Virus record (IMG/VR): IMGVR_UViG_3300025117_000201
Span: 1-28,585 of that record
DNA: 28,585 bases
From: a virus
Direction: 5' to 3' (one strand)
Shown here: in pieces, positions 1 to 28,585 of the stretch
Layout: each line of letters opens with the position of its first letter
Numbering within the stretch: position 1 is the stretch's first letter
Made by a program: the position numbers and the translations under genes
The notes under the pieces: model-generated
What the model was told of the DNA's origin: nothing
Database searches by the model: none
The model's input: the letters and a program-made list of their open reading frames with translations, nothing else

Positions 1-240
1 CATAAATTTCCCTACGACAGCATCCTTCAGAACACGGAGCATGAGATTGTTGCCCGAAACATCATGGTTATTTTGGCAAGAACCGGGAATACTTTTCGGA
101 GTCTTTCGTGGGAAGAATATGAACTGGAAAGAATGAAAGACGGCGGGTTTTCTGGCGTGGAATTTTCATTTTTCGAAAAAGTTGTGGGATATTGCTCAAG
201 CGAATTTGAGGCCAGAGGATTTTGCAGTAATTGGTATTAA
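1..240 (+). CDS. Partial CDS, unknown phage protein (C-terminal part)
   Basis: The open frame enters from the left edge in frame 1 and ends with TAA, giving 79 residues without a start codon. The protein is mixed-charge and rich in Glu, Phe and Arg, with no membrane segment; I recognise no family. The stop codon directly abuts the first copy of the 18-bp ATAAAA-N6-TTTTAT palindrome. Function unknown. Confidence 0.7.
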   Translation, partial: HKFPYDSILQNTEHEIVARNIMVILARTGNTFRSLSWEEYELERMKDGGFSGVEFSFFEKVVGYCSSEFEARGFCSNWY

Positions 241-258
241 ATAAAATATATGGTTTAT
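241..258 (+). repeat. 18-bp intergenic palindrome copy (5 of 6 pairs)
   Basis: ATAAAA and GTTTAT arms around a 6-nt centre, directly after the stop of the preceding gene and followed by GGGAG, the SD of the CDS at 271. Confidence 0.7.
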
Positions 259-270
259 GGGAGATAAAAA

Positions 271-453
271 ATGAGAATTGTTATTACAAACAATCAAGGG
301 CAAGAAAAAGTCATTGGGGATACAAAAAATTTTCCAATCCCAAGAGTTGGTGAAAATATTAGCGTTAGCTCGCTGTCTCCTAAAGTTACGGCCATACTGC
401 ACGATTATCAAACGATGATTGTTCTTATCATTGTTGATGGGCCAATTTTATAG
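271..453 (+). CDS. Hypothetical small protein, 60 aa
   Basis: ATG at 271 is preceded by GGGAGATAAAAA, a clear SD. The 60-residue product has alternating hydrophobic and polar residues and a very hydrophobic C-terminus (DYQTMIVLIIVDG), which suggests a small beta-rich fold more than a membrane helix. No family is recognised. Its TAG stop lies one base before the ATG of the next gene, suggesting translational coupling. Confidence 0.65.
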   Translation: MRIVITNNQGQEKVIGDTKNFPIPRVGENISVSSLSPKVTAILHDYQTMIVLIIVDGPIL

Positions 454-454
454 T

Positions 455-847
455 ATGGCTAAATGCCTTTCTTGTGGCCGCAGATTAACAAGCGAAGAAT
501 CCCTTGCCTGTGGGATCGGTTCTGAGTGTCGTAACAAAGCGCGCAAGGCAGGAACTTTGAGTAAACGAGGTAACAGTTGGAGACGCCGGGTTGAGCGAAC
601 CATCGGGTTTACGCTGGGGGAATTTCAGATAGGTAACACAATCTATAAAACAATTGACCGAGAAAAAACTCTCTGGTCAGACGGTAAGCATGAATACGAC
701 GCTCAAATTCTACACGATTGGCTTTGGAAAGAATCGCAAATTATTGATGAGTGGGATGTAACAGATAAAATGTTTGTCTTATTGCAAAGTGGAAAATCCA
801 TCGAAGAAATTATGAGAATTGCTCTTGACAAAGTCGACGAACTATGA
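455..847 (+). CDS. DUF6011-like zinc-finger protein
   Basis: I take ATG 455 (130 aa), one base after the previous stop, because the upstream in-frame ATG at 419 lies inside the preceding gene and has no SD. The N-terminus carries CLSCGRRLTSEESLACGIGSEC (shown in part: CxxCGRxLT followed by GIGxEC), the pattern of the DUF6011-type treble-clef domain common in phage and plasmid proteins. The rest is a basic linker (KRGNSWRRRVER) and an acidic helical C-terminus. Role unknown; nucleic-acid or protein binding is plausible. The 3' end carries the promoter for the next gene. Confidence 0.75.
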   Translation: MAKCLSCGRRLTSEESLACGIGSECRNKARKAGTLSKRGNSWRRRVERTIGFTLGEFQIGNTIYKTIDREKTLWSDGKHEYDAQILHDWLWKESQIIDEWDVTDKMFVLLQSGKSIEEIMRIALDKVDEL

Positions 848-853
848 TACACT
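825..853 (+). promoter_or_regulatory. Sigma70-type promoter (TTGACA-17-TACACT)
   Basis: TTGACA at 825-830, a 17-bp spacer ending in TGA (extended -10), and TACACT at 848-853. It lies in the last codons of the DUF6011-like gene and fires into the CDS at 867. Confidence 0.75.
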
Positions 854-866
854 AGGAGATAAAATA

Positions 867-1046
867 ATGCCAGACACGGTAACAGACGCGGACGAAAGGA
901 TAACCCCCGAAGAAGTGGACGCGGAGGTAAACGATTTAGACAAGTTATTGTCCTGTAGATGCGCCAGGTGCGGAGAAAAAATATATTTGGATCATTGTGA
1001 GTTTGACGAAAGTTTTAATGCTGTTTGTAAGGATGGTTGTCGATGA
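867..1046 (+). CDS. Small acidic zinc-ribbon protein, 59 aa
   Basis: ATG 867 follows ACTAGGAGATAAAATA, a strong SD, and a promoter ends 13 bp upstream; the longer frame from 819 overlaps the promoter and lacks an SD. The N-terminal half is acidic (PEEVDAEVNDLD). The C-terminal half has CRCARCGEK and later C and DGC residues, enough for one zinc site. The stop overlaps the next ATG (ATGA). Function unknown. Confidence 0.7.
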   Translation: MPDTVTDADERITPEEVDAEVNDLDKLLSCRCARCGEKIYLDHCEFDESFNAVCKDGCR

Positions 1047-1273
1047 CCAATGAAAACATCATTTTATTTGCCAAAGACTTTCTCAGAAGTGAACCGACTG
1101 TAACTGAATGGTCTTTACAAAGATTTTTACTGGAGCGGGACGAAGTAGGAATTGCCCTGCCGTTGGATGAATTGCGAGCGGGATTAGATGAGGGATATAA
1201 AAACGGGGTTTTTGAAATTGTTGTTGCAACAGATGAAGTTGGGGTTTACCGGCTAGTTGGCGGCACAAAATAG
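1043..1273 (+). CDS. Hypothetical protein, possible small winged-helix
   Basis: ATG 1043 overlaps the previous TGA; an in-frame TTG two codons upstream is less likely. The 76-aa product alternates predicted helices (FAKDFLRS, EWSLQRFLLERDE, LDELRAGLDEGYKNG) and ends in short strands (FEIVVATDEVGVYRLVG). That order fits a compact helix-helix-wing fold, but this is inference only. It ends with TAG, and the same frame stays open for about 200 further codons. Confidence 0.65.
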   Translation: MTNENIILFAKDFLRSEPTVTEWSLQRFLLERDEVGIALPLDELRAGLDEGYKNGVFEIVVATDEVGVYRLVGGTK

Positions 1274-1351
1274 GATACTTATATCGCTCCCGGAAATATT
1301 CACGTTGGATATCATAATCGCTTATGGATTCCATCTTTAGTTTTATCTGGG

Positions 1352-1876
1352 TTGGTTTCACTCTTACTATTTAAGAATAATTTTATCGGACTTGTTCTAT
1401 TCAACCTATTTTTTATTATAAACTATGCTCTTGGGGAAAACTTTATTGGAAACGACCTTGACCTGATTTCCATAAATGGCGAAGATGGAAGAATGCTTGC
1501 CGTTGGAAAGAAAAACTTTTTTCTTGGTCTTATCGGTTTGTTTTTTATGCTTTGGTGGACAATTTATGCTTGGTTGATTTTATTCGTAGGTGGACACCGT
1601 AGCTGGGCATCACATGGCATTCTGATAGGAACTTTGGGGAGGATTCTCTGGTTCAACGTTCCTTTGGTTATTTTGTTGAACGGGATTTATGGCTTTGGCG
1701 TCACGCGTTGGGGATGGACGAGTAATTTTGGCTATGAGCTATTCTTAGATATCTGGATTCTGCCTTACCTGATTTCACAATTTCTGGCGTGGATTATAAC
1801 GGATTTGACACATTTGTTACTTGACAGTTCGTGGGCTAAATTTCGTTTGTACACACCAAATACTACTGAGAAATAG
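1352..1876 (+). CDS. Multi-pass membrane protein, start uncertain
   Basis: The frame from the TAG at 1271 to the TAG at 1874 encodes a very hydrophobic protein. At least four membrane segments are visible: near SLLLFKNNFIGLVLFNLFF, FFLGLIGLFFMLWWTIYAWL, ILWFNVPLVILLNGIYG and ILPYLISQFLAWIITDL, the last followed by a polar tail. No ATG precedes the first helix. TTG at 1352 is the only conventional alternative start, and it has no convincing SD. Initiation at a rare codon, translational coupling, or amber readthrough from the preceding gene are alternatives. Family unknown; cytoplasmic-membrane location inferred. Confidence 0.6.
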   Translation: MVSLLLFKNNFIGLVLFNLFFIINYALGENFIGNDLDLISINGEDGRMLAVGKKNFFLGLIGLFFMLWWTIYAWLILFVGGHRSWASHGILIGTLGRILWFNVPLVILLNGIYGFGVTRWGWTSNFGYELFLDIWILPYLISQFLAWIITDLTHLLLDSSWAKFRLYTPNTTEK

Positions 1877-1895
1877 GAGGAGCGACAAATAGAAG

Positions 1896-2681
1896 ATGGC
1901 TTCTGGAATATATTGCATAGAAAATTTAGACAATAATAAAAAATATATTGGTTTTGCGACAAATCTAGAATCTAGGAAAACAGACCATATTTCAGCATTA
2001 AGAAGTAAAAGGCACGATAACCCGTATCTTCAGAATGTATGGAATAAGCATGGTGAAAAATCTTTCAAATTCTGGGTTATTGAAGAATATCCGAAAAATG
2101 AAGAAATTTTGAAATTAATGGAAATTTATTTTATTGCATATTATAATTCTTATCGTGGTGATGGCGGAGGCTATAATTTAACACGGGGCGGGGATGGAAG
2201 TTTTGGATATAAACACACAGAAGAATCTCTTGAGAAAATATCTAAAAATAGAATTTATAAAAGAGGAAAAGATCATCCTAATTACGGAAAATCTCCCAGC
2301 GAGGAATCAAGAAATAAGGCATCAAAATCAAGTAAGAACAATCCTGTTTTTAAGACGATAAACCTAGGGAAAAAAGCAAGTGAAGAAACAAGAAAAAAAC
2401 AATCCGCGGCTAGACTTGGAAAACCAACAATAAAATCAAGGAAAAATTTTTCATCTCAGTATTATGGAGTATCTTGGTCTGAAAAAAATAAAAGATGGAT
2501 TTGTTACAAAACAGAATGCTATAAGGTTAAGAATCTGGGTTCTTTTATTAACGAAATGGACGCGGCCAGAAGGTGGGATAGATACATAATTGAGAATTCT
2601 CTTGAAGAAGTATTTCCGTTGAATTTTCCAAAGAATTATGTTGGAAACAAGAAGCTTTTTTGTCCGTTTACCAAAAAATAA
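1896..2681 (+). CDS. GIY-YIG homing endonuclease with NUMOD3 and AP2 modules
   Basis: A 261-aa protein. Residues about 3-90 form a GIY-YIG nuclease domain (GIYCIEN, KKYIGFAT, then the conserved ME near MEIYFIAYYNS and GYNLTRGG). Residues about 105-175 contain NUMOD3-type repeats (HTEESLEKISKN, SEESRNKASKSSKN, SEETRKKQSAARLGK), which bind DNA in such enzymes. Residues about 188-240 (YYGVSWSEKNKRW, DAARRWDRYIIEN) form an AP2-like DNA-binding module. Family members are selfish enzymes that cut intron- or gene-less alleles and spread by recombination. It stands free between two membrane-protein genes; an in-frame TAG just upstream of ATG 1896 fixes the start. Codons are AT-richer than its neighbours. 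Confidence 0.88.
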   Translation: MASGIYCIENLDNNKKYIGFATNLESRKTDHISALRSKRHDNPYLQNVWNKHGEKSFKFWVIEEYPKNEEILKLMEIYFIAYYNSYRGDGGGYNLTRGGDGSFGYKHTEESLEKISKNRIYKRGKDHPNYGKSPSEESRNKASKSSKNNPVFKTINLGKKASEETRKKQSAARLGKPTIKSRKNFSSQYYGVSWSEKNKRWICYKTECYKVKNLGSFINEMDAARRWDRYIIENSLEEVFPLNFPKNYVGNKKLFCPFTKK

Positions 2682-2699
2682 ATTAAATGAGGTTAGAAA

Positions 2700-3641
2700 A
2701 TGAATTTTCAAAAGTATAAAGGCATCTTGGAAGATTTTGGGAAAAAGAGGGAAATAGAATTTGAAGTTTTTTTAAAAGATTATTCTGAACGCAATCCTCC
2801 TCCGATAAACAAAAATGTTTATCCGTCTATCAAGTTTTGGTTGGCGTTGTTTTGCGGTATTTCTGCTGTGGGGGCATCTGGCTTGAGAGTTTATGATCGA
2901 TTTTTTCAAGTGGCTCAAACATCTGGGGCCGGATTAACTATATCTACTTTAGAGGCAATGTTTGGTGTCGGGGCAATCAACATTGCAATTGTCGCGATGT
3001 CTTTTGCTGTGGCATACATAAAAAGAAGGATGTCCGATAAATCTCTTATGGCAGGGCTTATTACTGCGGTTGGGATAAGTCTTATTGCCGGACTAGGACA
3101 AAGTTTTGCTGGACTAGGGATGGCTCAAGTTATGGGGGGGTTTGACTGGGTGTTGGCGATTGCTCTCTCTGCTCTTACTGCTCTCGAATATTTAAGCGGA
3201 GATTTAATGGGTGTAGAATGGGTTTTGTTTGAAACAGAAAAGAAAAGTTCAAAAGAGTTATACGAAAAAGAAAAAAAGATTTGGTTAACTCATGCGAGAG
3301 CGAACATCGGGGCTTGGAAGTCTCAACTTGTTGCTTGGGCTAGTGAACAAGGGGTGAATATGGATGATGTAAGCGAACAAAATGAACTTGATGAACGATC
3401 TCCTCAAAGTAGAACGAGAGGTTCAAAAAATACAATTATCCACAACCAGCTTTTTGATGAAATTTATCGCTCTACAAATGAACTTCCTGGAGTGATTCAA
3501 ACCGCCGAACTTTTAGCGACTAGGCTGGTTGAGGCTGGTAAACTTTCAGCCGAAGGAAAAGAGCAGTTCATACACGATAAAAAGGGTTCAATTTCAACAA
3601 GTCGTAAGCGTTGGATGTTAGAAAAAGGTTTAACAAAATAA
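2700..3641 (+). CDS. Four-helix membrane protein with soluble C-terminal domain
   Basis: 313 aa; ATG 2700 follows GAGGTTAGAAA. A short charged N-terminus (1-40) precedes four membrane segments: about 45-68 (FWLALFCGISAVGASG), 80-106 (FGVGAINIAIVAMSFAVAYI), 112-140 (MAGLITAVGISLIAGLGQS) and 148-170 (WVLAIALSALTALEYL). The C-terminal 135 residues are soluble and charged, with basic patches (RSPQSRTRGSK, STSRKRWMLEK) that could contact nucleic acid. No family is recognised. With the CDSs at 1352 and 3747 it forms a cluster of membrane proteins; whether they assemble together is unknown. Confidence 0.75.
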   Translation: MNFQKYKGILEDFGKKREIEFEVFLKDYSERNPPPINKNVYPSIKFWLALFCGISAVGASGLRVYDRFFQVAQTSGAGLTISTLEAMFGVGAINIAIVAMSFAVAYIKRRMSDKSLMAGLITAVGISLIAGLGQSFAGLGMAQVMGGFDWVLAIALSALTALEYLSGDLMGVEWVLFETEKKSSKELYEKEKKIWLTHARANIGAWKSQLVAWASEQGVNMDDVSEQNELDERSPQSRTRGSKNTIIHNQLFDEIYRSTNELPGVIQTAELLATRLVEAGKLSAEGKEQFIHDKKGSISTSRKRWMLEKGLTK

Positions 3642-3658
3642 TAAAAAGTTCATTTTAT
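3641..3658 (+). repeat. 18-bp intergenic palindrome copy (perfect)
   Basis: ATAAAA-agttca-TTTTAT. The left arm shares its first base with the upstream TAA stop. The next start (3747) is 88 bp downstream, the longest such distance to a protein start immediately following a copy in this window. Confidence 0.75.
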
Positions 3659-3698
3659 CGACTGAACTTTGTTGAACTATTGAGAGAAAGGTGAAAAG

Positions 3699-3714
3699 CG
3701 TTCCGCAGGGAACG
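3699..3714 (+). promoter_or_regulatory. Small GC hairpin in leader of CDS 3747
   Basis: CGTTCC-gcag-GGAACG, a perfect 6-bp stem with a 4-nt loop and no T-run. It sits in the 105-nt leader ahead of the SD AAAGGAG of the next gene, so it may be an mRNA structure element rather than a terminator. Confidence 0.4.
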
Positions 3715-3746
3715 AATAATCAAACGGTTCACTTGAAAGGAGAACC

Positions 3747-4562
3747 ATGAATAGACAGTCAGAAGGATTAATTCCAAAAATGAAGTGGAATCAAATAGTT
3801 CTTGTTATAACCATCATTCTTTGTATAGTTGGATTGGGTGTTGTTTCGGTTGTTTCCTTTTTTCAAACAGAAACAGCGTTCCGAGGATTAAATGATTCAT
3901 CCATCGTCGGGCTTGGCCTTTTTATATCGATTGCGTTTGCCTTTGTTTTCCAGTATGGGCAAAACGCCGCCCTCTATATACGAAAAAAGTTTGCTACTGG
4001 AAAAAAGATTTTAACCCTTTTCACTTGGGACATAACCGATAGCACAATCTTGATGATTATCTTCTGGATTTTCGCGGCTGTGGATGCCTTGACAAACATT
4101 GTGTGGTTTTATCGCACAGTAGAAAATAATCCAGACCCCTTTTTGAATGTTGTTGTAAAAATTCTTGGCTATTCGGCCATGTTGCTTGCTGTGTTTGTTG
4201 AGGAAGTATTCGGGGTAGTTATGGATGCCCTTAGCCGCGCCATCAAGGAATTAAAAAGCATATTGGAGTGGGAGAAAAAGAATCATTCCGAAGACAATAA
4301 TGTTGGAATAAAAATAAATACTCACCCTCAAAATTCAATGAAACGTCCAACCCCTTCTTATCCTTCGGTTCGCCAGCCTCAGCGGAACGCTCCCGCCGAT
4401 AGGTTTAATAATTTGACTCGTCCTCAGTTGGCCCAGTCCTTTCGTCCTTCGAGCAATGGAGGAAAAAGCGACGAATCTCCATCTCGGTTTGAAGACGACT
4501 TGACTCGCGAATTTGATGAGTTTCAAACAGAATACTATTCTGAGCAAAGATTGAAGAAATAG
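3747..4562 (+). CDS. Four-helix membrane protein with disordered tail
   Basis: 271 aa; ATG 3747 follows GAAAGGAGAACC, a strong SD. Membrane segments lie at about 16-38 (IVLVITIILCIVGLGVVSVV), 52-72 (IVGLGLFISIAFAFVFQYG), 98-118 (STILMIIFWIFAAVDALTN) and 132-158 (VVVKILGYSAMLLAVFVEEVFG). After residue 175 the tail is rich in Pro, Gln, Ser and Arg (RPTPSYPSVRQPQRN), probably disordered, and ends acidic then basic. The size and four-helix layout resemble the CDS at 2700 without obvious sequence identity. Function unknown. Confidence 0.75.
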   Translation: MNRQSEGLIPKMKWNQIVLVITIILCIVGLGVVSVVSFFQTETAFRGLNDSSIVGLGLFISIAFAFVFQYGQNAALYIRKKFATGKKILTLFTWDITDSTILMIIFWIFAAVDALTNIVWFYRTVENNPDPFLNVVVKILGYSAMLLAVFVEEVFGVVMDALSRAIKELKSILEWEKKNHSEDNNVGIKINTHPQNSMKRPTPSYPSVRQPQRNAPADRFNNLTRPQLAQSFRPSSNGGKSDESPSRFEDDLTREFDEFQTEYYSEQRLKK

Positions 4563-4580
4563 ATAAAAGAACGGTTTTAT
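4563..4580 (+). repeat. 18-bp intergenic palindrome copy (perfect)
   Basis: ATAAAA-gaacgg-TTTTAT directly after the TAG stop of the upstream gene. The right arm plus the next G forms an ATG at 4579 that opens the frame of the following gene. Confidence 0.75.
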
Positions 4581-4617
4581 GTATTCTATAAATAGGAAAA
4601 TTAATAGGAAAATTAAA

Positions 4618-4806
4618 ATGAGAAAATCAAAACCAGAAGAAAAAGTTTTTATTGACGGTTATAACATGAGTTATATTTGTCAGAACTGTGGGAAAACTCT
4701 TATTCTTGCAATAAAAAAAGGCGCTCGCGCAGAAAATGTTTTAACTGGTAGTTGTGAGTATTGTGGATGTAACACAAATTTTAAAGTGGCATATTACCAA
4801 AATTAG
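4618..4806 (+). CDS. Small zinc-ribbon protein
   Basis: From ATG 4618 the product is 62 aa, preceded by AATAGGAAAATTAAA, a good SD. An in-frame ATG at 4579, formed by the palindrome arm, would add 13 basic residues (YSINRKINRKIK) that are encoded by a 12-bp tandem direct repeat. The protein has CQNCGK and CEYCGC about 28 residues apart, a classic four-Cys zinc ribbon. Function unknown; it may bind nucleic acid or protein. It is the last gene before a terminator. Confidence 0.65.
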   Translation: MRKSKPEEKVFIDGYNMSYICQNCGKTLILAIKKGARAENVLTGSCEYCGCNTNFKVAYYQN

Positions 4807-4817
4807 GAATAGATTAC

Positions 4818-4835
4818 ATAAAAGAGCAGATTTAT
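4818..4835 (+). repeat. 18-bp intergenic palindrome copy (5 of 6 pairs)
   Basis: ATAAAA-gagcag-ATTTAT, followed by TAGGAG whose GAG starts the terminator stem. No gene starts directly behind it. Confidence 0.6.
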
Positions 4836-4838
4836 TAG

Positions 4839-4865
4839 GAGAGCAACCTAAAATTGCTCTCTTTT
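4839..4865 (+). terminator. Rho-independent terminator
   Basis: The stem GAGAGCAA/TTGCTCTC (8 bp, 7-nt loop) is followed by TTTT. It ends the first transcription unit of the window and lies 5 bp upstream of the next promoter. Confidence 0.8.
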
Positions 4866-4870
4866 GCCTC

Positions 4871-4899
4871 TTGACAGGATTTGAGATTGGGTGTATACT
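4871..4899 (+). promoter_or_regulatory. Sigma70-type promoter (TTGACA-17-TATACT)
   Basis: TTGACA at 4871-4876, 17-bp spacer, TATACT at 4894-4899, immediately after a terminator and 20 bp before the CDS at 4920. This is a clear transcription-unit boundary. Confidence 0.85.
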
Positions 4900-4919
4900 T
4901 GTTTTTATGGAGATAGAAA

Positions 4920-5147
4920 ATGAAAACAATCTATAAAATTGTAGAGATTTATTCGCACGATGGGTGGCATGATGACTATGACAAGGAAACAGTGGGATAT
5001 TTTCCGCGAGGGTTTTGTCCCTCGGCGTCCGGCGAAAAGGGGTTTGTTTCTGGTGATTTTTCAAATCTTAAAGGAAAACACCTCGCTTATTTCTTTGGAG
5101 TAAAAGTTAAGAAAGTTTTTACTTTCAAAGGATTGTTTATCAAATGA
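4920..5147 (+). CDS. Hypothetical protein, 75 aa
   Basis: First gene behind the promoter at 4871; ATG 4920 follows ATGGAGATAGAAA. The product is 75 aa, aromatic and Lys-rich (KTIYKIVEIYSHDGWHDDYD at the N-terminus), with a beta-rich look and no membrane segment. No family recognised. The stop overlaps the next ATG (ATGA), so the two are probably co-translated. Confidence 0.65.
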   Translation: MKTIYKIVEIYSHDGWHDDYDKETVGYFPRGFCPSASGEKGFVSGDFSNLKGKHLAYFFGVKVKKVFTFKGLFIK

Positions 5148-5326
5148 ATAAACCAACCGATGACCGCCCTCTTGTAGAAAAACTACGCCAATTGGCAAAG
5201 TGGTATAATCTTTCTAATCCTTATGTCCACAGAACTTTGCTAGAAGCGGCGGATGAGATTGAGTCGCTGCAGAAAGAACTATTTGATGTTGAGCAAGATA
5301 TTCGCTCTGTTTTTGGCCCTAAATAA
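5144..5326 (+). CDS. Hypothetical small helical protein, 60 aa
   Basis: ATG 5144 overlaps the upstream TGA. The 60-aa product is helical (PLVEKLRQLAKWYN, LLEAADEIESLQKELFDVEQ). The pattern LLxEAADEIExLQ is frequent in small phage proteins of unknown role, usually next to other accessory genes. Its TAA stop lies in the left arm of the next palindrome copy. Confidence 0.65.
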   Translation: MNKPTDDRPLVEKLRQLAKWYNLSNPYVHRTLLEAADEIESLQKELFDVEQDIRSVFGPK

Positions 5327-5340
5327 AAGTGTAGATTTAT
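5323..5340 (+). repeat. 18-bp intergenic palindrome copy (5 of 6 pairs)
   Basis: ATAAAA-gtgtag-ATTTAT. It contains the upstream TAA stop and is followed by AGGATATTAAA, the SD of the CDS at 5352. Confidence 0.7.
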
Positions 5341-5351
5341 AGGATATTAAA

Positions 5352-5705
5352 ATGAAATACGCAATAAGAATTTATTACGCCGATGGGGACACATTTAAAA
5401 CAGAAGATAAAGAATCTGTTTTGGATGGCTATTGGGAAAACGAAAATATTATTCGGGAGAATTTGACGCGGATAAAAGAGCATTATATCTGGTATATTTC
5501 TAAAGATAACAGGCCGTATCGTGGGAGCATTAAACCAGAAAGACCATCTTGGCACACGAAAGATATTCCCGAACACTCTGTAAAATTGATATTAGACAAT
5601 GGAAATGAATATATTTGTTCTGCTTTTTGGTGTGGATATTTTGCAAGTTTACAAGGTGCAAAAGCAGAAGTTTACACACCTGATGATTTACAATTCGAGT
5701 TATAA
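5352..5705 (+). CDS. Hypothetical protein, 117 aa
   Basis: ATG 5352 has the SD AGGATATTAAA. The product is soluble, rich in Tyr, Trp, Asp and Glu, with alternating strands at both ends (KYAIRIYYADGDTF; SVKLILDNGNEYICSAFWCGYF). No catalytic motif or family is recognised. It sits in a run of small unknown genes separated by palindromes; its TAA lies in the next left arm. Confidence 0.65.
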   Translation: MKYAIRIYYADGDTFKTEDKESVLDGYWENENIIRENLTRIKEHYIWYISKDNRPYRGSIKPERPSWHTKDIPEHSVKLILDNGNEYICSAFWCGYFASLQGAKAEVYTPDDLQFEL

Positions 5706-5719
5706 AATTGTCGATTTAC
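5702..5719 (+). repeat. 18-bp intergenic palindrome copy (degenerate, 4 of 6 pairs)
   Basis: ATAAAA-ttgtcg-ATTTAC; the position and spacing are kept (stop codon inside, GTGAGG SD following) although two pairs are lost. Confidence 0.5.
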
Positions 5720-5730
5720 GTGAGGTAAAA

Positions 5731-6078
5731 ATGGATGTAACAATTGTTATGCCCTTCGGGGCAATGGGGGCAAGTGATGATGACGATATGCTCGACACCA
5801 TTCTTCGTCAGATTGCCATGAAGTATGGAGACGAGGAACACAACTGGGTATCTAAATATGGAACAGATATTGAAAATGACATATTTATGATGCGTCCTTA
5901 TTGTTGGTGTGAGAAAGAAGATTGCGGCTGGTGTGGAGAACAAAATCTGCCTAATTTTTGGTATAAACCAACCGATTTTAAAGTGTGGTGGTATAAATAT
6001 ATCGGAAGAGACCCGGAAACAAATCGCCAAATTGATGAAAGCGAATTGAAAAAGATTCTAGAAGATTGTATAAAATAA
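5731..6078 (+). CDS. Hypothetical Cys/Trp-rich protein, 115 aa
   Basis: ATG 5731 with SD GTGAGGTAAAA; the longer frame from 5599 overlaps the previous gene. The product has an acidic N-terminal stretch (ASDDDDMLD) and a central CWCEKEDCGWCG cluster with four cysteines that could bind metal, followed by aromatic residues (FKVWWYKYIG). I do not recognise the family, though similar small Cys/Trp-rich proteins are common in large phages. Confidence 0.65.
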   Translation: MDVTIVMPFGAMGASDDDDMLDTILRQIAMKYGDEEHNWVSKYGTDIENDIFMMRPYCWCEKEDCGWCGEQNLPNFWYKPTDFKVWWYKYIGRDPETNRQIDESELKKILEDCIK

Positions 6079-6097
6079 AAAATTTATGGAGAAAGAA

Positions 6098-6256
6098 ATG
6101 AGAACAATTTTTAATATTTTGTGTATCTCTTGTTTTATTGTGTTCGGGATAAATCTGTTGATGGCGTTCGTGAATAAAGACATTTCTTTGATCTTGGCTT
6201 GGTTTTGCGCGGACTGTTGGGTATTTATCGCCGGAATAAAAGCTAACACTCAATAA
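6098..6256 (+). CDS. Small two-helix membrane protein, 52 aa
   Basis: ATG 6098 has the SD TGGAGAAAGAA. Two hydrophobic segments (FNILCISCFIVFGINLLMAF and LILAWFCADCWVFIAGI) are separated by the polar turn VNKDIS, so a helical hairpin in the membrane is likely. It is preceded by a shortened palindrome (ATAAAAAATTTAT, 6075-6087), and its TAA stop is in the next full copy. Function unknown. Confidence 0.65.
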   Translation: MRTIFNILCISCFIVFGINLLMAFVNKDISLILAWFCADCWVFIAGIKANTQ

Positions 6257-6270
6257 AAGACTGATTTTAT
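6253..6270 (+). repeat. 18-bp intergenic palindrome copy (perfect)
   Basis: ATAAAA-gactga-TTTTAT joins two genes directly: the left arm contains the upstream TAA, and the right arm plus G forms the ATG at 6269. Confidence 0.8.
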
Positions 6271-6451
6271 GAAAACCGAAATTCGCTTCAACAATGAAGA
6301 ATGTACAGAAATGACCATTTATTTACCGAATGAGAATAGGACTTATTTTCTCTCGGTGAATAGATATGATGAAATTCTGCGCCGGATAAAATTTCCAAGA
6401 ATAGATGAGCTTGAAAATGAAATTGTGTTGTTTTTGGAGAGACAAACGTGA
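6269..6451 (+). CDS. Hypothetical protein, 60 aa
   Basis: The ATG at 6269 is formed by the palindrome right arm, and no separate SD follows the palindrome; only AAAAGA within the left arm and centre could serve. The product is acidic, soluble and short (TEIRFNNEECTEMTIYLPNE). Its TGA overlaps the GTG start of the next gene. Function unknown. Confidence 0.6.
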   Translation: MKTEIRFNNEECTEMTIYLPNENRTYFLSVNRYDEILRRIKFPRIDELENEIVLFLERQT

Positions 6452-6630
6452 ATAAAATTTTTATCGTAACACAAGAGTATAAAACTATTTTAGACGATGG
6501 AACAAGCGATTGGGACATCGATTATCTTTCCGCTTGGACAACCAAGGAATTGGCGGAAACAGAAAAAACAAGATTGGAAAATAATCTCTACAAAAGAGTT
6601 GGCATCATGTCTGTTTCTATTTTTGGATAA
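6448..6630 (+). CDS. Hypothetical protein, 60 aa (GTG start)
   Basis: GTG 6448 overlaps the upstream TGA and has the SD TTGGAGAGACAAAC. The product has alternating strand-like segments (KIFIVTQEYKTILDD) and a helix (TTKELAETEKTRLENNLYKR). No family recognised. The TAA stop abuts the next palindrome. Confidence 0.6.
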   Translation: MNKIFIVTQEYKTILDDGTSDWDIDYLSAWTTKELAETEKTRLENNLYKRVGIMSVSIFG

Positions 6631-6647
6631 TAAAAGCATCTTTTTAT
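6630..6647 (+). repeat. 18-bp intergenic palindrome copy (perfect)
   Basis: ATAAAA-gcatct-TTTTAT between the TAA stop and TAGGAGAATAAAA, the strong SD of the SSB-like gene at 6661. This is the clearest example of the stop / palindrome / SD / start arrangement. Confidence 0.8.
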
Positions 6648-6660
6648 TAGGAGAATAAAA

Positions 6661-7020
6661 ATGTCTATCCGATTTAACGCCCAGTATTTTACCTTTAACA
6701 AACTTCAAGAAATTCACGATGATGTTTCAAATCCGAATCATTCCTATGTTCGTTTTAGCTTGTCGTCATCTCGCAAGCGGACGGACACCGGCGAACGCGA
6801 ATATTCCGATTGGTTTGCCGTGGCTCGTGGAGTTGCTGTTCCTGTTATCAAGGGATTGGTGAAGGGCGACTTTATTTCTTGTAACGGGGCGGTAGAACGT
6901 GTTCCTTTCAAGTTACCAGATGGGACTAGGAAGTGGCCGGATGCTAGTCTTGTGATTTTTGAGGCGGCAAAGTATGTTCGACCAGATGAAAATATCATTC
7001 TTGAACCTGTTGCTCAATAA
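6661..7020 (+). CDS. SSB-like OB-fold protein
   Basis: 119 aa with the SD AGGAGAATAAAA. The order of segments fits a small SSB/PriB-type OB fold: YVRFSLSSSRKR, EYSDWFAVARGVAVPVIKGL (like the SSB strand-helix with W/F and a following helix), KGDFISCNGAVER (the typical KGDxxxxxG turn) and a final strand ASLVIFEAAKYV. It lacks the acidic C-terminal tip of canonical SSBs, unlike the second SSB at 26521. It may coat single-stranded DNA or RNA, or act as a partner protein; assignment by pattern only. Confidence 0.6.
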   Translation: MSIRFNAQYFTFNKLQEIHDDVSNPNHSYVRFSLSSSRKRTDTGEREYSDWFAVARGVAVPVIKGLVKGDFISCNGAVERVPFKLPDGTRKWPDASLVIFEAAKYVRPDENIILEPVAQ

Positions 7021-7048
7021 AACAGTTCTTTCGTGCAAGAGGCAAACC

Positions 7049-7399
7049 GTGAATAAAAAAATTAAAGAGATTTTATTGACTTCTTCTAATCCGAAAGTTC
7101 AAAACATCTTGAACAATTTCAATTTTGAATTGGTTCATAATGTTATGGTTAATACAAATTGGAAATGGGGTATTGGAAAAGACGCAAAGATTCCGTCCGT
7201 CGATGATTTGAAAGTTGAGGCAGTTAGCCTTCTCGAACGATGCTATGCGGAAAGAGTTGGAACAAGCACTGGCGGATTTGAGGTAGACTATAATGTTGGA
7301 AATGATTATGAGATTTTAACATTGAAGTTTGTTTTAGAAGAATGGTTTGAGCAATGGAGACAAAAATGTCAAAGAAATTTAAGTGCTTTGTTCTGGTAG
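7049..7399 (+). CDS. Hypothetical protein, 116 aa (GTG start)
   Basis: GTG 7049 follows CAAGAGGCAAACC; the same frame is open upstream, but that part overlaps the SSB-like gene. The fold looks mostly helical (NKKIKEILLTS, KVEAVSLLERCYAERV, LKFVLEEWFEQWRQK), with a short beta hairpin in the middle (GGFEVDYNVGNDYEILTL). No family is recognised. Its end overlaps the next small gene by 34 bp. A degenerate palindrome (ATAAAA, then TTTCGT) precedes it at 7017-7034. Confidence 0.6.
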   Translation: MNKKIKEILLTSSNPKVQNILNNFNFELVHNVMVNTNWKWGIGKDAKIPSVDDLKVEAVSLLERCYAERVGTSTGGFEVDYNVGNDYEILTLKFVLEEWFEQWRQKCQRNLSALFW

Positions 7400-7533
7400 G
7401 ATGTTTAACATCTTTTGGAAACATCATGTTTGGTGTGAACTACCTTCTGCAAGGAAAAATTTCCGGGTTGGCTACTATTTTTATCGGAGCGCCTGGTGTT
7501 TTTATTTTAGGAAACTACATCGTTGATCTTTAA
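7366..7533 (+). CDS. Small two-helix membrane protein, 55 aa
   Basis: ATG 7366 has the SD ATGGAGACAAAA inside the preceding gene. Two hydrophobic stretches (FKCFVLVGCLTSFGNIMFG and GLATIFIGAPGVFILGNYIV) are joined by YLLQGKIS. The short length, basic N-terminus and double helix suggest a small membrane protein; a holin or lysis role is possible but unsupported. Its TAA overlaps the palindrome at 7533. Confidence 0.6.
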   Translation: MSKKFKCFVLVGCLTSFGNIMFGVNYLLQGKISGLATIFIGAPGVFILGNYIVDL

Positions 7534-7550
7534 TAAAAGGAAAATTTTAT
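7533..7550 (+). repeat. 18-bp intergenic palindrome copy (perfect)
   Basis: ATAAAA-ggaaaa-TTTTAT. It shares a base with the upstream stop, and its right arm forms the ATG at 7549 of the RNA ligase. The AAAAGGA in the left arm and centre serves as the SD, so SD and start both lie in the palindrome. Confidence 0.8.
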
Positions 7551-8640
7551 GAGTAGTCTCATTGTTGAAGTTTGTAAAATTGATGATATTGAAAAACATC
7601 CTAACGCTGACCGATTGAGTGTCGCCCAGGTGCGTGGTTGGAACTGCATAGTTGGTCTTGACCAATACGCCGTCGGGGATAAAGTTGTATTTATTCCGCC
7701 AGATTGTGTTATTCCTGATGTCTTGATTGAAAAATACAATCTTGAGTATCTCAAACACAACGGGCGTACTGGAACAGTCAAATTGCGCGGCGTTATTTCG
7801 CAAGGACTAATTCTCGACCTTCCTGAAGGAAAATGGAAGGTTGGTGACGATGTTTCCGCCGTTCTTGGAATTACAAAGTATGAGCCACCCGAACCAAAGT
7901 TTTCTGTTCGTGGAGCAAATCAAACATCTAAAAAGAAACTTAATCCTGCTTTTGATAAGTATACGGACATTGAGAACATTAAGAACTACAACGATGTTTT
8001 CAAAATTGGTGATTTGGTCGTTGTTACAGAAAAAATTCACGGAACCAATAGCAGGTTTGGAAATCTTGAAATTCAAACAAATAAAAACAATCCCATTCTT
8101 TATCGTTTACAAAAATGCTTTGAAAAAAGATTTCTTGGACGAACTCACGAGTTTGTATATGGCTCTCACAACGTCCAAATTTCCTTCCATACCAGCAGAA
8201 AGAATTTTTACTCCGAAGATGTTTGGGGCAAGGTGGTGTCTCGGTATGACCTTGCTAATCGGATTCCAAAAGATACAATTATTTATGGAGAAATTTACGG
8301 AGATGGAATTCAGGATTTGACATATGGATTGAAAGGCGATGTTGACCTTGTTGTTTTTGATGTGAAGAGAAATGGAAATTATCTTGATTTTGAAGATGCT
8401 TATACTGTCACAAAAGAATTGGGGTTATCTTTTGTTCCAATTCTCTATACGGGAGAATATTATGACGGTATTCTGGGTAAATACACAGACGGAGAGTCCT
8501 CTCTAAGCCCGAATCAAATTAAAGAGGGTTGCGTCATTAAATCTTATGTTGAAGAAAACAACCTCCGTCTTGGCAGAAAGATTCTCAAGAGCATAAATTC
8601 CGTGTATCTTACTCGCAAGAACGGCACTGAATTCAAATAA
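7549..8640 (+). CDS. RNA ligase, DraRnl/Rnl5 type (TIGR02306-like)
   Basis: 363 aa. Residues 1-115 form an N-terminal OB-type domain (VEVCKIDDIEKHPNADRLSV, GLDQYAVGDKVVFIPPD). The nucleotidyltransferase domain follows: motif I EKIHGTN with the AMP-accepting Lys162, motif III IIYGEIYG at 244-251, IIIa VDLVVFDV at 265-272, motif IV EGCVIK at 326-331 and motif V near RKILKSIN at 343-350. Length and order match the Deinococcus radiodurans DRB0094 RNA ligase family (about 340 aa), which seals 3'-OH/5'-phosphate nicks in RNA duplexes. In phages such ligases repair host- or phage-damaged RNA. The large tRNA array downstream makes tRNA repair a reasonable guess; no kinase-phosphatase partner is visible here. 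Confidence 0.88.
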   Translation: MSSLIVEVCKIDDIEKHPNADRLSVAQVRGWNCIVGLDQYAVGDKVVFIPPDCVIPDVLIEKYNLEYLKHNGRTGTVKLRGVISQGLILDLPEGKWKVGDDVSAVLGITKYEPPEPKFSVRGANQTSKKKLNPAFDKYTDIENIKNYNDVFKIGDLVVVTEKIHGTNSRFGNLEIQTNKNNPILYRLQKCFEKRFLGRTHEFVYGSHNVQISFHTSRKNFYSEDVWGKVVSRYDLANRIPKDTIIYGEIYGDGIQDLTYGLKGDVDLVVFDVKRNGNYLDFEDAYTVTKELGLSFVPILYTGEYYDGILGKYTDGESSLSPNQIKEGCVIKSYVEENNLRLGRKILKSINSVYLTRKNGTEFK

Positions 8641-8648
8641 ATCGCTTC

Positions 8649-8677
8649 TTGACAGATTCGGGTACTTGTGATAAACT
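8649..8677 (+). promoter_or_regulatory. Sigma70-type promoter (TTGACA-17-TAAACT)
   Basis: TTGACA at 8649-8654, a 17-bp spacer ending in TGTGA (extended -10), and TAAACT at 8672-8677. It lies in the gap behind the RNA ligase and drives the small-gene cluster from 8697. Confidence 0.7.
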
Positions 8678-8696
8678 TGAAGAATAGGAGAAAACC

Positions 8697-8843
8697 ATGC
8701 TAACTTATTCAGAGAAGTTAAAACGACTGGCGGACTTGCCAGATAAAGATTTTGCCGGGCAAGTAAAATTCGTTGTTGGTGAATTAACCAAGTTGTTGGG
8801 TGAACTGATTAAACACGAATTTGTAACTAGATTTGAATTGTAA
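8697..8843 (+). CDS. Small helical protein, 48 aa
   Basis: ATG 8697 with the SD AATAGGAGAAAACC, 20 bp behind the promoter. The 48-aa product is amphipathic and helical (YSEKLKRLADLPDKDFAGQV, ELTKLLGELIKHEF). No family recognised. Its TAA overlaps the next palindrome. First gene of a cluster of very small proteins. Confidence 0.6.
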   Translation: MLTYSEKLKRLADLPDKDFAGQVKFVVGELTKLLGELIKHEFVTRFEL

Positions 8844-8860
8844 TAAAATCTCACTTTTAT
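8843..8860 (+). repeat. 18-bp intergenic palindrome copy (perfect)
   Basis: ATAAAA-tctcac-TTTTAT, sharing the last base of the upstream TAA and followed by TAAGGAGAATAAAA, the SD of the 28-aa gene at 8875. Confidence 0.8.
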
Positions 8861-8874
8861 TAAGGAGAATAAAA

Positions 8875-8961
8875 ATGGCAAACTTTTTATACAATATTTT
8901 GATTGCGCTTCTTCTTTCTCTCGTCATTGGTTATGTTTTGTACGCCAACAAAAAGAAATAA
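8875..8961 (+). CDS. 28-aa single-helix membrane micropeptide
   Basis: ATG 8875 has one of the strongest SDs in the window (AAGGAGAATAAAA). The peptide is one hydrophobic helix (NILIALLLSLVIGYVLYA) with a polar N-cap and a KKK end, so an N-out/C-in single-pass orientation is likely by the positive-inside rule. The stop lies in a perfect palindrome. The SD and palindrome context support translation; the role is unknown. Confidence 0.6.
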   Translation: MANFLYNILIALLLSLVIGYVLYANKKK

Positions 8962-8975
8962 AATGCGCCTTTTAT
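8958..8975 (+). repeat. 18-bp intergenic palindrome copy (perfect)
   Basis: ATAAAA-tgcgcc-TTTTAT containing the upstream TAA; the SD AAGGAAAATATAAA of the next micropeptide follows. Confidence 0.8.
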
Positions 8976-8997
8976 CAACAGTCAAGGAAAATATAAA

Positions 8998-9084
8998 ATG
9001 AAATGGTATCATCGACTATTTTTATCAGCGATAATTTGGGGATTTGCTTTTTTATTTCGTAGATTTCTTACAAATATATTTTAA
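8998..9084 (+). CDS. 28-aa membrane micropeptide
   Basis: ATG 8998 with the SD CAAGGAAAATATAAA. The peptide has a hydrophobic core (LFLSAIIWGFAFLF) flanked by basic residues (KWYHR and RRF). It is equal in length to its upstream neighbour but not similar in sequence. Single-pass membrane peptide, function unknown. Confidence 0.5.
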   Translation: MKWYHRLFLSAIIWGFAFLFRRFLTNIF

Positions 9085-9100
9085 CTCATCTCCTCAACTA

Positions 9101-9190
9101 ATGGACAGTTTTGGAAAAGGCAGTTTATTTGTTGCTGCTATAGCAAGCGTTGCATTTATTCTTTTTCCAAATAAATTTCCAATAGAATAA
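9101..9190 (+). CDS. Possible 29-aa membrane micropeptide
   Basis: ATG 9101 opens 29 codons with one hydrophobic segment (SLFVAAIASVAFILFP). There is no SD; the upstream CTCATCTCCTCAACTA is even anti-SD-like. Support comes only from the absence of other coding signal, the membrane character shared with its neighbours, and the short ATAA-gac-TTTTAT element at its stop. Confidence 0.35.
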   Translation: MDSFGKGSLFVAAIASVAFILFPNKFPIE

Positions 9191-9197
9191 GACTTTT

Positions 9198-9446
9198 ATG
9201 GCATCTAAATTCTATATTCAAACCTGTTCGGACGGAAGAAAGAAAAAAATAAAACGAAACAAACAGGGTAGAAAACCGTCAGGATTGGGAAAGCTGAAAT
9301 CAATCAGGCTCTGGAAAGAGGACGAGGAAAAATTAATGAATCTGAGAAATATTTATGGCGAATATTGGAACGAGAATGAATTTATCCGTGATGCGGTGTC
9401 AGAAAAATTATACAATTCTGTATATACAGAATTGCTCATACACTAG
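9198..9446 (+). CDS. Ribbon-helix-helix DNA-binding protein (probable)
   Basis: 82 aa; the ATG at 9198 is formed by a shortened palindrome arm (CTTTTATG), without an SD. The N-terminus is very basic (DGRKKKIKRNKQGRK). It is followed by KLKSIRLWKEDEEKLMNLRN and EFIRDAVSEKLYN, which match the strand-helix-helix order of MetJ/Arc repressors: strand KSIRLW, helix A about 44-55, helix B about 62-72. Family members bind palindromic operators as dimers. It is the only obvious sequence-specific regulator candidate in the window. Confidence 0.6.
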   Translation: MASKFYIQTCSDGRKKKIKRNKQGRKPSGLGKLKSIRLWKEDEEKLMNLRNIYGEYWNENEFIRDAVSEKLYNSVYTELLIH

Positions 9447-9468
9447 TTCGGCGCTTCGTGAGGTAGCA

Positions 9469-9816
9469 ATGTTTGATGATGACGAAATCGAAGATGAACA
9501 TGATACGAATTGCCCGTCATGTGGTCATTCCCCAATTCGTTCCTGCCGTTGCAGAAATCTTGGTTGCGAAGATGGCTGGATTGATCGCTACGATGAAGAC
9601 CCACTTTGGTATGACGAAGATGATCCTGAAATATGTACTGAGTGTTGGGGAACAGGCGTTGAAAGATGGTGTCCGAAATGTGGTTTTGATTTGCAGAGTG
9701 CGCGCCGAACAAAGCATGCACTGGACGAAGGGGATAAGTCCGCGCCGCAGGCATTATCTACGCCCGAAGTTTTATCCACCGAAGAAGCGGAGTCTAATCC
9801 CGCCCTTCGCCAGTAA
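9469..9816 (+). CDS. Cys-rich zinc-ribbon protein with DnaJ-like knuckles
   Basis: ATG 9469 follows CTTCGTGAGGTAGCA. The 115-aa product starts very acidic (DDDEIEDEHD). It then has CPSCGH, CRCRNLGC, CTECWGTG and CPKCG: paired CxxC knuckles, one with the GxG of the DnaJ-type zinc domain. The last 40 residues are low-complexity (EVLSTEEAESNPALRQ). It begins a stretch that is visibly GC-richer than its surroundings and lacks ATAAAA palindromes. Function unknown. Confidence 0.65.
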   Translation: MFDDDEIEDEHDTNCPSCGHSPIRSCRCRNLGCEDGWIDRYDEDPLWYDEDDPEICTECWGTGVERWCPKCGFDLQSARRTKHALDEGDKSAPQALSTPEVLSTEEAESNPALRQ

Positions 9817-9858
9817 TGCAGTCCGTTAGAAGGCTTACTTGCCAGAGAAGGAGTCTAA

Positions 9859-10152
9859 ATGTCCGACTTGACCGATCTGTTTGAACTAGCCGAAGAAGGC
9901 ATATCCTATACCCGGCCATATTTCCGTGAGAAGTGGGGCTTGGATGAACGTCTTGCCGAATTGAAGAAACGCCTTCTAACTACGGCTCCAGGCGACTCAG
10001 CTTCTGCATTTCCTCCCGGAGTGTGTTTCAATTGTGGAGCGGCTGCCACACACAAAACCGATACCGGGTTATTCATTTGTGGCGAACATGCCAGTTTAGC
10101 ATTGGTGGCTGGTTGGAAGATCAAACCATTGCCAGAACCGCCGAGCGCTTGA
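9859..10152 (+). CDS. Hypothetical zinc-binding protein, 97 aa
   Basis: ATG 9859 with the SD AGAAGGAGTCTAA. A helical N-terminus (LTDLFELAEEGISY, LDERLAELKKRLL) leads to CFNCGAAATHKTDTGLFICG and EH, a plausible CxxC...CxxH zinc site. The tail is Pro-rich. GC-rich codons match the neighbouring cassette genes. No specific family recognised. Confidence 0.65.
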   Translation: MSDLTDLFELAEEGISYTRPYFREKWGLDERLAELKKRLLTTAPGDSASAFPPGVCFNCGAAATHKTDTGLFICGEHASLALVAGWKIKPLPEPPSA

Positions 10153-10184
10153 GCCTAGTCCGTTATGCCCCTTCGTGAGGAACC

Positions 10185-10859
10185 ATGAAAGAATATCCAA
10201 TTTTGTTTTCTGCTCCGATGGTAAGAGCCATTCTTGATGGCACTAAAACGCAAACGCGGCGCGTGGTAAAACCTCGTGGCGTTTCTGATGATGTTGCTCA
10301 ATGGCTTCATGCTATGGCTAAAGGCGTTGATATGCCATGTCCTTATGGCAAACCTGGCGATGTGCTTTGGGTGCGAGAAACATTCGTACTTGAAAGATGG
10401 GATGATGAACCAATTTTTGTGGCTGATCGTCCAACTCAATACAATCCTGGTGATGGGTCAGAATGGAGTGAAGAATATTGGCTACGTCCGCATTACAGAG
10501 CCACAGACCCCGCGCCTGATCTATGCTATGAAGATGATGAGAACGACGACGGTGAACCAAAATGTAAATGGCGTCCATCTATTTTTATGCCACGATGGGC
10601 AAGCCGAATCACTTTAGAAATTGTGAATATCCGCGTGGAAAGAGTGCAAGATATTACCGTGCAAGATTGTAAGTCCGAAGGCGTTGGATACGATTTGAAT
10701 GATATTGGCTGGCGCTATGCCTTCGGGCAGTTGTGGAATCAGATAAACGAAAGGCGTGGTTTTGGTTGGAATGACAATCCCTATGTTTGGGTAATTGAAT
10801 TTCAAAGGTGGGGCATAACACAGCGTGAACCAGACGGCGGGAAGTCTGCGAAAATTTAG
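10185..10859 (+). CDS. ASCH-domain phage protein
   Basis: 224 aa with the SD CTTCGTGAGGAACC. The N-terminus YPILFSAPMVRAILDG plus GTKTQTRR is the signature of a widespread phage/prophage family with an ASCH (ASC-1 homology) fold, often annotated as morphogenetic or ASCH-domain protein. Later family segments are visible: GKPGDVLWVRETF, the MPRWASRITLEI strand and VERVQDIT plus AEGI-like SEGVG. ASCH domains resemble PUA and bind RNA or act as amidohydrolases on acetylated nucleosides; the activity of this branch is not settled. It ends the GC-rich cassette with TAG; the frame stays open for 28 more codons. Confidence 0.85.
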   Translation: MKEYPILFSAPMVRAILDGTKTQTRRVVKPRGVSDDVAQWLHAMAKGVDMPCPYGKPGDVLWVRETFVLERWDDEPIFVADRPTQYNPGDGSEWSEEYWLRPHYRATDPAPDLCYEDDENDDGEPKCKWRPSIFMPRWASRITLEIVNIRVERVQDITVQDCKSEGVGYDLNDIGWRYAFGQLWNQINERRGFGWNDNPYVWVIEFQRWGITQREPDGGKSAKI

Positions 10860-11062
10860 AGGTCTTGCGTGGCAGTGGTGTTCCCAAGCACCCGCCGCTG
10901 GTTACGCAAGCCGTTGAAACTGTCGAAAAAGTCAAAATTTGAGTAAAATCACACTGTGGTTAGATAGTCGAAGATGAAGGACTTGCACTGGTTGAAAAAC
11001 CTAAAAAGGGTTTTTTTTGACAGTCTCGTTAGACGGTAAAGCCGTGATTTTATAGGAGAAAA
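10860..11062 (+). other. Intergenic region with terminator-like element
   Basis: About 200 bp without a convincing gene. It holds an in-frame 28-codon extension behind the amber stop of the ASCH gene, a hairpin with T-run at 10995-11018, an isolated TTGACA at 11017 without a matching -10, and a degenerate palindrome (GTAAAG...TTTTAT, 11036-11053) before the SD of the next gene. Confidence 0.5.
10995..11018 (+). terminator. Probable rho-independent terminator
   Basis: AAAAACC-taaaaag-GGTTTTT with the T-run extended to eight. The stem is weak (two GC pairs), but stem and T-run are in the correct order. It closes the GC-rich cassette. Confidence 0.55.
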
Positions 11063-11263
11063 ATGATTATAAAAAGTACAAAATTTGTGGACTTGCCTGA
11101 CGAAAAATATTGTGGCATTTGGTTGAATTGGGTCATGGTCATCCCCTTTGTTGTCAATGATGTTAACGACGACATGGAGATACCCGTATCGAGAGGGACA
11201 GAAACCGAAAAGAAAGTTTTTGTAAATGTTGTCAATAATTCATTCCAGTTTGAAGGAGAATAA
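11063..11263 (+). CDS. Hypothetical protein, 66 aa
   Basis: ATG 11063 with the SD ATAGGAGAAAA. The product alternates strands (KYCGIWLNWVMVIPFVVND) and charged stretches (SRGTETEKKVFVNVVNN). It contains no membrane-length run free of charge, so it is probably soluble and beta-rich. It ends one base before the ATG of the next gene. Function unknown. Confidence 0.6.
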   Translation: MIIKSTKFVDLPDEKYCGIWLNWVMVIPFVVNDVNDDMEIPVSRGTETEKKVFVNVVNNSFQFEGE

Positions 11264-11264
11264 C

Positions 11265-11429
11265 ATGTCCATACTTGCTTGGATTCTAATCGTTCTTGGA
11301 ATAATTGTTTTTACCAGGGGTGGAACTGCCATAGACCACTATCGTGCTGGAGGATTTGGTTGTGTTCTTTCTGTTGTTGGATTGATGGTGACGGGGATTG
11401 GTGTGTTAATATTGGTGGTAAATAAATGA
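11265..11429 (+). CDS. Small two-helix membrane protein, 54 aa
   Basis: ATG 11265 with the SD GAAGGAGAATAAC; the frame from 11226 has no SD. Two helices (ILAWILIVLGIIVF and FGCVLSVVGLMVTGIGVLILVV) are linked by TRGGTAIDHYRAGG, and the C-terminus is NK. Its stop overlaps the next ATG (ATGA). Function unknown. Confidence 0.65.
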   Translation: MSILAWILIVLGIIVFTRGGTAIDHYRAGGFGCVLSVVGLMVTGIGVLILVVNK

Positions 11430-11599
11430 CAACTCACATTATAAATCCGAACGACGATTATGCCATCAAACTCTTGAAGCAATTGTTGGCCGAATACAAA
11501 AGAAAATTAGAAAACGGAGATAGAGAAGAAAGACCGATCTATTCGATTGTAGTTGAAGATATAAAAGGAATTCTTGTAGATTTGGCGCATCACAAATAG
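11426..11599 (+). CDS. Hypothetical helical protein, 57 aa
   Basis: ATG 11426 overlaps the upstream TGA. The product is charged and helical (YAIKLLKQLLAEYKRKLENG, SIVVEDIKGILVDLAHHK), probably a short coiled-coil pair. The TAG stop overlaps the SD ATAGGAG of the next gene. No family recognised. Confidence 0.6.
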   Translation: MTTHIINPNDDYAIKLLKQLLAEYKRKLENGDREERPIYSIVVEDIKGILVDLAHHK

Positions 11600-11607
11600 G
11601 AGAATCT

Positions 11608-11823
11608 ATGAAAATAGAAACATTGAAGCAATTAGAAGATGCTCGTCAAATTGTGCTAGAAATGAAATCTCAAGCGACTAACGCTTTTATAATTTCGGTT
11701 TTTGACGAGATGCTGAGAGAGTTAGAAGGTAACGATGTTGAAAATGTTGAAACCCCAGAATATCTTTCTATTTTGCGATTCGGCTACAATATTTTCCAAC
11801 CGTTGCGCAGGTTTGCTCAGTGA
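11608..11823 (+). CDS. Hypothetical helical protein, 71 aa
   Basis: ATG 11608 with the SD ATAGGAGAATCT. The product is helical with heptad-like spacing (LKQLEDARQIVLEMKSQ, FDEMLRELEGN), then ends in an aromatic/basic tail (FQPLRRFAQ). The stop overlaps a GTG start (GTGA). Function unknown. Confidence 0.6.
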   Translation: MKIETLKQLEDARQIVLEMKSQATNAFIISVFDEMLRELEGNDVENVETPEYLSILRFGYNIFQPLRRFAQ

Positions 11824-12038
11824 CAAAAGAAGAATTTTTCAATAAAACAGATGGGGAAATTAATCGTGCAATAGCGGGGAAACTTAGATATTATTATTTA
11901 ATTAGCGTGGTTTTACCTTGCTCGTTGAGTGAACTCAAGCAGCATTATTCTGAGCATGATATTGAATTTCGCAAGTGCCACAATTGTAAACCCTTGAAAT
12001 GGGATTTGATTTTTACTTTGATAGATAAGGTTAAATAA
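11820..12038 (+). CDS. Hypothetical protein, 72 aa (GTG start)
   Basis: GTG 11820 overlaps the TGA of the previous gene; translation is probably coupled because no SD stands in front. The product is helical at the N-terminus (KEEFFNKTDGEINRAIAGKL) and contains CHNCKP plus an upstream Cys (LPCSL), possibly a partial metal site. Function unknown. Confidence 0.55.
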   Translation: MTKEEFFNKTDGEINRAIAGKLRYYYLISVVLPCSLSELKQHYSEHDIEFRKCHNCKPLKWDLIFTLIDKVK

Positions 12039-12040
12039 AT

Positions 12041-12157
12041 ATGTGGAAAAATATTAAGGGTTGTTTTATTCTTATTTGGTATGGAATTCTTACTCTTAGT
12101 GTCGCCTGGGGGTTTTTGTGGATGATACGAGAAAGCATTCGCATAATGACTAAATAA
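12041..12157 (+). CDS. 38-aa single-helix membrane peptide
   Basis: ATG 12041 lies two bases after the upstream stop, with AAGG 9 nt upstream. The peptide has one hydrophobic helix (GCFILIWYGILTLSVAWGFLW) between a short basic N-terminus and a basic C-terminus (RESIRIMTK). Its TAA lies in the next palindrome. Another small membrane peptide of unknown role. Confidence 0.5.
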   Translation: MWKNIKGCFILIWYGILTLSVAWGFLWMIRESIRIMTK

Positions 12158-12171
12158 AACCCCGATTTCAT
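12154..12171 (+). repeat. 18-bp intergenic palindrome copy (5 of 6 pairs)
   Basis: ATAAAA-ccccga-TTTCAT, containing the upstream TAA. No gene starts directly behind it; a promoter begins 14 bp downstream. Confidence 0.65.
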
Positions 12172-12184
12172 GTACCCAAAAACC

Positions 12185-12213
12185 TTGACAAATAAGATGA
12201 TTTGTGTTACAAT
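12185..12213 (+). promoter_or_regulatory. Sigma70-type promoter (TTGACA-17-TACAAT)
   Basis: TTGACA at 12185-12190, a 17-bp spacer ending in TGTGT (extended -10), and TACAAT at 12208-12213, 43 bp before the DUF932 gene. Confidence 0.85.
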
Positions 12214-12256
12214 CTTATCAAGATTATAAACCGATTGGTTCAAATGGAGATTAAAA

Positions 12257-13285
12257 ATGAGCGACAATATCTATAAAAACAATGTTTATTCTCGTGGCAA
12301 ACAAATGTGGCATAGCAAGGGTCGTGTCGGAATCGGAGATGAAACCGGGATGCAGGTTTATTCCCAGATGGAAAATGTTGAATTCCAGCGGCTTCCGTTT
12401 ACCTTGGTGGTTGGTGACAAGGAATTAAAGAATAACGTTTTTGGTATTGTGCGATTAGAAGGTAAGAATATTAAATTAATTGGAACAACTAAAGACCGCT
12501 ATGTTCTTCGTCAACCGTTTGAGTATATTGAAAAGTTTGATTCCGTGATTCAAAAACCGGCGGAGACAATTGGTTTTCTTGGCTCTAACGCAGACAAACT
12601 TTTTATTACATGGACTCTCCCAGAAATCGATGTGCATGGCGACCCGATTGAAATGTACGGATTGCTTTCATTCGGATTTGATGGCAAATATGGTAACCAT
12701 CTCTTTGTGACATCTGTTCGTACAATTTGCCAGAATACTCATAACCTAGCCGTCGCAGACGCAGCAGAAACTGAAAATCATGGACGTGGCAGGAACAGCA
12801 ATAATGCCGTTGTTACAACCAAACATAATCAAAAAGACCATTTAGATGTTTTGGGATATTGGATGAAATATGTGGATGGCGAATCTGAACGTCAAGTTCA
12901 ATTGTTAAAATCTTTATTTTGTAAGATGGAAGAAAAGCCGCTTTCTCTGGATGAAGCGTATGGATTTTTCTCAAAGGTTTATCCTTACCCCGATAATGCT
13001 CGCACATTTATTCCACCAGAACTTGTGAAAAAAGAAACAGAGCATTATGATGCCGATAAGATTAACGCCGACGAACATCGCGATATTCTGATGAGTCTTT
13101 TTGGTGGAGAAGGAATTGCTATTAATAAGACGGTGTTTGGGGCATATAACTGTGTAACCGAATTCCAGAACCATCGCGTTATGGCAAAGAAAAACGACGG
13201 AACGGATAGTATTCTGATTGGTGGCCGGTCTAAAGTTATGAGCGACGCTTTCTCTATTGCTAGAGATTACGTTTCGGTAAAATAA
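12257..13285 (+). CDS. DUF932 / TIGR03299 phage-plasmid protein
   Basis: 342 aa with the SD AATGGAGATTAAAA, first gene behind its own promoter. The N-terminus (MWHSKGRVGIGDETGM), the central RLPFTLVVGD, and the segment TSVRTICQNTHNLAVADA match the DUF932/TIGR03299 family, whose conserved core reads like RVVCxNTLxxA. The family is widespread in phages and plasmids near replication and accessory genes; its biochemical role is not established. Length is typical (300-370 aa). A C-terminal helix-rich domain (EHRDILMSLFGGEG, VMAKKNDGTDS) completes it. Confidence 0.85.
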   Translation: MSDNIYKNNVYSRGKQMWHSKGRVGIGDETGMQVYSQMENVEFQRLPFTLVVGDKELKNNVFGIVRLEGKNIKLIGTTKDRYVLRQPFEYIEKFDSVIQKPAETIGFLGSNADKLFITWTLPEIDVHGDPIEMYGLLSFGFDGKYGNHLFVTSVRTICQNTHNLAVADAAETENHGRGRNSNNAVVTTKHNQKDHLDVLGYWMKYVDGESERQVQLLKSLFCKMEEKPLSLDEAYGFFSKVYPYPDNARTFIPPELVKKETEHYDADKINADEHRDILMSLFGGEGIAINKTVFGAYNCVTEFQNHRVMAKKNDGTDSILIGGRSKVMSDAFSIARDYVSVK

Positions 13286-13301
13286 CAATTATTTACAAAC
13301 A

Positions 13302-13327
13302 CCCGCCTCTCAATCGGGGGAGGCGGG
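13302..13327 (+). promoter_or_regulatory. GC-rich hairpin without T-run
   Basis: CCCGCCTC/GAGGCGGG (8 bp) around a 10-nt loop, directly followed by AAAGGAC, the SD of a 21-codon ORF. The lack of T-run argues against an intrinsic terminator for the + strand; an mRNA stability or translation-control role is possible. Confidence 0.45.
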
Positions 13328-13338
13328 AAAGGACAAAA

Positions 13339-13404
13339 ATGGAAGATAAAAGTTTTCGACTTGAGTGCAACGGATTTGATGAAGATTTGAAATTTAGTTA
13401 TTAG
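13339..13404 (+). CDS. Possible 21-aa micropeptide
   Basis: ATG 13339 with the strong SD GAAAGGACAAAA behind a GC-rich hairpin. It encodes an acidic 21-residue peptide (EDKSFRLECNGFDEDL). The TAG stop overlaps AGGA, which serves the next start at 13414, so it may work as a coupling leader. No homology can be judged at this size. Confidence 0.35.
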   Translation: MEDKSFRLECNGFDEDLKFSY

Positions 13405-13413
13405 GATGACGGC

Positions 13414-13596
13414 ATGGTTATTATTTCTCATAACGTCCCATCTTTTTATGCTTATCAACAGCCAATTAGGAAATATTTTAAGCGCATGTTTGAAATGATT
13501 TGGTGCGCCATTACCGGGAAAGAGTTTAGTTTTTTTGAAGTTGTCATCGACACCGATAAACTTGCGAAATTTAAGAAGTTTGTCGCGAGTCTATAA
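13414..13596 (+). CDS. Hypothetical protein, 60 aa
   Basis: ATG 13414 follows TTAGGATGACGGC. The product has a hydrophobic/aromatic first half (PSFYAYQQPIRKYFKRMFEMIW) and a soluble second half (FFEVVIDTDKLAKFKKFVASL). The stretch MFEMIWCAITG is too short for a safe membrane call. No family recognised; its TAA lies in the next palindrome. Confidence 0.55.
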   Translation: MVIISHNVPSFYAYQQPIRKYFKRMFEMIWCAITGKEFSFFEVVIDTDKLAKFKKFVASL

Positions 13597-13610
13597 AACT
13601 GATAATTTAT
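13593..13610 (+). repeat. 18-bp intergenic palindrome copy (5 of 6 pairs)
   Basis: ATAAAA-ctgata-ATTTAT with the upstream TAA inside, followed by TTGGAGCAAAA, the SD of the CDS at 13621. Confidence 0.7.
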
Positions 13611-13620
13611 TGGAGCAAAA

Positions 13621-13878
13621 ATGAATAAAATTTCTCCAAAATGGAAACCGGTTGCGAAAGGCTGGCTTGGTAACAGCAACGGGAAACATTGTCATTGGTG
13701 TACTCATATGATAAGTGAAGACGGCGAAGTTGTCTGTACTAACATCAAGAGTAAGTTTTGTGATGGAGATAGAATAAGAACTTGGGATGGTTTAGGTTGC
13801 GCTAAAGAATGTGGATTTTTTAAACTAAACGAGTGGTACACAAAAGACGAAAATTATGATGCGGTTTTTGGTAAATAA
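13621..13878 (+). CDS. Cys-rich small protein, 85 aa
   Basis: ATG 13621 with the SD TTGGAGCAAAA. A basic N-terminus (ISPKWKPVAKGW) precedes CHWCTH, VVCTN, FCDG and GCAKECGFF: seven cysteines plus histidines, fit for two metal sites. Its spacing does not match a zinc-ribbon family I know. It sits in a run of small palindrome-separated genes. Confidence 0.6.
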   Translation: MNKISPKWKPVAKGWLGNSNGKHCHWCTHMISEDGEVVCTNIKSKFCDGDRIRTWDGLGCAKECGFFKLNEWYTKDENYDAVFGK

Positions 13879-13892
13879 AAGGATATTCTTAT
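13875..13892 (+). repeat. 18-bp intergenic palindrome copy (5 of 6 pairs)
   Basis: ATAAAA-ggatat-TCTTAT holds the upstream TAA, an SD-like AAAAGGA, and the first two bases of the next ATG (13891). Confidence 0.7.
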
Positions 13893-14124
13893 GGAAAAAG
13901 ACTGCTCGGTTAGACACAACTGTTCTATCGTTGAAATAAACGGTATTTTATCTGGCGTGGGCGGAACAAACAGAAAAATATATGAGGTGCTTCACTCTTT
14001 TAGCCACGAGATGCTACACGTTATTTCTTTGGCCAAAGCATTTAGGGCGGCGAGATTACTGAATTTAGAATGGTCTATGCAAGAAATTCAAGAAGTGTTT
14101 TTCCCTACGGATTATGACAGTTAA
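13891..14124 (+). CDS. Hypothetical protein, 77 aa
   Basis: The ATG at 13891 is formed by the palindrome right arm; AAAAGGA 7 nt upstream, inside the palindrome, is the SD. The product has helical central and C-terminal parts (EMLHVISLAKAFRAARLLNL, SMQEIQEVFF) and two N-terminal cysteines (CSVRHNC). No family recognised. Confidence 0.55.
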   Translation: MEKDCSVRHNCSIVEINGILSGVGGTNRKIYEVLHSFSHEMLHVISLAKAFRAARLLNLEWSMQEIQEVFFPTDYDS

Positions 14125-14141
14125 TAAAAGAGTAAATTTAT
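14124..14141 (+). repeat. 18-bp intergenic palindrome copy (5 of 6 pairs)
   Basis: ATAAAA-gagtaa-ATTTAT shares one base with the upstream TAA; its right arm forms the ATG at 14140, with AAAAGAG as the SD-like part. Confidence 0.7.
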
Positions 14142-14337
14142 GAATAAGATATACGTTTTTTGTTGTGTTTGCGGAAAGAAATATGAAGCAAAGATTCCTA
14201 AGGGCGGGGATGGTGGTTTGCTTGTTCCTCGTAAACACAAAATAGTAATCTCCACAAACAGTGTCGCTATGAACGGTACACCTATTTATAAAAAAGAAAC
14301 GCGTTCTGGAAGTTGGCGAGAAGGATTTGATTTTTAA
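14140..14337 (+). CDS. Small zinc-finger-like protein, 65 aa
   Basis: The start is formed by the palindrome arm. The N-terminus YVFCCVCGKKYEAK has one CxxC knuckle of a zinc ribbon; no second pair is visible, so metal binding would need a dimer or another ligand. The basic middle (PRKHKIVIS) and tail are polar. Function unknown. Confidence 0.55.
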   Translation: MNKIYVFCCVCGKKYEAKIPKGGDGGLLVPRKHKIVISTNSVAMNGTPIYKKETRSGSWREGFDF

Positions 14338-14354
14338 TAAATGTGTCGTTTTAT
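14337..14354 (+). repeat. 18-bp intergenic palindrome copy (5 of 6 pairs)
   Basis: ATAAAT-gtgtcg-TTTTAT, sharing a base with the upstream TAA and followed by TAGGAGATAAGA, the SD of the CDS at 14367. Confidence 0.7.
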
Positions 14355-14366
14355 TAGGAGATAAGA

Positions 14367-14555
14367 ATGTTCAAATTTATTCGAAACATAGATTATAAAA
14401 GAGATTTAGAGAATAAGATTTTTATGGTAGAAACAGCCATAAACAGGCAAAAGGAAAGACTGTCTTCTTGCTTGGACGGGATGCTTGTTAAAGAAGAACA
14501 GGGAATTTTGATTGGTCTTTCTGAGGCTCTTTATTATCTGAAAATGGGTGCATAA
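14367..14555 (+). CDS. Hypothetical helical protein, 62 aa
   Basis: ATG 14367 with the SD TTAGGAGATAAGA. The product is almost fully helical with heptad-like hydrophobics (DLENKIFMVETAINRQKERL, EEQGILIGLSEALYYLKMGA), so it probably forms a coiled-coil dimer. Last small gene before the recombinase promoter. Function unknown. Confidence 0.6.
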   Translation: MFKFIRNIDYKRDLENKIFMVETAINRQKERLSSCLDGMLVKEEQGILIGLSEALYYLKMGA

Positions 14556-14631
14556 AAGCGCCACTTTGGGAAATAAAAAAATGAAAAATATACATAAAGA
14601 TGTAAAATAAGAGTTAATGTTAAGTTGCCCC

Positions 14632-14660
14632 TTGACAGTCGTCTTGTGTTATGGTATAAT
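14632..14660 (+). promoter_or_regulatory. Consensus sigma70 promoter (TTGACA-17-TATAAT)
   Basis: TTGACA at 14632-14637, a 17-bp spacer ending in TGG (extended -10), and TATAAT at 14655-14660. It is a full consensus match 32 bp upstream of the recombinase ATG. Confidence 0.92.
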
Positions 14661-14691
14661 CAGCGCAAGATAGAAAACAAGGAGAAACGAA

Positions 14692-15585
14692 ATGTTCAAA
14701 GATTTGCGAGAATACATTGCTAACCTAGAGATTGATAAATCTGAACCGACCATTCGGTCTTATGTCGCTGCGCTGGACAGATTTGTTAAATTCTTTTCTT
14801 TGGACAGTTCCGATGCCCTCAACGCTTTGACATCTGACGATATTCGGCGCTATCAAAAAGATTTGCGCGAAACACTTGCCGCTAGTTCTGTGAACTCTCA
14901 TTATCGGATTATCAAAGCATTCGTAGGCTGGTTACTTGAAAACGACAAGATTATTCGTAATCCACTCAAAGGAGTTCATTTCCTTGATGAGGGCGAAAAG
15001 AATGTTGCTGTGTTTTTTACCATTGAAGAACGTGATGCCATGTTAAATACGTGCCATAATCCTAATAAGAAACTCTTGCTTGCAGTTCTATTTTATCAGG
15101 GACTTCGTAGAGAAGAAGCAGTTAATGTTATGGTCTCGGATTTTGACGCAGAACATGCAACGTTGGTCATTCATGGAAAACGTGGAAAGCAGGTTAAACA
15201 AGACCTAAACCCCTACGTCGTTCGTTTGTTCCGCGAATATATGAAGGAGCGCAAAAGTGATAGCGAATATTTGTTCTGTACTCGCAAGAAAGGGTTTGGA
15301 ACTGCTGAAGGCTGGCATCCGATTACCGGAGAATCTGTTTTGCAAATGGTTAGGGCGGCGGCGTTGCGAGCTGGAATATCTTCAGAGAAAGTTGCCCAAG
15401 CTGGAGCACACACTACGCGTCGTTCTTGTGCTTGCCACTTAGCTCTTTTGGGATTGAATGATTTCACAATTCAATCTCATATGCGCCACGAGAAAATAAC
15501 CACCACGCAGTTATATATTGAGCCAGCCAGAAAGTTGTTGTCGGCCAAAGCCGCTCTTGCCTTACCTGAGCCAAAAGGATTCTAA
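14692..15585 (+). CDS. Tyrosine recombinase (XerC/D-like integrase)
   Basis: 297 aa with the SD AAGGAGAAACGA. Residues 1-95 are the SAM-like core-binding domain (TIRSYVAALDRFVKFF, SSVNSHYRIIKAFVGWLL). Residues 105-297 are the catalytic domain with Arg139 (GLRREEAV), Lys163 (HGKRGK), His240-x-x-Arg243 (HTTRRS), His266 and the nucleophile Tyr275 (TTTQLYIE), with the family's nine-residue His-Tyr spacing. The set is complete, so the enzyme is probably active. It may integrate or excise the phage, resolve genome multimers or move a local element; no attachment site could be identified. It is expressed from its own consensus promoter, and its stop overlaps an HNH gene (TAATG). Confidence 0.92.
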   Translation: MFKDLREYIANLEIDKSEPTIRSYVAALDRFVKFFSLDSSDALNALTSDDIRRYQKDLRETLAASSVNSHYRIIKAFVGWLLENDKIIRNPLKGVHFLDEGEKNVAVFFTIEERDAMLNTCHNPNKKLLLAVLFYQGLRREEAVNVMVSDFDAEHATLVIHGKRGKQVKQDLNPYVVRLFREYMKERKSDSEYLFCTRKKGFGTAEGWHPITGESVLQMVRAAALRAGISSEKVAQAGAHTTRRSCACHLALLGLNDFTIQSHMRHEKITTTQLYIEPARKLLSAKAALALPEPKGF

Positions 15586-16118
15586 TGAAGAAAAAATCAA
15601 TAATTGAGAGATTTTGGGAAAAAGTAAATATCCTCGATGAAGATGATTGCTGGGATTGGATGGCGTCATTGAGAAATAAGTGGGGATATGGGGGATTTAA
15701 TGTTGGAATAGATTCCGGAAAACGGAATAATCTGGTTGTAGCCAGTCGATTCGCCTATATCTTATCGAGTGGCAACGATGTTTCAGAAGGAAAAATTGTT
15801 TGTCATACTTGTGACAATCCCCTTTGTTGTAATCCAAATCACTTATATTTGGGAACAGATGAAAAAAATACGTTAGATAAGGTAGAACGCGGTAGAAGTA
15901 TGAGGGGGATAGGTTATAAAAAAAATAATACAAGCAGTAAATATGTTGGAGTACATCTTTATGCCCGCAAGTGGGTGGCGAGCATAACTGTCAATATGAA
16001 AAAGATGTATCTTGGAAGATTTTTGGTTGAGGAAGACGCCGCCATAGCATATAATTTAGGGGCATTGCATTATTTTGGGTCAAACGCCAAATTAAATAGT
16101 GTGGAGATGAAAATATGA
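15585..16118 (+). CDS. HNH homing endonuclease with AP2 domain
   Basis: 177 aa; the ATG overlaps the recombinase stop by one base. Residues about 5-105 form an HNH nuclease domain: RFWEKVNILDEDDCWDW, then VCHTCDNPLCCNPNHLYLG with two zinc-type cysteine pairs and the NPNHL active-site region. Residues about 118-172 form an AP2-like DNA-binding module (YVGVHLYARKWVASI, GRFLVEEDAAIAYNLGAL, FGSNAKLN). This HNH-AP2 architecture is typical of phage homing endonucleases. The module resembles the AP2 parts of the GIY-YIG enzymes at 1896 and 24873. Its downstream neighbour overlaps by 4 bp (ATGA). Confidence 0.88.
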   Translation: MKKKSIIERFWEKVNILDEDDCWDWMASLRNKWGYGGFNVGIDSGKRNNLVVASRFAYILSSGNDVSEGKIVCHTCDNPLCCNPNHLYLGTDEKNTLDKVERGRSMRGIGYKKNNTSSKYVGVHLYARKWVASITVNMKKMYLGRFLVEEDAAIAYNLGALHYFGSNAKLNSVEMKI

Positions 16119-16645
16119 ACGGTAAAGACACTGATTTTACCGAATGGACTGAACATACTTTTGATGATTGGCAAAAAGAATGGGAAACCGCTCATCCGAT
16201 TTTGCATAAAATTGACCTTTTATTCAAAGAGAAAAGTCTCTGTGGATACAGGGCGAGCCACACAATAACTCATCCTTGGATTTTTCTTCAAGAAGGATGG
16301 AGACAGATTCGTTGGGCTTGGCAACGCGTTTTTACTGGGTATGATGAACGCGTTATCTGGTCTATTGACTTGTATCTTGCAAAAATGCTCCCTAAATGGA
16401 TGAGAAAACTCAAGCGAGAAAAAGCAGGTGTTCCAATGATGGCCTTCTACAAAGAAGATTTGCGAGACCCATCCGGGAATATTCCTGATAGCGCTGTAGA
16501 ATTGGCAAGAATGTGTTACGATGATGTATTAGAAGAAATCGCTGTTGGATTTGACACATATAAAGAAAATAAAGATTCTGAAAACGCCGAGTTTATAAAA
16601 GCGTTTGAACTTTTTAGGACGTGGTTTGGAACATTTTGGGATTAG
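16115..16645 (+). CDS. Conserved-type phage protein, 176 aa
   Basis: ATG 16115 overlaps the upstream TGA. The central part (WRQIRWAWQRVFTGYDERVIW, SIDLYLAKMLPKWMRKLKR) is a pattern I associate with hypothetical proteins of many dsDNA phages: a helix, then GYDxRxxWxxDxYLA and P near the end of the next helix. The C-terminal helices carry alternating charges (DDVLEEIAVGFDTYKENKD). No reaction is known. The protein is soluble and mostly helical. Confidence 0.65.
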   Translation: MNGKDTDFTEWTEHTFDDWQKEWETAHPILHKIDLLFKEKSLCGYRASHTITHPWIFLQEGWRQIRWAWQRVFTGYDERVIWSIDLYLAKMLPKWMRKLKREKAGVPMMAFYKEDLRDPSGNIPDSAVELARMCYDDVLEEIAVGFDTYKENKDSENAEFIKAFELFRTWFGTFWD

Positions 16646-16653
16646 GAGAAAAT

Positions 16654-16902
16654 ATGAGAAACACAAATAGTAATGGAACTCTGGACGCCTATAATGTTCG
16701 CGGAGATGAGGTAAAACCGCTTGACCATTACGGCTATAAAATTATAGCGGTTGTTCAATCCGAACATTTTTGGGCAGCGTATATGGGATTTACTGACTGG
16801 GATGATTATCGAGTTGCCGCGGAAGGCGATAAACTTCCCTATGAAACCGCCAAAAGGTTGTTCTCAACCATTGACGCGGTTATTCCTAACTATAACCACT
16901 AG
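16654..16902 (+). CDS. Hypothetical protein, 82 aa
   Basis: ATG 16654 with the SD TTAGGAGAAAAT; the frame from 16621 overlaps the previous gene. The product is soluble and aromatic-rich (YKIIAVVQSEHFWAAYMGFT, DWDDYRVAAEGDKLPYETAK). Alternating strands and a late helix suggest a small alpha/beta fold. No family recognised. Confidence 0.6.
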   Translation: MRNTNSNGTLDAYNVRGDEVKPLDHYGYKIIAVVQSEHFWAAYMGFTDWDDYRVAAEGDKLPYETAKRLFSTIDAVIPNYNH

Positions 16903-16920
16903 ATAAAAGGGATATTTCAT
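16903..16920 (+). repeat. 18-bp intergenic palindrome copy (5 of 6 pairs)
   Basis: ATAAAA-gggata-TTTCAT directly after a TAG stop; the next ATG is two bases behind the right arm, and AAAAGGG in the left part is the only SD-like sequence. Confidence 0.65.
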
Positions 16921-16921
16921 T

Positions 16922-17134
16922 ATGAAAATCAAAGTTATTAAATCCGCAAGTCCCAAATATTGGTATGCTGATAAGATTGGACAAACATTTAACGCCTGTC
17001 TCGCAAGCCATTATGGGCCAGAAGATGTTTCCCTGTGGGTTCTTTCCGACGATATCACCAAAACCTTTGTGGTTGAAGATGTTGAAATAGTTCTTACACC
17101 CCCATATTTATATTGTTCTGATAATGTCGAATAA
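16922..17134 (+). CDS. Hypothetical protein, 70 aa
   Basis: ATG 16922 lies two bases after a palindrome, with AAAAGGG inside it as a distant SD. The product looks beta-rich (MKIKVIKSASPKYWYADKIG, TFVVEDVEIVLTPPYL), a small barrel-like protein. No family recognised; the TAA stop is in the next palindrome. Confidence 0.6.
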   Translation: MKIKVIKSASPKYWYADKIGQTFNACLASHYGPEDVSLWVLSDDITKTFVVEDVEIVLTPPYLYCSDNVE

Positions 17135-17148
17135 AAGAGGCGTTTTAT
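17131..17148 (+). repeat. 18-bp intergenic palindrome copy (perfect)
   Basis: ATAAAA-gaggcg-TTTTAT contains the upstream TAA. The right arm forms an ATG (17147) that opens a 7-codon ORF (MKKWLGE) ending two bases before the BRCT start. Confidence 0.8.
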
Positions 17149-17172
17149 GAAGAAATGGTTGGGAGAATAAGT

Positions 17173-17403
17173 ATGGAAAAACTGGATAATCTTGTATTCG
17201 TAATAACCGGAACGCTGAAAGGATTTAGTCGCAATGAGGTAATCGCCTTGATAGAACGAGGTGGAGGCAGAGTAACAGGCTCAGTTAGCAAGAACACCGG
17301 TTATCTTGTGCTTGGCGACGAACCCGGTTCAAAACTTCAAAAAGCACAAGAACTCGGAGTAAAAATTATTAATGTTGAAGAACTTGTAAAGATGTGTCAG
17401 TAA
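17173..17403 (+). CDS. Stand-alone BRCT-domain protein (LigA-type)
   Basis: ATG 17173 with the SD TGGGAGAATAAGT gives 76 aa; an in-frame ATG at 17155 would add six residues. The whole protein is one BRCT domain: LVFVITGTLKGFSRNEVI, IERGGGRVTGSVSKNT, GYLVLGDEPGSK, LQKAQELGVKIINVEEL. It matches the C-terminal BRCT of bacterial NAD-dependent DNA ligase, including the TGTL, GGxVxxSVSKxTxYLV and GSKLxKAxELGVxI blocks, but no ligase core is attached. It may bind nicked or gapped DNA, or recruit a repair partner. A 7-codon ORF (17147-17170) starting in the palindrome ends two bases upstream and may couple its translation. Confidence 0.88.
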   Translation: MEKLDNLVFVITGTLKGFSRNEVIALIERGGGRVTGSVSKNTGYLVLGDEPGSKLQKAQELGVKIINVEELVKMCQ

Positions 17404-17409
17404 AAAAAC

Positions 17410-17808
17410 ATGAAAAATATTCGGCGCGTAAAAAGTAACCAAGAACTTGTGGGATACAAAATCGTTGCTGTTACATCACAGGGGGTTTCATCGGTTTGGC
17501 GAAACGACGGAAAACGAATTATAAATGGGATAATGATGGCCGATAAACCTCCAACAAAGAGAAACACAAGCGGAATATATTTTTCGAATGATTTGTTCGC
17601 CACAGACTTTGCGGAAGCGTGTTACGAAGCAAAACACCTGGTAAACTTGGGAATAATTTCTGGAGCAAGAGTAGTTGAGGTTGTGGCTATTCCGCCAGTT
17701 TATATTTACGACAATGACGTTTGTCGTTCTGCTGGTGTAAAAATAATAAAACATCTTTTTAACTTAAATACTTTTAGGCCACGTCGAAAAAACGAGAATC
17801 TAGTATGA
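17410..17808 (+). CDS. Hypothetical protein, 132 aa
   Basis: ATG 17410 lies six bases behind the BRCT stop with only an A-rich spacer and no SD, so translation is perhaps coupled. The product is basic and mixed alpha/beta (LVGYKIVAVTSQGVSSVW, FATDFAEACYEAKHLVNLG, ARVVEVVAIPPVYIYDN), ending in a basic tail (FRPRRKNENLV). The layout is reminiscent of small ART-like or regulatory phage proteins, but no catalytic motif is certain. Function unknown. Confidence 0.6.
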   Translation: MKNIRRVKSNQELVGYKIVAVTSQGVSSVWRNDGKRIINGIMMADKPPTKRNTSGIYFSNDLFATDFAEACYEAKHLVNLGIISGARVVEVVAIPPVYIYDNDVCRSAGVKIIKHLFNLNTFRPRRKNENLV

Positions 17809-17996
17809 GAACAGGAAAACTTATGTGTGTTATCACGAAATTGCAAGATGCTTGTTCACAAGTTCGAGTTGTTCCATTTGAGTCGTTTTATCCATCATTA
17901 ATACATCAATGGGAAAGAGAAGCTCACGAACGAGTTGAATTAAAAAACTATATCATTATTCCCAAGTTTATGGAATCTCAAAAGGAGAAAGCATGA
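17805..17996 (+). CDS. Hypothetical protein, 63 aa
   Basis: ATG 17805 overlaps the previous TGA. The 63-aa product has a central helix (HQWEREAHERVELKNY) and short flanking strands; no motif is recognised. Its TGA overlaps the ATG of the next gene, making a run of three coupled genes (17410-18427). Confidence 0.55.
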   Translation: MRTGKLMCVITKLQDACSQVRVVPFESFYPSLIHQWEREAHERVELKNYIIIPKFMESQKEKA

Positions 17997-18427
17997 GTCA
18001 AGAGTTTGATGGAAGTGAATCTGCTTGGGAGGCGGGCTGGGGAGGATATTTTGAGCCTCCAAGATATTGGTATGATGAAAATTATATCTGCTTGCAATTC
18101 GACCATTATATGGGGCGATCTATCAGCTATCTTGTTGGAAAACAACTAACTCAGGAAGATATAATGAAATTTAATTTAGACCCTGTGCTAGAGGGTAAAA
18201 TTGTGGATACAATAGGGTATCCTGGAGGAAATATCGGCCCTCCTCTGGGATATAAAGAATATGCAAAAGAACACGGACTCAACGATGATGATAACAATGT
18301 TATTCGATGGGCGGAAAGACAATCTGTTCCAGAGCGATTGGTTGGCGGGTTTTTTTGTGTTGTTACTGTCATTCTGCTTTTTCTTATTATGACGGGCTTT
18401 TTTCTCTTTCTTCAAAAAATTATTTAG
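17993..18427 (+). CDS. Tail-anchored membrane protein, 144 aa
   Basis: ATG 17993 with the SD AAAAGGAGAAAGC. Residues 1-115 are soluble, acidic and aromatic-rich (AWEAGWGGYFEPPRYWYDEN, GYPGGNIGPPLGYKEYA). Residues about 117-141 form a single hydrophobic helix (GFFCVVTVILLFLIMTGFFLF) close to the C-terminus. This gives a C-terminal anchor with the main domain probably in the cytoplasm. No family recognised. Confidence 0.65.
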   Translation: MSQEFDGSESAWEAGWGGYFEPPRYWYDENYICLQFDHYMGRSISYLVGKQLTQEDIMKFNLDPVLEGKIVDTIGYPGGNIGPPLGYKEYAKEHGLNDDDNNVIRWAERQSVPERLVGGFFCVVTVILLFLIMTGFFLFLQKII

Positions 18428-18506
18428 TTGCATTAAAGGATGAAGCATGTTTTCAGTGGAGAGCCGATCTTTGCGACATCGATATTCTCACGGAAAAAAA
18501 CTTGAC

Positions 18507-18535
18507 TTGACATTTCTTTTATTTTGTGATATAAT
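18507..18535 (+). promoter_or_regulatory. Consensus sigma70 promoter (TTGACA-17-TATAAT)
   Basis: TTGACA at 18507-18512, a 17-bp spacer ending in TGTGA (extended -10), and TATAAT at 18530-18535, 22 bp before ATG 18558. It decides for this start over the in-frame ATG at 18447, which also has an SD (AAAGGATGAAGC). Confidence 0.9.
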
Positions 18536-18557
18536 GAAAGAAAACGGAGATTGTGAA

Positions 18558-18853
18558 ATGGAAACAACCTATACGGCTGAACAAATCACCGAAATGTGGG
18601 ATACTTGGGTAAATTTTAATGGATTTACCGGAGAAACCTGTGGTCACTGTAAAAAACAGCCAATGTGTTTGCTTTTGGCCCCGGTTGGTTCTGTGATTGT
18701 GGAGAATACAATATTCAATCGTTTAACTATTCTAACATCTGTCACGAATTTCCAGATATGGGAACGCCGAAAGATGTGATTTTTGAGGGCGCGAAAAATT
18801 CAGAAAAAGTTAAGAAATTATTTTCAGGCTATACCGAACCAATAAAATCGTGA
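18558..18853 (+). CDS. Zinc-ribbon-like protein split by a -1 frameshift at A6
   Basis: From ATG 18558 (SD AACGGAGATTGTGAA) the zero frame reads a helix (AEQITEMWDTWVNF) and CGHCKK, then degenerates and stops at 18779. In the -1 frame after the A6 run at 18651-18656 a sensible protein continues: FAFGPGWFCDCGEYN, CHEFPDMGTPKDVIFEG, a helix NSEKVKKLFSGY, and stop at 18853. CxxC before and CDCG after the shift together complete a zinc site, so the two halves belong to one gene of about 98 aa. Either it is a programmed or chance slip on AAA-AAA, or one A is missing from the assembly. The stop lies in the next palindrome centre. Confidence 0.6.
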
Positions 18854-18859
18854 TTTTAT
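18842..18859 (+). repeat. 18-bp intergenic palindrome copy (perfect)
   Basis: ATAAAA-tcgtga-TTTTAT. The TGA of the frameshifted reading frame (18851-18853) lies exactly in its centre, which supports the -1 frame as the real end of that gene. Confidence 0.8.
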
Positions 18860-18883
18860 ATACAAAAAAAGGATGAAGAAAAA

Positions 18884-19303
18884 ATGGAAGAAAGTAATCA
18901 TAACTATAGTTATAGTGGTTCTTGGCAATCGGTAGTTCCAACAATCACAACTTGGACTACCGCCAAGCCCAGAAAGAATCCGGATGTTCCTGAAGAAATC
19001 CATGTTACTGGAAAAACGCTGGTTGTAAAATGGTCTGACGGAACAGCAAATAAGGTTACTTGCGATACTCAAGATAACTTTTCGCCAGAAATCGGGTTCG
19101 CGATGGCTTACACCCAACATAAATTTGGCGGTAAAAGCGAGTTTAAGGAAAAGTGGTGGAAGATTATTTCTCGTAGAATTAAGTATCACGAGAACAAGAA
19201 ACCCGTTTCTCCGAGTTATCCAGCCGTTGAACAAGCGGCGAAAAACATGGTTAGATTCTCCAAGGCCATCAAGAATTTGAAAGAACTAGGCGCGATTGAA
19301 TGA
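18884..19303 (+). CDS. Conserved-type phage protein, 139 aa
   Basis: ATG 18884 follows AAAGGATGAAGAAAAA. After a Ser/Thr-rich N-terminus the core reads TLVVKWSDGTANKVTC, DNFSPEIGFAMAYTQHKFGG and KWWKIISRRI. The pattern VxWxDGTxTxV followed by ExGxAxAxxxKxFG is common in hypothetical proteins of phages of Gram-positive and other bacteria, usually in early regions; no function has been assigned. The C-terminal helix is basic (VRFSKAIKNLKELG). Confidence 0.65.
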   Translation: MEESNHNYSYSGSWQSVVPTITTWTTAKPRKNPDVPEEIHVTGKTLVVKWSDGTANKVTCDTQDNFSPEIGFAMAYTQHKFGGKSEFKEKWWKIISRRIKYHENKKPVSPSYPAVEQAAKNMVRFSKAIKNLKELGAIE

Positions 19304-19317
19304 AAGGATGATTTTAT
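19300..19317 (+). repeat. 18-bp intergenic palindrome copy (5 of 6 pairs)
   Basis: ATGAAA-ggatga-TTTTAT with the upstream TGA in the left arm and the next ATG (19316) formed by the right arm; AAAGGA in its centre is the SD. Confidence 0.7.
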
Positions 19318-19543
19318 GAGAACTCTTATGGGATTATTGTCCTGGGGTCACATTGCTCCAAAAATAGAGGTTGGACAAATCTGGATAGATGATGATTGTG
19401 TTGGAAATCCTTTTGAAACAAAGGGACATAATAAAATTTTAGATGTAAAGGATGGATGGGTGAAGTATTTGAATCTAGGGCATGGGATTGAGGGAACAAT
19501 GAAAATCAATCAATTTAGATTTATAACAACCCTGGCTAAATAA
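19316..19543 (+). CDS. Hypothetical protein, 75 aa
   Basis: The start is formed by the palindrome right arm with AAAGGA as SD. The product begins MRTLMGLLSWGHIAPKIEVG and continues as a small beta-rich protein (GQIWIDDDCVGNPFETKG, HNKILDVKDGWVKYLNLG). The xVGQIW...V..GWVxY pattern resembles small SH3-like barrel proteins of phages, a weak guess. Its TAA stop lies in the next palindrome. Confidence 0.55.
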   Translation: MRTLMGLLSWGHIAPKIEVGQIWIDDDCVGNPFETKGHNKILDVKDGWVKYLNLGHGIEGTMKINQFRFITTLAK

Positions 19544-19557
19544 AATTCAACATTTAT
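19540..19557 (+). repeat. 18-bp intergenic palindrome copy (5 of 6 pairs)
   Basis: ATAAAA-ttcaac-ATTTAT containing the upstream TAA, followed by GTAAGAGGAG, the SD of the CDS at 19575. Confidence 0.7.
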
Positions 19558-19574
19558 GTAAGAGGAGATGAAAC

Positions 19575-19754
19575 ATGGATACAACTATCAAATCGGCGCT
19601 CAAAATAATCTCCACTCCAACCATTCTGGATTGGAGAAAAGCATATTGGATTAGTGTTGTTACTGATGAAATTTCCGCCCTGAAGGTTGGTGGACTTTTT
19701 GGTCGGGCAAAGCAACTAGAATTGGATTTAAATTTTGCTCTTGGAAGAAAATAA
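19575..19754 (+). CDS. Hypothetical protein, 59 aa
   Basis: ATG 19575 with the SD AAGAGGAGATGAAAC; an ATG at 19568 lies inside the SD. The product has a helix (TIKSALKIISTPTILDWRKA) followed by mixed segments (YWISVVTDEISALKVGGLFG). Two bases separate its stop from the methyltransferase ATG, so the two are probably coupled. No family recognised. Confidence 0.55.
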   Translation: MDTTIKSALKIISTPTILDWRKAYWISVVTDEISALKVGGLFGRAKQLELDLNFALGRK

Positions 19755-19756
19755 GC

Positions 19757-20416
19757 ATGGTGTCTCATCCCGCCAAATACTCGGATGTTCTTCTTCCTGT
19801 TTTTGTAGAAATGTTGAAAGATTCCAAGCACTGTTTAGACCCTTTTGCCGGAACAGGAAAAATATTTCAACTTAACGAAAACCTTCCCGATTTACATATT
19901 GATGCTGTTGAAATAGAACCAGAGTGGGCAAATTTAGATAAAAGAATCACACTAGGAAACGCTCTATCTTTAGGATGGCCGGATAATTATTTCGATTCTA
20001 TTTGTACATCCCCATCTTATGGAAACGCGATGGCCGGAAAAGTATCTAAGGATATAGACAAGGGTAGGTGGAAGAGAATTAAATACGCCGATAGTTTGCA
20101 CCGAAATCTATCAACAGAAAATTCAGCCAATTTTATGTGGGGAGAAAAATATAGAAAATTTCATGGTTTGGCTTGGAAAGAAGCAAAAAGAGTTTTGATA
20201 CCTAGCGGAATTTTTGTATTGAATATAAAAAATCATATTCGAAAAGGCGTTGAGCAATGTGTTACTGAGTGGCACATAAAAACTCTTGAAGAATTAGGAT
20301 TTATTCTTTTAGAACATAAAAAAATTCCTGTTCCTTCTATGAAATTTGGAAAGTATTCCGACAGAAGAGTCGAGTGTGAAAGCGTTATAAAATTTGTTTT
20401 AGCACAAACCAGATAA
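19757..20416 (+). CDS. Orphan DNA methyltransferase (SAM-dependent, N4/N6 amino type)
   Basis: 219 aa. Motif X-like HPAKYSDVLLPVFVEML at the N-terminus is followed by motif I CLDPFAGTGKI (SAM binding, about 27-37), an acidic strand end IDAVEIEPEW (motif II) and a second acidic region around LGNALSLGWPDNYFDS. The catalytic motif IV is TSPSYGNAM (about 85-93), an S/D-P-P-Y variant with SPSY. The X-I-IV order and the SPSY form point to the amino-methyltransferase group, cytosine-N4 or adenine-N6. No restriction enzyme is nearby, so protection of phage DNA from host restriction is likely. Start ATG lies two bases after the upstream stop. Confidence 0.78.
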   Translation: MVSHPAKYSDVLLPVFVEMLKDSKHCLDPFAGTGKIFQLNENLPDLHIDAVEIEPEWANLDKRITLGNALSLGWPDNYFDSICTSPSYGNAMAGKVSKDIDKGRWKRIKYADSLHRNLSTENSANFMWGEKYRKFHGLAWKEAKRVLIPSGIFVLNIKNHIRKGVEQCVTEWHIKTLEELGFILLEHKKIPVPSMKFGKYSDRRVECESVIKFVLAQTR

Positions 20417-20430
20417 AATGAACCTTTTAT
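20413..20430 (+). repeat. 18-bp intergenic palindrome copy (perfect)
   Basis: ATAAAA-tgaacc-TTTTAT, containing the methyltransferase TAA and followed by GGAGAGAAA, the SD of the exonuclease gene. Confidence 0.8.
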
Positions 20431-20439
20431 GGAGAGAAA

Positions 20440-21216
20440 ATGAATCTTTGTTCCTACGACATTGAACTTTACGATGACCTTGATGCAGAAAATCCTGATT
20501 TGAGTAAAATTCGTCCATCTGTTGCGGCTATTTGCACAAATGAAAACGATGTAGAATTTTTTTATGATGAACCATTAATGGCAAAAGAAACCGCCAAGAA
20601 ACTTGTTTTAGCAATGATGGATAAATATCAGGCGGGATTTATTCCGTTTGGATGGAATACTTGTTCATTTGATTTTTGCTTGTTGGGGCATTATTCCGGA
20701 ATGCCTGAAGAATGCGGAGAACTAGCTTTAAATGGGATTGACGCTATGTTGATGGTTACATTTAATAAAGGCTATTTTCTTGGGCTAGACGCCGCATTAA
20801 TGGGAGCAGGATTGGAAACCAAGTTGCATTCGGTTAAATTAAAAGATGGAAGTGTTTTGGAACAAATGTCTGGAAAACTCGCGCCCGATCTTTGGCGGAG
20901 AGGTGAGTATCAGGCAGTAATGGATTACCTTAAAATGGATGTGATTCAACCATTGAAATTGGCTTCAGTAATTGAAACAAAGAGAGGAATTGGCTGGACG
21001 AGCAAAACAGGAAAGAATATGTTTTGTTCTCAACCAATAACCCCAGTGAAAATGTTGTTTAGTATTCCTGTGCCAAACACGAGTTGGATGGCGGTTCCTA
21101 TGAAACCACGAGTGGATTTTGTTTCGTGGATTCCATTGAATGTTCTAAGAAAAAACGGGTTGGAGAATGTTGTTTTAGACCAAGATTATGACCAAGACTT
21201 TACATATTCGGAATAG
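20440..21216 (+). CDS. DEDD-type 3'-5' exonuclease (RNase H-like fold)
   Basis: 258 aa with the SD ATGGAGAGAAA. ExoI motif: SYDIELYDD (Asp7, Glu9). ExoII: FGWNTCSFDFCLLG (Asn73, Phe77-Asp78). ExoIII: YLKMD (Tyr163, Asp167). The order and the Y-x3-D spacing place it in the DEDDy branch, like the proofreading domain of B-family polymerases and stand-alone PolB-exonuclease-like proteins. No polymerase domain follows; the C-terminal 80 residues are a separate strand-rich region (MLFSIPVPNTSWMAVPMKP). It may process single-stranded DNA ends or RNA. It is the last gene before the tRNA array promoter. Confidence 0.78.
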   Translation: MNLCSYDIELYDDLDAENPDLSKIRPSVAAICTNENDVEFFYDEPLMAKETAKKLVLAMMDKYQAGFIPFGWNTCSFDFCLLGHYSGMPEECGELALNGIDAMLMVTFNKGYFLGLDAALMGAGLETKLHSVKLKDGSVLEQMSGKLAPDLWRRGEYQAVMDYLKMDVIQPLKLASVIETKRGIGWTSKTGKNMFCSQPITPVKMLFSIPVPNTSWMAVPMKPRVDFVSWIPLNVLRKNGLENVVLDQDYDQDFTYSE

Positions 21217-21224
21217 ATTTACCC

Positions 21225-21253
21225 TTGACAAAACGGTAAAAGTATGATAGACT
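21225..21253 (+). promoter_or_regulatory. Sigma70-type promoter of the tRNA array (TTGACA-17-TAGACT)
   Basis: TTGACA at 21225-21230, a 17-bp spacer ending in TATGA (extended -10), and TAGACT at 21248-21253, right behind the exonuclease stop. It transcribes the structured leader and the first tRNAs. Confidence 0.8.
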
Positions 21254-21259
21254 TATTTC

Positions 21260-21370
21260 AATGTTCAAGGGACATTGACCGACTTGTCACATAGACCAAC
21301 TCACGATGGGCACGCCTGTCGGAGGGACGCAAAGCGACCCATAGAGAAAAGCGTAGATGACTAAAACGAT
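21260..21370 (+). ncRNA. Structured leader of the tRNA operon, unassigned
   Basis: About 110 nt between the likely transcription start and the first tRNA contain no ORF of note. Pairings seen: CCGAC (21279-21283) with GTCGG (21318-21322), and GGG-A-CGC (21324-21330) with GCG-A-CCC (21334-21340) around AAA. It has no T-loop signature, so it is not a recognisable tRNA; it may be a leader hairpin set, a processing signal or a small RNA. Confidence 0.35.
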
Positions 21371-21444
21371 GCCGGATACAGCAGCCTGGTTCAACTGAGG
21401 AGAATCATAATCTTCGTATCGTGGGTTCGAATCCCACTCCGGCT
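21371..21444 (+). tRNA. tRNA-Met (CAT), or Ile2
   Basis: Cloverleaf with anticodon loop ATCATAA in stem GGAGA/TCTTC and T-arm GTGGG-TTCGAAT-CCCAC; acceptor GCCGGA/TCCGGC. A CAT anticodon could mean elongator Met, initiator or lysidine-modified Ile2; the array has a second CAT tRNA, so the two may divide these roles. Confidence 0.85.
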
Positions 21445-21447
21445 ATA

Positions 21448-21521
21448 TGCTCCTTTAGCTTAGAGGTAAAAGCACTCGGCTTACATCCGAGAGACCGATG
21501 GCTCGAACCCATCAAGGCGCA
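21448..21521 (+). tRNA. tRNA-Val (TAC)
   Basis: Anticodon loop CTTACAT in stem CTCGG/CCGAG; T-arm GATGG-CTCGAAC-CCATC; acceptor TGCTCCT/AGGCGCA with one T-C mismatch. No encoded CCA. Confidence 0.85.
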
Positions 21522-21537
21522 CTTGCAACAATCTCAT

Positions 21538-21612
21538 AGGGAAGTGGTCTAGTCTGGTCTATGGCTCCCGCTCTGGACGCGGGAAATCGGAGGTTCAAAT
21601 CCTCTCTTCCCT
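21538..21612 (+). tRNA. tRNA, probably Pro (TGG), with C33
   Basis: Perfect acceptor AGGGAAG/CTTCCCT, T-arm GGAGG-TTCAAAT-CCTCT, anticodon stem CCCGC/GCGGG. The 7-nt loop TCTGGAC puts TGG at 34-36 but C instead of the near-invariant T at 33, and A at 37. The identity is therefore less certain. Confidence 0.7.
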
Positions 21613-21618
21613 ACCTAT

Positions 21619-21692
21619 GCCGTCCTTAGCCTATCGGAGTGGCGACTGCCTGTGAAGCAGTATGAAGACCGGTTCGACCCCGGTAGGACTGC
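21619..21692 (+). tRNA. tRNA-His (GTG) with G-1
   Basis: Anticodon loop CTGTGAA in ACTGC/GCAGT; T-arm ACCGG-TTCGACC-CCGGT. The acceptor has an extra G at -1 opposite C73, the hallmark of tRNA-His, which supports the call independently of the anticodon. Confidence 0.9.
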
Positions 21693-21767
21693 CCTCGGCA
21701 CATATAAAGACGCGTATTTCCCTCACAAATATAATTTTGCAGAAATCCGTTTTGTGTGTCTTTCGTT

Positions 21768-21839
21768 TCTCCATTCGACTAGAGGTAAGTCCCTACACTT
21801 TGAATGTAGTGATCGCAGGCCCGAAACTTGCATGGAGAG
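21768..21839 (+). tRNA. tRNA-Gln (TTG)
   Basis: Perfect acceptor TCTCCAT/ATGGAGA; anticodon loop CTTTGAA in CTACA/TGTAG; T-arm GCAGG/CTTGC with the unusual loop CCCGAAA. The 75 bp before it (21693-21767) hold nothing recognisable. Confidence 0.82.
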
Positions 21840-21846
21840 CCTTGCA

Positions 21847-21897
21847 CCTATACACAAGAGACGATGAAAAGCGTCGGCCTGTCGTAACCGATATAGG
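21847..21897 (+). ncRNA. Cloverleaf-like element between tRNAs, unassigned
   Basis: The stem CCTATA/TATAGG closes two inner hairpins: GACG-N8-CGTC, and CGG/CCG around CCTGTCGTAA. It sits where a tRNA is expected and contains CTGTCG, but no T-arm with a TTCRA loop and no 7-bp acceptor can be drawn. It could be a decayed tRNA or another small RNA. Confidence 0.3.
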
Positions 21898-21913
21898 CTT
21901 GGAAGGGCAATAA

Positions 21914-21989
21914 CCTCGTGTAGCTCGGTCTGGTTTAGAGCAATCGGCTGATATCCGATAGGACATTCGTTCAAATCGAATCGCGAGGA
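21914..21989 (+). tRNA. tRNA-Ile (GAT)
   Basis: Acceptor CCTCGTG/CGCGAGG, anticodon loop CTGATAT in ATCGG/CCGAT, T-arm ATTCG-TTCAAAT-CGAAT. It starts with C1, unusual for tRNA-Ile of bacteria. Confidence 0.88.
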
Positions 21990-22200
21990 CAGTAAGCAGC
22001 AAATTTGGTAAATTTGCTGAAAGTCGAGATAAAACTACCCATGCGACTCCTAGGAGTTTTGAGCAGAATTAATTAGATTCTCGAATCGAGGAAACCGACT
22101 GGATAACCAAAAATGGGTACGGCACACAAACGTCAAAGGCGTTACGGGGTTCGCGCGGACGCCTAAACAGATGTTGAAAGTACCTCCTGTGTGCAACTAT
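21990..22200 (+). ncRNA. Structured non-coding stretch in the tRNA array, unassigned
   Basis: About 210 bp without a plausible CDS or canonical tRNA. It holds a perfect 10-bp hairpin CAGCAAATTT-ggt-AAATTTGCTG (21997-22019), the 12-bp palindrome ACTCCTAGGAGT (22046-22057), a long-range pair ACCCAT (22037-22042) with ATGGGT (22113-22118), and a 73-nt unit closed by GCACACA (22122-22128) and TGTGTGC (22188-22194). The unit encloses AACG/CGTT and GGCGT/ACGCC pairs. It has tRNA length and a 7-bp acceptor-like stem but no standard anticodon or T-arm. Confidence 0.4.
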
Positions 22201-22218
22201 ATAAAAGTTTGATTTTAT
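22201..22218 (+). repeat. 18-bp intergenic palindrome copy (perfect)
   Basis: ATAAAA-gtttga-TTTTAT, followed by AGGACAGAGT, the SD of the CDS at 22229. No stop codon of an upstream gene is involved because non-coding RNA precedes it. Confidence 0.8.
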
Positions 22219-22228
22219 AGGACAGAGT

Positions 22229-22417
22229 ATGCTTATTGTAACTCTTCATAATGACAGCACCGGCGATGAGCAAATCGGCAATTATAATTGTCGCGTATTT
22301 ATAAATAGAACGTTGTTATATGAAGGAAGAGTCGAAGGTCATCTTCGTCACGACTGGAGAGATTTGATTATCCAATGGGCAAAACAGTTAGAAGAAGAAA
22401 AACGATTGAGACCTTGA
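22229..22417 (+). CDS. Small phage protein inside the tRNA array, 62 aa
   Basis: ATG 22229 with the SD ATAGGACAGAGT behind a perfect palindrome. The product (LIVTLHNDSTGDEQIGNYNC, VFINRTLLYEGRVEGHLRHD, WRDLIIQWAKQLEEEK) matches a pattern seen in small hypothetical phage proteins: strands ending in GxVxGHxRxDxW and a C-terminal helix. Function unknown. It is the only convincing protein gene between tRNAs and is followed by a new promoter. Confidence 0.7.
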   Translation: MLIVTLHNDSTGDEQIGNYNCRVFINRTLLYEGRVEGHLRHDWRDLIIQWAKQLEEEKRLRP

Positions 22418-22441
22418 CAAGAGCAGAAGATGTGCTAAAAT
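22414..22441 (+). promoter_or_regulatory. Sigma70-type promoter in the tRNA array (TTGACA-16-TAAAAT)
   Basis: TTGACA at 22414-22419, a 16-bp spacer ending in TGC, and TAAAAT at 22436-22441, 9 bp before the tRNA-Ser gene. Confidence 0.75.
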
Positions 22442-22450
22442 AATTGTATT

Positions 22451-22537
22451 GGGAAGGTGTCCGAGCTTGGTTTATGGAAACCGTCTAGAAAATGGTCAAG
22501 GGTAAAACCTTCAGTGGTTCAAATCCACTTCTTCCCG
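22451..22537 (+). tRNA. tRNA-Ser (AGA)
   Basis: Class II tRNA with a long variable arm. Acceptor GGGAAGG/TCTTCCC, anticodon loop CTAGAAA in ACCGT/ATGGT, T-arm AGTGG-TTCAAAT-CCACT. A34 is unusual for bacterial serine tRNAs. Confidence 0.87.
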
Positions 22538-22552
22538 CTAAAAATTGAATAT

Positions 22553-22641
22553 GGACGCAAGGCAAATATTGGTTAAGTTGCCCATGCCTGTAGAGCATGA
22601 GTCTGCCAGACAGAGTGGGGGTTCAATTCCCTCGGCGTCCA
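22553..22641 (+). tRNA. tRNA-Tyr (GTA)
   Basis: Class II. Acceptor GGACGC/GCGTCC, anticodon loop CTGTAGA in CATGC/GCATG, long variable arm GTCTG-CCAGAC, T-arm with TTCAATT. Confidence 0.9.
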
Positions 22642-22642
22642 C

Positions 22643-22714
22643 TGGTTAGTAGCACAATGGCAATGCAGGATGCTCATAACGTCTTGATTGAGAGTCCGAA
22701 TCTCTCCTAACCAA
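22643..22714 (+). tRNA. tRNA-Met (CAT), second copy, or Ile2
   Basis: Acceptor TGGTTAG/CTAACCA, anticodon loop CTCATAA in GGATG/CGTCT, T-arm GAGAG-TCCGAAT-CTCTC. It differs strongly from the CAT tRNA at 21371; one may be Ile2 read by lysidine synthetase. Confidence 0.85.
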
Positions 22715-22718
22715 TGCT

Positions 22719-22789
22719 GGCTTCTTGGTATATGGGTATCACGTCGCTCTGTCGAAGCGAAAAAGCGAGTCCAAGTCTCGCAGAGGCCG
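22719..22789 (+). tRNA. tRNA-Asp (GTC)
   Basis: Acceptor GGCTTCT/AGAGGCC, anticodon loop CTGTCGA in TCGCT/AGCGA, T-arm GCGAG-TCCAAGT-CTCGC, discriminator G. Confidence 0.88.
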
Positions 22790-22793
22790 CCTT

Positions 22794-22871
22794 TGCCCTC
22801 TCGGTCTAAATGGATTATAGACGCATCCCTTTCAAGGATGAGGGTGAGAATTCGAGTTTCTCAGAGGGCAC
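22794..22871 (+). tRNA. tRNA-Glu (TTC)
   Basis: Perfect acceptor TGCCCTC/GAGGGCA, anticodon loop CTTTCAA in CATCC/GGATG, T-arm TGAGA-ATTCGAGT-TTCTCA. Confidence 0.87.
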
Positions 22872-22940
22872 ACGCTTAACCGCGGGGAGACTGTTTGTTG
22901 ATTTCATAGAACTCTGGTGGTAATCATAGAAATCAGAAAA

Positions 22941-23013
22941 TGCTTTTCTCGTCTAGTGGTAGGACTTCCGGTTCTCAGCCGGAGAAGAAGGGGTCAGTAC
23001 CCTTGAAAAGCAC
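22941..23013 (+). tRNA. tRNA-Glu (CTC)
   Basis: Perfect acceptor TGCTTTT/AAAAGCA, anticodon loop TTCTCAG in TCCGG/CCGGA, T-arm AGGGG/CCCTT. The 69 bp before it (22872-22940) show no feature. Confidence 0.87.
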
Positions 23014-23032
23014 ATGAATTAGGAGTTTCATT

Positions 23033-23101
23033 GACCACTTCATCCGATGGTGAATTATCTCTGCAAAAGATATAGGAAGAGTTTAACTCTCTTAGTGGCC
23101 T
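23033..23101 (+). tRNA. tRNA-Cys (GCA)
   Basis: Acceptor GACCACT/AGTGGCC (one A-C mismatch), anticodon loop CTGCAAA in TATCT/AGATA, T-arm AAGAG-TTTAACT-CTCTT. It is short, with a reduced D-arm region. Confidence 0.8.
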
Positions 23102-23104
23102 TAT

Positions 23105-23187
23105 GGAGTGCTGGCGTAATGGTATCGCAGAAGATCGCTAATCTTTCCAGCCGAAAGGTTGTCCGCGTTCAAGTCGCGGGCGCTCCG
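23105..23187 (+). tRNA. tRNA-Ser (GCT), with C33
   Basis: Class II tRNA: variable arm CCAGCC-GAAA-GGTTG, acceptor GGAGTGC/GCGCTCC, T-arm CCGCG-TTCAAGT-CGCGG. Loop TCGCTAA in GAAGA/TCTTT gives GCT with C33; the variable arm supports Ser. Confidence 0.82.
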
Positions 23188-23196
23188 CTGTTTTAC

Positions 23197-23267
23197 GGGG
23201 ATGTAGTTCAATGGCAGAACGGTTAGCTGTTAACTAACGAACGAGAGTCCGATTCTTTCCATCCTCG
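23197..23267 (+). tRNA. tRNA-Asn (GTT)
   Basis: Acceptor GGGGATG/CATCCTC, anticodon loop CTGTTAA in GTTAG/CTAAC, T-arm GAGAG-TCCGATT-CTTTC. Confidence 0.88.
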
Positions 23268-23272
23268 CCTTT

Positions 23273-23343
23273 GCGGTGATAGTTTAGTGGTAAAACGCCA
23301 TCCTTCCAAGTTGGACTCCCGATTTCGATTATCGGCCACCGCT
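23273..23343 (+). tRNA. tRNA-Gly (TCC)
   Basis: Acceptor GCGGTG/CACCGC, anticodon loop CTTCCAA in CCATC/GTTGG (one mismatch), T-arm CCGAT-TTCGATT-ATCGG. Confidence 0.85.
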
Positions 23344-23348
23344 CTCAA

Positions 23349-23420
23349 TGCCATTATCGTATAAAGGTATTACTTCTGTCTGAAAAGCAGAATATGATGA
23401 GTCGAGCCATCTGATGGCAC
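23349..23420 (+). tRNA. tRNA-Phe (GAA)
   Basis: Acceptor TGCCATT/GATGGCA, anticodon loop CTGAAAA in TCTGT/GCAGA, T-arm GATG/CATC with a GTCGAGC-type loop. Confidence 0.84.
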
Positions 23421-23423
23421 TAT

Positions 23424-23497
23424 GCGAGTATAGCTCAATTGAATAGAGCAGGAAGCCACGAACTTCAAGGTTGGAGGTTTGAGTCCTCTTATTCGCT
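23424..23497 (+). tRNA. tRNA-Arg (ACG), with C33
   Basis: Acceptor GCGAGTA/TATTCGC, D-arm AGCTC...GAGC, T-arm GGAGG-TTTGAGT-CCTCT. Loop CCACGAA in GAAG/CTTC gives ACG; position 33 is C. Confidence 0.82.
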
Positions 23498-23501
23498 CTT
23501 T

Positions 23502-23575
23502 GCCGGTGAAGCATAAGTGAAATATGCGCCGACTCGGTAGGTCGGAGACAGGAAGTTTAAATCTTCTCGCTGGCT
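23502..23575 (+). tRNA. tRNA-Thr (GGT), with C33
   Basis: Acceptor GCCGGTG/CGCTGGC, perfect anticodon stem CCGAC/GTCGG with loop TCGGTAG, so GGT with C33; T-arm GGAAG-TTTAAAT-CTTCT. Confidence 0.82.
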
Positions 23576-23579
23576 CTTT

Positions 23580-23651
23580 GCATCCAAAGCCTATATGGTG
23601 AGGCACTTGCATCGTAAGCATGATAAGCGGATTCGAGTTCTGCTGGATGCT
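23580..23651 (+). tRNA. tRNA-Thr (CGT)
   Basis: Perfect acceptor GCATCCA/TGGATGC, loop ATCGTAA in CTTGC/GCATG (one mismatch), T-loop ATTCGAGT. Confidence 0.83.
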
Positions 23652-23652
23652 C

Positions 23653-23681
23653 TTGACAAAACTGTTATCTTGTGTTATACT
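23653..23681 (+). promoter_or_regulatory. Sigma70-type promoter in the tRNA array (TTGACA-17-TATACT)
   Basis: TTGACA at 23653-23658, a 17-bp spacer ending in TGTGT, and TATACT at 23676-23681, 12 bp before tRNA-Leu (AAG). Confidence 0.85.
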
Positions 23682-23693
23682 ATAACCACAATT

Positions 23694-23777
23694 GAAAACG
23701 TGATGAAACTGGCAACCATGCTAGGCCAAGAACCTAGTGGGATAAAACCCTTGGGAGTTCAACTCTCCCCGTTTTCA
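23694..23777 (+). tRNA. tRNA-Leu (AAG), with C33
   Basis: Class II. Perfect acceptor GAAAACG/CGTTTTC, perfect anticodon stem CTAGG/CCTAG with loop CCAAGAA (AAG, C33), variable arm GGG-ataaaa-CCC, T-arm GGGAG-TTCAACT-CTCCC. A34 is rare for bacterial Leu. Confidence 0.82.
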
Positions 23778-23886
23778 CTGCAAAGAGAGTGGCTTTGTTG
23801 AGCCAACAACAACTCTCCCGAAAGGTCAAACTCTAATAAATGAAATGACCTGATGCAAATGAGCGACAGTCGGAAAGACGACAAAA
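23778..23886 (+). ncRNA. Structured inter-tRNA RNA, unassigned
   Basis: 109 nt without a tRNA or CDS. Pairings: GAGAGT (23785-23790) with ACTCTC (23812-23817), enclosing GGCT/AGCC; GGTCA (23824-23828) with TGACC (23846-23850); GTCG (23869-23872) with CGAC (23879-23882) around GAAAGA. Three hairpins in a row suggest a folded RNA. A hammerhead was considered because of CTGATG and GAAA, but the core does not fit. Confidence 0.35.
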
Positions 23887-23957
23887 GCCCTTGTAGCTCA
23901 GTGGTCGAGCTTCTGACTTTTAATCAGAAAACGGGAGTCCGATTCTCCACGGGGGCA
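23887..23957 (+). tRNA. tRNA-Lys (TTT)
   Basis: Acceptor GCCCTTG/CGGGGGC, D-arm AGCTC...GAGC, perfect stem TCTGA/TCAGA with loop CTTTTAA, T-arm GGGAG-TCCGATT-CTCCA. Confidence 0.88.
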
Positions 23958-23963
23958 TATTTG

Positions 23964-24002
23964 ATGTACAGAATAATACGATTTTCGTAATGTTTTGTAC
24001 AT
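23964..24002 (+). other. Long hairpin between tRNA genes
   Basis: ATGTACA (23964-23970) pairs with TGTACAT (23996-24002), and TACGA with TCGTA near the apex; the interior is nearly continuous with one A-A mismatch and G-T pairs. No T-run follows, so it may be a processing hairpin rather than a terminator. It overlaps the next palindrome by two bases. Confidence 0.45.
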
Positions 24003-24018
24003 AAAACATAACTTTTAT
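24001..24018 (+). repeat. 18-bp intergenic palindrome copy (perfect), before a tRNA
   Basis: ATAAAA-cataac-TTTTAT, 5 bp upstream of tRNA-Lys (CTT). No coding gene starts nearby. Confidence 0.8.
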
Positions 24019-24023
24019 TAAAC

Positions 24024-24096
24024 GCCTCCATAACACAAACGGATAGTGTAATCGGTTCTTACCCGATAAGTGGGGAATCATACTCCTCTGGTGGCA
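24024..24096 (+). tRNA. tRNA-Lys (CTT)
   Basis: Acceptor GCCTCCA/TGGTGGC (one T-T mismatch), D-arm ACAC/GTGT, perfect stem ATCGG/CCGAT with loop TTCTTAC, T-arm GGGGA/TCCTC. Confidence 0.82.
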
Positions 24097-24100
24097 TAAC

Positions 24101-24173
24101 CCATTTGTAGCCGAATGGCATAGGCAACCGCCTTAGAAGCGGAAATATGGAGGTTCGAATCCTCCCAAATGGA
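24101..24173 (+). tRNA. Class I tRNA with UAG anticodon (nominally Leu)
   Basis: Perfect acceptor CCATTTG/CAAATGG and T-arm GGAGG-TTCGAAT-CCTCC. Loop CTTAGAA in CCGC/GCGG puts TAG at 34-36, which would read CUA/CUN leucine codons. The variable region is only about five bases, whereas the other Leu tRNAs here and known bacterial Leu tRNAs have a long variable arm. The amino acid is therefore uncertain. Confidence 0.75.
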
Positions 24174-24177
24174 CTGA

Positions 24178-24258
24178 CCTCGATTGGCGGAAAGCAGACG
24201 CGCTTGGCTCAAGACTAAGTGCCCGAAAGGGCGTGAAGAGTCGAATCTTCATCGAGGA
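24178..24258 (+). tRNA. tRNA-Leu (CAA)
   Basis: Class II. Perfect acceptor CCTCGAT/ATCGAGG, loop CTCAAGA in CTTGG/CTAAG, variable arm GCCC-GAAA-GGGC, T-arm GAAGA-GTCGAAT-CTTC. Confidence 0.88.
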
Positions 24259-24262
24259 CTAT

Positions 24263-24342
24263 GGCAGGATGGTGGAATGTTTACACACTACGCTTAAGAC
24301 GTAGCGTCTTCGGACATGCAGGTTCAAGTCCTGTTCCTGCCA
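24263..24342 (+). tRNA. tRNA-Leu (TAA)
   Basis: Class II. Perfect acceptor GGCAGGA/TCCTGCC, perfect stem CTACG/CGTAG with loop CTTAAGA, variable arm GTC-TTCG-GAC, T-arm GCAGG-TTCAAGT-CCTGT. Confidence 0.9.
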
Positions 24343-24361
24343 CAAATTTAAATTATTTTTA

Positions 24362-24379
24362 ATAAAAGCGAGGTTTTAT
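24362..24379 (+). repeat. 18-bp intergenic palindrome copy (perfect), before a tRNA
   Basis: ATAAAA-gcgagg-TTTTAT, 4 bp upstream of tRNA-Arg (CCT), followed by TAAGG although no protein gene follows. Confidence 0.8.
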
Positions 24380-24383
24380 TAAG

Positions 24384-24455
24384 GTTCTCATAGTTCAATG
24401 GACAGAACATTCGTTTCCTAAACGAACAGTAGCAGTCCGAGTCTGCTTGGGAACT
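24384..24455 (+). tRNA. tRNA-Arg (CCT)
   Basis: Acceptor GTTCTCA/TGGGAAC, perfect stem TTCGT/ACGAA with loop TTCCTAA, T-arm AGCAG-TCCGAGT-CTGCT. Confidence 0.87.
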
Positions 24456-24466
24456 TTTTATTCAAC

Positions 24467-24495
24467 TTGACAGGTTGGCGATACTGTGGTATACT
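24467..24495 (+). promoter_or_regulatory. Sigma70-type promoter (TTGACA-17-TATACT)
   Basis: TTGACA at 24467-24472, a 17-bp spacer ending in TGTGG, and TATACT at 24490-24495, 9 bp before tRNA-Arg (TCT). No terminator is visible before the SSB and primase genes, so it may also transcribe the replication block. Confidence 0.85.
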
Positions 24496-24504
24496 GTTTT
24501 ATAT

Positions 24505-24577
24505 GCCCGCATCGTCCAATGGATCAGGATACAAACCTTCTAAGTTTAAGACCTCAGTTCGAGTCTGAGTGTGGGCG
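24505..24577 (+). tRNA. tRNA-Arg (TCT)
   Basis: Acceptor GCCCGCA/TGTGGGC, stem AAAC/GTTT with loop CTTCTAA, T-arm CTCAG-TTCGAGT-CTGAG. Last tRNA of the array. Confidence 0.86.
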
Positions 24578-24594
24578 CAGATTTCATATCTACA

Positions 24595-24612
24595 ATAAAA
24601 TGGAGAATTTAT
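24595..24612 (+). repeat. 18-bp intergenic palindrome copy (5 of 6 pairs)
   Basis: ATAAAA-tggaga-ATTTAT between the last tRNA and ATG 24614; GGAG in the centre is the SD of that gene. Confidence 0.7.
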
Positions 24613-24613
24613 A

Positions 24614-24832
24614 ATGGGATATCGTTACTTTCTCGAAATAACTTGTCCAACCTGCGGGTTTCACGATGACGATGTATACTATGCCCCAACCTGCGGATTT
24701 ACAATGTGGAAATGCGAAAACTGTGGCCGCGTTGTCGATCTTGAAAAATACACGGACATATCCGCAGAAGAAGCATCCAACGCAAAAGAAATTAATAAAC
24801 TGTTGGATGGATTTTTATTTGGGAAAACGTAA
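24614..24832 (+). CDS. Small zinc-ribbon protein, 72 aa
   Basis: ATG 24614 with the SD TGGAGAATTTATA, whose GGAG is inside the palindrome. The first half contains CPTCGFHDDD, PTCGF and CENCGR, a zinc ribbon with an extra Cys. The second half is helical (ISAEEASNAKEINKLLDGFL). Function unknown; the layout resembles many small phage zinc proteins. Confidence 0.65.
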   Translation: MGYRYFLEITCPTCGFHDDDVYYAPTCGFTMWKCENCGRVVDLEKYTDISAEEASNAKEINKLLDGFLFGKT

Positions 24833-24834
24833 AG

Positions 24835-24930
24835 ATGTTTATCTGGATTAAAAAACTCTTCGTTCCTCACGGATGTTACTGTTACAAAGCAGTGAAATTA
24901 ATCAAATATATTGCGAAGAGTGGGAATTAG
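24835..24930 (+). CDS. Small 31-aa ORF, overlapped by homing endonuclease fragment
   Basis: ATG 24835 lies two bases after the previous stop. It encodes a basic/hydrophobic peptide (MFIWIKKLFVPHGCYCYKAV) ending at TAG 24930. The beginning resembles short phage peptides of the WIKKLF-H-x-C type. It overlaps the endonuclease frame at 24873, so it may be the remains of a gene invaded by the endonuclease, or a genuine small gene. Confidence 0.35.
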   Translation: MFIWIKKLFVPHGCYCYKAVKLIKYIAKSGN

Positions 24931-25499
24931 ATAGATTAGAGATTGCTTGTATAAAAATGTTTCATTCTCATGTGTCTGAGGGTGGTTATAATATTACTTG
25001 GGGAGGAAATGCCCCTATGATGGGGAGAAAACACACCGAAGAATGGAAGAAAGAAGCAAGCGCAAGAATGAGTGGAGAAAAAAATTGGAATTATGGAAAA
25101 TTTGGAAAAGAAAATCCACTTTATGGACGAAAGCGCACCGAAGAAGAAAAAACAAAAATGAGAGAAGGTATAGCTAAAAACAACAATCCAAATAGAAAAA
25201 GATTTGGAAAAGAAAATCCATTTTTTGGAAAGCATCATTCCAAAGAAACAATAAAATTATTGGCAGTTAATTTTGGAAAAAAATTAAAAGGGGCGACATC
25301 TAAATATTATGGTGTTTCTATACACAATGTCTATGCTAATAATAAACATTATGTATATTGGAGATGCTATGTTGGGACAAAAATACTGGGACAATATAAA
25401 ACTGAGATTGAAGCGGCTCTTGCATATGACAAATATGTAATAGAAAATAAAATTGACCGCCCATTAAATTTTCCAAAGGAGGATGAACAACGGCAATAA
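24873..25499 (+). pseudogene. Truncated GIY-YIG/NUMOD3/AP2 homing endonuclease
   Basis: 208 aa from ATG 24873, without an SD. Compared with the enzyme at 1896 the catalytic GIY...YIG strands are missing; the frame begins at the helix before the conserved Glu (WELDRLEIACIKMFHSHVSE) and GYNITWGG. NUMOD3-like repeats follow (HTEEWKKEASARMSG, RTEEEKTKMREGIAKN, HSKETIKLLAVN), each with a GxxNPxxGK-type linker. A C-terminal AP2 module (YYGVSIHNVYANNKHYVYW, EAALAYDKYVIEN) completes it. Without the active-site half it is probably inactive as a nuclease, yet it could still bind DNA. AT-rich codons mark it as an intruder between tRNAs and replication genes. Confidence 0.75.
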
Positions 25500-25574
25500 C
25501 AAAATATTTCATACAGCAAATAAAAATAAAAATTCTAAACTACGGATAGAAAATAAAAAAGGAGATTTAAAATA

Positions 25575-26519
25575 ATGGCTTTACAAATTAAAAAGGCTGT
25601 TCGTGAATTAGTATTTACGAAGGTCGCACTCATGGGCGCAAGCGGTTCAGGTAAAACATATAGTGCTCTACGTCTTGCAAAAGGCATGACAGAAGAACTT
25701 GAAAAGGTTCTTGGAAAAGAAATTAAAACCCTGATGGTCAACACAGAAAAATCTCGTGGACTTTACTATGCAAATGAATTTGCATATGATATTGCGGCTA
25801 TTGATGCTCCCCACGAACCAGAAAAATATGCAAGCGCAATTGCTGATGCCGTTGAACTTGGATATGATATTTTAATCATGGATAGCACTTCCCCCGAATG
25901 GGAAGGTTCTGGTGGTTGCTTAGCTTTACAACAATTAGCGGGAGGAAGATATCAAGATTGGGGAAAAGTTACACCTCGCCACGACAAATTCCTTTTGGCG
26001 ATAGCGGAAAGTCCCATTCATATTATTGCAACCATGCGTGGCAAAGACCAATATGAAATGGAAAATACCGACGGAAAGGTTACTGTTACTAAACTTGGTG
26101 TTGGTGCGAAACAACGTGAAGGATTTGAGTATGAATTCACAACCACATTTCTCGTAGACCAAAAAGATAATTTCGCCACCACTCAAAAGGACAACACTCA
26201 TTTATTTGAGAAAAAAGGTCGTATGCTTTTAACCGAGAAGAACGGTATTGAAATTATTAAGTGGGCAAATAGTGGAGAGGGATATACGCCAAAGGTTTTC
26301 TTGGAATCTCAACTTCCAGACAATGTTCTCAATGCAACTAAAGCCAGCATTATTGCCAAGGTCAAAGAATTAGGTGGTGGCAAAAATAAAGAACTGGTAA
26401 AACTTTTTGAAAACGCCGCAATTACAATGGACGGTAAAGGTGTAAAGAGTATCACTGATGTAAATGTGGCGGTTGAATTTTTAAAGAAAATTGATACTTT
26501 GAAAGTTGTGGAGGAATAA
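25575..26519 (+). CDS. Sak4-like RecA-fold ATPase (AAA_24), ssDNA annealing
   Basis: 314 aa with the SD AAAAGGAGATTTAAAATA. Walker A MGASGSGKT at about 20-28, an acidic NTEKSRG after strand 2, and Walker B YDILIMDSTSPEW near 95-107, followed by GSGGCLALQQL. This is the pattern of phage nucleotide-binding proteins of the AAA_24/Sak4 group: RecA-core proteins that anneal or pair single-stranded DNA and are helped by a cognate SSB (known for phage HK620 Sak4). The C-terminal 90 residues are a helical extension (KASIIAKVKELGGGKNKELV). The SSB gene follows one base after its stop, which strongly supports a recombination role. Confidence 0.82.
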   Translation: MALQIKKAVRELVFTKVALMGASGSGKTYSALRLAKGMTEELEKVLGKEIKTLMVNTEKSRGLYYANEFAYDIAAIDAPHEPEKYASAIADAVELGYDILIMDSTSPEWEGSGGCLALQQLAGGRYQDWGKVTPRHDKFLLAIAESPIHIIATMRGKDQYEMENTDGKVTVTKLGVGAKQREGFEYEFTTTFLVDQKDNFATTQKDNTHLFEKKGRMLLTEKNGIEIIKWANSGEGYTPKVFLESQLPDNVLNATKASIIAKVKELGGGKNKELVKLFENAAITMDGKGVKSITDVNVAVEFLKKIDTLKVVEE

Positions 26520-26520
26520 T

Positions 26521-26916
26521 ATGGCACTAAATATTGTTGATGGACAGCGTGTAACTGTATGGAAGATAGAAGATAAGGGCAACTATGGCTTGGTACAATT
26601 TTCTTCTAGTCGTAAAGACAAGAGAATTGAAGACTCCAAGAAACAATGGGTGAACTCATCTTGGTCATTTGTTCGCTTTGTTGGTAAAGCGCATAAGAAA
26701 TTAGGCGAACTTAGCCGAGGGACTAGAATTGAACTACATGGAGCCACCATTGCTCTGGAACCCTATGAAAAAGATGGGGAAACTATTTATCCAAAGACTC
26801 CGGGACTTGTGGTATTTGACTTTAGCGTATTGAGCCAAAGTGAAGGCGGTGGTTCTGCTGGTTTTGATAAACCCCCCGTAGTCACTGAAGACGATTCTGA
26901 TTTGATACCGTTTTAA
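26521..26916 (+). CDS. Single-stranded DNA-binding protein
   Basis: 131 aa; ATG 26521 with the SD TGGAGGAATAAT at the end of the Sak4-like gene. An OB-fold-like core (RVTVWKIEDKGNYGLVQFSS, WSFVRFVGKAHKKLGELSRG, TRIELHGATIALEPYEKDG) is followed by a Gly/Ser-rich linker and the acidic tip EDDSDLIPF. The ...D(D)xIPF tip is the hallmark of bacterial-type SSBs and recruits partner proteins. It probably coats replication and recombination intermediates and stimulates the upstream ATPase. It differs from the tip-less SSB-like protein at 6661. Confidence 0.82.
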   Translation: MALNIVDGQRVTVWKIEDKGNYGLVQFSSSRKDKRIEDSKKQWVNSSWSFVRFVGKAHKKLGELSRGTRIELHGATIALEPYEKDGETIYPKTPGLVVFDFSVLSQSEGGGSAGFDKPPVVTEDDSDLIPF

Positions 26917-26923
26917 GTAATAT

Positions 26924-26941
26924 ATAAAAGAAGTATTTTAT
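26924..26941 (+). repeat. 18-bp intergenic palindrome copy (perfect)
   Basis: ATAAAA-gaagta-TTTTAT, seven bases after the SSB stop and ahead of the long hairpin at 26950. Confidence 0.8.
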
Positions 26942-26949
26942 TGGATTGA

Positions 26950-26981
26950 AGGCGAGAGAGGCAAAATTGTTTCTCTCGCCT
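26950..26981 (+). promoter_or_regulatory. 10-bp hairpin before the primase-helicase gene
   Basis: AGGCGAGAGA/TCTCTCGCCT with a 12-nt loop. No T-run follows; the SD of the primase-helicase (ATAGGAG) begins 10 bp later. It may stabilise the 3' end of the SSB message or regulate primase-helicase translation. Confidence 0.5.
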
Positions 26982-27003
26982 CTAAATAAGATAGGAGTTT
27001 ACC

Positions 27004-28585
27004 TTGCTTATTCCAAAAGAATTGGTTGATGAGGCCAAAGAGAAACTCGGAAATGATGCGGCAAAAACTATTGCCCATGACCTACAACTAAAAGAATTTG
27101 ATAATGTTAATTTAAAATCTATTTGCGCGTGGCATGACGAAGAAACTGGTTCTCTTATCTGGAACGAAAAAAGCTTGTGCTTTCACTGCTTTGGTTGCGG
27201 TATCAACTACGGTATAATCGACCATTATATTTCGTTTTATAAATTAACTTATCTTCAAGCAGTTGAAATGTTATTTAATGAAACAGGAATCTCTTTTCTT
27301 TTTGGAGAAAAGGGTGTAAAAACAGATAGAGATTACAAGTACCCCCATCCCGAAGATTGTGGTCATAGAGAAAAGGTTGAAGAATATTTAGGATTCAGAA
27401 AACTTTCACCTGCAACATTAGATTATGCAGATGTTAAACAAGATGAACACGGAAACATTGTGTTTCATTATTATGATACCAACGATGTTCTTACTGCGGT
27501 AAAATATCGCCCGTCTCATAAAGTAGATAAGCACGATAAGATGCCAAAATATTGGGCGCAAAAGGATGCCGACAACTCTGCTGGAACATTGTTCCTAATG
27601 AATAAGACCGACCCATCTAAGCCCCTTGTAATTACGGAAGGGGAACTGGATTCGCTTTCTGTGATTGAATCGGGATGGCAGAATGTTATTTCTATTCCGT
27701 ATGGGGCGGGGAAAAACAAGGATGATTGGATTGAAAAGAACTTTGATTTTCTGGAAACTTTTTCTAAAATAATTATATTTTTTGATAACGATTTACCCGG
27801 CATACAATCGCGCAAGGATGCGTGTGCTCGCATAGGAACATGGAAATGTGATTTTGTAAATCTTCCCCATAAAGTTAAAAAAGGAGATGGTACAGAAGTT
27901 GCAATAAAGGATGCAAATGAAGTTTTATTTTTCTTAGGGAAAAAGGCAGTTTTAGATTTCATTTTAAGCGCAGAAGAAGTTCCTGTTCCTAATGTTACAG
28001 ACCTTGCCGATGCGGATGATTTTGATATTGAAACTGCTCCGGGATTGGTTACAAATCTTAAACAAATTGATAATATTGTCTATAAATTTTTATATGGTAG
28101 TTTAGTTATCCTTACTGGAAAACGCGGCGGAGGAAAATCTGTTTTCCTTAATCACGCGTTTATTTGCTCGGCTTTGGAGCAAGGAGAAAATGTCTACCTT
28201 TATAGTGGGGAACTAAGTACGTCGGTATTAAAAAACTGGATAGAATGCCCTTTAATATCTAGAGAAAATATTACTATGAAAAATGATTTTGTCAGAAAAT
28301 TTGACCCTGTAGCAAAACAACAGATGCGAGATTGGTATCGCGGCAGAGTTTGGGCATATGATGATATGAACAATGATGTTGATGCCATTATTAATAGGGG
28401 AATTAATATAAGTAGAAAATACTCTGCAAAAGTTTGGATTATAGATAACATGATGTCGTTGGATTTAAAAGTTACTGGTGACAATAATCAGTGGATTAAA
28501 CAAAAAGAACTTATTGTTCATCTACTTACAATAGCTCTTACATACAACATATTGATTGTTCTTGTCGCACACTCAAGAAAACTGG
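27004..28585 (+). CDS. Primase-helicase (T7 gp4/Twinkle-like), partial at right edge
   Basis: 527 codons are visible; the frame runs off the window. TTG 27004 is chosen because GATAGGAGTTTACC gives a strong SD 8 bp upstream and no ATG fits. Zinc-binding primase part: CAWH (41-44) and CFHCFGC (59-65). TOPRIM part: LVITEGELDSLSVI (Glu212-Asp216) and IIIFFDNDLPG (Asp261, Asp263). RecA-type helicase part: Walker A LTGKRGGGKS (370-379), GENVYLYSGE after it, Walker B VWIIDNMM (Asp481), and IVLVAHSRK. This order matches bifunctional phage primase-helicases that unwind DNA and prime the lagging strand. Overlapping frames on the other strand are shadows. Confidence 0.92.
   Translation, partial: MLIPKELVDEAKEKLGNDAAKTIAHDLQLKEFDNVNLKSICAWHDEETGSLIWNEKSLCFHCFGCGINYGIIDHYISFYKLTYLQAVEMLFNETGISFLFGEKGVKTDRDYKYPHPEDCGHREKVEEYLGFRKLSPATLDYADVKQDEHGNIVFHYYDTNDVLTAVKYRPSHKVDKHDKMPKYWAQKDADNSAGTLFLMNKTDPSKPLVITEGELDSLSVIESGWQNVISIPYGAGKNKDDWIEKNFDFLETFSKIIIFFDNDLPGIQSRKDACARIGTWKCDFVNLPHKVKKGDGTEVAIKDANEVLFFLGKKAVLDFILSAEEVPVPNVTDLADADDFDIETAPGLVTNLKQIDNIVYKFLYGSLVILTGKRGGGKSVFLNHAFICSALEQGENVYLYSGELSTSVLKNWIECPLISRENITMKNDFVRKFDPVAKQQMRDWYRGRVWAYDDMNNDVDAIINRGINISRKYSAKVWIIDNMMSLDLKVTGDNNQWIKQKELIVHLLTIALTYNILIVLVAHSRKL

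Follow-up and report, generated by a model that had tools for sequence, protein, structure and literature searches.

U33 is taught as a near-universal base of tRNAs and sits at the turn of the anticodon loop. A natural C33 is known from the vertebrate initiator tRNA, which shares this base with the tRNAs described here but is an initiator and eukaryotic. T5-like phages such as DT57C, TrudiRoth, IME260 and others carry large tRNA arrays, as does the window, i.e., the whole stretch of 28,585 nt of IMG/VR virus record IMGVR_UViG_3300025117_000201 that was analysed here; the two are likened on tRNA genes alone. Of the 14 named T5-like records whose array stretch was read, 11 have C33 in one or more of tRNA-Ile(GAU), Lys(UUU), Arg(ACG) and Leu(UAG), a count that is no rate, as most of these records were retrieved through their similarity to C33 genes. 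Arg(ACG) excepted, their C33 isotypes are unlike those of the window. The phage tRNAs described by van den Berg 2023 (PMC10264068) likewise form arrays and have changed anticodon loops in otherwise intact molecules; the terms "U33", "C33" and "position 33" are absent from the main text of this source, as far as it was available.

In the window, the tRNA array spans positions 21370..24578 on the plus strand and comprises 27 supported tRNAs. ARAGORN alone recognises 24, and the Rfam covariance model RF00005 adds three, among them tRNA-Phe(GAA) at 23350-23419 (46.0 bits) and tRNA-Leu(CAA) at 24178-24258 (34.9 bits). An earlier note on this DNA had counted 28 tRNAs. A further candidate, a Cys-like hairpin at about 23040-23101 that was spotted by eye in the present analysis, was rejected as lacking a tRNA match. 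The five tRNAs named there as carrying C33 were borne out, with good stems, 7-nt loops and C in the U33 column of the covariance model. All lie on the plus strand, and their stems are given as acceptor/anticodon/T pairs: tRNA-Pro(UGG) at 21538..21613 (loop UCUGGAC, which also has A37; 52.3 bits; 7/5/5), tRNA-Ser(GCU) at 23105..23187 (UCGCUAA; 45.3 bits; 7/5/5), tRNA-Arg(ACG) at 23424..23497 (CCACGAA; 49.3 bits; 7/4/5), tRNA-Thr(GGU) at 23502..23575 (UCGGUAG; 37.4 bits; 7/5/5), which is not called by ARAGORN, and tRNA-Leu(AAG) at 23694..23777 (CCAAGAA; 43.8 bits; 7/5/5). Acceptor stem (7/7) and T stem (5/5) are thus complete in all five, and the anticodon stem is complete in all except Arg(ACG), which has 4/5 pairs. 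With 37.4 to 52.3 bits, every one passes the RF00005 gathering cut-off of 29 bits; U33 is usual in this model, but not needed for a match. The earlier suggestion that covariance models might place the loops differently and restore U33 was followed up, and all five keep C in that column. Shifted readings of the loops were rejected, as none gives a 7-nt alternative with U33 under the model and the stems. Broken stems or a lost T loop, as seen in decayed tRNA genes, are absent from the five. The codons they read are ordinary (e.g., CTT 24 and CCA 13 per 1,000, from 4,872 codons), and none of the five has a second gene with the same anticodon among the 27. All 25 Shigella host loops in Table 8 of PMC12482277 have U33, so that the five C33 loops differ there, although Shigella may not be the host of this phage.

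A Sak4-like protein of the window was used as a query and gave seven related loci. A tRNA family search of these seven records found none, and ARAGORN reported a single Met tRNA each in two of the loci (L002 and L003) and nothing else in the seven. For two other window proteins, no relatives were found. The genome L221, whose Sak4-like protein is 57% identical, contains five model-supported tRNAs; Thr(UGU) has C33, and base 33 of an Arg-like tRNA with a 6-nt loop is ambiguous. The window also encodes an RNA ligase with an N-terminal OB fold (7549..8640, plus strand; phrog_968, E 5.4e-54; PF09414 and PF21189), which may have a role in tRNA repair.

How unusual five C33 tRNAs are depends on the baseline. 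Phage arrays were fetched regardless of C33 by means of a U33 bait; once stem-filter failures, duplicated rows and the Arg(ACG) bait tRNAs are set aside, 34 of 1,205 tRNAs have C33. With duplicates and bait tRNAs still included, the 1,342 rows contain 34 C, 2 A and 1 G at position 33. Against a baseline of 34/1,205, 5/27 counts as high (P of at least 5/27, 0.0009), in agreement with the earlier claim that five lie above expectation, and a like-for-like comparison using ARAGORN alone gives 4/24 (P = 0.004). Four of 69 arrays with at least eight tRNAs nevertheless reach the ARAGORN C33 fraction of the window array, so its C33 load, though unusual, falls at the upper end of a broader distribution. 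The description of U33 as nearly invariant holds for the bacterial chromosomes sampled, but not for phage arrays, where about 3% deviate. A generic tRNA pattern gave 266 U33 matches and no C33 match in 60 bacterial genomes. Further searches for C33 gave 0/60 and 0/61 genomes and are to be read without a U33 control of the same pattern and group. Rare C33 cases do occur in bacterial assemblies.

C33 is found repeatedly across unrelated phage arrays, albeit unevenly. In the array sample, Ile and Val together account for C33 in 17/114 tRNAs versus 17/1,091 for the other isotypes (p 7e-10), and the C33 tRNAs for Ile(GAU) and Val(UAC) have mean identities of only 58% and 52%. A preference for four-codon boxes was considered and set aside as weak (19/420 versus 15/785, p 0.016). 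A complete viral scan for C33 Arg(ACG) gave 96 stretches and nine loci with an ARAGORN Arg(ACG) C33 tRNA. The corresponding U33 scan gave at least 120 stretches, at least 103 of them in tRNAs; as these are lower bounds, no C33/U33 ratio is drawn.

In T5-like phages C33 is stably inherited. For one tRNA-Ile(GAU) lineage, 205 matches were ranked and ten records were sampled blind from across the list; all ten have C33, and they belong to Epseptimavirus, Sugarlandvirus and Myunavirus. With base 33 masked, identity is at least 74% within this lineage and at most 66% across to U33 lineages. In the set of ten Ile(GAU) records chosen for C33 (seven distinct sequences), A-U replaces G-C as the first anticodon-stem pair, and both sides of the first two T-stem pairs are altered. 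C33 also occurs in certain T5-like genes for Lys(UUU), Arg(ACG) and Leu(UAG); TrudiGerster has it in Ile(GAU), and DT57C in both Arg(ACG) and Leu(UAG). The Arg(ACG) gene of DT57C has close relatives with U33 in rutana and CitS1, with few other differences. T5 itself has 23 ARAGORN tRNAs, all with U33, and notes on T5 amber suppressors are therefore no help as an explanation.

A second feature of the window array lies in the T loop, which was not part of the earlier C33 observation. At U55, the uridine of the U-turn there, 6 of the 24 ARAGORN tRNAs have C, compared with 11/1,205 in the baseline. The affected tRNAs, all on the plus strand and all with U33, are Gln(UUG) (21768..21841), which has C54 as well, a tRNA with anticodon CAU (22643..22714), Asp(GUC) (22719..22791), Asn(GUU) (23197..23269), Lys(UUU) (23887..23957) and Arg(CCU) (24383..24456). 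Altogether, 11 of the 27 tRNAs have C at 33 or 55. None has both, but this mutual exclusion is not significant (about 0.25, a rough estimate). Separately, C56 is replaced by U in Arg(ACG) and Thr(GGU). C33 and T-loop changes are uncorrelated across 71 arrays (Spearman -0.10, p 0.39), which makes their combination peculiar to the window array and one other locus, L143 (IMG/VR 3300031772_000104), which was fetched for having a C33 tRNA. L143 resembles the window in having C33 in 4/17 tRNAs, C55 in three and nearly complete stems; unlike the window, it has G55 in five more tRNAs. Its proteins gave no match to those of the window at 1e-5.

On balance, the five genes probably encode intact phage tRNAs that are used in translation without editing of C33, with relaxed constraint as the likely cause. 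On this reading the tRNAs would be expressed and charged, and would decode with C33. As a pyrimidine, C would be the best-tolerated substitute for U33, with the turn still possible but held more weakly. Speed and accuracy may matter less for supplementary phage tRNAs than for chromosomal tRNAs, which would allow C33 to become fixed recurrently, and the same relaxation may extend to U55 in the window array. Of the explanations proposed earlier, relaxed decoding gains support in the form of a relaxed or tolerated C33 that recurs in unrelated arrays and is kept in T5-like phages. Decayed or unexpressed tRNAs, also proposed, are unlikely. The divergent T loops of the array (C55, C54) and those of Phe and Leu(CAA), which are one base short in the model's alignment, would fit decay, but the acceptor and T stems of all five C33 genes are complete and none of them shares its anticodon with another of the 27. 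Elsewhere, C33 tRNAs are no less well paired than their U33 counterparts and are conserved with compensatory changes, which leaves decay unsupported: in phage loci, mean acceptor/anticodon/T pairs are 6.91/4.92/4.96 for 53 C33 tRNAs, which come from both bait sets and hence are partly selected for C33, versus 6.85/4.78/4.94 for 1,712 U33 tRNAs. The T-loop TTC is kept in 92% of either group, and a same-anticodon copy in the locus is no more frequent for C33 (3/53 versus 181/1,717, p 0.36).

Relaxation alone predicts neither the richness of C33 in Ile and Val nor its long-term retention in T5-like phages, and this isotype bias and stable maintenance would suit the main rival, which we regard as possible though doubtful. 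Here, C33 would have been selected because it spoils recognition or cleavage at U33 by a putative host anticodon nuclease while decoding is kept, allowing the phage to translate while host tRNAs are destroyed. PrrC cleaves tRNA-Lys 3' of U33, and the second cut of RloC falls at the same place (PMC2610378); phage tRNA-Lys rescues phages from a PrrC system (PMC11555353), and evasion through anticodon-loop changes has already been proposed (PMC10264068). Lys(UUU) has C33 in six T5-like records (rutana, 26175I, S126, TrudiRoth, KFSSM and S114), the last three of which were chosen by blast likeness only, and the RNA ligase of the window would also fit. However, the tRNA-Lys genes of the window have U33, as does that of SP15, one source of PrrC-rescuing tRNA-Lys in PMC11555353, and C33 in the array sample is found in Lys 0/70, Glu 1/51, Gln 2/66 and Thr 1/80. 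Evasion of Cas13a as a general cause was rejected on isotype: among the tRNAs preferentially targeted by LshCas13a, namely Lys(UUU), Glu(UUC), Gln(UUG) and Thr(UGU) (PMC11042736), C33 occurs in a single Thr(UGU). Restoration of U33 and U55 by C-to-U editing after transcription, another earlier proposal, is highly unlikely and unneeded to account for the C33 genes. The changes do lie at both U-turn uridines and are biased towards C: at positions 33, 54 and 55, the ARAGORN set has 12 C, 1 A and 1 G (14 changes), compared with 50 C, 45 A and 27 G in the baseline (C share 12/14 versus 50/122, p 0.0016). Yet transitions alone could produce such a bias, as in the C56 to U changes of Arg(ACG) and Thr(GGU), and altered position 55 in L143 is G in 5/8. 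No deaminase family was detected among 29 distinct ORFs scanned with Pfam, which are part of the ORFs of a fragment window, and phages with C33 infect hosts of several genera, so that editing would have to take place in every one. Similarly improbable is a phage or host activity that converts C to U at both 33 and 55, turning genes with either C into normal tRNAs, for which the window array with its 11/27 would be the best substrate set.

C33 is a recurrent feature of phage tRNAs, absent from the bacterial chromosomes sampled with the generic pattern. Cultured T5-like phages that infect E. coli, Salmonella, Klebsiella and Pectobacterium retain it. Its presence in cultured phages such as TrudiRoth and TrudiGerster makes direct testing possible; the two records are tagged bas30 and bas27 and presumably belong to the BASEL collection. 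How far translation needs U33, and why phages carry altered tRNAs, is thereby open to test in E. coli. If C33 blocks anticodon nucleases, it would be a one-base counter-defence, and if it is edited, a new RNA-processing activity would be involved.

The window comprises 28,585 bases of an IMG/VR virus record with a GC content of 39%, and megablast of its first 25 kb against 50,697 phage records returned no matches. ARAGORN identifies 24 tRNAs at 21370-24578, and three more, Phe, Thr GGU, and Leu CAA, come from the Rfam tRNA model, giving a total of 27. The earlier note counted 28; a Cys-like hairpin spotted by eye at about 23040-23101 has no tRNA match. Five of the 27 carry C33, the base before the anticodon, instead of U33, namely Pro UGG (21538-21613), Ser GCU, Arg ACG, Thr GGU, and Leu AAG (23694-23777). 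Their acceptor and T stems are all complete, and the anticodon stem has four pairs in Arg ACG and five in each of the others. The covariance model does not restore U33, as its U33 column holds an aligned C in all five; alignment and stem counts thus bear out the earlier description of C33 in well-formed stems. Position 37 is A in Pro UGG, Leu AAG, and Leu UAG (24101-24173), isotypes that usually have G there.

Other genes of the window encode an RNA ligase (7549-8640, on the same fragment as the array), a tyrosine integrase, a Sak4-like ATPase, a primase-helicase, and homing endonucleases. One NUMOD3 gene (24873-25499) lies directly downstream of the array, and a second (1896-2681) includes a GIY-YIG domain. 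A relative, L221, has a Sak4-like protein 57% identical to that of the window and five model-supported tRNAs, including Thr UGU with C33. In a relative's genome, L507 contains tRNA-like genes on the minus strand (584-656 and 1264-1342); the anticodon loop of one is 6 nt long, and another has 19 bases in the anticodon arm, where the model expects 11.

As a baseline, phage arrays were fetched with a U33 tRNA pattern as bait; stem filters were applied, and duplicates and bait tRNAs were dropped. C33 occurs in 34 of these 1,205 tRNAs, a rate against which 5/27 is rare (p = 0.0009), yet the like-for-like fraction of 4/24 is reached or exceeded by 4 of the 69 arrays with at least eight tRNAs. Phages thus show a real distribution of C33, and the window array lies in its tail. 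C33 tRNAs co-occur in arrays above shuffled expectation (16 pairs versus 8.0, p 0.016), and Ile and Val tRNAs are enriched in C33 (17/114 versus 17/1,091 for the remaining isotypes). For bacterial chromosomes, a generic D-arm pattern followed by base 33 was used, which detects tRNAs only if they have this D arm. With U33 it matched 266 times across 58 of 60 genomes; with C33 it had no match in the same 60. The C33 Arg(ACG) pattern matched 1 of 150 genomes, the one being the centre picked for having C33, and the U33 pattern matched 21 of 40. All 58 ARAGORN tRNAs of 30 bacterial loci, some of them overlapping, have U33. Bacterial assemblies hold at least four C33 Arg(ACG) tRNAs among the 119 pattern matches listed; one of these, in the Clostridia MAG locus L431, belongs to a 13-tRNA array, perhaps a prophage, whose second C33 tRNA is Asn GUU. 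In Table 8 of PMC12482277, U33 is present in 25/25 phage and 25/25 host loops. No paper devoted to C33 in phage tRNAs was found in the open-licence literature searched, judged by title and start of abstract, and the main text of van den Berg 2023 (PMC10264068) does not contain 'U33', 'C33', or 'position 33'.

Named phages were searched by blast with C33 tRNAs, and in 14 T5-like records the stretch holding the array was read. C33 is present in 11 of the 14, which is not a rate, because most of the records had been picked up through their similarity to C33 genes. Ile GAU carries C33 in rutana, 26175I, oselot, S126, LVR16A, EscoHU1, Spivey, and IME260; Lys UUU in rutana, 26175I, S126, and TrudiRoth; and Arg ACG and Leu UAG in DT57C and Gostya9. 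The stretches of T5, CitS1, and SP15 have no C33. For an unbiased test, ten of the 205 records matching the rutana tRNA-Ile were picked along the whole ranking with base 33 unseen. All ten have C33, at identities down to 78%, in Epseptimavirus, Sugarlandvirus, and Myunavirus. When base 33 is masked, the C33 Ile lineage still stands apart from the Ile genes with U33 in T5, Gostya9, CitS1, SP15, TrudiRoth, and one IMG/VR contig, and compensatory stem-pair changes occur inside it. Lys UUU with C33 was found in two further genes read blind (KFSSM and S114). Close relatives of DT57C and Gostya9 have U33 in Arg ACG, and among Pseudomonas phages KIL1 has C33 and VCM U33. Mean identity among C33 tRNAs of one isotype is 58% for Ile GAU and 52% for Val UAC, a distance indicating either an old change or many separate origins of C33.

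A further feature of the window array, absent from the earlier note, concerns U55, the invariant uridine of the T loop's own U-turn. It is replaced by C in six of the 24 ARAGORN tRNAs (21768-24456), namely Gln, the CAU tRNA at 22643, Asp, Asn, Lys UUU, and Arg CCU, compared with 11 of the 1,205 baseline tRNAs (p 7e-8); none of the 69 arrays has three C55. No C55 was counted in the model alignments of Phe, Thr GGU, and Leu CAA, whose T loops the script reads poorly. No tRNA of the window array combines C33 and C55. L143 (IMG/VR 3300031772_000104), fetched for having a C33 tRNA, contains 17 well-formed tRNAs at 1716-3484, four with C33, three with C55, and five with G55. C33 is not associated with T-loop changes in the general phage-array sample, and the combination is thus peculiar to the window array and L143. 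In the phage arrays L225-L344, 32 tRNAs have the T-loop pair T54-A58 swapped on both sides to A54-T58.

Decay, one of the explanations offered earlier, was assessed in the phage loci of both the U33 and C33 baits. It is made unlikely by intact stems and T loops, in which 53 C33 tRNAs equal 1,712 U33 tRNAs, and by same-anticodon redundancy, which is not in excess (3/53 versus 181/1,717, p 0.36). The main rival is that C33 serves to evade anticodon nucleases. A passage of PMC2610378 places the PrrC cut site in tRNA-Lys 3' of U33, and this PrrC substrate has C33 in some T5-like phages. However, none of the 70 Lys tRNAs of the array sample has C33, and the window's own Lys genes have U33. The RNA ligase might repair cut tRNAs. 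C-to-U editing of C33 and C55 is possible, because changes at U33, U54, and U55 in the window's ARAGORN tRNAs are mostly to C (12/14 versus 50/122 in the baseline, p 0.0016), but transition bias would give the same excess.

Relaxed decoding, also proposed in the earlier note, is favoured. Relaxed constraint would account jointly for C33 and C55 in the window, although it leaves the Ile/Val excess and the long retention in T5-like phages unaccounted for. The vertebrate initiator tRNA has C33, and a yeast tRNA with U33 replaced by C is reportedly compatible with amber suppression. The five C33 genes are taken to be working tRNAs, a function we infer, in which C33 would stay unedited and be tolerated by the ribosome.
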